The notes beneath the pieces were generated by a model that searched no databases, was not told the origin of the DNA, and was given only the letters and a program-made list of their open reading frames with translations. Below, piece by piece: positions 1 through 49,847 of a stretch of DNA of 49,847 nt (positions within the stretch are counted from its first letter, which is position 1; each line of letters opens with the position of its first letter). The position numbers were made by a program, and so were the translations under genes. The stretch comes from Bacillota bacterium (lineage in GTDB: Bacteria; Bacillota; Dethiobacteria; DTU022; PWGO01): assembly GCA_012518215.1 (NCBI GenBank), contig JAAYSV010000053.1, positions 1-49,847 on the forward strand, read 5' to 3'.

Positions 1-23
1 ATATTTAGCTCAACCTTTCTCAT
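1..23 (-). CDS. Start of a leftward gene, possibly a transposase (partial)
   Basis: Seven codons (MRKVELN) are visible, starting with ATG at 23 and running off the left edge. A GAGGTG ribosome binding site sits at 35-30 with a 6-base gap, which makes this a credible real start. From memory, several clostridial IS transposases begin with a very similar stretch, but seven residues cannot prove it. The call rests mostly on the IS-like repeats next to it. Confidence 0.35.
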
Positions 24-118
24 CAGATTCACCTCGTTTTAATAAAATCAATACGAGGTAACTTTCTAAAAACCGGGACATTTTCCCTTGTCTTCTAATG
101 GGACATTATCGCATGTGA
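1..118 (-). mobile_element. End of an insertion sequence (partial, cut by window edge)
   Basis: Two direct copies of GGGACATT lie 25 bp apart (75-82 and 100-107), beside the start of a leftward gene at position 23. Repeats of this kind next to a transposase start are typical of the terminal transposase-binding sites of several IS families. The element would extend leftwards out of the window, and its outer end is probably between 107 and 118. I cannot define the terminal inverted repeat or any target duplication because the other end is missing. The IS family is not assigned. Confidence 0.4.
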
Positions 119-152
119 ATCACTCTATGCAGCCATGAATAAATTCAATGTA

Positions 153-181
153 TTGACATAGAATGGTGCATGTGTTAAAAT
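153..181 (+). promoter_or_regulatory. Sigma-A promoter of the aroF-pheA operon
   Basis: A perfect -35 TTGACA (153-158), a 17-base spacer and -10 TAAAAT (176-181). Transcription would start near 188, giving an untranslated leader of nearly 500 bases that contains the T-box element. Confidence 0.75.
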
Positions 182-187
182 CATCCG

Positions 188-505
188 AACAAAACATATC
201 GAGTAAAAGCCATGACGGGGAAAAGTAGGGCAGATATTTTTTCAGCAGAGACGCGGGATCAGCGGCTGAAAGTCCCGCGGTAAAGATACTGTTTGAAGTT
301 CGCCCCCGAGCTGCCGATTGAAACTCGTTTATGACGGGCAAGTAGGTCGGGACGGGTTCTTCACCGTTATCAAGAAGCCGGTATAAGGAGCAGTATGTCG
401 TTGGCTGTTCCCGTACTGGATAATCAGAAAACCGGAAAAAGGTTGATAGGGTGGTATAGCGGAAGCCAGAAGTCTCACGCCCCTATGGGGGCAGGGGCTT
501 TTTTT
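188..505 (+). promoter_or_regulatory. T-box riboswitch, phenylalanine specifier (UUC), with terminator
   Basis: Transcription-attenuation leader that senses uncharged tRNA. Stem I: base strand GGGG (217-220) and AGTA (224-227) on the 5' side; a distal hairpin CGCGGGA/TCCCGCG; then on the 3' side GAAG (295-298), specifier TTC (299-301), a purine G, and CCCCC (303-307), which closes the base helix. TTC is a Phe codon, fitting pheA downstream. A second AGTA element near 340 probably belongs to Stem II. The T-box proper, AGGGTGGTATAGCGG, is at 448-462. ATAGGG just at its start can pair with CCCTAT (481-486) as antiterminator. The alternative is a terminator pairing GCCCCT (479-484) with AGGGGC (493-498), followed by seven T. 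The two folds are mutually exclusive. The specifier assignment is inference from comparison with glyQS/tyrS leaders. Confidence 0.85.
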
Positions 506-681
506 ATTTATGCGGCAAAAGGCGAGGGCAGGTGGTGATCGTATGCGGTGGGAATTACGAGTGATTGTTTCGGTAACCGGGGCTGATATTTCAGCTTCTT
601 TGTCGGCTTGACGGGCGGTTCCCATTCCAACAGTTCATGCCCGTAAATTATCAAAGCAAGGAAAAACGGAGGGGGAGAAGC

Positions 682-1722
682 ATGATTATTGTAATGAAGC
701 TTGATGTCGGAGAAAAACAGGTCGAACAGGTCAAGGAAAAACTACATCAACGAGGATACAGAACCCACCTTATCTATGGCACGGAACGGCTGGTGATCGG
801 TGCTATAGGACGTGAAAATCATCCGGTACCGACAGGGTTGGAGACGATGCCGGGGGTTGAAAAGGTAGTCAATATAATGGTTCCCTACAAACTGGTAAGC
901 CGGGAAGCCAAGCAGGAGAATACTACCATCGATGTGGGTGATATTACCATCGGGGGAGAGGAAATTGTAGTAATAGCCGGGCCTTGTGCGGTCGAAAGTT
1001 TGGATCAGATCTGCAAGACCGCTGCAGGGGTCAAGGAAGGAGGTGCCCATTTTTTACGTGGTGGTGCATACAAACCGCGATCCTCGCCTTACAGTTTTCA
1101 GGGGTTGGAAAAGGAAGGACTGAAATTCATGGCCGAGGTAAGAAAGAAAACAGGGATGAAAATTGTTACGGAGGCAATAACCCCAGGGGACATTGAACTG
1201 ATTGATGCTTATGCCGACATTATCCAGGTTGGAGCAAGGAATATGCAGAACTATGCGTTGCTGAAAGAGCTGGGACGATGCCAGAAGCCGATTCTGCTGA
1301 AGAGGGGGCTGGCCTCCACAATCGAGGAATGGCTGATGGCAGCAGAATACATTCTGAATGAAGGCAATTACCGTGTCATACTGTGTGAGAGGGGGATCAG
1401 AACTTTTGAAAACTACACACGCAATACATTGGACATAAGTTCCATCCCCATTGTGAAAAAACTTTCCCATCTGCCAATCATCGTCGATCCCAGCCATAGC
1501 GCGGGGGAATGGAGTTTGGTTCTTCCCCTGGCCAAGGCGGCTCTTGCTGCCGGGGCTGACGGGATAATCGTGGAAGTACATTACAATCCCGGGGAAGCCC
1601 TCTGCGACGGGTCACAGTCGTTGACGTTGAAAAATTTTCGTCTGATGATGAAGCAGTTGCCCCCGGTAGCGGAGGCGGTCGGAAGAAAGATGGTCGTACC
1701 CCCGGCCTGTGTCTGCAATTGA
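682..1722 (+). CDS. aroF: 3-deoxy-7-phosphoheptulonate (DAHP) synthase, type I beta
   Basis: Condenses phosphoenolpyruvate and erythrose 4-phosphate, the first step of the shikimate pathway, in the cytoplasm. The 346-residue protein has the AroI-beta layout: an N-terminal ferredoxin-like regulatory region (about 1-75) and a TIM barrel with IAGPCAVES near residue 98 and the GGAYKPRSSPYSFQG loop that binds phosphate and metal. The late VDPSHSAG motif is also present. ATG 682 was chosen over an in-frame start at 637 because GGAGGGGG (668-675) is well placed for it and the family starts at MIIVMK. It is the first gene of an operon with pheA, under the Phe T-box. This suggests that Phe supply controls entry into the whole aromatic pathway here. 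Confidence 0.93.
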   Translation: MIIVMKLDVGEKQVEQVKEKLHQRGYRTHLIYGTERLVIGAIGRENHPVPTGLETMPGVEKVVNIMVPYKLVSREAKQENTTIDVGDITIGGEEIVVIAGPCAVESLDQICKTAAGVKEGGAHFLRGGAYKPRSSPYSFQGLEKEGLKFMAEVRKKTGMKIVTEAITPGDIELIDAYADIIQVGARNMQNYALLKELGRCQKPILLKRGLASTIEEWLMAAEYILNEGNYRVILCERGIRTFENYTRNTLDISSIPIVKKLSHLPIIVDPSHSAGEWSLVLPLAKAALAAGADGIIVEVHYNPGEALCDGSQSLTLKNFRLMMKQLPPVAEAVGRKMVVPPACVCN

Positions 1723-1748
1723 TGGTGAAAAGGAGGCATCCAGGGCAG

Positions 1749-2600
1749 ATGGATAATTGTCTGGGTTTTTTGGGTCCGCAGGGTACGTTCACGGAAGAAG
1801 CGGCCTTGCTTTACAGTCACGATCGGAACCAGCACCTCAGGGAATATGCTACTATTGATCGGGTCATAGAAGATGTAGCTGCCGGAATTCTTGCCCAGGG
1901 GGTCGTGCCCATCGAAAACTCCCTGGAAGGAAGCGTAAATATTACCCTGGATGCGCTGGTGCGGAACGAAGGCGTTTATATCTATCAGGAACTTCTGTAC
2001 CCCGTATCTCACTGCCTGCTGGCACCGGAAGGGGCCCGTATGGATGGCATCGAAGAGGTGTATTCCCATCTACAGGCTTTTTCGCAATGCCGTGTATTTT
2101 TGAAAGAGAAACTTGGTGCTGCAAGTTATGTGTCCATGGACAGTACGGCCGCTGCGGCCAGAATCGTGGCCTTGTTGGGAGGGAACAGGGCGGCCATAGC
2201 TACCCGCAGGGCAGCGGGAATTTTCGGTTTAAACATCCTCTCATCGGCTATACAGGATGGGAACGAGGAGGCAAAGCATGACAATGTGACCAGGTTTGTG
2301 GTTATCTCCCCCGATGACCATCCTTTTACCGGGGGCGACAAGACCTCGATTGTTCTGTCTATCAAGGACGGCCCGGGTAGCCTCTTCAATATCCTGGGTC
2401 TTTTTGCTGCAAAAGATATCAATCTGACCCGTATCGAATCACGCCCGGCACGCAGGACTTTGGGCGAATACCTTTTTTTTATTGATTTCGAAGGCCATCG
2501 CCGGGAGACGAAGATCGGAAGGCTTCTTGAGGAATTATCGGACAGGGTTGTTTTTCTCAAAATGCTCGGCTCTTACCCCTCTCTCAATTTAATTTCATAA
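1749..2600 (+). CDS. pheA: Prephenate dehydratase
   Basis: Converts prephenate to phenylpyruvate in phenylalanine synthesis. The 283-residue stand-alone form has no chorismate mutase domain. The catalytic region begins GFLGPQGTFTEEAA and carries the conserved DNVTRF catalytic motif near residue 180. A C-terminal ACT domain follows with TRIESRPARR, the ESRP motif that binds Phe for feedback inhibition. ATG 1749 follows AAAAGGAGG (1728-1736); an earlier in-frame TTG at 1719 overlapping the aroF stop is less likely. Co-transcribed with aroF 26 bases upstream. Regulation is therefore probably double: T-box attenuation and allosteric ACT control. Confidence 0.93.
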   Translation: MDNCLGFLGPQGTFTEEAALLYSHDRNQHLREYATIDRVIEDVAAGILAQGVVPIENSLEGSVNITLDALVRNEGVYIYQELLYPVSHCLLAPEGARMDGIEEVYSHLQAFSQCRVFLKEKLGAASYVSMDSTAAAARIVALLGGNRAAIATRRAAGIFGLNILSSAIQDGNEEAKHDNVTRFVVISPDDHPFTGGDKTSIVLSIKDGPGSLFNILGLFAAKDINLTRIESRPARRTLGEYLFFIDFEGHRRETKIGRLLEELSDRVVFLKMLGSYPSLNLIS

Positions 2601-2736
2601 CCGATAAGGTATAATAATATATTGTAACCCAAAGAAAAAGCATCGATGCCATGATGGGATGCGGGCATGTTTTGCAACGGATGCCGTTACCATGTTGTTT
2701 GTTCCGGGGAAGATGATGATTGCAGGAGGATGGACG

Positions 2737-5700
2737 ATGCGTTTGAGACCCCTTCTTGGGGCCTGGGAAAGAAACGAGGAATTTGAAAACCTCATCCTGG
2801 CTCTCCATGAGAAACCTACCGGAAAGGTGTTGGCCAGTGGCCTTGAAGGTAGCCAGCGGGCTTATCTGCATGCGGCCCTTTACGAACGTTGGGATGGGCC
2901 TGTATTCATCGTAGCCCATGATTCCCTGCGGGCTGAAAGAATTTATGAAGATCTGTTGGCATTTTTGCCCGAGGAAGAAGTGAAATTGCTTGCCAACCGT
3001 GATCTTGTTATCGCCGAAGGGATGCTGGGGAAGAGCCGCGAAAACTGGGCGTTGCGGATGGAAGCCATGGAAAAGATGGCGGAGGGGGAGAAGTTGATTT
3101 TCGTGGTGCCCCTCGGCGCCGTCGTTTACAGGATGATGCCTTCCCATATATGGTTTGGCCGGATCATTTCCCTGCGCCTGAACATGCACGTTGACCGCGA
3201 AGAATTGATCGAAAGTTTTGCCAATCTGGGGTACGAGAGGGTTCCGCTTATCGAGGAGAAGGCTCAATTCAGTGTACGCGGTGATATAATCGATTTTTTC
3301 CCGCCGGGCCGGGAAAACCCTGTAAGGATGGAATTATATGATGATACCGTGACATCCATACGGACATTTGATCGTGTTACACAACGTTCCCTGGATACAA
3401 TGAAGGCGATCAGGATATACCCGGCTGCGGAGGTACTTCTGGCTGAAACTGATCGGCACAGGGGGTTGGAGAAGATCAGGGAAGGTCTGCAGCGGGCAGA
3501 AAACAAATTGGGCCTCCGGGGGGGGACCGCAGGAAAGCTGAGGGAGAAGGTTGAACGGCATATGGAAAGGATACTGGATCAGCCTGTACTGGAGGAGGAT
3601 CTTTACGGGTATTTTTCCTATTTCTATGCCCGGGGGGAAAGCCTGTTGGACTATATCCATGAAAGTTCCCTGCTCATTTTTGACGATCCCGCCCGGGTCG
3701 AGGCGGCAGCGAAGGAATTGTTGGACCGCGGCAACGATTTTCAGAGCGGGTTGCTTGTACAGGGAGATGCATTATGTGCAGAAACAAGCCTCACCTGGTC
3801 TTATGACGAACTGGTGGCACGCCTGAAAAATCCCTGTCTTTTCTTGTCCCTCTTCAAAACGGCGGGGGCCAGGGTCTTCCGCAAGAGGTCTTTCAATTTT
3901 TCAGCCAAGGATATTCCCAACTATTATGGACAGTGGGATCTGCTCCATGGGGAACTCGGGGAATGGAAAAAAGAAGGGTACGATGTTTATTTTCTCGGTT
4001 CATCCTCGCAACGAGCGGAAATGCTTTTTCTTCACCTCAAAGAGCAGGAATTTGTTGTCCAGGAAGCCTTTTCCAGAGGAATGCTTTCCATGGACCGGTC
4101 CGTTCCACAGATTACAATCGGTAGTTTAAATAACGGGTTTGTTATTCCCTCATTGCGTACCGTCTTTGTTACCGAACAGAACCTTTTTCCCAGAAGGAAG
4201 AAAAGAAAAAGGTTGGCAAGCAGGGAGGAAGGTTTGCAACTCCGCCATTATCGTGAACTGGCTGTCGGGGATTATGTGGTGCATAACCAGCATGGGATCG
4301 GGAAATATCTTGGTGTTCGGACGCTGGAAATTGAAGGAATCAAGAAAGACTATCTTGATATCCGCTATGCGGGAAAGGACAAACTGTATGTTCCCGTGGA
4401 ACAGATCGACTTGATCCGGAAATACATCGGTGTTGAGGGGAAAATACCCAGGCTTCAGCGGTTGGGCAGCAGCGATTGGAACCGTACAAAGGGCAGGGTC
4501 AAAGCATCGGTAGAAAAACTTGCCGAGGAATTGATCTCCATCTATGCTGCTCGAAGTTCCCTGGAGGGCTACCCGTACCGGATCCCACATCCATGGCAAT
4601 CGGAATTCGATTCTTACTTTCCCTATGAGGAAACCGTTGACCAACTGCAAACTATAGAAGAAGTAAGGAATGATCTGGCCCGGGGCAAGCCGATGGATCG
4701 ATTGCTTTGCGGGGACGTGGGGTATGGCAAAACAGAGGTGGCCATGAGGGCGGCTTTCAATGTCGTAATGGAAGGGAAACAGGTTGCAATACTGACCCCC
4801 ACAACGATTCTGGCACAGCAACATTACCGCAATTTCAGTGAAAGGTTTTCCTATTTTCCCATCAAAGTTTCATTCCTGAGCCGTTTTCTATCAGTTACCA
4901 GGCAGAGGGAACGGATAAAGGATCTTTCTGAAGGCAACATCGATATCATGGTTGGCACGCACCGTCTTCTTTCCGGTGATGTGCGCTTCAAGGATCTTGG
5001 GTTGATCGTGATCGATGAAGAACATCGTTTTGGTGTTCGCCACAAGGAAAAATTGAAAAAGATACGCCTGGATGTTGATGTGCTGACATTGACAGCCACG
5101 CCCATACCCCGTACTCTACACATGTCGCTTGTAGGGGCAAGAGATCTGAGCGTGATTGAAACCGCACCGGAAAACCGCTACCCCGTTCAGACCTATGTTC
5201 TTGAATATTCCGACCAGGTTGTCCGGGAAGCTGTCCGGCGTGAAATGGGGCGTGGAGGGCAGGTATATTATGTGTTCAATCGGGTGCAGCATATCGAAAA
5301 GTGGGCACAGAATCTTCGGGAACTGGTGCCGGAGGCCAGGATAGCCGTTGCGCACGGGCAGATGGAAGAATCGAAGCTGGAAAGGATCATGAATGAATTT
5401 ATTGAGGGGGAATACGATGTTTTGCTATCTACCACCATTATTGAAGCAGGATTGGATATTCCCAATGTAAATACGCTGATTGTCTATGATGCCGATCGTT
5501 TCGGTCTGGCTCAACTCTATCAGTTACGGGGGCGAGTCGGGCGTTCAAACAGGTTGGCTTACGCCTATCTTACTTTTCAGCGTGACAAGGTGCTTACCGA
5601 GGCTGCGGAGAAGCGGTTGCAGGCGATCAAGGAATTTGCCGAGCTGGGTTCCGGTTTCAAGGTGGCCCTTCGCGATCTGGAAATAAGGGGGGCCGGCAAC

Positions 5701-6267
5701 ATTCTTGGTCCGGAACAGCATGGTTTTATTGCGGACGTGGGCTTTGAACTCTACTGTCGGATGCTGGAAGAGGCGGTAAGAACCCGCAAAGGTGAAAAAG
5801 TTGTTCCTGCAGTAAATCCACGACTGGATTTAAAAATCAGTGCTTTTCTCCCTACCGGATACATACCTGATCAGGAACAGAAAATCGAGCTGTATCAACG
5901 TATTTATGCCTTGAATTCGCAGGAGGAAGTTGATGAGACCCGCAGGGAGCTCTTCGATAGGTACGGTTCTTTACCATTGGAAGTTGAAAATTTGTTGCTC
6001 GTTGCCCGTTTGCGGATTCTGGCTTCAAGCCTGCATATTGTTTCCATATACCATGCAAATGGACTGATAAACGTGATCTTTGGCCGGGGACGGGAGCTTG
6101 ATCCTCTGAAACTGCGGCGGCTGATCAAAGATTATCCCGGAAAGGTCAAGCTGCTATCCGGCAATGACGTTATCCTCAAAATCAAACCATCCCGGGATAA
6201 AGACGAGTCGTTGTATCTTCGGGAGCTGGAGGATTTTCTCGTTCTGATCCGGAAGGTTGTTATTTGA
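2737..6267 (+). CDS. mfd: Transcription-repair coupling factor (Mfd)
   Basis: ATP-dependent translocase that removes stalled RNA polymerase at DNA lesions and recruits UvrA. The 1176 residues match the usual full length. In order: a UvrB-like N-terminal part, the CarD-like RNA polymerase interaction domain (about 500-570, with GDYVVHNQHGIGKY), a helicase core with Walker A GDVGYGKTE near 657, DEEH near 758, the TATPIPRTL motif III and the QLRGRVGR motif VI, then the C-terminal TRCF domain. ATG 2737 has AGGAGG just upstream; an in-frame ATG at 2659 has no good ribosome binding site. It sits upstream of spoVT as in most Firmicutes. No defect seen. Confidence 0.96.
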   Translation: MRLRPLLGAWERNEEFENLILALHEKPTGKVLASGLEGSQRAYLHAALYERWDGPVFIVAHDSLRAERIYEDLLAFLPEEEVKLLANRDLVIAEGMLGKSRENWALRMEAMEKMAEGEKLIFVVPLGAVVYRMMPSHIWFGRIISLRLNMHVDREELIESFANLGYERVPLIEEKAQFSVRGDIIDFFPPGRENPVRMELYDDTVTSIRTFDRVTQRSLDTMKAIRIYPAAEVLLAETDRHRGLEKIREGLQRAENKLGLRGGTAGKLREKVERHMERILDQPVLEEDLYGYFSYFYARGESLLDYIHESSLLIFDDPARVEAAAKELLDRGNDFQSGLLVQGDALCAETSLTWSYDELVARLKNPCLFLSLFKTAGARVFRKRSFNFSAKDIPNYYGQWDLLHGELGEWKKEGYDVYFLGSSSQRAEMLFLHLKEQEFVVQEAFSRGMLSMDRSVPQITIGSLNNGFVIPSLRTVFVTEQNLFPRRKKRKRLASREEGLQLRHYRELAVGDYVVHNQHGIGKYLGVRTLEIEGIKKDYLDIRYAGKDKLYVPVEQIDLIRKYIGVEGKIPRLQRLGSSDWNRTKGRVKASVEKLAEELISIYAARSSLEGYPYRIPHPWQSEFDSYFPYEETVDQLQTIEEVRNDLARGKPMDRLLCGDVGYGKTEVAMRAAFNVVMEGKQVAILTPTTILAQQHYRNFSERFSYFPIKVSFLSRFLSVTRQRERIKDLSEGNIDIMVGTHRLLSGDVRFKDLGLIVIDEEHRFGVRHKEKLKKIRLDVDVLTLTATPIPRTLHMSLVGARDLSVIETAPENRYPVQTYVLEYSDQVVREAVRREMGRGGQVYYVFNRVQHIEKWAQNLRELVPEARIAVAHGQMEESKLERIMNEFIEGEYDVLLSTTIIEAGLDIPNVNTLIVYDADRFGLAQLYQLRGRVGRSNRLAYAYLTFQRDKVLTEAAEKRLQAIKEFAELGSGFKVALRDLEIRGAGNILGPEQHGFIADVGFELYCRMLEEAVRTRKGEKVVPAVNPRLDLKISAFLPTGYIPDQEQKIELYQRIYALNSQEEVDETRRELFDRYGSLPLEVENLLLVARLRILASSLHIVSIYHANGLINVIFGRGRELDPLKLRRLIKDYPGKVKLLSGNDVILKIKPSRDKDESLYLRELEDFLVLIRKVVI

Positions 6268-6309
6268 ATCGTCTTGTATTATAATTTATGAATATTTTGG
6301 TAGTCCCCG

Positions 6310-6344
6310 CCGGGTGGATAGCGAGGACCTGGCTATCCGACCGG
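6310..6344 (+). other. Structured hairpin between mfd and spoVT
   Basis: A perfect 7-bp stem GGATAGC/GCTATCC (6316-6322 with 6332-6338, 9-base loop) is extended by CCGG/CCGG (6310-6313 with 6341-6344) across a 2x2 internal loop. No T-run follows, so it is not a classical terminator. It could be an RNA processing site, a protein-binding palindrome or part of the spoVT leader. Confidence 0.45.
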
Positions 6345-6440
6345 TTCCAGGGTCACCGCAAATAAATTGCATAAAACAGGCAGCATCGTTAAATAATAAG
6401 AAAGAAGTTTTACAGCCATAAAAGAAAAGAGGGACTAGCA

Positions 6441-6989
6441 ATGAAAGCAACGGGTATCGTGAGACGAATAGATGATCTGGGTCGGGTGGTAATACCGAAG
6501 GAAATCCGTAGAACCATGAAAATAAGGGAAGGCGATCCTCTGGAAATATTCGTGGACAGGGAAGGTGAAGTCATATTAAAGAAGTATTCCCCCATCGGGG
6601 AATTGGAGGAATTTGCCCAGGAATATGCTGATGCCCTGAACGAATCTACCGACAGGGTCGCGTGCATCTGTGATCGTGATACCATCGTCGCCGTGGCGGG
6701 GGCGCCAAAAAAGGAATTTGTAAATCGCCCGTTGAGCCCGGTTATTGAAAAAGTTATGGAAGACCGCCGCAGCGCGCTGATAAACAACACTGCCGACCAC
6801 CCCTTCTACAGGGAGGGCGAAGCAGTGTCCAAGTTTTATCATGAAGTAATTGCCCCTATTGTTTCGGAAGGCGATCCTATCGGGGCGGTGATAATGGGTA
6901 CAAGGGAACAGAGTGCCGAGATGGGGGAAATGGAACTCAAACTTGTTGAAACGGCCGCTTATTTTCTGGCCAAGCAGATGGAACAATAA
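6441..6989 (+). CDS. spoVT: Stage V sporulation protein T, AbrB-family regulator
   Basis: Transcriptional regulator acting in the forespore, where it adjusts sigma-G genes in Bacillus. The 182-residue protein has the N-terminal AbrB-type swapped-hairpin DNA-binding domain (MKATGIVRRIDDLGRVVIPKEIRR), interrupted here only by natural variation, and a C-terminal GAF-like domain (about 55-182) ending with ETAAYFLAKQME. Length and start match the family. AGAGGGA is seen about 8 bases before ATG 6441. It lies between mfd and spoVB as in Bacillus. Expression from a forespore promoter is expected, but I could not identify one with confidence. Confidence 0.95.
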   Translation: MKATGIVRRIDDLGRVVIPKEIRRTMKIREGDPLEIFVDREGEVILKKYSPIGELEEFAQEYADALNESTDRVACICDRDTIVAVAGAPKKEFVNRPLSPVIEKVMEDRRSALINNTADHPFYREGEAVSKFYHEVIAPIVSEGDPIGAVIMGTREQSAEMGEMELKLVETAAYFLAKQMEQ

Positions 6990-7063
6990 GGGGTTCTGGC
7001 ACTCTGCCTGAATGGTGGTAACCATAGTAGTAATGTTATAATACTGGTTTTCGGGGGAGAGCG

Positions 7064-8701
7064 TTGAAAAGAGGCACTTTTGTCAAAGGCGCTGTTATAC
7101 TGGCTTTTACCGGGATCGTGGTGAAGTTTATTGGGGCGGCCATGCGTATTGTATTGGCCGCTTTAATGGGTGATGAGGGGATAGGGCTGTATCAGATGGC
7201 TTATCCTGTTTATGTAACCTTGCTTACCATTTCCACGGCCGGTATCCCGGTGGCTATATCAAAGCTCGTGGCTGAAAAACTGGCTTTGAACAATCACAGT
7301 GAAGCTTATCGTGTTTACAGGGTTTCGCTGATAATATTGACAATTACCGGATTCGTCATTTCCCTGGTTCTGGCTTGCGGCGCCAGATATTTCGCGATCA
7401 ATATAGCCAAGGATCCACGTGCCTATCTGCCAATCCTGGCCATCTCCCCGGCTATTTTTTTTGTAACGATCATGTCGGCAATGAGGGGTTTCTTTCAAGG
7501 CCACCAGCAGATGGTTCCCACGGCCATATCCCAGTTCATGGAGCAATTGGCAAGGGTGATTACTTCCGTTGCGCTTGTTATTTATCTCCTTTCGGTCAGT
7601 CTTGAGCATGCGGCGGCCGGCGCCGCATTCGGGGCGGTAACAGGAGGCCTGATCGGCTTGCTGGTACTGGTCATCATCTATTACCGACAGAAGTCAGACT
7701 TTTTGGAAAGTGCGCACAGGCAAACGTATCGCGGCAAGAAGGATACCACGTTGCAGATAATCGGGCGTATCATAAGCCTCTCGATTCCGATAACGCTGGG
7801 GTCAATCATGGTCCCGCTGATCAACTTGCTGGATCTGGCCATTGTTCCGGCCCGGCTGCATGCAGCCGGCTTCAGCACTGAAAGGGCTACGGCTCTGTAC
7901 GGCCAGTTGACGGGTATGGCCCTTTCATTGATGTATTTTCCCAGTGTAATCGTGATCGCACTGGCCATAAGCCTGGTGCCGGCCATATCGGAAGCTTATA
8001 CTTTGAAAAACCGGCCCCTCATGCATAACCGCATAGAAATATCCAATCGGTTGACGGTTCTGTTTGCTCTGCCTTCGGCGGTGGGGCTTTTTCTACTCTC
8101 CTTGCCCATGCTGTCCAACGCGGTTACGGTATTGTTGTACAACAACACCGAGGCGGCTTATCCCCTGTCCATTCTCTCCTGGGGTATAATCTTTTTTTCA
8201 TTCTATTTGACCACGACCGGGATCCTGCAAGGAATGGGTTATACGCTCATCCCCGTGCTCAACATGTTTTATGGTGCGGTGGTAAAGGTAGTTCTCACAT
8301 GGATCTTGACAGCCATTCCTTCCGTTCATATCGGGGGGGCCGCTCTCTCGACCACGGTTGGTTTTTTTGTCGTGGCTGTGTTGAATATTGTTCAGGTAGC
8401 CCGAAAAACAGGTTACCGGTTCAGAATCGGCCCGCTTTTTTTCAAGCCGATCGTTTCGGTACTGGTCATGTCCATAACGGTTATTTATTTTTACCGCCTG
8501 GTATTGTCCGTTTCATCCGCGAGACTGGGTTTCGGGGCAGCCAACGGGATTGCTACATGCGCCAGTATTCTCGTCGGCGCCGCAGTCTACTTCGCTGCTC
8601 TTCTTTATCTGGGTTGGTTGACCGAGGATGATCTATATACCATTCCCCGTATCGGCGGCAATCTTGTTCAATGGGTACGAAAATTGAGATTGATCAAATA
8701 G
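7064..8701 (+). CDS. SpoVB/MurJ-like polysaccharide flippase (YabM type)
   Basis: Member of the MviN/SpoVB branch of the MOP superfamily, which move lipid-linked oligosaccharides across the membrane during wall or spore cortex synthesis. The 545-residue protein shows about 14 hydrophobic segments across its length. The N-terminal block KGAVILAFTGIVVKFIGA is typical of the family. TTG 7064 is used, preceded by GGGGGAGAG. It is followed 25 bases later by the mazG gene, as yabM-yabN in Bacillus. SpoVB itself is often encoded elsewhere, so this is best called a SpoVB paralogue of the yabM position. Substrate not determinable from sequence. Confidence 0.85.
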   Translation: MKRGTFVKGAVILAFTGIVVKFIGAAMRIVLAALMGDEGIGLYQMAYPVYVTLLTISTAGIPVAISKLVAEKLALNNHSEAYRVYRVSLIILTITGFVISLVLACGARYFAINIAKDPRAYLPILAISPAIFFVTIMSAMRGFFQGHQQMVPTAISQFMEQLARVITSVALVIYLLSVSLEHAAAGAAFGAVTGGLIGLLVLVIIYYRQKSDFLESAHRQTYRGKKDTTLQIIGRIISLSIPITLGSIMVPLINLLDLAIVPARLHAAGFSTERATALYGQLTGMALSLMYFPSVIVIALAISLVPAISEAYTLKNRPLMHNRIEISNRLTVLFALPSAVGLFLLSLPMLSNAVTVLLYNNTEAAYPLSILSWGIIFFSFYLTTTGILQGMGYTLIPVLNMFYGAVVKVVLTWILTAIPSVHIGGAALSTTVGFFVVAVLNIVQVARKTGYRFRIGPLFFKPIVSVLVMSITVIYFYRLVLSVSSARLGFGAANGIATCASILVGAAVYFAALLYLGWLTEDDLYTIPRIGGNLVQWVRKLRLIK

Positions 8702-8726
8702 CAGAAACGTGAAATAATAAATTGGC

Positions 8727-9866
8727 TTGAATCGAGAAAAGAGGATAATCTACAAATTGAAGAAGAATTTGAGCAGTAACATTGATAGAGCAACCAGACA
8801 GTTTCCGGGTGGGGTTACCTTTCTGGACGAGCAATCCGTTTCCAGGCTCAGGGAACCGGTTTCTCATAATCTGGTGGTGAAGATCCCGGGCAGGCACCGT
8901 CACCTTTTGTATATACAATCTTGCCTGTTGAAAGCTTATCCCGATCGTTACCCGGCAGCCATTCTCAAGATACCGGCAGGCCGAAAAAAAACGTCTTTTG
9001 GTGGCTGGTGCCCGATATATGCCTTGCATCATTGCAGTTCCTTGCTTTCTCCCGGTTATCTTTACCTTCCCCCGCTGGAGGACCACTCCCTTTCGGAATT
9101 GATCGGTGTCATGGGCAGGCTAAGAGAGAAGAACGGTTGCCCATGGGACCGGGAACAGACGCATCTCTCCTTGCGGCCTTACCTCGTCGAGGAAGCTTAC
9201 GAGGTTGTAGGGGCCATCGAGAAGGGAGATATGCGATCCTTGCAGGAAGAGCTGGGAGACCTGCTGCTGCAAGTTGTCTTTCACGCCCAGATTGCCATGG
9301 AGGAGAAGCATTTTGCTTTTTATGATGTCGTTCATACATTGATAACCAAACTGGTACGTCGCCATCCGCACGTTTTTGGATCTCAAAGAATTTTTTCGAC
9401 TCGGGAAGTCAAGAAGAAATGGGACCAGATAAAAAAGGAGGAACGGAGCGAGAGGTCGTCGGGCGAGGCCAGCATAATGCACATTGACCCGGACTTGCCG
9501 GCTTTGATGCAGGCGTTCAAAGTACAGGAGAAAGCTGCTCGTGTAGGTTTTGACTGGAAATCGATCGAGGGACCGCTGGAAAAGGTCAAAGAGGAGCGAA
9601 ACGAGCTTATGCATGCATATCACGGGGGAGATAGGGAAAGAATAGAGGAAGAATTGGGTGATCTTCTGTTTGCCCTGGTCAATGTATCCCGGTTCATGGG
9701 GGTAAATCCGGAACTTGCTTTGGTGGCGGCAACGAAGAAATTTGCAGATAGGTTTGCCGGTATAGAGGAGAAAGCAAAAGAAAAAGGGGGGGGTGTTGCT
9801 GATTTCGATCTGAACCAACTTGACTGTTGGTGGAAAGAAATCAAGAAAAAAACAAAAAAAGCCTAG
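8727..9866 (+). CDS. mazG: MazG nucleotide pyrophosphohydrolase with truncated methylase domain
   Basis: MazG hydrolyses NTPs and aberrant nucleotides to monophosphates. Residues about 121-375 form two complete MazG halves with EEAYEV, EELGDLLLQVVFH and the second EELGDLLFALVN; the acidic metal-binding residues are present. In most Firmicutes MazG is fused to a tetrapyrrole-methylase-like YabN domain of about 220 residues. Here only about 90 residues recall that domain's C-terminal half (about 25-117, ending YLYLPPLE), and its glycine-rich SAM-binding N-terminus is absent. Only 25 bases separate the gene from spoVB, so the missing part is not hidden upstream. TTG 8727 or TTG 8757 could be the start; AAAAGAGG at 8738-8745 favours 8757. 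Confidence 0.88.
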   Translation: MNREKRIIYKLKKNLSSNIDRATRQFPGGVTFLDEQSVSRLREPVSHNLVVKIPGRHRHLLYIQSCLLKAYPDRYPAAILKIPAGRKKTSFGGWCPIYALHHCSSLLSPGYLYLPPLEDHSLSELIGVMGRLREKNGCPWDREQTHLSLRPYLVEEAYEVVGAIEKGDMRSLQEELGDLLLQVVFHAQIAMEEKHFAFYDVVHTLITKLVRRHPHVFGSQRIFSTREVKKKWDQIKKEERSERSSGEASIMHIDPDLPALMQAFKVQEKAARVGFDWKSIEGPLEKVKEERNELMHAYHGGDRERIEEELGDLLFALVNVSRFMGVNPELALVAATKKFADRFAGIEEKAKEKGGGVADFDLNQLDCWWKEIKKKTKKA

Positions 9867-9947
9867 GGCAGGCAGGAATCATAGATGTTATATCGAATAG
9901 GGTAAATGTTGAATTAAAACAATAATACCATGAGGAGGGAAACTCAC

Positions 9948-10223
9948 GTGAACAAGTCTGATCTGGTGAATGCCGTGTCTGCAGAGGTGGAGTTATCGAA
10001 GAAAGATACGGAAAAAGTGGTAAATGCTGTTTTTAAAAATATTACCGATGCATTAGCAAAAGGGGACAAGGTGCAGGTTATCGGTTTTGGAACATTTTCT
10101 ACCCGCAAGCGTGAAGCTCGTAAAGGCAGAAATCCTGCAACCAGGGAAGAGATTACCATACCAGCGACCACGGTACCTGTTTTCAAGGCTGGAAAGGGAC
10201 TGAAAGATAGAGTTAAAAAGTAA
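9948..10223 (+). CDS. hup: DNA-binding protein HU
   Basis: Small histone-like protein that bends and compacts DNA as a dimer. The 91 residues match the HU length. MNKSDLVNAV at the start, GFGTF in the middle and the RKGRNPATREEI arm that enters the minor groove are all clear. GTG 9948 is chosen because GAGGAGGG lies just upstream (9932-9939); an ATG at 9930 would place that site inside the gene. A strong terminator follows at once, so hup is probably a short transcript. Its position between mazG and the yabP region is common in Clostridia. Confidence 0.96.
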   Translation: MNKSDLVNAVSAEVELSKKDTEKVVNAVFKNITDALAKGDKVQVIGFGTFSTRKREARKGRNPATREEITIPATTVPVFKAGKGLKDRVKK

Positions 10224-10252
10224 GGTACCGCTACATAATTGATATTTTGCTT

Positions 10253-10278
10253 AAAAGCACCGCTCGCGGTGCTTTTTT
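10253..10278 (+). terminator. Rho-independent terminator after hup
   Basis: A 10-bp perfect stem AAAAGCACCG/CGGTGCTTTT with a CTCG loop and a continuing T-run. As an A-stem/T-stem structure it could act in both directions. Confidence 0.92.
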
Positions 10279-10363
10279 ATTGAATATTATTCTACAAACA
10301 ATAAAAACTAATATTGCAGTGCAGAGGTTGCTGAAATTCAGGATTACCAGGGGAAACAGTAAA

Positions 10364-11353
10364 ATGGATGCAAAAAAACAACGCAGGTTTATCCAGGGTG
10401 TTTGCTTGATTTGTTGCCTGTTCATTTTGGGTTGTGGCGGTTGCAAAATGTTTCCCGGCCACGGTACATCTGAAAGAGGAGAAGGGCCTGAAATACCCGC
10501 GGAGATCAGAACGGGTGCACGGGAAGAGCCGACCATCAAAGTATTCATGCATGAAGATGACGAGATCGAAACGATGGATTTTGAAAAATACATCGAAGGC
10601 GTGGTTGCCGCGGAGATGGACAATCTCTGGCCGCTGGAAGCTCTTGCAGCCCAGGCCATCATTGCTCGTACATACACATTGCATAGAATAGCTGCAGGGG
10701 AAAAGGTGAAGGGGAAAGCTGCTCATGTCTCCACGGATCCCGAGGGCTTTCAAGCTTACGATGCGGACAAGATAAATAGCAGGGTACGCAGGGCGGTCCG
10801 AAAAACACGCGGCAAGGTTGTTACTCATGACGATCAGTTTATCCGAGCCTGGTTTCATGCCTATGCCGGGCCCCGTACAGCATTGGCCTATGAAGGACTG
10901 GGACCCAAGGAAGGGAATCCTTCCTATATTCATATCGTGGAAGGGAAGGGACAGGATATTATCGATCCCGAAGAAGGAAGTTGGAAGGCCAGATTCCCGC
11001 TAACCGAGATAAGAACAATTGTAACCGGAGAAACGGGTCATGACCCGGGTGCAATCTCTTCGGTAGGGATTCTGGAAAAGGGTCCTTCGGGGAGGGCATT
11101 GAGGATCGGTTTCAATGAAACAGAAATACTGGCCCCGATCTTGCGGCTCAAATTGGGCTCCACGGAGATGCGCTCAACGTTTATTGACAAAATTGAAATT
11201 GATGGCCCTGACTTGCTGATGGCAGGTACGGGCTATGGGCATGGGGTGGGAATGTGTCAATGGGGTGCAAAAGCCATGGCCCAGAAAGGCAAGGCAGCGG
11301 AAGATATCATCAGCTACTTTTACCGGGACATTCGCTTTCACAACCTCTGGTGA
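10364..11353 (+). CDS. SpoIID/LytB-domain lipoprotein
   Basis: SpoIID-type enzymes are lytic transglycosylases that cut peptidoglycan during spore engulfment. The 329-residue protein begins with a basic N-terminus, a hydrophobic stretch and the lipobox ILGC, placing Cys24 as the lipid-modified residue. A SpoIID/LytB domain follows (about 70-325), with FEKYIEGVVAAEM, ALAAQAIIARTY and the C-terminal GYGHGVGMCQWGA. The ATG at 10364 is chosen because the in-frame extension to 10247 runs through the hup terminator. The gene occupies the place where Bacillus has yabO (rqcP). It may be a paralogue of SpoIID rather than SpoIID itself. Confidence 0.85.
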   Translation: MDAKKQRRFIQGVCLICCLFILGCGGCKMFPGHGTSERGEGPEIPAEIRTGAREEPTIKVFMHEDDEIETMDFEKYIEGVVAAEMDNLWPLEALAAQAIIARTYTLHRIAAGEKVKGKAAHVSTDPEGFQAYDADKINSRVRRAVRKTRGKVVTHDDQFIRAWFHAYAGPRTALAYEGLGPKEGNPSYIHIVEGKGQDIIDPEEGSWKARFPLTEIRTIVTGETGHDPGAISSVGILEKGPSGRALRIGFNETEILAPILRLKLGSTEMRSTFIDKIEIDGPDLLMAGTGYGHGVGMCQWGAKAMAQKGKAAEDIISYFYRDIRFHNLW

Positions 11354-11382
11354 TTCCAATTCAAAGGGTTATAGTTGACATG

Positions 11383-11410
11383 GAATAAACTGTCTTCCCG
11401 GACATAATAT
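11383..11410 (+). promoter_or_regulatory. Candidate sigma-E promoter of yabP-yabQ
   Basis: GAATAAA (11383-11389), a 13-base gap and CATAATAT (11403-11410) resemble the mother-cell sigma-E pattern (ATA-type -35 and CATA-type -10). In Bacillus yabP and yabQ belong to the sigma-E regulon. The match is by eye and could be chance in AT-rich DNA. Confidence 0.4.
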
Positions 11411-11444
11411 ATTATATGGGAGAAGATAAAGGGGGAAGGAAGCG

Positions 11445-11738
11445 ATGGAGGAGAAATACGGAACACGAGTGATTGACCATCGTCTAACCCTGGAAAACCG
11501 GGAGGAGATGGAGATAACCGGGGTAATGAATGTTGATAGTTTTGATGATGAGGAAGTCGTCATGGATACCGAACAGGGATTGTTGGCGGTACGCGGTGAA
11601 AATTTAAACATCAAGCATCTAAATCTTGACCAGGGTGAGGTAAGAATCGCGGGGATGATTCTGGAGTTGGCCTACTCGGATCAGAAACCAAGTGCAAGGG
11701 ACCGGGGCAAGGGATTTTTTGAAAGACTGTTCAAATAG
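11445..11738 (+). CDS. yabP: Sporulation protein YabP
   Basis: Short sporulation protein needed for spore coat or cortex steps; molecular activity unknown. The 97 residues show the YabP/YqfC beta-rich fold pattern: LTLENREEMEITGVMNVDSFDDEEVVMDT would be its core, cited here only by its NREEMEITGV part, with later LLAVRGENLNIKHL. AGGGGGAAGGAAGCG precedes ATG 11445. It overlaps or abuts yabQ (TAGTG), so the two are translated together. Soluble, with no signal peptide. Expected expression in the mother cell. Confidence 0.92.
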   Translation: MEEKYGTRVIDHRLTLENREEMEITGVMNVDSFDDEEVVMDTEQGLLAVRGENLNIKHLNLDQGEVRIAGMILELAYSDQKPSARDRGKGFFERLFK

Positions 11739-11743
11739 TGACC

Positions 11744-12178
11744 ATGAACAATACCTACTTCATCTCTCCAGCGGGGTATCAATTTTTTCTTTTTGCCAAA
11801 GCATTGCTGTTGGGGTTTGTCCTGGGTTTTTTGTTGGATTTTTATCGTTCCCTGAAGGCTCTGATCAATATGTCTTTCAGAGCTACTTTTTTTGCAGACC
11901 TATTTTTCTGGATAGCAGTTTCGGCAATCAGCGTGTCGGTACTGCTTGTTATTTTATGGGGAGAAATTCATTTCTATGCTTATGCAGGGATCACGTGTGG
12001 ATTTCTGGTCTATCATTTTTTGTTGAGCCGCTATCTACTTATTTTCTGGCGCCGGGCATTTCATCATGGTGGCAATTTGGGCAAGTTCCTGGTAAAGGGT
12101 TTTGACCGCTTCTCCGGATCGTTCAAATCTGCGGGGCAGGCCATTTTCAATATGTTGCGAAGAAATAATGATGTTTGA
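11744..12178 (+). CDS. yabQ: Spore cortex membrane protein YabQ
   Basis: Integral membrane protein of the spore outer membrane, required for cortex formation in Bacillus. The 144-residue protein has about four membrane segments (roughly 12-30, 40-60, 66-84 and a shorter one near 90-104) and a basic tail. FAKALLLGFVLGFLLDFYR near the start is typical of the family. Either GTG 11738, overlapping the yabP stop, or ATG 11744 may be used; neither has a strong ribosome binding site, which suggests translational coupling to yabP. Confidence 0.88.
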   Translation: MNNTYFISPAGYQFFLFAKALLLGFVLGFLLDFYRSLKALINMSFRATFFADLFFWIAVSAISVSVLLVILWGEIHFYAYAGITCGFLVYHFLLSRYLLIFWRRAFHHGGNLGKFLVKGFDRFSGSFKSAGQAIFNMLRRNNDV

Positions 12179-12278
12179 ATATGTTTAATGGAAGAAATCA
12201 TTTATGATATGCAGGACTTTGGGGCAACCGGATAGAAATAGTAAATGAATCAGGAAATTCTGTCACCAGGGGAGCAAG

Positions 12279-12575
12279 ATGAGGCGAAAGAGATCTGTGG
12301 TTACCTTTCCGGGGAAGAAACAAAAGGTGTGGAACGGGCGCCGTTCTTTTGCTTTTGCAGCCCTGTTGTGCATCCTTTTTCTTTTATTTGTTGCTGTGGC
12401 ATATTACTGGCATTGCCATTGTTTGGCCCTGGAGAGAGACCGTTACAACGGCGAAGTGCAGAAGATGGAAGATGAGAATGATGAACTCAAAGAGGAGATC
12501 ATCCGCCTGCAAGATCAGGAATACATAGAATTTTTGGCCCGCCGTTATCTGGACCTGGCCAGGCCCGGTGAATAG
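12279..12575 (+). CDS. divIC: Septum formation initiator DivIC (FtsB-like)
   Basis: Bitopic divisome protein that pairs with FtsL and activates septal wall synthesis. The 98 residues contain a basic cytoplasmic N-terminus (1-22), one membrane segment (about 24-44) and an extracytoplasmic coiled coil (about 50-80, with heptad pattern around EDENDELKEEIIRLQ), ending EYIEFLARRYLDLARPGE. ATG 12279 follows GGGGAGCAAG. Position between yabQ and yabR matches Bacillus. Confidence 0.92.
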   Translation: MRRKRSVVTFPGKKQKVWNGRRSFAFAALLCILFLLFVAVAYYWHCHCLALERDRYNGEVQKMEDENDELKEEIIRLQDQEYIEFLARRYLDLARPGE

Positions 12576-12625
12576 CAGGTTGGCTTTTGAAGATTATCAT
12601 TATTTCAGGGAGGAATATTCTTAGC

Positions 12626-13006
12626 ATGTCGTTGAAAGTTGGACACATTGTTGAGGGGGTGGTGACGGGTATTACCAATTTTGGAGCCTTTGTCCTCCTC
12701 CCCAACGGGGTGACCGGGCTGGTGCACATTTCCGAGGTTGCTCACACATACGTAAAAGATGTCAATGATTATCTCAAGAAGGATGACGTGGTAAAGGTCA
12801 AGGTGCTTTCAACTGCCGAGGGAGGCAAGGTGGCCCTTTCGATCAAGCAAGCAAAGGAAAAAAAAGAAGTCCCTTCCAGAAAACCGGACCATTCTTTCGA
12901 AGACAAGTTATCCCGTTTCTTGAAAGAGAGCGATGAACGCCAGCAGGATATAAAAAGGAGCAATGACCCAAGGCGTGGGCACCGTTCCTACCGCCATCAT
13001 TCTTGA
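12626..13006 (+). CDS. yabR: S1-domain RNA-binding protein YabR
   Basis: Small protein with one N-terminal S1 OB-fold domain (1-72: GHIVEGVVTGITNFGAFV, GLVHISEVAH, VKVKVLS), like the S1 domain at the end of polynucleotide phosphorylase. A charged linker and a basic tail follow (to 126), ending RSYRHH. Exact function is not established; RNA or ribosome binding is expected. ATG 12626 has GGGAGGAA upstream; the in-frame TTG at 12587 is less likely. Last gene before a terminator. Confidence 0.9.
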   Translation: MSLKVGHIVEGVVTGITNFGAFVLLPNGVTGLVHISEVAHTYVKDVNDYLKKDDVVKVKVLSTAEGGKVALSIKQAKEKKEVPSRKPDHSFEDKLSRFLKESDERQQDIKRSNDPRRGHRSYRHHS

Positions 13007-13049
13007 CAATCAACAACCTCCAGGACATTTTCCGCGTTACCACTGTCTG

Positions 13050-13068
13050 CCCCCAAGGGGGTTTTTTT
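13050..13068 (+). terminator. Rho-independent terminator after yabR
   Basis: CCCCC (13050-13054) and GGGGG (13057-13061) followed by seven T. The minimal loop is only two bases, so the real stem is probably shorter (four pairs, CAAG loop). In Bacillus tRNA genes lie in this interval; none is present here. Confidence 0.6.
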
Positions 13069-13368
13069 GTTGCCTCTCCATTGTTTCAGGCCAGGAAGAA
13101 ATGGTATTGCCGCGTATCATCACCTGCAGAAAAAATGTTTTTCAAAGATTCCATCCTCTATTTTCGTAAAGTATTAACCGATATTGCCAAAAAAAATGGC
13201 CATTGTTGAATCGGCTTCCATAAAAAATGGCACTATCATCACCATTACGATAAAAGCAGGGAATTATTGTCGGAAAAAATTATTTTGGACCCGCCCTATT
13301 GTGACATTAAAATAGATGGCGGTCATTTATAATGAGGTTCCAGGCGTTCAGGAAAGGAGGTTGTTTGC
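13069..13368 (+). promoter_or_regulatory. spoIIE upstream region with candidate promoter and 0A-like boxes
   Basis: About 300 bases with no gene. TTGGAC (13285-13290), a 17-base spacer and TAAAAT (13308-13313) form a plausible sigma-A promoter. Upstream, TTGTCGGA (13267-13274) and TTGTTGAA (13204-13211) each resemble the Spo0A box (TGTCGAA) with one mismatch. In Bacillus spoIIE is activated by Spo0A-P on a sigma-A promoter, so the arrangement makes sense, but the boxes are weak. Confidence 0.4.
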
Positions 13369-15588
13369 TTGAAGGAGGAGTCCTTGTATACAGGATCTTC
13401 GATAACGGTAGATGAACGATTGAGTTTAAAAAAAATCCGGTGGCGTTTGTCCGAGCGCCTTGCCGGTTTGAAGGAAATGGCCCTGTCCAGGGGAGAATTG
13501 CTCCTCCTTGGCATGCTCGGCTTTCTGCTCGGCAGGGCAACCCTTATGGGAGAGGTAGCCACCTTCGGGGCCATCTTCTGGCTGGTCCTGTTGCGGGAAA
13601 AACCGTTACAAAGCTATCTGGTAGCGGCAACGGTATTGCTCGGCAGGGCAACTGTGCTGGGGTGGTTGTCAACAGGACATCTCCTTGTAGCCATCTTCCT
13701 GATCTGGGTCTGGGAGGCTTTGTGCCTGCGCCTGTGGAAGAAAAAAAGCCCCCTGGTTGTTTCGGTGGTGTTGTTGATTGTACTATCTTCACCCATACTG
13801 GTTTCCGGAATTACCGGGGCTTTCGATGGTGCATTCCTGGGATTGGAAGTGCTAATCGGGTTACTGGTGTCCATAACCTTGGTGCCGGCCGTGCACGTAG
13901 TCGGGCAGTTGCCCAGGATCAGGGATCGTCCTGATTTAACCTCGGAAGAGATCCTGGCCATGTTCCTGTTATTCTCCCTCGCGCTGATAGGAATCGGAAC
14001 GGTGGAGATCGCCGGGATTTCCGTAGTCAGTCTGTTTAGCAAATTGTTGTTGCTGGTGTCCGCTTATCTTATCGGTGCCGGTGGAGGAGCCGCTATGGGC
14101 GTAATCGTGGGGATAATCTTGGGGTTGGGGAACCCCTACCTGTACCTGGTAATCGGATCCCTCGCTTTTAGCGGGTTCTGGGCCGGCTTTATGCGGCAAT
14201 TCGGGCGCTTGGGTTCGGCATCGGGGTACATTCTTTCATTTCCTTTTTTCGCTCTGCTGGAGCCGTCTGCATTTTCGGAGGTTTACCAGCTGGACAATCT
14301 GTTGGCATTGGGGATATTTCTTCTGATTCCCACGGTGTTCTACCGGTGGGCTTCCGGGAAGCTACCGCGGGGGACGGCCATACATGCGGGTGAAGTGGAG
14401 AAAGAATACCTCGGCAAGGTTGCTACAAAAATTCAACGCCTGTCCAACCTGTTTTCCGAGCTTTCGGAGAATTTCAGCCAGATCACCGGTAATGAGCAGC
14501 GTCCTATCGAAGCTGAGATGGCACCGTTTATCAATGATATCGTGAATCGTGCCTGCAAAACATGCTTGATGAAGGATCGTTGCTGGGGGAAAGACTTTTA
14601 CCGGAATTTTCGCTGGATCATCGATCTGTTGGCCCGGACGGAAGGGGAGATCAAGGAATACCACCTTTCTCCCGACTTCAGGGTGAAGTGCCGCAGCCCG
14701 GCATCATTGCTGACGGCCATAAACTGCAGTAGAGAAGTGTGGAAAGCTAACCGTTACTGGGTAAACAAATTGACGGAGGAGAGGAATCTGGTCTCCAGCC
14801 AGCTGGAGGGAGTGTCCCTCATCATGGAGGAGATGGCTGAAGAAGTCAAGACCAATCCCTTGCAATCCGCAAATGAAAGGGTTTCCCCGCTCTTTACTGT
14901 GGAGGTCGGAGTAGCACAGAAGCCGGGAAAAGGTCAGAAAGTCTGCGGAGATTATTACAGCGTTTTCGAGTTCGGGGAAAACTTGCAGGTGCTGGCCTTG
15001 AGCGACGGCATGGGACAGGGGCCACGAGCCCAAGCCGAGAGCAAAGCAGCGGTCAAGCTGATCGAGAAGATGCTGGAGGCCGGTTTTGGCAAAGAAATGG
15101 TCATCCGGGTGGTAAATTCTCTGCTCCAGCTCCGTACACTGGAAGAGTTCTTTGCCACCATGGATCTTGCGCTCATCAATCTGGGCACAGGTGAGATCGA
15201 GTCAATCAAAATAGGTGCTGCTCCCAGTTTCCAGAAAAGGGGGAAAGATGTGAATAAAATAGGCGCGGCATCCTTGCCTCTGGGCATTCTTTCGCATCTG
15301 GAAATCGAACAGAAGAGTATCGGGATCCAGAGCGGAGATCTTTATGTCATGGTCTCGGATGGTGTGTATGGAAATTCGGACGCCTGGTTGTCTAACTTCC
15401 TCAATCACTGTGAATACAATCACCCCGAGATCGTGGCCGGAAGGATTCTGGAAGAAGCCATGCTCCGCTGCGAGATTGAAGACAAACATGACGACATGAC
15501 GGTGATAGCCTGCCGTATAATCCCCCTGAATCGGCAGGTGGCCAGGAAAGGAAGCGGCTTCAAAAAGGAAAAAGTGGGGATTATATAA
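13369..15588 (+). CDS. spoIIE: Stage II sporulation protein E, serine phosphatase
   Basis: Dephosphorylates the anti-anti-sigma factor SpoIIAA in the forespore and so releases sigma-F; it also binds FtsZ. The 739-residue protein has about ten membrane segments (about 45-330), a central oligomerisation region with a cysteine cluster (CKTCLMKDRCWG near 400), and a C-terminal PP2C-like domain (about 515-725). In the latter GDYYSVFE, LSDGMGQGPRAQAES, VSDGVYG and DDMTVI carry the metal-binding aspartates. TTG 13369 is used, with AAAGGAGG eight bases upstream. It is a monocistronic unit with its own terminator. Confidence 0.96.
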   Translation: MKEESLYTGSSITVDERLSLKKIRWRLSERLAGLKEMALSRGELLLLGMLGFLLGRATLMGEVATFGAIFWLVLLREKPLQSYLVAATVLLGRATVLGWLSTGHLLVAIFLIWVWEALCLRLWKKKSPLVVSVVLLIVLSSPILVSGITGAFDGAFLGLEVLIGLLVSITLVPAVHVVGQLPRIRDRPDLTSEEILAMFLLFSLALIGIGTVEIAGISVVSLFSKLLLLVSAYLIGAGGGAAMGVIVGIILGLGNPYLYLVIGSLAFSGFWAGFMRQFGRLGSASGYILSFPFFALLEPSAFSEVYQLDNLLALGIFLLIPTVFYRWASGKLPRGTAIHAGEVEKEYLGKVATKIQRLSNLFSELSENFSQITGNEQRPIEAEMAPFINDIVNRACKTCLMKDRCWGKDFYRNFRWIIDLLARTEGEIKEYHLSPDFRVKCRSPASLLTAINCSREVWKANRYWVNKLTEERNLVSSQLEGVSLIMEEMAEEVKTNPLQSANERVSPLFTVEVGVAQKPGKGQKVCGDYYSVFEFGENLQVLALSDGMGQGPRAQAESKAAVKLIEKMLEAGFGKEMVIRVVNSLLQLRTLEEFFATMDLALINLGTGEIESIKIGAAPSFQKRGKDVNKIGAASLPLGILSHLEIEQKSIGIQSGDLYVMVSDGVYGNSDAWLSNFLNHCEYNHPEIVAGRILEEAMLRCEIEDKHDDMTVIACRIIPLNRQVARKGSGFKKEKVGII

Positions 15589-15635
15589 GCATACAAAAAT
15601 ATAAAGAAGGAATTTCGCTTGACTCTAATTAAATT

Positions 15636-15673
15636 AATAAGCAATCTCTGCCAGTGATTGCTTATTTTTTTTT
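15636..15673 (+). terminator. Rho-independent terminator after spoIIE
   Basis: An 11-bp stem AATAAGCAATC/GATTGCTTATT with a 9-base loop, followed by a long T-run. Clear and strong. Confidence 0.93.
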
Positions 15674-15697
15674 CATGCAAGGGGAATATAGATTTTG

Positions 15698-17134
15698 ATG
15701 GTCAAGGACAAAGTGCGTGAATTAATCGAATATGCCAACCTTTTTCAAACAGGGGACAGGGTTCTGGTAGGCGTTTCCGGCGGTCCCGATTCCATGTGCC
15801 TGCTTCATGTTCTGCTTCGGCTCCGTTCGGAACTGGGTATCAGGTTGTTTGTTGCCCACCTGGATCATGGACTTCGTCCGGAGGCCTCCCGGGAATTTGT
15901 GTTTGTCCGTTCGATTTCCCGCAAATGGGGGCTTCCTTTCTATGGTTCCCGGGTCGATACCGCATTGTACCGGCAGGAGAAAGGTTTGTCTGTCCAGGCC
16001 GCGGCAAGGCTTTGCCGCTATACATTCTTTGAAAAGGCGGCTTCTTTTTTTGAAGTCAACAGGATTGCCACCGCCCATCATCGTGATGACCAGGTGGAGA
16101 CGGTCCTGATGAATATCATCAAGGGAACCGGATTGGATGGCCTGGCCGGTATCAAGGCCATCCGCCCCTGGAGGGGTATTGTTCTGGTGCGTCCCCTGCT
16201 GGAAATAAGCAAGGACGAGATCCTGGATTACTGTGAAGAAAATGGAATAGATCATGTCAGTGACCCCAGCAACCTGGAGCCTTTGTACTTGCGAAACAAG
16301 ATCCGGCTTGAACTTGTTCCTGTTCTGACCCGAGAATACAATCCAAGGGTGGGCGAGGCTATTTTTCGCCTTTCTGTCCTTGCCGGGGAAGAGGGGGCAT
16401 ATCTGCAACGGAGAGCCATACATCTGTGCGAAAAATATACCCGGGCACGGGAGCGGGAAACAGTTGTAATCGATGCATCGGAGGTTCGGAAATTGCATCC
16501 CGCTCTCAGGAGACGGGTTTTGAGAGTTGCCTGGGCGGGAATAAGCCGAGGTGTTGGCTTCTACCCGGAAAGCAAACATATCGAAGCTCTCGAGCAGCTG
16601 CTACTTGATTCCCGGCCGGGGAAAGAAACACAGCTTCCCGGTCACGGAAGGGCTTACATTTCAAAGTTGGGATTGGTGATAACCAGAAAGCCCCGGAAGA
16701 AAAAAATGGCCGCGAAGACGGTTGTTCTGAACGTGCCAGGCGACACTTCCATTCCCGGTGGCGGGGGGGTTTTCACGACAACGATTGCAGATCCCCGGGG
16801 ATTGAGGTGGCCCCCCGACAGCAGCAAGGAAGCTTACCTGGATTATGACAAGCTTCGCTTGCCCCTTGTCGTTACTTTTCGTTGGGCAGGGGCACGTTTC
16901 CGGCCCCTGGGTATGGATGGCAAGCAAAAAAAACTGAAAGATCATCTGATCGATCGCAAAGTGCCCCGGCAGGAGCGGGACTGCCTGCCCCTGGTAGTCT
17001 GCGGAACTGATATCGTTTGGGTGACAGGGTTGGATATTGCTCATCCTTTCCGGGTTACAGCGGAAACCCGGCGGGCGCTGACAATAAAGTTCAAACCTGA
17101 TCGGAAGATTGGAAGGATGAAAATTGCCAGGTAA
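15698..17134 (+). CDS. tilS: tRNA(Ile)-lysidine synthase
   Basis: Attaches lysine to C34 of the minor tRNA(Ile) with anticodon CAU so that it reads AUA; essential in nearly all bacteria. The 478-residue protein has the N-terminal ATP pyrophosphatase domain with the PP-loop VGVSGGPDSMCLLH (near 25-38), HLDHGLRPEA, and TAHHRDDQVETVLM, followed by the TilS substrate-binding and C-terminal domains (the latter with FRPLGMDGKQKKLKDHLIDR). ATG 15698 is adjacent to a TTG at 15695. It overlaps hpt by 11 bases, as is common in Firmicutes. Confidence 0.95.
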   Translation: MVKDKVRELIEYANLFQTGDRVLVGVSGGPDSMCLLHVLLRLRSELGIRLFVAHLDHGLRPEASREFVFVRSISRKWGLPFYGSRVDTALYRQEKGLSVQAAARLCRYTFFEKAASFFEVNRIATAHHRDDQVETVLMNIIKGTGLDGLAGIKAIRPWRGIVLVRPLLEISKDEILDYCEENGIDHVSDPSNLEPLYLRNKIRLELVPVLTREYNPRVGEAIFRLSVLAGEEGAYLQRRAIHLCEKYTRARERETVVIDASEVRKLHPALRRRVLRVAWAGISRGVGFYPESKHIEALEQLLLDSRPGKETQLPGHGRAYISKLGLVITRKPRKKKMAAKTVVLNVPGDTSIPGGGGVFTTTIADPRGLRWPPDSSKEAYLDYDKLRLPLVVTFRWAGARFRPLGMDGKQKKLKDHLIDRKVPRQERDCLPLVVCGTDIVWVTGLDIAHPFRVTAETRRALTIKFKPDRKIGRMKIAR

Positions 17135-17639
17135 AGAAAACATACTTATCGGGCGGACAGAAATCAACACCAGGGTTCGGGAGATAGCCCGGGCTATAGA
17201 TGAAGATTACCGGGGAAAAGAAATATTGTTTGTTGGAGTGCTGAAAGGTGCGGTGGTTTTTCTTGCCGATCTGATCAGGTATATCCAAACTCCCTCGGAA
17301 ATAGATTTTATCGCCGTGTCCAGCTATGGGGCCTCGACAAAATCTTCGGGGGTGGTACGGATTATCAAGGATCTGGACAGGAGCATCGAGGGCAGGGAAG
17401 TCATCATTGTGGAAGACATAATTGATACCGGCCTTACACTGAAGTTCATCGCTGACAATTTCAGGCAGCGCAGACCCCTTTCGATCAAAATCGTGGCGTT
17501 CCTGGACAAGCCTGCAAGGCGCCTTATCGACATCGAGGCGGATTACCGGGGTTTCGTCATTCCGGATCATTTCGTGGTTGGTTATGGCCTCGATTACAAC
17601 GAAAAATATCGTCATCTGCCTGATATCTATTTTATCTAG
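17124..17639 (+). CDS. hpt: Hypoxanthine phosphoribosyltransferase
   Basis: Purine salvage: converts hypoxanthine or guanine and PRPP to IMP or GMP. The 171 residues contain the flexible-loop region VSSYGAST, the PRPP-binding motif VIIVEDIIDTGLTL (near 91-104) and a C-terminal DYRGFVIPDHFVVGYGLDYNE segment, cited only as a family hallmark for base recognition. TTG 17124 lies within the tilS end, with GGAAGGA upstream, so translation is coupled. The tilS-hpt-ftsH order is standard. Confidence 0.95.
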   Translation: MPGKENILIGRTEINTRVREIARAIDEDYRGKEILFVGVLKGAVVFLADLIRYIQTPSEIDFIAVSSYGASTKSSGVVRIIKDLDRSIEGREVIIVEDIIDTGLTLKFIADNFRQRRPLSIKIVAFLDKPARRLIDIEADYRGFVIPDHFVVGYGLDYNEKYRHLPDIYFI

Positions 17640-17797
17640 CGGGGAAACGTTTTCCGGGGGCTTGATGGTGATTGAATTTCTGTATTGCAATCAGCGCATG
17701 TCCTGTGTGGAGCTCCCGGCCCGGAAAAGTTTGTTGACGGGATCTGCCGGTTTCAAAAAGGCCACGATCCAACATGATGGAAAAGGGGTATAAAAGT

Positions 17798-17825
17798 TTG
17801 CATGGCGGTGTTTATATGTTAGAAT
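17798..17825 (+). promoter_or_regulatory. Candidate sigma-A promoter of ftsH
   Basis: TTGCAT (17798-17803), a 16-base spacer and TAGAAT (17820-17825), with a TG-containing extended -10 just before. It lies about 50 bases upstream of the TTG start in the 234-base gap after hpt. Confidence 0.5.
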
Positions 17826-17873
17826 AAAACAGATTTTAAATATCCAGGATGCACACATTGAGGAGGACATTAT

Positions 17874-19844
17874 TTGAATCCATTCATGCGCCACGCCACA
17901 TTTTATCTTCTTATCGCCATTGTGGTTATAGCCCTGATAAGCTATTTCCAGGGCCGTGAAGAAATACCGCGTGTAGATTACATTCCCAATTTTATCGACA
18001 TGGTCGAAAAACAGGAGATCAGGAAGGTTGTCCTCGAGGGGATGGATATCAAGGCAGAGCTTAGAAAAGAAACCGAAATTGATGGCAAGGTGGTAAAAAA
18101 AATAAAAACCACCAAACCTGACGATGACAATCTGACCGAGCGGCTCGAGGCAAAAAATATCCAGTTTGAAGCTCGTGAAGTTAGCACTCCCTGGTGGAGC
18201 GCCTTGACCTACATGATTCCCTTCGTACTTCTGATCGGACTTTTCTTTTTCTTCATGCAACAGACCCAGGGTGGCGGCAGCCGGGTCATGAATTTCGGCA
18301 AGAGCAAGGCCAGGTTGCATGATCCTGACCGTACCAGGGTTACTTTCAATGATGTTGCCGGAGCTGACGAGGAAAAAGCCGAGCTTGAAGAGATTGTGGG
18401 ATTCCTGAAGGACCCGAAGAAATATATCTCTATCGGGGCAAGGATACCCAAAGGGGTTTTGTTGGTTGGCCCACCTGGAACGGGGAAGACGCTTCTGGCA
18501 CGTGCTGTTGCCGGTGAAGCCGATGTCCCTTTTTTCAGTATCAGCGGTTCTGATTTTGTGGAGATGTTCGTCGGTGTGGGGGCATCAAGGGTTCGAGATC
18601 TTTTCGAAAACGCACGAAAGAATTTCCCATGCATCGTCTTTATTGACGAGATCGATGCTGTCGGCAGGCAGAGGGGTGCGGGCCTGGGGGGTGGGCATGA
18701 CGAAAGGGAGCAGACCCTCAACCAGCTCCTCGTGGAAATGGATGGTTTTGATGTCAATGAAGGTATTATCATTCTTGCCGCTACCAACCGCCCCGACATT
18801 CTGGATCCGGCCCTGTTGCGCCCCGGCCGTTTTGATCGGCAAGTGACCGTCAATTATCCCGATGTCAGGGGTCGTGAAGGGATATTGAAGGTTCACAGCC
18901 GAAAAAAACCCCTGGATGAGACGGTGGACTTGAAAGTTATTGCCCGCCGTACTCCTGGTTTTACCGGGGCTGATCTTGAAAATGTCATGAACGAGGCGGC
19001 GCTGCTTACGGCGCGAAGCAACAAACAGTATATCGGCATGGAAGAAATCGAAGCGGCAATTGACCGGGTGGTAGCGGGAACAGAGAAAAAAAGCCGGGTT
19101 ATCAGCGATTTTGAAAAAAAGCTGGTTGCTTTCCATGAGAGCGGGCATGCACTGGTTGGTTATCTTCTTCCCAACACGGACCCGGTACACAAAGTTTCCA
19201 TTATACCCCGTGGCCGTGCCGGTGGGTTTACGCTGATGCTTCCGGAGGAAGACAGGTATTATATGACCCGTTCGGAACTTCTGGATCGTGTCAGTACTCT
19301 CCTGGCGGGAAGGGTGGCCGAGGAAGTGGTGTTGAACGAGGTCAGTACCGGAGCGCAAAATGATCTGGAACGGGCCACATCCATCGTACGTCAGATGATC
19401 ATGGAATACGGTATGAGCGATAAACTGGGCCCCATTACCCTGGGCAAGAAAAATGATCAGGTGTTTCTGGGAAGGGATTTTGCCCATGATCGAAACTTCA
19501 GTGAAGATATTGCCAAAGCGATTGACAAGGAAATACGCTTGACCGTTGACCGTTGCTACCATCGTGCCCGGGAGATCATCGAAGAGAACCGGGACAAACT
19601 GGACGAACTGGCAGCAGCGTTGATCGAAAAAGAAACGCTGGATTCTGACGAGATTGCCGCCATCATAGAGGGAAAGACCATCGAGGAGATAGAGGTGGAA
19701 AGAAAAGCAAGGGAAAAAGACAATTTTCAGAATGTCAAGAGCTCCTTCAGAAATATCTCCGGGGGAATCGGGCAGGATCATCCCCTCGAAAATACGGAAC
19801 ACACCGAAGACACGATTTCCCCGTCGTTTGATCCCGATGATTGA
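17874..19844 (+). CDS. ftsH: ATP-dependent zinc metalloprotease FtsH
   Basis: Membrane-anchored AAA+ protease that degrades damaged membrane and short-lived regulatory proteins as a hexamer. The 656 residues show two membrane segments (about 8-24 and 107-128) flanking a small extracytoplasmic domain. An AAA module follows with Walker A GPPGTGKT (near 199), Walker [15 protein letters not shown] and the second region of homology, then the zinc site HESGH near 421. TTG 17874 follows GAGGAGGA. The tail is polar and slightly longer than the Bacillus one. No missing active residue. Confidence 0.97.
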
Positions 19845-20154
19845 TCCACAATTCATCACCGCTTTCTTTTTTGCATGGTTTTTGCTGCCCGGGACAGAGG
19901 GTTTTTTTGTTTTGGGATGCCAGCAATATGCAACAAAATATCAAAAGTATCTTGTTTATTAGCAGGAATATTAATAATTATGAAGAAATTAGAATTATGA
20001 ATCAATATTGCCCACATTTGGTATGAAATCTTAATAAATATGGGATAAAGACCTGAAGGGAGGCGTTTGGAAAGGCAAGCAAGGCAAAGTAAAGGCGACA
20101 TCTTGCAAAGATCAAAAATCGGAAAAATTTGTTCTTAATAAAGGAGGAAATTAA
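19845..20154 (+). other. Intergenic region ftsH-fhs
   Basis: 310 bases, AT-rich, without a credible gene. AAAGGAGGAAATTAA just before 20155 is the fhs ribosome binding site. TTGTTT-17-TAATTA (19952-19980) and TTGCCC-18-TAATAA (near 20008-20037) are weak promoter candidates. I found no riboswitch architecture (in particular no tetrahydrofolate-type element) and no convincing terminator after ftsH. Confidence 0.4.
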
Positions 20155-21918
20155 ATGACACTTGATCCTACCAAATATGCTGACTGGGAAATTGCCGAGG
20201 AAGCAGAATCAAGGATGAAGACAGTTTACCAGCTGGCAGAAGAGATGGAGTTGGAAAAGGAAGAATTGCTTCCACATGGTCACTACGTGGCCAAGATAGA
20301 TTTCAAAAAGGTTCTTGATCGATTGGCGGATCGGCCCGACGGCAAATACATAGATGTTACTGCCATCACCCCGACTCCCCTTGGCGAAGGAAAATCCACT
20401 TCCACAATGGGGTTGACTCAAGGAATGGGTAGGCGGGGGAAGTCGGCCATCGCTACCATTCGCCAGCCTTCGGGCGGGCCAACCATGAATGTAAAAGGGT
20501 CTGCTGCCGGTGGAGGCCTCGCCCAGTGTATCCCACTGACTCCTTTTTCCCTAGGTTTGACCGGGGATATCAACGCAATCATGAACGCTCACAACCTGGC
20601 CATGGTGGCCCTTACATCACGAATTCAGCATGAATTCAATTCTACGGATGCATTTCTGGAACGTAGCAATTTGAAAAGATTGAACATTGACCCGCGCAAT
20701 GTGGAAATGAAGTGGATCATAGATTTTTGCGCCCAGGCTCTGCGCAACATCAATATCGGCCTTGGAACCAGGCGGGATGGATTCATGATGAATTCGGGCT
20801 TTGCCATCGCTGTTTCCTCCGAAGTCATGGCTATCCTTTCGGTGGCCCGGGACTTGAAAGATATGCGGGAACGCATGGGTAAAATCGTGGTAGCTTACGA
20901 CAAACGTGGGAATCCGGTTACCACGGGGGATCTCGAGGTTGACGGGGCAATGACTGCCTGGATGGTCGAGGCTCTCAACCCCAATCTACTGCAGACGCTC
21001 GAAGGGCAGCCGACATTTGTTCACGCCGGCCCCTTTGCCAACATTGCTATCGGGCAGTCCTCGATCATCGCGGACCGCGTTGCCCTCAAGCTGAGTGACT
21101 ATGTCATTACGGAATCAGGATTTGCTGCCGATATCGGGTTCGAGAAGTTCTGGAACTTGAAATGCCGCATGTCGGGGCTGAAGCCCAACTGTGCCGTCGT
21201 TGTGGCTACCATACGTGCGCTCAAAGCTCACGGTGGTGCCCCTCTGCCACTTCCGGGCCAGCCGTTGGATCAAGCATATCTTACGGAACAACTGGAGTGG
21301 GTTGAGAAGGGTTGCGAAAACCTGATTCACCATGTCCGTACCATCAAGAAAGCGGGAATCAATCCGGTGGTCTGCATCAACGCATTCCATACCGACACCA
21401 AAAATGAGATCAATCTGGTGCGCCGTATCGCGGAGGAAGCCGGAGCCAGGGTAGCTCTTTCTGAGCACTGGCAGTACGGGGGGGAAGGTGCCCTCGAGTT
21501 TGCCGATGCCGTTGTTGATGCCTGCAATGAGCCCAACGACTTCAAGTTTCTGTATGAACTGGATACGCCGCTTCGCAAGCGCATTGAACTTATTGCTACC
21601 GAGGTTTATGGCGCCGATGGTGTTGAATACTCTGCTGAAGCGCTGGAGAAAGCAAAGCGGATGGAGAAAGACCCCGAAATTCAGAAATTGGGCACTTGCA
21701 TGGTCAAAACTCACCTGAGCCTGACCGATAACCCGATGTTGAAAGGTGTGCCCAAGGGCTGGAAACTCTATGTGCGAGATATCCTCACCTATGGCGGGGC
21801 GGGATTCGTGGTTCCCGTGGCGGGAACGATCTCGCTGATGCCTGGAACGGCAGCCAATCCAGCCTATCGCCGTGTGGATGTCGATGTTGATACAGGCAAG
21901 GTAAAAGGTTTGTTCTAA
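20155..21918 (+). CDS. fhs: Formate-tetrahydrofolate ligase
   Basis: ATP-driven formation of 10-formyl-tetrahydrofolate from formate, the entry of formate into the methyl branch of the Wood-Ljungdahl pathway and into purine synthesis. The 587-residue protein has the P-loop-like [12 protein letters not shown] near 79-90 and conserved [15 protein letters not shown], plus [16 protein letters not shown] further on. It is about 30 residues longer than the usual 555-560 form, with a longer N-terminus ([19 protein letters not shown]) and different wording around residues 180-260. From memory this longer type is common in sulfate-reducing deltaproteobacteria, so transfer is possible. ATG with a strong AAAGGAGG. 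Confidence 0.96.
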
Positions 21919-21950
21919 AACCTGTTCAAAAATAAACAAACAGTTATGGA

Positions 21951-21996
21951 GGACGCTAAGGGCCGGGATGCGAATCGGCAGTAGCGTCCTTCTGCT
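21951..21996 (+). terminator. Hairpin after fhs, probable terminator
   Basis: An 8-bp perfect stem GGACGCTA/TAGCGTCC (21951-21958 with 21982-21989) with a 23-base loop, followed by TTCTGCTTTT. The interrupted T-run makes it weaker than the others in this window; the large loop could also hold a regulatory site for pabA. Confidence 0.55.
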
Positions 21997-22011
21997 TTTG
22001 GGGGGTTGAAA

Positions 22012-22635
22012 ATGCCGTTGATAATTGATGATCGTGATCCATTTGTATATGTCCTGGCCGACCTTTTTTTACAACGAGGTTGTAACGATATCCGGCTCCT
22101 GTGTTTCGATGATATCAGCATGGAAGAAATAGCCGGGTTGGCGCCCCGGGCAATGGTGATCTCTTCGGATCGGGGATGTCCGGGGGAAGACAGGAATGTG
22201 GTTGCATTGGCCGGGGGGGTAGCCGGATCGATTCCATTGCTGGGTATCGGTTCCGGGTACCTGGCACTGGTTGAATCTTTTGGGGGAAAGGTCAGGCAGG
22301 CGGATGTCCCCCGGCATGGAAAGACAGCGGAGGTCTACCATCACGGGGAGGGGCTCTTTGCAGGGGTACCCCTGCCCTTTGAAGCAGCATGTTATCATTC
22401 TTTGGTCGCAGATTCTCGCACCATGCCTTCGGATCTGGAGGTCACGGCTTTCAGTGGCGAAGGAGAAATGATGGCTCTGAAATACCGCCATGGGCCGGTC
22501 TACGGTGTTCAGTTTCATCCGGCATCGATTTTGACTGAATATGGTCAACGGATCCTGGACAATTTCATAAGCCTGGCCGGCGAATGCAAATGCTCTGGCA
22601 GGGAAGGAGGGATGGATGATGGAACCCATCGTTGA
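22012..22635 (+). CDS. pabA: PabA-like glutamine amidotransferase with degenerate active site
   Basis: Class I amidotransferase fold of the PabA/TrpG family; the normal partner of PabB, to which it supplies ammonia from glutamine. 207 residues, with family features throughout (IIDDRDPFVY at the start, ESFGGKV, CYHSLV, GVQFHPASILTEYG). However, the nucleophile motif normally G-[VI]-C-L-G-H-Q reads GIGSGYL, so the catalytic Cys is Gly80. The catalytic Glu of the final motif is Ala171, while His169 remains. The oxyanion-region SPGPG reads SSDRG. It should therefore be unable to hydrolyse glutamine. ATG 22012 preceded by GGGGGG; overlaps pabB. It may be a structural partner or ammonia channel for PabB. 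Confidence 0.82.
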   Translation: MPLIIDDRDPFVYVLADLFLQRGCNDIRLLCFDDISMEEIAGLAPRAMVISSDRGCPGEDRNVVALAGGVAGSIPLLGIGSGYLALVESFGGKVRQADVPRHGKTAEVYHHGEGLFAGVPLPFEAACYHSLVADSRTMPSDLEVTAFSGEGEMMALKYRHGPVYGVQFHPASILTEYGQRILDNFISLAGECKCSGREGGMDDGTHR

Positions 22636-24022
22636 GGTCTGGCCAGACACCCTTCCATTGGATCGGCTCCACGGCATTTTTGAAGGCAACCCCTATGCCT
22701 TTTTGCTGGAAAGCGGCGGCAACCAGGATGCTCTGGGCCGTTTTTCCATCATGGGCGGGGATCCTTTTCTTGTTTTCAGTTCACGGGGCGACCGTTGTGC
22801 AATCCGTTACGCCGGGGGATACAACGTTTTCATTGAAAAAAATCCTTTCTCATGTCTGGGAGAATTGCTCGCTGGACTTTCTACTCTTTCCAGGCATGAA
22901 ATACCGATGGTAGGTGGCGGGGCTGTGGGTTATCTTTCTTACGATATGGGGCGTTCCCTCGAAAGGCTACCGAGGTGTATTCCGGATGACACAGGGATAC
23001 CCGAATGCATCATGGCCTTTTATGACCGTGGAATAGTCGTGGATCATCATCAACATGAAACCTATCTTTTTTCAACGGGGCAGCCGTTCCGGGATCCCCC
23101 GGCAAGGCTCGCTCATCGTGACCGGCGTTTCCGGGAATTGCAATACAGATTGAAGGATACGATGCGTCGACAGGAAGCAATGCCTGCTGTCGAGATAAAG
23201 GGAAGTGGCCCTTGCAGCAACTTTTCCCGGAAAGAATACATGGACATGGTGGAAAAAGCCCTCGGTTATATCGGACGCGGAGAGATCTACCAGGTCAACC
23301 TGTCCCAGCGTTTCGAAGCCCGGCTGGAGAGCCCCCCCTGGGCGCTTTATCGTCGGCTTCGGTCGATCAATCCTGCTCCTTTTGCTTCTTTCCTGGATTT
23401 TCCCGAAGTGAATGTTGTTTCATCCTCGCCGGAAAGGTTTCTCAAACTTGACGGGCTGGATCTGGAAACACGGCCCATCAAGGGGACACGTCCACGCGGG
23501 AAAAACGTGGCGGAAGACCTGTCATTGAAACGGGAGCTTCTGGAAAGTGAAAAAGACCGGGCAGAACTGGCCATGATCGTGGACCAGGAAAGGAATGATC
23601 TTTGCCGGGTGTGCCGGACAGGCACGGTGGAGGTTCCATCCCTGGCCACCCTGGAGGAATATGCCACGGTATATCATCTGGTGGCAACGGTAACGGGGAA
23701 AATCCCGCAAGAAAAAGGTATAATGGAAGTGTTGAAGGGGGCATTCCCGGGAGGATCAATCACCGGTGCGCCAAAAATAAGATCCATGGAAATCATAGAA
23801 GAACTGGAACCGGTCAGGCGCGGTATCTATACGGGTTCGATCGGGTACATTGACTTTGCCGGGAAAGCGGATTTGAATATTGTCATCCGTACATTTGTTA
23901 TCAAGGGCCAACGAGCTTTTTTTCAGGTCGGGGGCGGCATCGTGGCTGATTCGTCTCCGGAAGCGGAGTTCCTGGAAACGCTGGACAAGGCCAGAGCGTT
24001 GTTTGCAGCGTTGGGCCTTTGA
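22616..24022 (+). CDS. pabB: Aminodeoxychorismate synthase component I
   Basis: Converts chorismate and ammonia to 4-amino-4-deoxychorismate for folate. The 468-residue protein has an N-terminal domain (about 1-190) and a chorismate-binding domain with SSSPERFLKL, PIKGTRPRG, MIVDQERNDLCRV, GAFPGGSITGAPK and FQVGGGIVADSSPE. The lysine in PIKGT marks PabB rather than anthranilate synthase TrpE, where this is alanine. Two ATG codons (22616, 22619) follow GGAAGGAGGG and overlap the end of pabA. As its amidotransferase partner looks inactive, it may use free ammonia or borrow another subunit such as TrpG. Confidence 0.93.
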   Translation: MMEPIVEVWPDTLPLDRLHGIFEGNPYAFLLESGGNQDALGRFSIMGGDPFLVFSSRGDRCAIRYAGGYNVFIEKNPFSCLGELLAGLSTLSRHEIPMVGGGAVGYLSYDMGRSLERLPRCIPDDTGIPECIMAFYDRGIVVDHHQHETYLFSTGQPFRDPPARLAHRDRRFRELQYRLKDTMRRQEAMPAVEIKGSGPCSNFSRKEYMDMVEKALGYIGRGEIYQVNLSQRFEARLESPPWALYRRLRSINPAPFASFLDFPEVNVVSSSPERFLKLDGLDLETRPIKGTRPRGKNVAEDLSLKRELLESEKDRAELAMIVDQERNDLCRVCRTGTVEVPSLATLEEYATVYHLVATVTGKIPQEKGIMEVLKGAFPGGSITGAPKIRSMEIIEELEPVRRGIYTGSIGYIDFAGKADLNIVIRTFVIKGQRAFFQVGGGIVADSSPEAEFLETLDKARALFAALGL

Positions 24023-24041
24023 TGCAGGGAGGGTGTATCGA

Positions 24042-24911
24042 TTGCAAACTTGCTGTTTTTTGAACGGTGATATTGTACCCATCGGGGAAGCGCAGATTTC
24101 CATATTTGACCGGGGCATATTCTACGGGGATGGCCTTTTTGAAACGATGAGGGTGTACGGGGGTATTCCCTTTCTTCTGGACAGGCATGTTGAAAGGCTT
24201 GAGCGGGGCGCTGACCTGCTTGGCCTGAAAATGCCTGGTAAAAAGGACAACATATTTCGGGCGGTGGAGAAGGTCATAGACACCAACTCCCTGCATGAAG
24301 GGGTATTGCGCCTGACCCTTACCAGGGGCTTTTCCCGGCGCGGGCTCTGGCCCCTGGAATCTGGCCCATCAACTTTTTTCATCACATCGCATGCCGGGAT
24401 TCCATACGCGCCGGAACAGTACCGGAGGGGTTTTCGCGGGGCATTGATCGGTTTTCCCCTGAACGAGTACTCGCCGCTCGCAGGCCTCAAAACATTGAAC
24501 CGCCTCGATCATGTGTTGGGAAGAAAGGAAGCGACAGGCAGGGGTTGCGATGAAGGCATCTTCTTGAACCAGAAACGTTATCTGGCCGAAGGGACGGTGA
24601 GCAATCTTTTCCTGGTCAAGGGCAAAGAGGTGTACACTCCACCTGCAGAAGCCGGTATCCTGCCGGGAATAACTCGTGCCCTGGCTATCAAACTGGCCGA
24701 AAAAAAAATCAAAATACATGAACAAAATATTTCCCCGCTTTTTCTGAAAGAAGCCGATGAAGCTTTTTTGACGAATTCCCTGCTACAGGTCATGCCCCTG
24801 ATTGCGATCGAGGGAAAACCGGTTGGTACGGGTAAACCCGGCCCGGTGACGGCAGATTTCCAGCATCTCTACCGGGAGTATCTGGAAAAATATCTTGACG
24901 GCTCGCGGTGA
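24042..24911 (+). CDS. pabC: Aminodeoxychorismate lyase (class IV PLP enzyme)
   Basis: Releases pyruvate from aminodeoxychorismate to give p-aminobenzoate. The 289-residue protein has the class IV aminotransferase pattern: FLNGDIVPIGEAQIS, GDGLFETMRV, then the PLP lysine in AGLKTLNRLDHVLGRKE, and EGTVSNLFLVKG followed by AGILPGITR. The LKTLNRLD wording is closer to aminodeoxychorismate lyase than to branched-chain or D-amino acid aminotransferases, and the operon supports it. TTG 24042 is preferred because GGGAGGG lies 10 bases before; a GTG at 24033 is possible. It ends 29 bases from the convergent folK. Confidence 0.9.
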   Translation: MQTCCFLNGDIVPIGEAQISIFDRGIFYGDGLFETMRVYGGIPFLLDRHVERLERGADLLGLKMPGKKDNIFRAVEKVIDTNSLHEGVLRLTLTRGFSRRGLWPLESGPSTFFITSHAGIPYAPEQYRRGFRGALIGFPLNEYSPLAGLKTLNRLDHVLGRKEATGRGCDEGIFLNQKRYLAEGTVSNLFLVKGKEVYTPPAEAGILPGITRALAIKLAEKKIKIHEQNISPLFLKEADEAFLTNSLLQVMPLIAIEGKPVGTGKPGPVTADFQHLYREYLEKYLDGSR

Positions 24912-24940
24912 TGTGGAATAGACTGCCCGGGGCAGAAGAT

Positions 24941-25483
24941 CTACGGGTTTTGGTTATTCCCGGCCATGAGATGGCTGTACTTGCCCCAGGGTTTTTCCCC
25001 TTCATACCGATCAATGCCTTCCGGGGGGCCAAGATCGTGCAGAAGAGCGGTCACGTTCCTGGAGTAGCCCGGCGGGACAAGATCCGGAGCAATCTCAACC
25101 AGGGGAACAAGGACAAACCAGCGCTTGTCCAGCAAGGGATGGGGGAGCGTGAGTGTCGTTGTCCGCATCACAACACCCGGGAAAACAAGGATATCGATAT
25201 CGATAAAACGTGCTTCCCAGTGGCCTTTCCGTCTGCGTCCAAGGTCATATTCTATTTTTTTGGTGGCGTTCAACAGGGAGATGGGCGACAGAGATGTTGT
25301 GATCGCGCATACCGCATTGAGGTACCTGCCCTGTAACGGGCCGCCGACCGGATCAGTTTCGTAGACAGAGGAAAGTTTCGACATTTCGGTGTTTTGAAGC
25401 CGGTCCATTTCCTCGACGGCACGATTGAGAAAGTCAAGCCTGTCCTTGAGATTCGATCCCAGACCGATGTAAACCGTGGTCAT
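24941..25483 (-). CDS. folK: 6-hydroxymethyl-7,8-dihydropterin pyrophosphokinase
   Basis: Transfers pyrophosphate from ATP to hydroxymethyl-dihydropterin in folate synthesis. The 180 residues contain YIGLGSNLKDR at the start, the conserved YETDPVGG, RFIDIDILVF with the two metal-binding aspartates, and LPHPLLDKRWFVLVPL. Length is slightly above the usual 160. It is the last gene of a leftward folE-folP-folB-folK unit. Confidence 0.95.
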   Translation of the reverse strand: MTTVYIGLGSNLKDRLDFLNRAVEEMDRLQNTEMSKLSSVYETDPVGGPLQGRYLNAVCAITTSLSPISLLNATKKIEYDLGRRRKGHWEARFIDIDILVFPGVVMRTTTLTLPHPLLDKRWFVLVPLVEIAPDLVPPGYSRNVTALLHDLGPPEGIDRYEGEKPWGKYSHLMAGNNQNP

Positions 25484-25532
25484 TATTTTATCACCTGTTT
25501 GTCAAAAAAGATCGGTTTCCCGGCAAAAATTA

Positions 25533-25889
25533 TTATCTGGAACGGCTGATGGTTGCCGATACCCCGCCGCTCAAAACCGGCAGTGGCGGCCGTGGTTTCT
25601 CCACTGTTACGGTAACGTGGTTTACTTTATTTATTTTGATCAGTTCCCCGGCCAATCTGTCCGCAACTGACTCGATCAGATCGTATCTTTCTTTCAGCAT
25701 GATCTCTTCGATCAACAGGGAAATATCCGCATAATCTATCGTTTCCCCGAGGTCGTCGGCCCGGCTGATTCCCTCCAGATCAGCATCCAATTCCACGCTT
25801 ACCAGAAATTCCTGCCCGCGTTCTTTCTCCTCCGGCAGAACACCATGGTAAGCAAAAAAAGATAATCTATTCAATCTTATCTTTCCCAT
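25533..25889 (-). CDS. folB: Dihydroneopterin aldolase
   Basis: Cleaves dihydroneopterin to hydroxymethyl-dihydropterin and glycolaldehyde. 118 residues, typical length. FFAYHGVLPEEKERGQEF carries the catalytic glutamate, TIDYADI the pocket residues, and VTVEKPRPPLP the conserved lysine. It lies 6 bases downstream of folP and about 50 bases from folK. Confidence 0.95.
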   Translation of the reverse strand: MGKIRLNRLSFFAYHGVLPEEKERGQEFLVSVELDADLEGISRADDLGETIDYADISLLIEEIMLKERYDLIESVADRLAGELIKINKVNHVTVTVEKPRPPLPVLSGGVSATISRSR

Positions 25890-25895
25890 GCATTT

Positions 25896-26723
25896 TCAGC
25901 CTTTCTGACGCCTCACGATCGCGTCGGTCATTCTGACTACACGCCCCATTTCCCTGACATCATGAACCCTGACAATATCCACTCCGGCAGCGATTCCATA
26001 AGCTATTGTAGCAGCAGTTCCTTCCAGGCGGTCCTCCACGGGCAGATTCAGTGTTTTGCCGATCATGGATTTTCTTGAAGAACCAAGCAACACCGGAAAC
26101 CCCAGTGATTTCAACTCATGCAGATGATGCATGGCTTCCAGATTCTGATCAAGGTTTTTCCCGAATCCGATACCCGGGTCGACAATAATTTTACTCTTTT
26201 CTATCCCGGCAGCCAATGCCAGATCGACACTCTCTTGCAAGTCCGAGATGATGTCGGGGATGAAATCGCGATAAACAGGTTCTCTCCGATTATGCATCAG
26301 GCAGACGGGAACCCCTGCTGTGGCAACAATCCCGGCCATTTTACGATCAGCCTTCAACCCCCAGATATCGTTGACCATATGGACACCTTCATGCAGGGCC
26401 GCGGTTGCAATTTCTGCCTTGTAGGTGTCTATGGAAAGGGGAAGATCGATTTCTTTTTTGAGGGTGCGGATGATGGGGATAACCCTGTTTAGCTCCTCTT
26501 CCAGGGAGATGGGCATATATCCGGGACGGGTTGATTCCCCCCCTATATCGATTATATCCGCTCCCTCTTCGGCCATACGCAGCGCCTGGGCAATAGCTTT
26601 ATCAAATTGGTGGAAGAGGCCCCCGTCTGAAAAAGAATCGGGGGTGACATTGAGGATTCCCATGATCAATGTTCTTTCCCCCAGGGGGAGATCGTATGGT
26701 CCCAGTTGTAAAATAGAGGTCAT
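25896..26723 (-). CDS. folP: Dihydropteroate synthase
   Basis: Joins p-aminobenzoate to hydroxymethyl-dihydropterin pyrophosphate. The 275-residue TIM barrel shows ILNVTPDSFSDGG (near 23-35), GGESTRPGY, SIDTYKAEIA, NDIWGLKAD and DPGIGFGK, followed by LLGSSRKSMIG and the C-terminal RVHDV. All conserved sulfonamide-region residues that I can recall are present. ATG 26723 is used. It lies between folE and folB on the minus strand. Confidence 0.96.
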   Translation of the reverse strand: MTSILQLGPYDLPLGERTLIMGILNVTPDSFSDGGLFHQFDKAIAQALRMAEEGADIIDIGGESTRPGYMPISLEEELNRVIPIIRTLKKEIDLPLSIDTYKAEIATAALHEGVHMVNDIWGLKADRKMAGIVATAGVPVCLMHNRREPVYRDFIPDIISDLQESVDLALAAGIEKSKIIVDPGIGFGKNLDQNLEAMHHLHELKSLGFPVLLGSSRKSMIGKTLNLPVEDRLEGTAATIAYGIAAGVDIVRVHDVREMGRVVRMTDAIVRRQKG

Positions 26724-26790
26724 TACTGTTTACCGTAGCCTTATCGATTCTCTGGATTTATCTTTTTGAGTGCCGTCATCCTGTTTTGTT

Positions 26791-27354
26791 TTATCCTTTT
26801 ATCAGGGTAAAAGCTTCTTCCCTGGAAACGGGACTGTGGCGGAAGAGTCCCCTTACTGCCGAAGTGACTGTTATTGAACCGGGTTTCTTTACCCCGCGTA
26901 TGGTCATGCAAAGGTGTTCGGCTTCCACCACGACAACTACCCCCTTCGGGGCCAATTTTTCCATGGCTACATCGGCAACCTGGCTGGTAAGCCTCTCCTG
27001 CAACTGCGGGCGGCGGGCAAATACTTCGATCAATTTGACCAATTTGCTCAGACCGATGATGCGCCCATCGGCAGGAATGTAAGCGATATGTGCCTTGCCA
27101 TAAAAAGGGAGAAGATGGTGTTCGCACATGGAATAGAAAGAGATATCTTTGATCAGAACCATCTCTTCATGGTTGTCGGTAACGAAAAATTTATGCAGGA
27201 TGTCGCATGGATCCTGGCTCAATCCGCTAAAAACCTCCTTGTACATCCTGGCCACTCGCTTTGGCGTTTCACGGAGCCCTTCCCGTTCAAGGTCCTCGCC
27301 TATCGCCTCCAGTATCATTTTTACTGCTTCTTCTATCTTCTGCTCGTCTACCAT
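26791..27354 (-). CDS. folE: GTP cyclohydrolase I
   Basis: Converts GTP to dihydroneopterin triphosphate, the first step of the pterin branch. The 187-residue zinc enzyme has [12 protein letters not shown], the zinc motif MCEHHLLPF (near 76-84), [15 protein letters not shown], the [10 protein letters not shown] motif and a second zinc ligand in [24 protein letters not shown] precedes the ATG. It is the first gene of the leftward folate unit; the 225-base gap to coaX must contain its promoter, but I could not fix one. Confidence 0.96.
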
Positions 27355-27519
27355 ATTCCTCTCCTTTGAGTCTTGATTCTGTTCATAAAGCTTTCAAATG
27401 TGGTGATGCAACGACGTTTTTTTCTTCTTCATGTAGATTGTACTTAGCAAGATTCTACTAATTTGCCGATTTTCCTGCCATGATGTCAATTTTTTACCCG
27501 ACAAAATCATTTCCTTTGA

Positions 27520-27548
27520 TTGAATTAAAATATTCACTCTGTTATTAT
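27520..27548 (+). promoter_or_regulatory. Candidate sigma-A promoter of coaX
   Basis: TTGAAT (27520-27525), a 17-base spacer and TATTAT (27543-27548), about 30 bases before the coaX start. It lies in the divergent folE/coaX gap. Confidence 0.55.
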
Positions 27549-27579
27549 GTTGTAGGGTAAATCGGGAGGGAAGAGAAAA

Positions 27580-28368
27580 ATGTTGCTGGCCATCGATGTG
27601 GGCAATTCGTATATCATGCTGGGGGTCTTCGAAAACAACAAGATGCAAATCTGTTGGCGGATGGCGACAAAACATGAGCGCACCGAGGATGAACTCGGCA
27701 TCATGATCAAAAACCTTTTTCTGCATAGCAACCTGGAGTGGAAAGCGGTTACGGGGATAGCCATTTCTTCCGTTGTGCCTCCCCTGATGCATACGCTGGA
27801 AAAGATGTCACAAAAATATTTCGAACTGTATCCCCTGGTTGTGGGCCCGGGAGTGAAGACCGGTTTGAATATTTTGATGGATGACCCCCGTGAAGTTGGG
27901 GCCGACAGGGTGGTCAATGCCGTGGCGGCTTATACCCTCTACGGGGGGCCAACGATTATTGTCGATTTCGGCACGGCCACAACTTTCTGTGTTATAAATG
28001 AAAAAGGAGATTATCTCGGTGGAGCCATAGCCCCGGGAATTGGAATCTCCACCGAAGCCCTCTTTACCAAAGCGGCCAAACTTCCCCGGGTAGAATTGGC
28101 CAAACCCAAACGGGTAATTGGCAAGAATACGATCAGCAGCATGCAGTCAGGAATTATTTATGGCCTGGTGGGCCAGGTAGATGGCATTGTACGGCGCATC
28201 TGCAGGGAACTATCTTCCAAACCATTTGTCGTGGCCACGGGGGGCTATGCGGAATTTCTGGCCAGTGAATCGGAAACCATCGAAGAGGTCAATTACAATC
28301 TAACCCTCGAAGGGTTGAAAATCATTTACAACCGGCAGAAGGAAAGAAATTATTCGGCCAAATCTTAA
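27580..28368 (+). CDS. coaX: Type III pantothenate kinase
   Basis: Phosphorylates pantothenate, the first step to coenzyme A; the CoaX type does not respond to CoA feedback. 262 residues in an ASKHA fold: LLAIDVGNSYIMLGVFENN (cited to its DVGNS phosphate motif), DPREVGADRVVNAVAAY, VDFGTATTF and GGAIAPGIG. ATG 27580 follows GGGAGGGAAGAG. In many Firmicutes coaX lies next to ftsH and hpt; here the folate block separates them. Confidence 0.95.
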   Translation: MLLAIDVGNSYIMLGVFENNKMQICWRMATKHERTEDELGIMIKNLFLHSNLEWKAVTGIAISSVVPPLMHTLEKMSQKYFELYPLVVGPGVKTGLNILMDDPREVGADRVVNAVAAYTLYGGPTIIVDFGTATTFCVINEKGDYLGGAIAPGIGISTEALFTKAAKLPRVELAKPKRVIGKNTISSMQSGIIYGLVGQVDGIVRRICRELSSKPFVVATGGYAEFLASESETIEEVNYNLTLEGLKIIYNRQKERNYSAKS

Positions 28369-28480
28369 ACAATATTTCAAATATATTTTATTTTGTTGGT
28401 TTTGGCGGAAGGATTTTATGATTGCCATATAGAATACATGCATGTCAGTTTAAGGTATCTTCTTTTTGACAAACTTTTTA

Positions 28481-28509
28481 TTGATGAACTGAACGTACAA
28501 ACATAAATA
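28481..28509 (+). promoter_or_regulatory. Weak candidate promoter of the mrp operon
   Basis: TTGATG (28481-28486), 17 bases, TAAATA (28504-28509). A better -35 (TTGACA at 28465) has no matching -10. The 191-base gap contains nothing else that I recognise. Confidence 0.3.
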
Positions 28510-28559
28510 AATTCAGCAAAATTGATTGTTAAACAATATAATAACAGGCGGGTTTATCG

Positions 28560-28955
28560 TTGAAAGATTACATTGCCAAAACAATATTTCGTTATGTGCT
28601 TGTATTTGTGATGATGTACGGGTTCTATGTAATTTTCCACGGCCATCTTTCCCCGGGCGGGGGTTTTGCAGGTGGCACGGTTCTGGGCCTCGGGGTTCTT
28701 CTGTTTTTCCTCATTTTCGGTCCGACATGGAGGAAGCGTCTGGGTAATATCCCCCTCGATGTCGCTGTTGTTCTGATCACTATAGGAAGCCTCATGGAAG
28801 GCATCAAGTATCTGTTGCCTGCGCACAAGGGCCCGGTCGGAGAGGTGGGCACTCTATTCAGTGTCGGTATCATCTCCGTGGTGAACCTGGGAATCGGGCT
28901 GCTGGTGGCCAGCACCATCATCAGCATATATTATCTGTTATCCGGGGAGGATTAG
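28560..28955 (+). CDS. mrpB: Na+/H+ antiporter subunit MrpB/MnhB
   Basis: Membrane subunit of the Mrp-type cation/proton antiporter complex. 131 residues with four membrane segments. FHGHLSPGGGFAGGTVLG is the family signature; the glycine-rich loop is fully kept. TTG 28560 starts the gene with a weak upstream site. First gene of a ten-gene operon. The usual bacterial order begins with MrpA; here the MrpA parts lie at the end. Confidence 0.93.
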   Translation: MKDYIAKTIFRYVLVFVMMYGFYVIFHGHLSPGGGFAGGTVLGLGVLLFFLIFGPTWRKRLGNIPLDVAVVLITIGSLMEGIKYLLPAHKGPVGEVGTLFSVGIISVVNLGIGLLVASTIISIYYLLSGED

Positions 28956-28957
28956 CC

Positions 28958-29320
28958 GTGAGTTGGAAAATATTGATGGTCAACTATCCCTATTTCATCT
29001 CCATAATAATATTTACGGTAGGGTTGATGATTGTATTGACCCAACCAAACCTGATCAAAAAAGTATTTGGTTTGAACATCATCAGCAATGCCACCTTTTT
29101 ATTCTTTATCTCGATGGGCAGCATTGTCGGTGGGGAAGTACCCATCGTCGAAGTCGGTGCCCCCGCAGATATAGTTTATATCAATCCCCTTCCCTCCGCG
29201 CTGGTCCTGACGGGGATTGTGGTAGGGTTCAGCACGACATCTTTTGCCATGGCCTTGATTGCAAAACTTTACACGCTTTACGGCACTGTATATGCTCCAA
29301 ATTTTATGAAGATGAGATGA
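28958..29320 (+). CDS. mrpC: Na+/H+ antiporter subunit MrpC (NuoK-like)
   Basis: NuoK-like subunit: 120 residues, three membrane segments, with a conserved glutamate-poor version of the NuoK fold. The PLPSALVLTGIVVGFSTTSF segment near 82-100 is the family hallmark. GTG 28958 lies two bases after the mrpB stop. It forms the link between the antiporter-like subunits in complex I relatives. Confidence 0.93.
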   Translation: MSWKILMVNYPYFISIIIFTVGLMIVLTQPNLIKKVFGLNIISNATFLFFISMGSIVGGEVPIVEVGAPADIVYINPLPSALVLTGIVVGFSTTSFAMALIAKLYTLYGTVYAPNFMKMR

Positions 29321-29331
29321 GGTGAACGGAT

Positions 29332-30843
29332 TTGGTCTATGGGCAGAACAACCTTCCTTTTATATTGATCATAGGCAGTTTGATATCCGCTTTTGCGATG
29401 CCCCTGCTGGCACGGTGGAAAAGGGAATGGTGTGCCCCTCTGGCGATCGTAACCTCGGCCGGTGCCTTCATCCTTTCTCTGATTTTTGTTATCCAGGTTT
29501 CGCAAGGGCATACCATTGATTATGCTGTTGCTGCCTGGGATCCCCCATGGGGAATCGAGATTGTCATCGATCCGATCACCAGTCTCATGGCTGCGCTGGT
29601 AACAGGAATTTATTTCATGATCTCCGTTTATAGCCTCAGAGCTTTGCCCGCGGAGATCGGTGAAGAGATGAGCGGCTGGTATTACGTGGAATACATGCTA
29701 TGCATGACGGCGATGCTGGGCCTGATCGTGACCAGGGATATTTTCAACATGTATGTTTTTATCGAGGTGGTGGGAATAAGTGCCTGCGCCCTGGTCATTG
29801 GCAAAGGAAGTCGTATAGCCATGGAAGCGACGCTCAAATATCTTATTCTGGCCACTATCGGCTCCGGTTTTATACTGTTGGGGATAGGATTTGTCTACAT
29901 GATGACCGGATATCTGAACATGGTCTTTGCCGGCGATATTCTTCAACAGACAGCGGCCCAGTATCCTCATCTTGTCTGGGTAACGATGGGTTTTTTCGTG
30001 GTTGGTTTCGGGATCAAATCGGCGCTTTTTCCTCTACATCTATGGTTGCCGGATGCTCACTCCTCCGCACCATCACCATCAAGCGCCATCCTTTCCGGGC
30101 TGGTTGTCAAGGCGTATATCGTCAGCCTGTTCAAGGTTTTTGCGATCGTCTTTGGTGTAAAAATGTTTCTGGGGACTACGAATATACGCGTCTTGATTCT
30201 GATCATGGCTTCCGCGGCAATACTGATCGGATCATTTTTCGCTTTTGTGCAACTGGAACTTAAACGGCGCCTGGCTTATTCCACGGTTGCCCAGGTAGGC
30301 TATGTTTTTCTGGGAATTTCGCTGGGTACGCCGGAAGGAATCATGGCCGCCTTTTTCCACATTATCGTTCATGCCGTGATGAAGACGGTACTATTTCTAT
30401 GCGCCGGGGCCATCTACCGGCAGACCGGGAAAAAGAAAGTCACCGAACTTGCCGGTATAGGCTACAGCATGCCGGTCACGATGGGGGCCTTCCTGATAGC
30501 CAGTTTTTCCATGGTGGGGATACCCGCCACCGGTGGTTTCATCTCCAAATTTTATCTGGGTCTGGGAAGTCTGACTGCCGGGCAACCATTTTTTATCATT
30601 CTCATCGTGATCAGCGGGCTGCTCAACGCGGCATATTATTTCCCCATTCTCTGGCAGGCATATTTTGTACATGAAGGCCGGGATGGCTCCCCCCGCCGGG
30701 CACCCGTTTTCAAGATGGACAGGGTGCCGGTAACGATGTTGGCTCCTATCAGCATCCTGGCAGCGGTTATTATTGCCCTGGGTTTTCTGTTCAACTACTG
30801 CTTTGATTTTCTGGGATTGATAGTATCGGGATATTTTTTGTAG
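29332..30843 (+). CDS. mrpD: Antiporter-like subunit MrpD (ND5/NuoN type), first copy
   Basis: Proton-channel subunit related to NuoL/M/N. 503 residues, about 14 membrane segments. The key charged residues are there: Glu in MYVFIEVVGIS (TM5), Lys in GFGIKSALFPLHLWLPDAH (TM7), and VVKAYIVSLFKVF (TM8). TTG 29332 follows GATGAGGTGAA. It is one of three such subunits in the operon (with 32614 and 34141); the others are more diverged. Which cation is exchanged (Na+ or K+) cannot be read from the sequence. Confidence 0.93.
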   Translation: MVYGQNNLPFILIIGSLISAFAMPLLARWKREWCAPLAIVTSAGAFILSLIFVIQVSQGHTIDYAVAAWDPPWGIEIVIDPITSLMAALVTGIYFMISVYSLRALPAEIGEEMSGWYYVEYMLCMTAMLGLIVTRDIFNMYVFIEVVGISACALVIGKGSRIAMEATLKYLILATIGSGFILLGIGFVYMMTGYLNMVFAGDILQQTAAQYPHLVWVTMGFFVVGFGIKSALFPLHLWLPDAHSSAPSPSSAILSGLVVKAYIVSLFKVFAIVFGVKMFLGTTNIRVLILIMASAAILIGSFFAFVQLELKRRLAYSTVAQVGYVFLGISLGTPEGIMAAFFHIIVHAVMKTVLFLCAGAIYRQTGKKKVTELAGIGYSMPVTMGAFLIASFSMVGIPATGGFISKFYLGLGSLTAGQPFFIILIVISGLLNAAYYFPILWQAYFVHEGRDGSPRRAPVFKMDRVPVTMLAPISILAAVIIALGFLFNYCFDFLGLIVSGYFL

Positions 30844-30863
30844 CATGACGGGAGGTAAGTATC

Positions 30864-31373
30864 TTGACCGGTCAAAGAAAAGGATTGGATTACAAGGGCA
30901 TGATATTCATGTTCATATTGCTCCTGGGATTCTGGTTGCTGATGTCTCTTGATTATGATTGGCAACATCTCCTGGTCGGATCCTTGCTGAGTATTTTTCT
31001 CGTTGCTTTCTGGAACAAGCTTAACCGGGAAGACGCACCACATACAAAGTTCGTATTGAAACAGTGGGGATGGGCCTTTATCTATGTTATCTGCCTGATA
31101 TACGAGATCATCAAGGCAAATATCAGCGTGGCCATCATTGTTCTCCATCCCAAATTGCCGATTTCACCGGGGATGATTATTTTGCGGGAGGAATTGAACC
31201 GGGACCTGACCAGGGTGCTTTATGCCAATTCAATCACGCTTACTCCCGGGACCATCACTGTTGAAATGGAAGACGATCGCCTGATGGTTCATGCGATCAC
31301 CCGTGATGCAGCCGAGGGTATCCCGGATTGGTATCTTCATCGCATGATGAAAAAGATAGAAGGGGGCGGATAG
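30864..31373 (+). CDS. mrpE: Na+/H+ antiporter subunit MrpE
   Basis: 169 residues with two N-terminal membrane segments and a soluble C-terminal part. VYVICLIYEI-like helix followed by ANISVAIIVLHPKLPISPGMI, and NSITLTPGTITVEM, are hallmarks of the MrpE/MbhA family. TTG 30864 has GACGGGAGGTAAG upstream. The adjacent mrpF starts two bases after its stop. Confidence 0.93.
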   Translation: MTGQRKGLDYKGMIFMFILLLGFWLLMSLDYDWQHLLVGSLLSIFLVAFWNKLNREDAPHTKFVLKQWGWAFIYVICLIYEIIKANISVAIIVLHPKLPISPGMIILREELNRDLTRVLYANSITLTPGTITVEMEDDRLMVHAITRDAAEGIPDWYLHRMMKKIEGGG

Positions 31374-31374
31374 A

Positions 31375-31650
31375 ATGCTGGAGAAGTATCTCGCCGGGGT
31401 AGTAATTTTTCTGATAGCGATTGCCGTGCTGGCCCTTATTCGGGCGTTCTGGGGGCCTTCGGCGGTGGACCGTATCATTGCCATGAATATTATTACCACG
31501 GAAATCATCATGATCATCCTTATCTATGCCTATCTTCATCACAATATCAATTATATCGATGTAGGGCTGGTATTTTCACTTGGATCATTTATTGCCACGC
31601 TGAGCATGTTGAAATTGTTAAGCAAAGATAGACTTGAGAAAAAGTCATAG
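31375..31650 (+). CDS. mrpF: Na+/H+ antiporter subunit MrpF
   Basis: 91 residues, three membrane segments. RAFWGPSAVDRIIAMNIITT (near 23-42) is the family signature with its conserved Asp. It follows mrpE directly, as in all Mrp and Mbh operons. Confidence 0.93.
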   Translation: MLEKYLAGVVIFLIAIAVLALIRAFWGPSAVDRIIAMNIITTEIIMIILIYAYLHHNINYIDVGLVFSLGSFIATLSMLKLLSKDRLEKKS

Positions 31651-31665
31651 AGGAGGAATGGCCGG

Positions 31666-32037
31666 GTGGCTTTTCGTGAAATACTGGGGATGATATTTTT
31701 TGCAGGCGGGGCCTTCTTTCTGATGGCAGGTGTGATCGGGTTTCTACGTTTACCCGACGTATATACAAGGATGCATGCTGTCGGTAAATGCGATACGCTC
31801 GGTTCCGGTTTGATCATTTTGGGCTTGATGATGATTGCGGACAGTTACCTGGCCATCATGAAACTGGCGGTTGTTCTGTTGCTGATTGCCGTGATCAACC
31901 CTGTCGTTACTCACCTCATTGCCAAGGTTTCTTACGAGCGAGGCGTGAGGATGACCGAGGGGAGTTTTATTCTTGATCGCTACAATGGGTCAGGCGACAG
32001 GCAGGATGAAAAGATGAAGACAGGGGAGGGATCTTGA
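31666..32037 (+). CDS. mrpG: Na+/H+ antiporter subunit MrpG
   Basis: 123 residues, three membrane segments. GVIGFLRLPDVYTRMHAVGKCDTLG is the family signature, quoted here by its FLRLPDVYTRMHA core. GTG 31666 follows GAGGAGGAATGG. The charged C-terminal tail (about 100-123) is longer than usual. The next gene starts immediately at the stop codon. Confidence 0.92.
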   Translation: MAFREILGMIFFAGGAFFLMAGVIGFLRLPDVYTRMHAVGKCDTLGSGLIILGLMMIADSYLAIMKLAVVLLLIAVINPVVTHLIAKVSYERGVRMTEGSFILDRYNGSGDRQDEKMKTGEGS

Positions 32038-32277
32038 ATGCAGGAACCAATCATATTTTTTCTTTTTCTGGTGCTGCTGGTAAGCACACTGGCCATATTT
32101 TTTTTCGAAGACCTCCTTTATGTGGCAATCATTTTCGGTGCATTCAGCATGACCATGGCTTTGATCTGGCAACAGCTGAATACGCCTGACATAGCAATCA
32201 CGGAGGCCGCCGTTGGTATCGCGGTTACCTTCATTACCATTACGATAGTGACGAAGATCGGGAGGAAGCCTTCATGA
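32038..32277 (+). CDS. MbhD-like subunit (DUF4040), the C-terminal part of MrpA
   Basis: 79 residues, about three membrane segments, with TPDIAITEAAVGIAVTFITI. This small domain is fused to the C-terminus of MrpA in Bacillus but is a separate gene (mbhD) in archaeal Mbh and Mbs operons. The glutamate in TEAAVG is conserved and is thought to lie in the sodium or proton path. It overlaps the next gene by four bases (ATGA). Confidence 0.88.
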   Translation: MQEPIIFFLFLVLLVSTLAIFFFEDLLYVAIIFGAFSMTMALIWQQLNTPDIAITEAAVGIAVTFITITIVTKIGRKPS

Positions 32278-32579
32278 ATCGCAAACACCGTCTGATTATT
32301 GTAATTATTGGCCTGGCTGTGGCCGGTATGGTTTTTTATATGCTGTTGCAGGCGGTTTCCGAGATGCCCCCTTACGGGCAACCGGACAATCCTACAGTGA
32401 ACGATGTTGTGGAAAGGTATGTTGAAAAAGGGGTCGAAGAGAGCGGCGGCCTGAACCTGATCACCAATATTATTCTGGATTACCGTGGTTATGACACCTT
32501 GCTGGAAACGACGGTGCTATTCACGGCCGTGATGGCAATTATCCTCGTGCTAAGCAGCAGGGGCGAATCCACGGAATAA
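32274..32579 (+). CDS. MbhE-like subunit (MrpA/MnhB-related)
   Basis: 101 residues with one N-terminal membrane segment (about 7-25), a polar part ending NIILDYRGYDTLLETTVLFTAV (cited by its LDYRGYDTLLE core), and a final membrane segment. LDYRGYDTLLE is the hallmark of MbhE and of the extreme C-terminus of MrpA. Together with the previous gene it replaces the C-terminal domain of a fused MrpA. Confidence 0.85.
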   Translation: MNRKHRLIIVIIGLAVAGMVFYMLLQAVSEMPPYGQPDNPTVNDVVERYVEKGVEESGGLNLITNIILDYRGYDTLLETTVLFTAVMAIILVLSSRGESTE

Positions 32580-32613
32580 AAACTGCTGCCAAAACCTTTA
32601 AGGAGAGAAAATT

Positions 32614-34080
32614 ATGCCGGATGCATCTCAGTTGATAGTTTGGTCAATATTTTTACCGATTGCAGGTTCCATATTGCTAAGCCTGTTTCCCGAAAAATCC
32701 GATCGGCTGAGAAATGCAATGTCTTTTTTTATCAGCATTGTTACTGCTGCCAGCGTGATTTTTATCCTCATGGCCGTTCTCAATGGTCGAACCCCGGAGT
32801 TTTCCATCCTGACCCTTGCCCCGGGGCTGGAATTGTCTTTCAAGGTCGATCCTTTTTCCATTCTTTTCGGAACCATCGCCTCGGTGTTGTGGGTTTTTGC
32901 AACGCTTTATTCGTTCGGTTACATGGCGCATGAACATAAACGCAGACGCTACTTTGTTTTTTTCATGATGTCTCTGGGTGTCACGGTGGGCATTGCTTTT
33001 GCTGCCAATCTGATCACCCTTTATCTATTCTATGAGTTTCTGACAATCTGTACCTATCCCCTGGTCATTCACTCCGAGAACGAGGAATCGCAGGCTGCCG
33101 GCTTCAAATACCTGGTATACAGTTTTATCGGGGCGGCCTTCGTTCTTCTGGCCATGGTCATGACCTATCACCATACGGGGACGCTTGATTTTACCCAGGG
33201 GGGTATAGTTGCCGCCACTTCGGAAAGCGCCTTTTTGTGGCAGGCCATTTTTGTCTGTTTCATTCTGGGGTTTGGTATCAAAGCCGCTATCATGCCCCTG
33301 CACGCATGGCTGCCCGCCGCCATGGCCGCACCCACTCCCGTGAGTGCCCTGTTGCATGCAGTGGCGGTGGTGAAGTCGGGGGTATTCTGTCTGATCAGGG
33401 TGATGTATTCCATTTATGGAACGGATACCCTGGCTCATCTTGACCTGGGCTTATTGCTGGCCGTCATCGTTTGTATTACCATCATCATTGCATCTATCAT
33501 TGCTTTGAAGCAGGATGTATTGAAAAAACGCCTGGCATATTCCACGATAAGCCAGCTGGGTTACATTACACTTGGCGGTGCCTTGCTGACATCCATGGGG
33601 TTGGCAGGAGGGCTGCTGCATATGATCAATCATGCTTTGCTCAAGATCACCCTCTTTTTCTGCGCCGGGGCTATTATCACCGTTACCGGCAAGGAAAAAA
33701 TCAGCGAACTGCGTGGGGTGGGTAAACGAATGCCGTTGACCATGTTGGCCTTTGCCATAGGGAGTATAGGCATGATAGGAATTTTACCGGTGAACGGTTT
33801 CATTTCAAAATGGTACCTTATTGTAGGCAGTCTGGACCTGCGCTACTATCTGGTGGCCGTCGTGCTGCTGGCCAGCGCACTGCTCAATGCCGCCTATTTT
33901 GCCCCCATTGTCATCTCTGCATTTTTCCGCAAGGGGGATTTCGAGGAGGCACCCGGCATGGAAGCTCCTTTGAGCATGTTGGTACCTATAGTTATTCTTG
34001 CAATTACCTGTATCGCTTTCGGTGTTCAGATAAATTTCTATGTACCTTTTGTAGAAAAGATAGCCGCTTACTTGTTGTAG
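32614..34080 (+). CDS. Antiporter-like subunit (NuoL/M/N type), second copy
   Basis: 488 residues, about 14 membrane segments. The TM5 glutamate (LYLFYEFLTICTYPLV), TM7 lysine (GFGIKAAIMPLHAWLPAAM) and TM8 lysine (AVVKSGVFCLIRV) are kept. HAWLPAAMAAPTPVSALLH is close to the MrpA/NuoL pattern. AAGGAGAGAAAATT precedes the ATG. Compared with the first copy it is as close to NuoM or MbhH as to MrpD, so I leave the symbol open. Confidence 0.9.
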   Translation: MPDASQLIVWSIFLPIAGSILLSLFPEKSDRLRNAMSFFISIVTAASVIFILMAVLNGRTPEFSILTLAPGLELSFKVDPFSILFGTIASVLWVFATLYSFGYMAHEHKRRRYFVFFMMSLGVTVGIAFAANLITLYLFYEFLTICTYPLVIHSENEESQAAGFKYLVYSFIGAAFVLLAMVMTYHHTGTLDFTQGGIVAATSESAFLWQAIFVCFILGFGIKAAIMPLHAWLPAAMAAPTPVSALLHAVAVVKSGVFCLIRVMYSIYGTDTLAHLDLGLLLAVIVCITIIIASIIALKQDVLKKRLAYSTISQLGYITLGGALLTSMGLAGGLLHMINHALLKITLFFCAGAIITVTGKEKISELRGVGKRMPLTMLAFAIGSIGMIGILPVNGFISKWYLIVGSLDLRYYLVAVVLLASALLNAAYFAPIVISAFFRKGDFEEAPGMEAPLSMLVPIVILAITCIAFGVQINFYVPFVEKIAAYLL

Positions 34081-34140
34081 CCAATTCTGATCGGGGAAGC
34101 TTTTCAACAGTTTCCTTGAACCATGATAGGAGGATGGTTG

Positions 34141-36129
34141 ATGGGCGGGCAGGAAGTATTTACCTCGGTGTTGCCGATATGGGTGGTTGTAATACCACTC
34201 CTTACAACATTGTTGCTTGTTGTTTTTTCACGCCTGGCCTGGGCACGCCATGCCGTTGCCCTGGTAGGAACGGCGCTTACCATGGGTGCCGTTATCGGTA
34301 TGTGGCCCCGGATCATGGGAGCAAAACAGGTTCTCGTTTTCGAGATACCGCTTTTCATCTCTCCGCTCAACCTTTTCTTCAGGGTGGATGCGCTGGGCCT
34401 CATCGTGGCTCTCATAGCCTCGCTGGTCTGGTTGGCTGCTACGATTTACGCTGTCAGTTACATGGATCATGAGAAGAACCAGGGAAGATTTTTCGTATTC
34501 CTGGCATTGACCCTTGTTGGTACCATCGGTGTCCCGCTGGCCGGCGATCTGCTGACATTGTTGTTGTTTTTTGAAATCATGACTTTGGCATCATACGTCC
34601 TCGTGGTTCACAATCAATCCGATGAAGCGGTAAGCGCCGGCAACCTCTATCTGTACATGGGGATCTTCGGGGGATTATCGCTCCTGATGGGGATCGGGAT
34701 AATTTTTCATATTACAGGTTCAGTTGCCATCAGGCCGATGATGGAGCCTTTCGGCGCTTTCTCCACTTTCCATCTGATCGCCATGGTCTTGTTGATACTG
34801 GGTTTTGGTATCAAAGCGGGAATGGCCCCGTTGCACATCTGGTTGCCGAGAGCACACCCCATTGCTCCTTCCCCGGCAAGTGCACTTCTTTCGGGGATCA
34901 TGATCAAGACCGGGGCTTACGGAATTATTCGTACCGTGAACATGCTCTTTACCCCTTCAGCCGACCGTTTTCAACTGGCCCAGCTGGGTGAACAGTTTGC
35001 TGCACTCTGGCCAGATCTGGCTCGTGTGGGCATGATCATGATCTGGGTGGGGATCGTTACCATGTTTTTCGGGGCGGTTTCCGCCATGTTGCAAGACAAT
35101 ATCAAAAGGATGCTTGCCTGCAGCAGCATCAGTCAGATGGGATACATCATCACGGGGGTGGGGGCTGCGGCATATCTTGGCTACAATGGAGCGATGGGGT
35201 TGGCCGGTTCTTCTTTCCATATACTCAACCACGCTCTTTTCAAATCATCACTTTTTCTTGTAGCCGGGGTGATCGTCTATGCGCTGGGGGAACTGGACAT
35301 GCGTGAATTGGGGGGACTGGCCCGCAGGATGCCGTTCAGCATGGCCGTGGCGCTGATTGCTTCTTTTGGCATTGTCGGTATACCTCTTTTCAATGGTTAT
35401 TCAAGCAAGACTCTTTTGCATCATGCGCTGGTAGAAGCACACCATCTCGAAAACCTTTTCGCCTTGCAGGTTGCGGAATGGATATTCATCCTGACAAGTG
35501 CCTGCACGGCCTGCTATTTTATCAAATTCCTCTATTATACATTTTTCCGTAAAAGTGGCCGGATCTATGCCGGGCTCAAGGAGCCCCCGTTGATGAAGGT
35601 GGGGATGGGGATGCTGGGTATAACCATGTTGGTTTTCGGGGTTTTCCCCAACCTGATTCTGGATAAATGTATCTTGCCGGTTCTTGATGGCTTCATGTTC
35701 GATCCGATCTACATCGAACAACATCTGAAGGGGATAAATTTCTGGGTGCTTGAAGATATCGGGTCTGTAGCGATTACCCTGGGTTTGGGGATCGTCATCT
35801 ACTGGCTGGCATCGAAAACGAATTTTTTCCGCATACGGATTCCGCAATGGTTGACCCAGGAATATATCGGCTACAATATTGGCCGCGGAGCAGTGGCAAT
35901 ATGGGGATTGGTGACTATTGTTGTAAATTTTGTGCTGAATATCTTCGCACGGATTTTTGGTGCTATCTATAGAGCAACATTCAGGCTGCTTCAAGGGCTG
36001 GATTACCGGCCCCGTTTGCCGATTTATCGTGCTATCAATTTCGGGAATATTGACTTTGACATTTTCCTGGTTCTGCTTGTTCTGGGAGCAGTTCTTTTCT
36101 GCCTGTTTTACCTGCAATTTGGCATATGA
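34141..36129 (+). CDS. Antiporter-like subunit (MrpA/NuoL-like) with long C-terminal extension
   Basis: About 662 residues. The first 480 form the antiporter core with LLLFFEIMTLASYVLV (TM5 Glu), GFGIKAGMAPLHIWLPRAH (TM7 Lys) and MIKTGAYGIIRTV (TM8 Lys). About 180 further residues follow, with a lateral-helix-like amphipathic stretch (near 600-630) and a final membrane segment (near 638-660). This resembles NuoL with its long helix more than MrpD. ATG 34141 was chosen because ATAGGAGG lies 9 bases before; ATG 34123 would include that site. Last gene of the operon. Confidence 0.88.
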   Translation: MGGQEVFTSVLPIWVVVIPLLTTLLLVVFSRLAWARHAVALVGTALTMGAVIGMWPRIMGAKQVLVFEIPLFISPLNLFFRVDALGLIVALIASLVWLAATIYAVSYMDHEKNQGRFFVFLALTLVGTIGVPLAGDLLTLLLFFEIMTLASYVLVVHNQSDEAVSAGNLYLYMGIFGGLSLLMGIGIIFHITGSVAIRPMMEPFGAFSTFHLIAMVLLILGFGIKAGMAPLHIWLPRAHPIAPSPASALLSGIMIKTGAYGIIRTVNMLFTPSADRFQLAQLGEQFAALWPDLARVGMIMIWVGIVTMFFGAVSAMLQDNIKRMLACSSISQMGYIITGVGAAAYLGYNGAMGLAGSSFHILNHALFKSSLFLVAGVIVYALGELDMRELGGLARRMPFSMAVALIASFGIVGIPLFNGYSSKTLLHHALVEAHHLENLFALQVAEWIFILTSACTACYFIKFLYYTFFRKSGRIYAGLKEPPLMKVGMGMLGITMLVFGVFPNLILDKCILPVLDGFMFDPIYIEQHLKGINFWVLEDIGSVAITLGLGIVIYWLASKTNFFRIRIPQWLTQEYIGYNIGRGAVAIWGLVTIVVNFVLNIFARIFGAIYRATFRLLQGLDYRPRLPIYRAINFGNIDFDIFLVLLVLGAVLFCLFYLQFGI

Positions 36130-36321
36130 TTCCTTGATTGATATAACAGGCTGCTTTACGATCATGGGTATCGCCTTGACATGCCGGGGAGAAGACAAGG
36201 CAGTTTGCAAAGTCGATAACCGGTGATTGTTGACCCACTTCTTCAAACCATCAAAGAGGAATATTCCCAGCACTTGTTGAAATCAAATAGCGGTATTTTT
36301 ACTGTTCAGGGGGTGTTTGTT

Positions 36322-37323
36322 TTGGGGTCCGGCGGGGTAGAGGCAACTCCAATAAAAAAGTCGGAGCGGGTACTGCAGACTTTGAAATTGATACAGGAGA
36401 AAGATGGGATCAAGGCCAGAGAGATTGCCCGGGAATTGCAGGTCGGGACACGGACAGTTTATCGTTACATAGAAGACTTGCGCAAGATGGGTATCAAAAT
36501 CGAGGCATCCAGCGGGGCAGCCGGAGGTTATATCTCGAAGGGGCACCCGGCTTTGAAGGCGTTGACTTTCACTGGATTGGAAGCTACGGCCATCCTGCTC
36601 GCTTCACATGTATTGGCCAGAACCGATGGCATTCCCTTGAGAAAAGATCTGGAGAATGCCCTGGAGAAGATAACCGGGGCTACAAAACCGGAGGGCAAGA
36701 AATATCTGCGTTTGTTGAAACCAAAAATAAGTATTCTTGTAGATTATATAAAAAATTACAATCCGTGGGAAAACATTTTCTCCATGCTCAATGAGGCGAT
36801 GATGTACCAGCAGACCGTCAACATAAAATATCATTCATTCTCTTCACAAAAATTTTCGGAACGGAAAGTAAATCCCTATCACATTTTTTTCCGCGACGGG
36901 GCATGGTATATCATTGCTTACTGTTTCCAGAGGCAGGAATTGCGCACTTTCCGTCTGGATCGAATCCATGGGGCTGAATTGACCGAAGATAATTTTGAGA
37001 TAGACAGGGATTTCAATATCGACAAGTATTTTGAACATTCATGGAGGTTGGCTAGAGGTGAGGCCATAAATGTCAAGGTTAGAATTTATTCCCCCATCAG
37101 TTTTCTTATCATGGAATCCGAGTGGCATCCCACCCAGAAAATCAAGCACCTTGATGATGACAGCTTGATATTCGAGGTAACGGTGGAAGGCACCTGGGAG
37201 ATAAAAAAATGGATTATGGGGTGGGGGGAACATGCGGTGGTTCTAGAACCGCCGGAATTGAGAGATGAGATAGGGGCTGAATTGCGGAATATGGTCAAAA
37301 ATTATGAGCGTCAGGATGGCTGA
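36322..37323 (+). CDS. HTH/WYL-domain transcriptional regulator
   Basis: 333-residue regulator. An N-terminal winged helix (about 8-62, AREIARELQVGTRTVYRYIEDL) is of the DeoR/HTH_11 kind. A WYL domain follows (about 130-235; here the WYL triad region reads DGAWYIIAYC), then RTFRLDRI and a WCX-type C-terminus (about 250-330). WYL proteins bind nucleic acids or small ligands and regulate defence, repair or metabolism. Target unknown. TTG 36322 with CAGGGGGT upstream is preferred; an in-frame start at 36223 would add 33 poorly family-like residues. It lies just after the mrp operon on the same strand. Confidence 0.82.
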   Translation: MGSGGVEATPIKKSERVLQTLKLIQEKDGIKAREIARELQVGTRTVYRYIEDLRKMGIKIEASSGAAGGYISKGHPALKALTFTGLEATAILLASHVLARTDGIPLRKDLENALEKITGATKPEGKKYLRLLKPKISILVDYIKNYNPWENIFSMLNEAMMYQQTVNIKYHSFSSQKFSERKVNPYHIFFRDGAWYIIAYCFQRQELRTFRLDRIHGAELTEDNFEIDRDFNIDKYFEHSWRLARGEAINVKVRIYSPISFLIMESEWHPTQKIKHLDDDSLIFEVTVEGTWEIKKWIMGWGEHAVVLEPPELRDEIGAELRNMVKNYERQDG

Positions 37324-37373
37324 TATTTTTTGTCAGGACATCATGATTTTATTCTTTACAGGGGGAAAAGACA

Positions 37374-38003
37374 TTGGAATTGAAGGAAATAATCCGGAGA
37401 AGAAGAAGTATCAGGCGTTACAAAGAGGAACCTCTACCCCATGATGTGATTGAAGAGCTGCTGCTGGCGGCGCGGGCGGCCCCTTCGGCTACCAATCGTC
37501 AACCATGGCGTTTTGTTGTCGTCAGGGACAAAGACCTGAAGAACCACCTCGGCGAAGCTATCACCCAATCCTTTGTTACCAGAGCTTCGGTGATCGTGGT
37601 TTGCTGTATTGACCGCCGTTCCTTTACCCGCGGTGTTCTTCAAAAAAGGGTGGAAGAATTGGTTTCCGCCGGAGTCATGGAACGAGAGGTGGCCGAATTG
37701 TTGTATCAACGGAAGATGCCGGAGAAGACGGAGGAAGTTGGCATACCGGTTTCCGCTTACATCGATATGGGTATCGCCATAGAACACATCATACTGCTTG
37801 CTGCCGACATGGGAATAGGGAGTTGCTGGGTGCGTATGTTCGATGAAGAGAAATTATCTTCCATCCTGAATTTGCCATCCCGGTTGACTCCTGTGGCGAT
37901 TATTCCATTGGGCTATCCGGCAGAGGACCCCCCGGCGCGGCCTCGCCTTCCCTTGCATGAGATCGTCTGGAAAGTGGGAGAAAAAGGGGATATGCCGGAT
38001 TGA
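37374..38003 (+). CDS. Nitroreductase-family FMN oxidoreductase
   Basis: 209 residues of the nitroreductase fold. RRRSIRRYKEEPLPHDVI at the start and AARAAPSATNRQPWRF for FMN binding are typical, with GIGSCWVRMF later and IPLGYPAEDPP near the end. The natural substrate is unknown; relatives reduce nitroaromatics, quinones or flavins. TTG 37374 follows ACAGGGGGAAAA. Independent of the preceding regulator by about 50 bases, so the two may be co-transcribed. Confidence 0.92.
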   Translation: MELKEIIRRRRSIRRYKEEPLPHDVIEELLLAARAAPSATNRQPWRFVVVRDKDLKNHLGEAITQSFVTRASVIVVCCIDRRSFTRGVLQKRVEELVSAGVMEREVAELLYQRKMPEKTEEVGIPVSAYIDMGIAIEHIILLAADMGIGSCWVRMFDEEKLSSILNLPSRLTPVAIIPLGYPAEDPPARPRLPLHEIVWKVGEKGDMPD

Positions 38004-38039
38004 ATGTACACGGATACCCCCCCATCAGGCATGCTTTGT

Positions 38040-38339
38040 TTAACTGATCCTGCATGTCCAATCGTTTCCGCTGTTGTTGTCCCAGTTGTCAGCACTGTCC
38101 TTGAAACAGAAGTTCATCTCGCGTTTACCCTGTATCTTTGCATCACAGGAAAACGTTTTCTGCATGGACTGGTTCATGGGGATATCCATTGCGTTTTTCC
38201 ATCCATCAAAACCGCAGTGCATCCAGATGTTGTCGGCACCGCTTTGCGCCAGCAGTCCACGGTACTCGATGCTCACTTTCTGTCCACGGCGGGGGTTGCC
38301 CGGTTCCATGGAAATACGATCGTCCAGGTGCATCGTCAA
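38040..38339 (-). CDS. Small CBM25-like (starch-binding) module protein
   Basis: About 98 residues resembling a single family 25 carbohydrate-binding module: VSIEYRGLLAQSGADNIWMHCGFD would be the core, cited by IWMHCGFDGW with the aromatic residues that contact sugar, and FCFKDSADNWDNNSGNDW near the end. No signal peptide and no catalytic domain, so it is probably cytoplasmic. It may help bind glycogen or starch. AAAGGAGG (on the minus strand near 38347-38354) is well placed for TTG 38339; ATG 38333 is an alternative. Convergent with the nitroreductase gene. Confidence 0.75.
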   Translation of the reverse strand: MTMHLDDRISMEPGNPRRGQKVSIEYRGLLAQSGADNIWMHCGFDGWKNAMDIPMNQSMQKTFSCDAKIQGKREMNFCFKDSADNWDNNSGNDWTCRIS

Positions 38340-38542
38340 ATCATGCCTCCTTTCTTGATTGGGTCATTTTTATTCTTCCTCGGCACACCCGAATTATTTA
38401 TGTAACAGTTCAATATTGATATTTATTCAACATACGCTGTGTATTGAATGGTTTGAATAAAGTCAAGCGGTGAAGATAGTTCCAAGAAAAATGGTAGAAA
38501 ATCGAAAAACCCGGGCCGGACGAAATTTCAAATAAAATATGT

Positions 38543-38571
38543 TTGAGAACTTTACTGATTATGGATATAAT
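38543..38571 (+). promoter_or_regulatory. Sigma-A promoter of the HesB-like selenoprotein gene
   Basis: TTGAGA (38543-38548), 17-base spacer, TATAAT (38566-38571). It would give a leader of only about 25 bases before ATG 38602, with AGGAAGG at 38586-38592 as ribosome binding site. A complete expression signal argues against a dead gene. Confidence 0.7.
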
Positions 38572-38601
38572 ATTGGAAAATCAACAGGAAGGTAATGTCA
38601 G

Positions 38602-38922
38602 ATGATAAATATCACAGAAACAGCCAAAAACAAGTTGAAAGAAATTTTGAAACAGGAAGGAGTGGAGGAAGCATATATTCGTATTTACTTCCGTAGAATT
38701 GGGTGAAGGGGTTCCCAACTGGGGCTGGCTCTGGAAGAGCCTGTAGCAAATGAAACGGATATCGTGGAAGAACTGGATGGCCTGTATTTTTTGTATGAAC
38801 GGAAAATATCCCGGCATATCGCCAACAAAACGATAGATTACCGGTCCGGGTTCAACAAAGGGTTTGTTTTCAAAGAACATGGCCCTGAATTCAATACTGG
38901 CAGCGGTTATTGCGAATTATAA
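38602..38922 (+). CDS. IscA/HesB-like selenoprotein (in-frame UGA read as Sec)
   Basis: 106 residues if TGA 38704-38706 (codon 35) is read as selenocysteine. The N-terminal part (MINITETAKNKLKEIL, IRIYF) and the part after UGA (LGLALEEPVANETDIVEELDGLYF, cited by LGLALEEP) both match the A-type iron-sulfur/HesB fold. Sec35 aligns with the first of the three conserved Cys of IscA (Cys35 in E. coli). The C-terminal Cys-x-Cys is reduced to GSGYC with Cys104. HesB-like proteins with Sec at this place are a known bacterial selenoprotein family. A SECIS-like hairpin and a promoter support it. Role in cluster or redox chemistry unknown. The alternative, a nonsense mutation in a pseudogene, is less likely as the frame stays open for 71 codons after UGA. 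Confidence 0.78.
38727..38741 (+). promoter_or_regulatory. SECIS-like hairpin downstream of UGA
   Basis: GGCTC (38727-38731), loop TGGAA, GAGCC (38737-38741): a perfect 5-bp stem with a 5-base loop, beginning 20 bases after the UGA. Bacterial SECIS elements are small stem-loops at about this distance with a G among the first two loop bases, and here the second loop base is G. GCT/AGC further out (38723-38725 and near 38745-38747) may extend the stem across a bulge. Confidence 0.65.
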
Positions 38923-39161
38923 GCCGGGGGTTTTACCCCCGCTGACAGACAAGGGATCGGTCAATGCCGATCACGAATAAAATATGTCGAAACAGGCATG
39001 CTTCAAACTTTTCAATGCGCACGTGATTTTTGCAGGTAACGCATCTTGCTTCATATCATAAGAAAAGATCCTGTAAAGTAACCCACGGATTTTTTGACGG
39101 CCTATTGACAATCTGCACGAGCCCATTCATGCAGGGGAAGAATAAAAATAGAGGTGGTAAG

Positions 39162-39806
39162 ATGGAAAAAATAAAAGTAAAATGGTTCGGTCATGCCATG
39201 TTCATGATTGAGCAGAAGGCTTTCAGGATCGTTACCGATCCGTATTCACCGGAAATAGGTTATCCTTTTCCCGATATAAATGTGTCGCTGGTTTCTGTAA
39301 GCCACGATCATTATGACCATAACAATGTTGAAGGCCTGAAAGGCAACCCCGTGATTGTCCGTGACATCGCACCGCTCATATACGGACCGGTCTCATTCGA
39401 GGGGCTGGTTACTGATCACGATGAAGATGGCGGATCCCGGAGGGGTAAAAACATTGTATTCAAGTGGCATATCGGAGGGATTACCTTTGCTCATATGGGT
39501 GATTACGGGGAAGCAGAACTGACTGATGAGCAGCGCCTTTTCCTTGAGCCGACTGATGTGTTGATGATCCCCGTGGGCGGGGTCTATACGATTGATGCGA
39601 AGAAAGCTCGTGACATAGTGAATGCTGTTTCACCAAGGGTAGCCATTCCGATGCACTACAAGACCCCCATGTTAAATATCGAAATAGACTCGCTTGACAA
39701 CTTTATCAAGGGTCTGAAGAACGTTAAACATATGGGCAAAACGCTTTCACTCAAGAAGGAAGATCTCCCTCCCGCCACAGAAATCTGGGTCATGGAATCG
39801 AGCTAG
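39162..39806 (+). CDS. Metal-dependent hydrolase, UlaG-like metallo-beta-lactamase fold
   Basis: 214 residues with the MBL fold. KWFGHAMFMIEQ at the start, VSVSHDHYDHNNV (the HxHxDH-type metal motif), AHMGDYGEAEL and AIPMHYKT carry the expected metal ligands. This small stand-alone branch is annotated as UPF0173/UlaG-like; substrate unknown. ATG 39162 follows AGAGGTGGTAAG; the in-frame extension to 39030 is not family-like. Its end overlaps by four bases the convergent gene at 39803. Confidence 0.9.
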   Translation: MEKIKVKWFGHAMFMIEQKAFRIVTDPYSPEIGYPFPDINVSLVSVSHDHYDHNNVEGLKGNPVIVRDIAPLIYGPVSFEGLVTDHDEDGGSRRGKNIVFKWHIGGITFAHMGDYGEAELTDEQRLFLEPTDVLMIPVGGVYTIDAKKARDIVNAVSPRVAIPMHYKTPMLNIEIDSLDNFIKGLKNVKHMGKTLSLKKEDLPPATEIWVMESS

Positions 39807-40468
39807 TACGTTTTTTCTTGCAAATCCGTTCTTTTTTCTGTCCACTTCAATGAAATTGCAGAAGCTTTATGACGTTTGAAATAAAGAGGCCATACCGGAA
39901 TGGGAAGGGTGTCGGTTATTTCGTGATCAACGTTGCGGGAATATGAATTTTTCTTCCCGGTTGGCATGATCGGGAGCAGGTTTTGTACAATAGTCAAGAG
40001 ATCCCTGAGCATAACAAAGATTGGCCCGGAAGGATCGTCAAGAAAATCAGCCAGTTCTTTTCCTTGCAAAAAATATTCCATCTCCGGTTTTTTCCCTGAA
40101 ACCAGTGTGGCCAGTGCCTGGTAAAATTGGTTCAAGATTTCATGTTTGGCCACATTACGTACCCACGACTCCACCGTCCAGGCCACACGCCAGTTGCCGT
40201 TGATGACGTTCAAATCTCCTTCAAAGAAGAGCAGATACCGATCCCCCGTGCCGGTAAGTTGAAAAGAAAGGAGGTTATCTTCAGCCTGATGTTTGAAATC
40301 GACATTCTTGAAAAATGCCAGAAAACGAACCGGGCCCGAGAGGTCCAGTCTGTCTTCTTCAGACTTGACGGTACCGTCCGGGGAAGTTTTTTTACGGCGT
40401 CGCCTGGTTGACCCTGACCAACCTTCCTGCGAGCTCTTGTCGATTATCCGCGATATATCTTTCAACAT
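39803..40468 (-). CDS. Unrecognised protein
   Basis: About 221 residues starting MLKDISRIIDKS, with GGGGGT upstream. I do not recognise the family. A highly basic patch (TRRRRKK) near residue 22, then a soluble mixed alpha/beta body with DRYLLFFEGDLNVINGNWRVAWTVESW, cited by its FFEGDLNVINGNW core. No signal peptide or membrane segment. A longer in-frame version begins at 40678 but its first 70 residues have no family-like features and would overlap the divergent gene at 40638. Codon use looks like its neighbours. Divergently transcribed from the GDPD gene, so they may share control. Confidence 0.6.
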   Translation of the reverse strand: MLKDISRIIDKSSQEGWSGSTRRRRKKTSPDGTVKSEEDRLDLSGPVRFLAFFKNVDFKHQAEDNLLSFQLTGTGDRYLLFFEGDLNVINGNWRVAWTVESWVRNVAKHEILNQFYQALATLVSGKKPEMEYFLQGKELADFLDDPSGPIFVMLRDLLTIVQNLLPIMPTGKKNSYSRNVDHEITDTLPIPVWPLYFKRHKASAISLKWTEKRTDLQEKTY

Positions 40469-40637
40469 AGCCCGAACCCCCAAAAACACTTTGCCCTGTC
40501 CATAGTATATATCGGTAGGGTATGAAAAAAAGTAAATGGCACCTTTCACCATGATTGTTCTCTGCTGGCAATATGCCATCGATGCAGGAAATATGATCCT
40601 GGTATCGAAAACAACAGATAAGTATCGAGGTGTATTG

Positions 40638-41954
40638 ATGGGCCGCCTGAAATTTATTGCCCTTGTGGCTCTTGACATGTTATCCCTGGTAGCCGTTTTT
40701 TTGTTGTTTGTTTATCTGGGGATGGGGTACGCAATTCTCTTATGTGTGGGCCTGTTATTTCTGATCCTGGGGCTTTATGATCTCGGGACAGGGCGTCTGT
40801 CAGGGTTGATTCATATTTTATTTTACAAGCGGAAACCTGCCCTGACGCAACTGCGGCGGGGAGGGGTCTGGAATATCATTCCGCTTCTGATGGCGGGTGG
40901 GATTGTATGTTACAGTTTGCCGTCTGTCATTGCCCATGGTTTCGTGGATCCGGATTGGATCCCGATCACCGGAGAGTATTTTCTTCAGTTTTCCTTCTGG
41001 CTGGTCGGTTTTGGTTTATTTATCATAGTGGTGGCTACCGGTCTGTATCCGGAAGAAAAAATCAATGATGGGGGGAGTTTGTTCATGAAAGCCGGTAAGG
41101 CGGTAATAAAAATATTGGTGGCGTTGATCCTGATTGTTCTTTTTGCTGCCGGGATAATCATGATTTCATTCTGGTGCTGGACTCCGGATCCCATGGAGGC
41201 ATTCTACGGTGATAGTAAAGTTTTGAATTTTGGCCATCGGGGTGCTTCCGGGGATGCACCTGAAAACACGATACCTTCTTTCCAGAAGGCAATGGAACTC
41301 GGTGCAGATGGGATTGAACTGGACGTCATGTTCAGCCGTGACAGGGAACTGGTAGTTATTCATGATTACAGTGTTGACAGGACTACCGATGGGATCGGGG
41401 AAGTAAAGAACCTGACCATGGACGAACTTCGCCAGCTGGATGCTGGTGCCTGGTTTTCTGCAGATTATTCCGGAACAGTTATTCCCACGCTGGCCGAGGT
41501 GATTGAGGCGCTGGACGAAGATGTTCTCATCAATATCGAGATCAAGAGTGAGTCTCCCTTCTCGGATGGCCTCGAGAAAGCTGTGGTTGATCTCATAGCC
41601 CGGTATGACCTTTATGGACGCACCATTGTATCCAGTTTCAATCCCATTTCTTTGATCAGGGTCAAAAGAGCGGACAGCCGTATTGGCACGGGGTTGATTT
41701 ATTCCCCTGATCTTCCTTCTTTCCTGAGCAAGGGGATGCTCATTCCCATCACCAAACCCGATGCGCTGCATCCGCGTTACGACATGGTGGATGAAGATTA
41801 TGTAGCCAGGGCGCATGCAAAAGGATATCGTATCAGTGCATGGACGGTAAATGAAGTGGAGGAAATGGAACGCCTGATTGAACTGGGGGTTGATGGGATA
41901 ATCACCAACTACCCCGGCGCATTGGAGGAACTGAACCGGGGGCAAATCGACTAG
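40638..41954 (+). CDS. Membrane-anchored glycerophosphodiester phosphodiesterase
   Basis: 438 residues. The first 195 contain about six hydrophobic segments. The C-terminal GDPD domain (about 200-438) is a TIM barrel with FGHRGASGDAPENTIPSF, GADGIELDVMFSRD and VVIHDYSVDRTTDG, which hold the catalytic His, the Glu/Asp metal ligands and the second His, then INIEIKSE and AWTVNE. It would hydrolyse glycerophosphodiesters or lipid-linked forms such as lipoteichoic-acid fragments. ATG 40638 follows GAGGTG. Membrane-GDPD fusions exist in Firmicutes; their roles are often in envelope lipid turnover. It converges on queG. Confidence 0.88.
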   Translation: MGRLKFIALVALDMLSLVAVFLLFVYLGMGYAILLCVGLLFLILGLYDLGTGRLSGLIHILFYKRKPALTQLRRGGVWNIIPLLMAGGIVCYSLPSVIAHGFVDPDWIPITGEYFLQFSFWLVGFGLFIIVVATGLYPEEKINDGGSLFMKAGKAVIKILVALILIVLFAAGIIMISFWCWTPDPMEAFYGDSKVLNFGHRGASGDAPENTIPSFQKAMELGADGIELDVMFSRDRELVVIHDYSVDRTTDGIGEVKNLTMDELRQLDAGAWFSADYSGTVIPTLAEVIEALDEDVLINIEIKSESPFSDGLEKAVVDLIARYDLYGRTIVSSFNPISLIRVKRADSRIGTGLIYSPDLPSFLSKGMLIPITKPDALHPRYDMVDEDYVARAHAKGYRISAWTVNEVEEMERLIELGVDGIITNYPGALEELNRGQID

Positions 41955-43096
41955 TCAGTGGAAGTTGGTTCTCCCCTTTTTCCCTGTAGAGCAGAACGAA
42001 TTTCTTCCTGAACACGTTGGTCAGTTTCCCGTTCGAGGCCGCGGCTCAGTATCCGTTCGGCTTCCGGGCCTCCCAGTTGCCCGATGGACCAGGCAGCGTG
42101 CAATCGTATCAGTGGCTGGGGGTCGCGTGTGAAAACATCGGACAGCGGTTTCAAACCCCTGTGATCGCGGCTGTTGCCGAGGGCAATGATGGCATTTCTT
42201 CTTATCAGGTCAATGCCGCGCCAACCGGCAGCGGTCTGTCCAAAAGTGCGGGAGAATTCCCGCCGATCTATACCGAGCAGCGGGATCAGCGGTGTATGAT
42301 CGTCAAATACCGCTGCGGATATTTCCTTCAGCGGGGATGGCGGTATTTCTTTGTTGAGGGGGCAGACTTCCTGGCAGGTATCGCAACCATATATCCTTGA
42401 CCCCAGGGATTCCCGGAAAGAAAGGGGGACAACGCCCCGGGCCTGTGTAACGTAGGACAGGCAACGCCGGGGATCAAGCAGGTAAGGAGCATAAAGTGCT
42501 CCTGTAGGACAGGCCTTTCTGCATCGCCCGCATTCGAGACATGACCTTGATCGGGTGGTTGGGGGCCATGCAGGAAGAGGGATATCAAGAAGGATCAGCC
42601 CTAAAATTACCCATGAACCGTATCTGTGGCTGATGAAAAAAGTATTTTCACCAATTATTCCATCTGTCTGGTAGGCAAAAGCTCTTTCCATCAGCGGCTC
42701 CCTGTCGACAAGGAGCCGGTACTGGAAAGAACGAGGAAACAGGCGACCCATAAAATTGACGAGAAGCCTGGCTTTATTTTTTGCAATTTCATGATAATCC
42801 CGGAATCGAGCTATCCGTGCCACCTTTCCGCAGGGCCCTTCATTATCGGAACGGGGGGCTGACGATTCTATGAAATAAGGCAGTGCCAGGCAGATGATAC
42901 TTTGGCATCCGGGAAGAAGGAGCCGGGGATCGATTCTGGCTGACAGGGAACTGTTTTCAAAAGGTGAACGCAATCCTGTCCGTGCCCGTGTGGCCAGGAA
43001 AGATTTCAGCCCAGCAAGGGGCAATGCTTCAATGATACCGGTTATTTCAATTCCTATCTGGTTGGAATAGTCGATAAGATCATTGACAGGGCTCAT
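41951..43096 (-). CDS. queG: Epoxyqueuosine reductase
   Basis: Cobalamin-dependent last step of queuosine tRNA modification, reducing epoxyqueuosine to queuosine. 381 residues: an N-terminal cobalamin-binding domain with VDREPLMERAFA around the catalytic aspartate, IIGENTFFISHRYGSW, then two [4Fe-4S] motifs CLECGRCRKACPTGAL and CDTCQEVCPLN, and C-terminal HEAT-like repeats (about 300-380) that hold tRNA. Both Cys sets are complete. No other queuosine gene is visible here. It overlaps the convergent GDPD gene by four bases. Confidence 0.93.
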   Translation of the reverse strand: MSPVNDLIDYSNQIGIEITGIIEALPLAGLKSFLATRARTGLRSPFENSSLSARIDPRLLLPGCQSIICLALPYFIESSAPRSDNEGPCGKVARIARFRDYHEIAKNKARLLVNFMGRLFPRSFQYRLLVDREPLMERAFAYQTDGIIGENTFFISHRYGSWVILGLILLDIPLPAWPPTTRSRSCLECGRCRKACPTGALYAPYLLDPRRCLSYVTQARGVVPLSFRESLGSRIYGCDTCQEVCPLNKEIPPSPLKEISAAVFDDHTPLIPLLGIDRREFSRTFGQTAAGWRGIDLIRRNAIIALGNSRDHRGLKPLSDVFTRDPQPLIRLHAAWSIGQLGGPEAERILSRGLERETDQRVQEEIRSALQGKRGEPTSTD

Positions 43097-43166
43097 CGTA
43101 TTTTAAACTGCTCCTTTCCGCAAAATAAATACTAAGGGATAAGTACAATGCTGTCAAACGGGGGTT

Positions 43167-43415
43167 GTGTCAAGGATGACGGGAAAGGATTGGGTTCTTT
43201 TAACGGAAGCCTACAATGATACAGAGGCTGATATCATATGCAGCCTCCTGGCGACCTTTGATATTCCTGCTCGCAAGGAATACACCGGGCCGTACAAAGG
43301 GTTGAAAGTTGTTTTCGGGCAGGAGATCGGGGTTGAAATCATGGTTCCCGAAAATTTGCTGATATCGGCCAGGGAAATTATAGCTTCCGGTACAGAACCC
43401 CGATCGGGCCAATAA
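43167..43415 (+). CDS. DUF2007-like small protein
   Basis: About 80 residues: WVLLTEAYNDTEADIICSLLATFDIPA followed by VKVVFGQ-like strand and VEIMVPENLLISAREII, the pattern of the DUF2007/putative signal-transducing family with a ferredoxin-like fold, cited here by TEADIICSLL and VPENLLISA. Biological role not known. GTG 43167 or ATG 43176 could be the start. Single gene; the 90-base gap upstream separates it from the divergent queG. Confidence 0.8.
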   Translation: MSRMTGKDWVLLTEAYNDTEADIICSLLATFDIPARKEYTGPYKGLKVVFGQEIGVEIMVPENLLISAREIIASGTEPRSGQ

Positions 43416-43512
43416 TATTTTGCAGCTTCCCCGATGGCCCGAAGGGAGCCATTGAACGGGAAGCAACATTCTGTCATGCATGTCTTTTCAGCCGGACAGG
43501 CGCACCCGCACG

Positions 43513-43567
43513 TTTCCAACATTTAAACATTGGAAATATTGTTTAAATGTATTGCTTTGTATATAAT
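43513..43567 (+). promoter_or_regulatory. tat promoter with overlapping nested inverted repeats
   Basis: Promoter: TTGTTT (43539-43544), 17 bases, TATAAT (43562-43567). An 11-bp perfect inverted repeat ACATTTAAACA/TGTTTAAATGT (43519-43529 with 43540-43550) has its right arm over the -35. The arm centres are 21 bp apart, two helical turns. A second, mutually exclusive repeat TTTCCAA/TTGGAAA (43513-43519 with 43530-43536) is interleaved. This looks like an operator for a dimeric regulator. Confidence 0.65.
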
Positions 43568-43688
43568 TGATGTGATGTGCGTATGCAATTGAAAGTTTTG
43601 TTTAAAGGATTTGTTCGTTACAACGTAGAATAAAACATCGGAAAGGCTAGCAGTCAAAGGGTCGAGGGCTGTTGCGGGGGTGTGTTGA

Positions 43689-43883
43689 TTGGGTAAAATC
43701 GGAATATGGGAGATAGTAGTAGTGCTGGTAGTGGCCTTGATTGTCTTTGGTCCAACCAAGTTGCCCGAGATCGGCAGGGCAATAGGAAAAAGCATCAATG
43801 AGTTCCGGAAGGCAGCAAGCGATATCAGAAAAAGCATAGATGTTACCGGGGTGGATCTGGAAGAAGACGATCAGGGCGAATAA
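43689..43883 (+). CDS. tatA: Twin-arginine translocase subunit TatA, first copy
   Basis: 64 residues, one membrane segment (about 5-20) then the hinge FGPTKLPEIGRAIGKS and an amphipathic helix, the classical TatA/E layout. TTG 43689 follows GCGGGGGTGTG. Together with the next tatA and tatC it forms a minimal Tat export system for folded, cofactor-containing proteins. Confidence 0.92.
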   Translation: MGKIGIWEIVVVLVVALIVFGPTKLPEIGRAIGKSINEFRKAASDIRKSIDVTGVDLEEDDQGE

Positions 43884-43922
43884 ATGATTGAGGATACCTG
43901 TACACTTATTTTATATCGAAGG

Positions 43923-43979
43923 GGGCCTGGAAGAGGGTGCAGAAACCCTGCCGGGCCCGGTCAGTCAGGTACAGCCTGA
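43923..43979 (+). other. Paired hairpins between the two tatA genes
   Basis: A nested hairpin GGGCC..AGGGT..ACCCT..GGCCC (43923-43927, 43934-43938, 43945-43949, 43954-43958) is followed by TCAGG/CCTGA (43965-43969 with 43975-43979). There is no T-run. In a 146-base gap inside an operon these may set the ratio of the two tatA products by processing or partial termination. Confidence 0.45.
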
Positions 43980-44029
43980 TTTCCAAAATGTTTAACTATA
44001 TTTGATCATGTCAAAGGAGGTAATGACAG

Positions 44030-44230
44030 ATGTTGGGAGGAAAGATTGGCCCGTTGGAACTGGTGTTGATTCTGGCGGTGGTCCTGCTCATATTTGGTCC
44101 CGGGAAATTGCCCAGTTTGGCAAAAGCCATTGGTCAAAGCGTTACGGAGCTTAAAGATGGGTTGCGCGGGAAACCAAAAAAACAGGCCGCCCCCGAGACA
44201 TCGGGTGAAGAACAGGAAATTAACGACTAG
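44030..44230 (+). CDS. tatA: Twin-arginine translocase subunit TatA, second copy
   Basis: 66 residues with one membrane segment (about 8-22), FGPGKLPSLAKAIGQS and a charged tail. AAAGGAGGTAATGACAG gives a very strong ribosome binding site before ATG 44030, so it is probably made in excess over the first copy. One of the two may do the TatB-like job, but both have the TatA-type FGP hinge. Confidence 0.92.
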   Translation: MLGGKIGPLELVLILAVVLLIFGPGKLPSLAKAIGQSVTELKDGLRGKPKKQAAPETSGEEQEIND

Positions 44231-44251
44231 CAGTATTTCTGAGGGATTGAT

Positions 44252-45022
44252 TTGAACAAACACCGTAAAGATTCCATGACGGTATTGGAACATCTGGGAG
44301 AATTACGGCTGCGCATTTTAATTTCTGCTGCTACTTTTATTGCGGCTGCCATTTTTTGTTTTACCCGGGTCGACTATCTCCGTTATCTTCTGGTTAAACC
44401 CGGCGGGGGCATGAAGCTGTTCTTTTTTTCTCCCCCGGAAGCATTCATGGCCAATATGCGCCTGGCCGCGGTTGCGGGTCTGGCCCTTGCTTTTCCGGTA
44501 TTGATCTATGAACTGATGGCTTTTATTTTCCCGGGTTTGTACCGTCATGAGAAAAAATTTTTGCTGGGGCTTACGGGTGGTGCGGTAACCCTTTTTGCTG
44601 GCGGGGCCCTTTTTGCTTACTATGTTATCGTGCGGTTGGTTCTTCATTTTTTTATTCAATTTGAAACCGAGCGGCTTACACCTTTGTTCAACATCGGTGA
44701 TTATATATCTTTTACAATAAATTTAATATTGTGTTGTGGCCTTTTCTTTCAGCTGCCGTTGGCGATGTGGATACTGAGTAAAATTGGTTTGATCACCGCA
44801 AAGACCTTGAAGCGCAATCGGAAGTACGCCTTGTTGATCATTCTGGTTGTAGCAGCTATTCTCACGCCGCCGGACATCATTTCCCAGATACTTCTGGCCA
44901 TTCCGTTGCAGGGATTGTACGAAATCGGGATCATGGTCGTGGTATTCTCGGAGAGGAAGGGGATCAAGAAGGGGGCTGCGGAAGAAATCAATACACCCGG
45001 AATTGGAGAAGAATATGACTGA
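44252..45022 (+). CDS. tatC: Sec-independent translocase TatC
   Basis: 256 residues with six membrane segments. MTVLEHLGELRLRI holds the conserved Glu and Arg of the signal-peptide site, and FSPPEAFMANMRLA, FVLIYEL-like and LTPPDIISQILLAIPL the other family motifs. TTG 44252 is used. The end overlaps mobA by eight bases. Confidence 0.94.
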   Translation: MNKHRKDSMTVLEHLGELRLRILISAATFIAAAIFCFTRVDYLRYLLVKPGGGMKLFFFSPPEAFMANMRLAAVAGLALAFPVLIYELMAFIFPGLYRHEKKFLLGLTGGAVTLFAGGALFAYYVIVRLVLHFFIQFETERLTPLFNIGDYISFTINLILCCGLFFQLPLAMWILSKIGLITAKTLKRNRKYALLIILVVAAILTPPDIISQILLAIPLQGLYEIGIMVVVFSERKGIKKGAAEEINTPGIGEEYD

Positions 45023-45644
45023 GAAAACAGCGGCGATTATTTTAGCCGGGGGAGAAAATAAAAGACTGGGACAGCCAAAAGCCCTGCTAAGATTCGGCGA
45101 TAAATTGATTGTCGAGATAATGGTAGAAAAACTGCAAGAATATTTCTCTGAAATTATCATTGTAACCGATCTTCCCGATCCGCTGCGGCACCTGCCGGTT
45201 ATTTTAACCGGGGATGTCTTCACCAGTTACAGAAAATCTTCCTTGCGGGGGCTGCATGCCGGGCTTGAAAGATCGACAGGCACTCACAATTTTGTTATTG
45301 CTTGCGACATGCCTTTTGTAAATATATTGCTGATCGAATACATGCACAGTATGATACCCGGGTACGATGCGGTTATTCCCCGTGTAGGGGAATATGTACA
45401 ACCACTTCATGCTTTTTATCACAAGAGGAGCATTGCTACCATTGAAAAGCATCTGCTTGCGGGTAAATTCAAGGTTGCTGAGCTGTATTGCCACTTGAAT
45501 ATCAGGTATATCGAGGAAGAAAAAATCCTGGAAGTTGATCCGGAACAGAAGGCATTTTTCAATATCAATACCGATGTAGCTTTCAAAACTGCCCGGCAGA
45601 TATATTTTGAGGAAGAGCAAACAAGAAAGATCTTGGGGGGGTAA
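45015..45644 (+). CDS. mobA: Molybdopterin guanylyltransferase MobA-like
   Basis: Attaches GMP to molybdopterin to form the guanine dinucleotide cofactor used by the DMSO-reductase family, typical Tat substrates. 209 residues: IILAGGENKRLGQPKALL (nucleotide binding), FVIACDMPFVN with the metal aspartate, and YVQPLHAFYHKR. ATG 45015 overlaps tatC and lies behind GGAGAAG. Its place in a tat operon fits co-assembly of molybdoenzymes. Other MobA-like proteins (CTP or NTP transferases) are possible. Confidence 0.88.
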   Translation: MTEKTAAIILAGGENKRLGQPKALLRFGDKLIVEIMVEKLQEYFSEIIIVTDLPDPLRHLPVILTGDVFTSYRKSSLRGLHAGLERSTGTHNFVIACDMPFVNILLIEYMHSMIPGYDAVIPRVGEYVQPLHAFYHKRSIATIEKHLLAGKFKVAELYCHLNIRYIEEEKILEVDPEQKAFFNINTDVAFKTARQIYFEEEQTRKILGG

Positions 45645-45647
45645 TCA

Positions 45648-46823
45648 ATGGGCAAGTTGCCAAATTACCTTGGTCCGATGGCTTTTGGAATCAAGATGGG
45701 GGTGATCGCTCCCGGGATGAATCTGGAGGAGCTGATCCTTGAGGCCCTCGAAAAATGCAGCAGGGATGGGCTGATCGATGACAATGACATTATCTGTATT
45801 ACCGAATCAGTCGTGGCCCGTGCACAGAACAATTTTGTGACCATCGACGATGTGGCCCGCGAAGTAACAGAAAAACTATCCTTGCCATCCGATGGGCGTG
45901 TCGGTGTTGTTTTCCCCATCACCAGCCGCAACCGTTTTGTCCAGGTTCTCAGGGGTATTGCGCGGGCAGTTCCACGGGGAGAGGTGGTCATCCAATTTTC
46001 ATTTCCATGCGATGAAGTTGGAAATCGCCTTGTTGATCCTGAATTTGTCGAGCGATTGGCCAAGACAGAATGTGACACCATTACCGAGTCGGATCTGGAA
46101 GGATACAAGCCACGGCACCCTGTGACCGGGGTTGATTATATATCTCTTTACAAAGACACGGTCAGGGAAGCGGGAGCGGTACCGAAAGTAATATTGTCCA
46201 ACGACCCACAGGCCATCACGGCCTTTTCCTTGCACGGGGTGATTGCTGCCGACATCCATAGCCGGGAAAAAACAAAGGCGGCTATCGGCAAAATCATCAA
46301 AAACTGCATAACCTTGCAGGAGATTTGCAACAGCGGCAAGAGCCGGTCCGAATGGGGGGTTCTTGGGAGTAACATAAGCTCGGGAGACAATATCAAACTG
46401 GCACCGCGTGATGGACGGCAATTTGTCCTTTCTTTGCAGAATTCGATTGCCACCGAACTGGGCCGGAAAATAGAGGTTTTGATTTATGGAGACGGGGCTT
46501 ATTGCGATCCCACCAGCGGAATCTACGAGCTGGCCGATCCGCGCCCTGTATTTGCTGCCACCGACGGGTTGAATCGTCTGAGGGAAGGGATAAAATACAA
46601 GTATCTGGCCGACATGTATTTGAGCAAAGGGGCCGATATCGAGTCAGTGGAAAAGATGCTTGAAAAAAAGAAAAAGGAAGAAACAGTTATTCAGGGCACC
46701 ATTGAATCCGAGGGTACCACGCCCAGGCCTTTGGGGGATGTTCTGGCCAGCCTGGCTGATCTGGTCAGTGGTTCATCGGATGCCGGAACACCGATAGTCC
46801 TGATCAAGGGTTTCTTGAAGTAG
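45648..46823 (+). CDS. CofE-like (F420-0:L-glutamate ligase family) protein
   Basis: 391 residues with a CofE-type domain in the first 250 (ICITESVVARAQNN, VFPITSRNRFVQVL, PCDEVGNRL, then VLSNDPQAITAFSLHGVIAADIHS, cited by its ends, GVLGSNISSGDNIKLAPRDG). A C-terminal part has KGADIESVEKMLEKKKKE. In Firmicutes members of this family are widespread in genomes without coenzyme F420, and their substrate is uncertain; amide-bond formation with ATP or GTP is expected. ATG 45648 is four bases after the mobA stop. It overlaps the convergent lnt by 20 bases. Confidence 0.82.
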   Translation: MGKLPNYLGPMAFGIKMGVIAPGMNLEELILEALEKCSRDGLIDDNDIICITESVVARAQNNFVTIDDVAREVTEKLSLPSDGRVGVVFPITSRNRFVQVLRGIARAVPRGEVVIQFSFPCDEVGNRLVDPEFVERLAKTECDTITESDLEGYKPRHPVTGVDYISLYKDTVREAGAVPKVILSNDPQAITAFSLHGVIAADIHSREKTKAAIGKIIKNCITLQEICNSGKSRSEWGVLGSNISSGDNIKLAPRDGRQFVLSLQNSIATELGRKIEVLIYGDGAYCDPTSGIYELADPRPVFAATDGLNRLREGIKYKYLADMYLSKGADIESVEKMLEKKKKEETVIQGTIESEGTTPRPLGDVLASLADLVSGSSDAGTPIVLIKGFLK

Positions 46824-48333
46824 CGTTGGTTTTGCGGTGCAGGAATATGTTTTTCGCGATGGAAAAGAAAACATATAGACAGCCCAGGATGATAAAATAA
46901 TCCCCGCCCACGCGGTAGACGGTATTGCGCCCGGCAAAGTCGGTTTCCAGCCGGAGAATCTTCACCTCATCGATATTTGAACGTAGAAGTTCCTTGCCGG
47001 TAAAATCGGCGGAGATGGTTATACCCGAATTGGCAACCTGTGTTACGCCCACGCCCATCTCGGCAGCGCGGATCATGACCATGTGGGCATGCTGGTCCAG
47101 GCCATTGCTGTTTTTGAGCCAGTTATCATTGCTGATAATGAAAAGGTGTTTTGCTCCCGCGGCGGCAAATTGCCTCGTGTAGCTTCCAAAAAAACTCTCG
47201 AAGCATATCACTCCGGACAGAGGCAGGCTATCCAGATCAAAAACATTGATCCCTTTCCCCCGTTCGTAGGTTCCCAGTATAACTCTTAAATTCAACCAAC
47301 GGTTCAAAAAATCGTTCAGCGGGAAATATTCCACAATCGGTACCAGGTACTTCTTGCTGCATGATTGAAGATCTTCCCGGCCGGGGATGAGCAGGATCAT
47401 GGAATTGTAAAGTCCATCATCCTTCCGGACCATGGCGCCGTAAATAATAGGAACCTGCAGATCCTCGGACAGTTGCCTGACCTCGGGAAGAGTATCCCGT
47501 CCCCCGGCCAGCGCCGTGGAAAGGACGGTTTCTGCCCAGACGATCAGGTCAAGATCCCCATATTGTGCGGCCGCGTCCCGGGAAAGATTTTCGTATCGTT
47601 CCAGATTCTCACGTGCGCCTTCAAGCAAATTGTTTTGGCTGATGTTGGCCTGAATCAGGGCGATGTTTCTGGTCTGATTTTCCCTGGTTACAGGGAAAAA
47701 AGAAGGCAGCCCCAGGCCCAGGCCGGCTATGATCATCCACACCAGCAAAACCTTGCCCAGGCTTCTGTTACTCAACAGGTTCTTGATCCAGAGAGCGATC
47801 ATGGCCTGCAAAGCGAACATCAAAAAAGGAAGCCCCCAGTAACCGTAAACGCTGGCAATCCTGAGGATAACAGGGATGTTCCACTGTGTGTACCCGAGAT
47901 ACCCCGCGGTATACCCGAGAAAACCCGCGGAACGCAGATATTCCATAAGTACCCAAAGAAATGAAAATAAAAAAACCATGGAAATCGGCGATACAATATC
48001 CTTGATCCGGTTGAGCGCATAGAAGCACAGTCCATAAAACAGACTTAAATAAGTGATCAGCAGCACGAAGGCCAGTAGGGCAAGATTGCGTGGCAAGAAA
48101 TCGAAAAGTGCTTCATTGACAAAGAAATTGATGTAAAAATGAAAGATGGCCCCGAAAACCAGGCCGCCCCAAAATGCTGTTCCCGGCCGGGAACCCAGCA
48201 AAAAAACAATCGCGGGGATCAGAGCAAACCAGGCCATATACCAGAGGTTGAATCGGGGAAAAGCCAGAATCAACAAAAATGCGGAAAGCAACGGAAGGGA
48301 AAATAACAAAAATGTTTGTTTCTTCATCGTCAT
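46804..48333 (-). CDS. lnt: Apolipoprotein N-acyltransferase
   Basis: Adds a third acyl chain to the N-terminal Cys of lipoproteins. 509 residues: about seven membrane segments (1-215) and a nitrilase-like domain (about 225-475). The catalytic triad is present: Glu in VWAETVL, Lys in CSKKYLVPIVEYFP and Cys in GVICFESFFG. Lnt is typical of diderm bacteria and actinobacteria; many Bacilli use other enzymes, so its presence in a spore-forming line is of note. At least one lipoprotein substrate (the SpoIID-like protein) is encoded in the window. Confidence 0.92.
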   Translation of the reverse strand: MTMKKQTFLLFSLPLLSAFLLILAFPRFNLWYMAWFALIPAIVFLLGSRPGTAFWGGLVFGAIFHFYINFFVNEALFDFLPRNLALLAFVLLITYLSLFYGLCFYALNRIKDIVSPISMVFLFSFLWVLMEYLRSAGFLGYTAGYLGYTQWNIPVILRIASVYGYWGLPFLMFALQAMIALWIKNLLSNRSLGKVLLVWMIIAGLGLGLPSFFPVTRENQTRNIALIQANISQNNLLEGARENLERYENLSRDAAAQYGDLDLIVWAETVLSTALAGGRDTLPEVRQLSEDLQVPIIYGAMVRKDDGLYNSMILLIPGREDLQSCSKKYLVPIVEYFPLNDFLNRWLNLRVILGTYERGKGINVFDLDSLPLSGVICFESFFGSYTRQFAAAGAKHLFIISNDNWLKNSNGLDQHAHMVMIRAAEMGVGVTQVANSGITISADFTGKELLRSNIDEVKILRLETDFAGRNTVYRVGGDYFIILGCLYVFFSIAKNIFLHRKTNATSRNP

Positions 48334-48636
48334 ACCCCGGTGATAATATATTTGCTACCGATTCAGTATATACAGCACTACCTCCATACTCCCCGATAAA
48401 TATTAACACTAACATGCAATACACTTCAAGTGTACCTGCATCGCCGGATATTGTACAAGTAAATGGTTGTCGGGGAGAAGATTTATATGGGGATTGGATT
48501 GGCAGAAAAGAAAGGCCTTACTCCTTGAATATTGATTTGTGCATCGAAAAAAGGAGAGGAGAAAAGTTCCAACATGGAATGGGCATGAAAAAGGCACCTT
48601 TTTGGGGAAGACGCCAGTTAAACAATTGAATAATGG
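48334..48636 (+). other. Intergenic region lnt-HEXXH gene
   Basis: 303 bases, AT-rich, no credible gene. A short palindrome TACACTT-C-AAGTGTA at 48420-48434 could be an operator. AGGAGAGGAG near 48555 followed by ATG codons yields only a short low-complexity frame on the plus strand, which I do not accept as a gene. Confidence 0.4.
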
Positions 48637-49470
48637 CTAATATGTACTATTTATTTTCATAAACCTGTCAGCAGCTTCTATTACCAATCTCACTGAAAAA
48701 TAGGGTTCGGCGCCATTTATCAAGTAACCTTCCAGATAATCCTTGTTGTCATAAGCCATCCCCATAGCTTTGCATATCAACTCACATACCTTTTCGGCTT
48801 CAAATTCCTTTTGCTCTTTGGAGAGTTCTTCTTTTGATCTGTCGGGCACCCTCAGCATTTTATTACCCTTGTCCCTGGTGAGGTGGCCGCATAGGATATG
48901 TCCTATCTCATGCAAAATAGCGGTTACTTTCCGGTCATCGTTAAAATGCTTATTTACTGTTATAGCCAAATGAGTAGATAACTCTACTTTTTTCTCCTTT
49001 TCAAAGATTTTGATCTTCATAGCTTTTTCAAGATATTCCGCTTGGCCAGCCTGTCTAGAACCAAATGTAGCTTCACCATAGTAAATTCCCAGTTGGTTAA
49101 CTGTACGTATCAAGGCGGGGAGAAACTTGCCAACCCTTGGATCTGGTATTGGAAGTTGAAAATCATCACGCATGATATCAGGAACCATTTCACCGTAAGT
49201 GTCAGCAAAATCGTATACAAAGTTTATGGGCCCGAATGGCTGCAAGATTACTATGGGAGTAACGTCAGGTAGTATGTGCCTACAATATTTCTCTCTCCAA
49301 GTTTCTTCGGTCTCGATATGTACAGCTCCAGGCCTTTGAAGAAGGATAAGGGCAGAATTAAAAAATGAATATCTCCTTGTCCACCACATGAAAGTTGCAA
49401 AATCAATAAAATCTTCATAGAGACCTTCTTTGCAAATACGGTCAAATAACATAGATTTACGCAGAGCCAT
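48637..49470 (-). CDS. HEXXH metallopeptidase-like protein (ImmA/IrrE or ArdC-like)
   Basis: 277 residues. The zinc motif HEIGH is at 187-191 in ILHEIGHILCGHL, with a possible third ligand in EFEAEKV near 224. The N-terminal half (FNSALILLQRPGAVHIETEETW, cited by FNSALILLQRPGA) resembles the ArdC-like N-domain that often precedes ImmA/IrrE-type peptidases in mobile DNA. The partner repressor expected for ImmA is not next to it. ATG 49470 follows CGGGGGTTTGATTTT. Surrounding DNA is more AT-rich than the rest of the window, suggesting accessory origin. Confidence 0.72.
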   Translation of the reverse strand: MALRKSMLFDRICKEGLYEDFIDFATFMWWTRRYSFFNSALILLQRPGAVHIETEETWREKYCRHILPDVTPIVILQPFGPINFVYDFADTYGEMVPDIMRDDFQLPIPDPRVGKFLPALIRTVNQLGIYYGEATFGSRQAGQAEYLEKAMKIKIFEKEKKVELSTHLAITVNKHFNDDRKVTAILHEIGHILCGHLTRDKGNKMLRVPDRSKEELSKEQKEFEAEKVCELICKAMGMAYDNKDYLEGYLINGAEPYFSVRLVIEAADRFMKINSTY

Positions 49471-49767
49471 AAAATCAAACCCCCGATTTTCTAGCTAAAA
49501 GTTAGCCTGTTTGCCTTGAATGCATATCAATTCAAAAATAACTATTTGTCCGCTTTGATTCTATTTTCGATCCCATTGAAAATAAGTTTCGGTTGAAGAC
49601 AGGAACAAGCAATTGTTTATTTGGCATATTGGCTATATATTTTTCCATATCCAGGCTGCCTTTCCCTTTCCAATATTATATCATAAGTGTATCAAGGAAA
49701 TGATTGTAAGGATATTTTTAAGACGGTGTCAACCTACTTTAGGAAAAAAGAGAGAACCCCGTAATTT

Positions 49768-49847
49768 TTAACACACTTTTTTATCTATCAAACTTTTAAT
49801 AGCTTCCCTGGTGAAACTGAAGCCTCCCTGCAGTAACGGCATGTTTC
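49768..49847 (-). CDS. Possible 3' end of a gene running in from beyond the window
   Basis: On the minus strand a frame open to the window edge ends at 49768-49770. Its last residues read MPLLQGGFSFTREAIKSL and then IDKKVC. The composition looks protein-like but 26 codons are too few to assign. It could also be a chance frame. Between here and 49471 I see only AT-rich DNA, with CTACTTTAGG (49735-49744), which may be part of an IS end. Confidence 0.25.
   Translation of the reverse strand, partial: NMPLLQGGFSFTREAIKSLIDKKVC

Follow-up and report, generated by a model that had tools for sequence, protein, structure and literature searches.

Knowledge of HesB-like selenoproteins goes back about twenty years: a 2006 table of 25 bacterial selenoprotein families includes them (PMC1794560), and they appear again in later reviews (PMC9312934, PMC13188914). 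In the archaeon Methanococcus maripaludis, the HesB-like selenoprotein MMJJ_08070 is reported to have been found by mutagenesis and 75Se labelling, with a disruption mutant not impaired in nitrogen fixation (PMC11097638). In archaea, SECIS elements are usually found in the 3'-UTR (PMC13188914). The A-type carriers are described as binding their clusters through the first cysteine and two tail cysteines, the latter two being essential (PMC7144353). For the HesB-like selenoproteins themselves, we found no established function in the literature.

The DNA analysed here, hereafter the window, is a stretch of 49,847 nt from Bacillota bacterium (GTDB lineage Bacteria; Bacillota; Dethiobacteria; DTU022; PWGO01), assembly GCA_012518215.1, contig JAAYSV010000053.1. 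A preliminary description, made from the letters of the window, had interpreted one of its genes as a selenoprotein gene, and this interpretation is supported. The gene is a true gene for a small selenoprotein of the HesB-like kind, and its internal UGA is predicted to be read as Sec; the family is already described, and the window gene is a further member of it. Our overall explanation, to which we assign a probability of about 0.9, is a 106-residue HesB-like selenoprotein with a SECIS-directed Sec35, in which Sec is probably the working group. That the predicted product is a translated selenoprotein is, in our judgement, almost certain. The features considered are collected in Table 1.

Table 1. 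The selenoprotein gene, its signals and neighbours (window positions), and the Sec-decoding genes of the host genome (positions on contig C8)
Feature	Position	Strand	Basis
IscA/HesB-like selenoprotein CDS, 106 aa	38602..38922	+	translation with TGA=U; Pfam and NCBIfam matches; PDB fold matches to IscA/SufA
In-frame UGA, predicted Sec, residue 35, first conserved Cys of the A-type fold	38704..38706	+	alignment to HI1723/AQ_1857; UGA in all class homologs
Bacterial SECIS hairpin, GGCUCU-GGA-AGAGCC	38727..38741	+	core in 70/70 homologs, compensatory stem changes, synonymous-site conservation
Cys104 codon, sole Cys of the window protein, tail TGSGYCEL	38911..38913	+	translation and relatives
Shine-Dalgarno-like AGGAAGG, 9 nt 5' of the ATG	38586..38592	+	sequence
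Sigma-70-like promoter, TTGAGA-17-TATAAT, 11/12 matches, not significant by count	38543..38571	+	motif count
Nitroreductase-family gene, upstream neighbour	37374..38003	+	Pfam PF00881, E 3.2e-35; conserved in G046 (synteny L081)
MBL-fold hydrolase gene, downstream neighbour	39162..39806	+	Pfam PF13483, E 2.7e-45; conserved in G046 (synteny L081)
selA	C8:179931-181301		above family cut-off
selB	C8:177971-179857		above family cut-off
selD	C8:177000-177920		above family cut-off
tRNA-Sec (selC)	C8:188570-188661		above family cut-off

The reading frame, its fold and its UGA

The frame runs from the ATG at 38602 through a TGA at codon 35 and 71 more sense codons to a TAA at 38920-38922, exactly as the preliminary description had it. 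The AGGAAGG site it placed upstream of the ATG is also present, as is its TTGAGA-17-TATAAT promoter; the latter carries little weight as evidence because ~2.0 such sites would be expected by chance in a region of such size, where one was found.

Pfam PF01521 (Fe-S_biosyn) spans residues 2-97 of the window protein (E 4.5e-7, 30.5 bits against a cut-off of 26.3). An AlphaFold model of the window protein (pLDDT 82.9), computed together with 67 relatives, has its best PDB matches in E. coli IscA, AQ_1857, HI1723, and SufA (1r94, 1s98, and 2d2a among the matches). Both results bear out the claim that the codons downstream of the UGA continue the IscA/HesB fold, and predicted membership in this fold is confirmed on both sides of the UGA. 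The UGA was said to fall at the first IscA Cys, and it does: in a comparison with solved structures, its position coincides with the GCSG cysteine of HI1723 and AQ_1857, and it aligns also with the Sec/Cys column of relatives. Since the model has low confidence over its last 12 residues, it gives no usable distance from residue 35 to Cys104.

The window protein scored 57.8 bits (E 1.1e-15) against NCBIfam NF038090 (IscA_HesB_Se) and 32.6 bits (E 9.3e-8) against TIGR01911 (HesB_rel_seleno), below the curated cut-offs of 85 and 66.35, respectively. At a threshold of <1e-3, all 68 class members match NF038090 and 67 of the 68 match TIGR01911. Because the NF038090 cut-off is reached by no genome of the class and by none in a sample of 398 genomes from the phylum, we consider it narrower than the clade, and the sub-cut-off score is taken as a limit of the model rather than a failure of membership. 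Curated NCBI thresholds are too tight for this branch, so annotation may miss such genes or record them as truncated.

Homologs were found in 54 of the 71 order genomes and 67 of the 98 class genomes, and every listed homolog carries the in-frame TGA. Relatives with a sense codon at this position, which the preliminary description had named as counter-evidence, were found nowhere among the listed homologs of the 98 class genomes, and no class relative has another stop codon in its place. The predicted Sec is kept in every class relative found, even where the iron-sulfur-binding cysteines are lost. The wider phylum sample (398 genomes) contains Cys forms as well as Sec forms; in genome G100, a Cys form of the subfamily (GMGCSGPNFG, L139) accompanies a UGA-bearing copy. 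Genomes of named organisms gave only distant matches, at 27-29% identity. As selA is present in 89 of the 98 class genomes, co-occurrence of the gene with selA is uninformative as a test.

Hairpin and decoding machinery

The hairpin proposed in the preliminary description, GGCTC-TGGAA-GAGCC, does start 20 nt past the UGA. If a U-A closing pair is included, the stem has 6 bp and the loop is the 3-nt GGA (38733-38735), which lies 26 nt past the UGA. This geometry agrees with that given for bacterial SECIS elements, namely a stem of 4-16 bp, a loop of 3-9 nt, a G within the first two loop positions, and a distance of 16-37 nt from the UGA (PMC13188914). Taken alone, the hairpin is weak evidence. 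The stem by itself reaches -7.4 kcal/mol, just short of a threshold of -7.5 (a larger stretch reaches -14.6), and the 73-nt region folds no better than its shuffles (z 0.54). An equally stable hairpin stands in SECIS position at 47 of the 1835 TGAs of the window (2.6%) and in 1514 of 20000 synonymous recodings (7.6%). On the z score and these two rates, the hairpin was dropped as proof from a single sequence. An Rfam scan of 38500-39100 gave no match.

It is through conservation in relatives that the evidence for a SECIS becomes, in our reading, decisive. The core CUCUGG(A/U)NGAG was observed in 70 of 70 distinct homologs, 22 nt past the UGA (25 nt in four), a count that, like the others over these 70, is inflated by shared descent. 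The loop-adjacent pairs C-G, U-A, and C-G are invariant across the set, stem pair -2/12 is GC or AU in all 70, and stem pair -1/11 is GC, GU, AU, UA, or UG in 69, so that the two sides of the stem vary together. The Leu codon in the hairpin is CUG in 70/70, against 145/416 (35%) at other sites of these genes; the Ala/Thr/Ser codon before it is NNU in 70/70, against 271/1083 (25%). Judged by these codon counts, protein constraint cannot explain the synonymous-site conservation in the hairpin. The same core occurs in Sec relatives elsewhere in the phylum. Where the window copy has GGCUCU-GGA-AGAGCC, most relatives have GGCUCU-GGA-AGAGUC or GACUCU-GGA-AGAGUC, and the GC pair of the window copy at -1/11 is thus a stem-strengthening change.

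The host genome assembly comprises 2.14 Mb and is 97% complete. A search for selA, selB, selC, and selD, which the preliminary description had put forward as a check, found all four above their family cut-offs; selA, selB, and selD are consecutive on C8, with tRNA-Sec nearby. The host selD itself carries an in-frame UGA, in the context RSAG-U-AAKIG, as do two formate-dehydrogenase-like (fdhA-like) frames (HCARV-U-HAPTVA and HQARV-U-HSPTVA). Because the sel genes, tRNA-Sec, and these UGA-bearing selD and fdhA-like frames are all present, the host organism very probably decodes UGA as Sec in several of its genes. UGA is also an ordinary stop in this genome, for example in the nitroreductase gene. 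Chance loss of the decoding machinery was considered and is ruled out by selA, selB, selD, and tRNA-Sec in the genome.

The UGA-bearing formate-dehydrogenase alpha-like genes of the host (G000) lie at C55:41729-43714 and C56:2903-5767 (L159, L160), and the second was matched only in several pieces. In a different genome (G070), a SelA domain was observed together with PAS, GGDEF, and HD in one ~850-aa open frame (L164:1-2538, minus strand). The SelA domain of the fusion frames gave a Pfam E of 6.6e-58 and contains the motif GDKLLGGP, which holds the PLP lysine in SelA. A further fusion candidate is L165:2-2386 (minus strand; G066), and similar long-frame SelA matches were seen in G045, G053, G054, G062, G067, and G069; Pfam confirmation of the SelA/PAS/GGDEF/HD fusion was obtained for L164 only. 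It is unusual for a cyclic-di-GMP protein to carry a SelA-like (selenocysteine-synthase-like) domain.

Tail cysteines and the state of the window copy

The fold, the Sec codon, the SECIS, the decoding machinery, and the class-wide conservation of Sec are established here by comparison of sequences. In the mechanism that we propose, SelB with Sec-tRNA-Sec would bind the hairpin 3' of the UGA, and Sec would be inserted at residue 35, in place of the first IscA Cys. The Sec35 selenolate would then act as a redox or persulfide/selenenylsulfide centre, or as a low-coordination ligand of a metal or cluster; a tail Cys (Cys104 in the window copy) would be an optional partner. We consider the selenolate the probable working group because Sec is invariant, whereas tail cysteines vary in number between 0 and 4.

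Across the 68 relatives, two or more tail cysteines were counted in 48, one in 12, and none in 8. The tail of relatives from the order is mostly CGxCxC or similar, while that of the window protein reads TGSGYCEL. The preliminary description had noted a C-terminal Cys pair reduced to one and called this unusual; the reduction is real, but with one or none in 20/68 relatives, it is not unusual. Low and high tail-Cys states interchange at least five times on the tree, which is poorly resolved and built from a short alignment. Seven of the 68 are Cys-free and keep Sec, and six of these seven end in TAA or TAG. The Cys-free HesB-like selenoproteins are L100 (G093), L115, L117, L124, L109, L110, and L111; L109-L111 have SVT-U-GGPS around Sec in common, and where they occur in G060 and G063, the genome carries a second copy as well.

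These counts bear on whether the protein is a classical A-type Fe-S carrier with Sec in the role of the first Cys ligand, passing on to clients the clusters that Sec35 and the tail cysteines hold between subunits. The best structural matches, IscA and SufA, speak for such a carrier, as does the described need for two tail cysteines in A-type proteins (PMC7144353), and the 48 relatives with at least two would fit a cluster ligand role there. However, the three Cys ligands of A-type carriers are not found in the window protein, where the first is Sec and the tail offers Cys104 only, and seven relatives are Cys-free with Sec invariant, which fits poorly with three-ligand binding as the conserved function. 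We therefore regard the classical carrier as a possible but rather doubtful account. A Sec-centred redox, sulfur-handling, or low-coordination metal role would explain the pattern more simply. We lean slightly towards such Sec-centred chemistry over the textbook three-ligand carrier, because function appears to survive loss of every Cys and never of Sec. More tentatively, the HesB-like selenoproteins of the class may form a branch that has moved past cluster carriage, with Sec as the sole essential reactive residue and the tail cysteines dispensable; on its IscA fold, the protein would then serve in redox reactions or sulfur/selenium transfer based on Sec. As weak functional context, some relatives in family f2 have an ArsR-type regulator and a CoA-disulfide-reductase-like/rhodanese/TusA/DsrE fusion in their neighbourhood.

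The residues around Sec are atypical, as had been pointed out, with G32R, G36R, and P38S at nearly invariant columns. At columns conserved to >=90%, the window copy departs five times (in alignment numbering G34R, G38R, P40S, S50P, and C107T, of which the first three correspond to residues 32, 36, and 38), the most of the 51 order-level copies; the next three copies depart four times. Its end branch is 0.98, against a median of 0.17, and is the third longest in the tree. Together with the tail Cys loss, these features would suit a decaying pseudogene or relic, that is, a former HesB-like selenoprotein on which selection was relaxed in the window lineage. The preliminary description had named frameshifts or relaxed selection as signs against a selenoprotein, yet the frame is intact apart from the Sec codon, without a frameshift, and the UGA and full SECIS core, including its synonymous positions, are kept along a branch with roughly one change per residue. 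The same-family relative G047, which looks healthy, departs at four such columns and is equally divergent. The gene order, from nitroreductase through HesB-like and MBL-fold hydrolase on to Tat genes, is the same in the same-family genome G046, and the host genome has no second HesB-like selenoprotein copy.

The nearest relatives of the window protein are ~48% identical to it. Its identity to two same-family copies is 48% and 40%, those two being 40% identical mutually, and SelA from the same three genomes gives 57-61% for all three pairs; by this comparison, the divergence of the window copy does not appear extreme. Decay seems unlikely because the UGA, the hairpin, and the place between the same neighbours as in the G046 relative are kept; we put the chance of a relic very low, and the window copy is judged to be a divergent functional member. 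A pseudogene by frameshift was also considered and rejected: the +1/+2 frames of the 3' end, inspected by eye, restore no tail Cys motif. Between the nitroreductase and selenoprotein genes lies, on the opposite strand, the gene of a stand-alone 99-aa protein with a carbohydrate-binding module (CBM53, E 8e-12; window 38040-38339, minus strand). Farther on, twin tatA-like short frames (43689-43883 and 44030-44230, plus strand) are followed by a tatC-like frame (44252-45022), as recognised by eye from the translations.

That the UGA is a true stop, leaving a 34-residue peptide or a chance alignment and an untranslated downstream frame, is improbable in the extreme: UGA does end ordinary host genes, as at 38003, and the hairpin alone is common by chance, but the match to the family extends 3' of the UGA as far as residue 97, all class relatives keep the UGA, and the hairpin is conserved at synonymous sites.

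Comparison with known systems

What this locus adds to the described family is a class-wide fixation of the predicted Sec, a SECIS with compensatory changes, and a branch below the NCBI curated thresholds. Also new are natural variants in which Sec would be the only chalcogen nucleophile, Sec being invariant in the alignments while tail cysteines number 0-4. The importance is modest and lies in the retention of Sec in the class even where the cluster cysteines are gone, which makes the clade clean material for asking what selenium does.

The closest described systems are the HesB-like selenoproteins of TIGR01911 and NF038090, with which the window protein shares the fold, Sec at the conserved Cys, the UGA with the SECIS core, and a Sec-decoding genome of the anaerobe type. 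It differs from them in scoring below both curated cut-offs, in the replacement of G32, G36, and P38, and in having one tail Cys. MMJJ_08070 is likewise a HesB-like selenoprotein; it belongs to an archaeal system, and the likeness is by description, not sequence. IscA, SufA, and ErpA have the same fold and the same first Cys/Sec position, whereas the window protein has Sec for Cys, GURGS for GCSG, and no tail CxC motif. The DsrR of Allochromatium vinosum, which works in sulfur oxidation, is an A-type homolog without the cluster cysteines and offers a precedent for a working IscA fold from which they are missing. It has an IscA-like fold (PDB 2k4z) that the AlphaFold model of the window protein matched, and it differs from the window protein in being without Sec.
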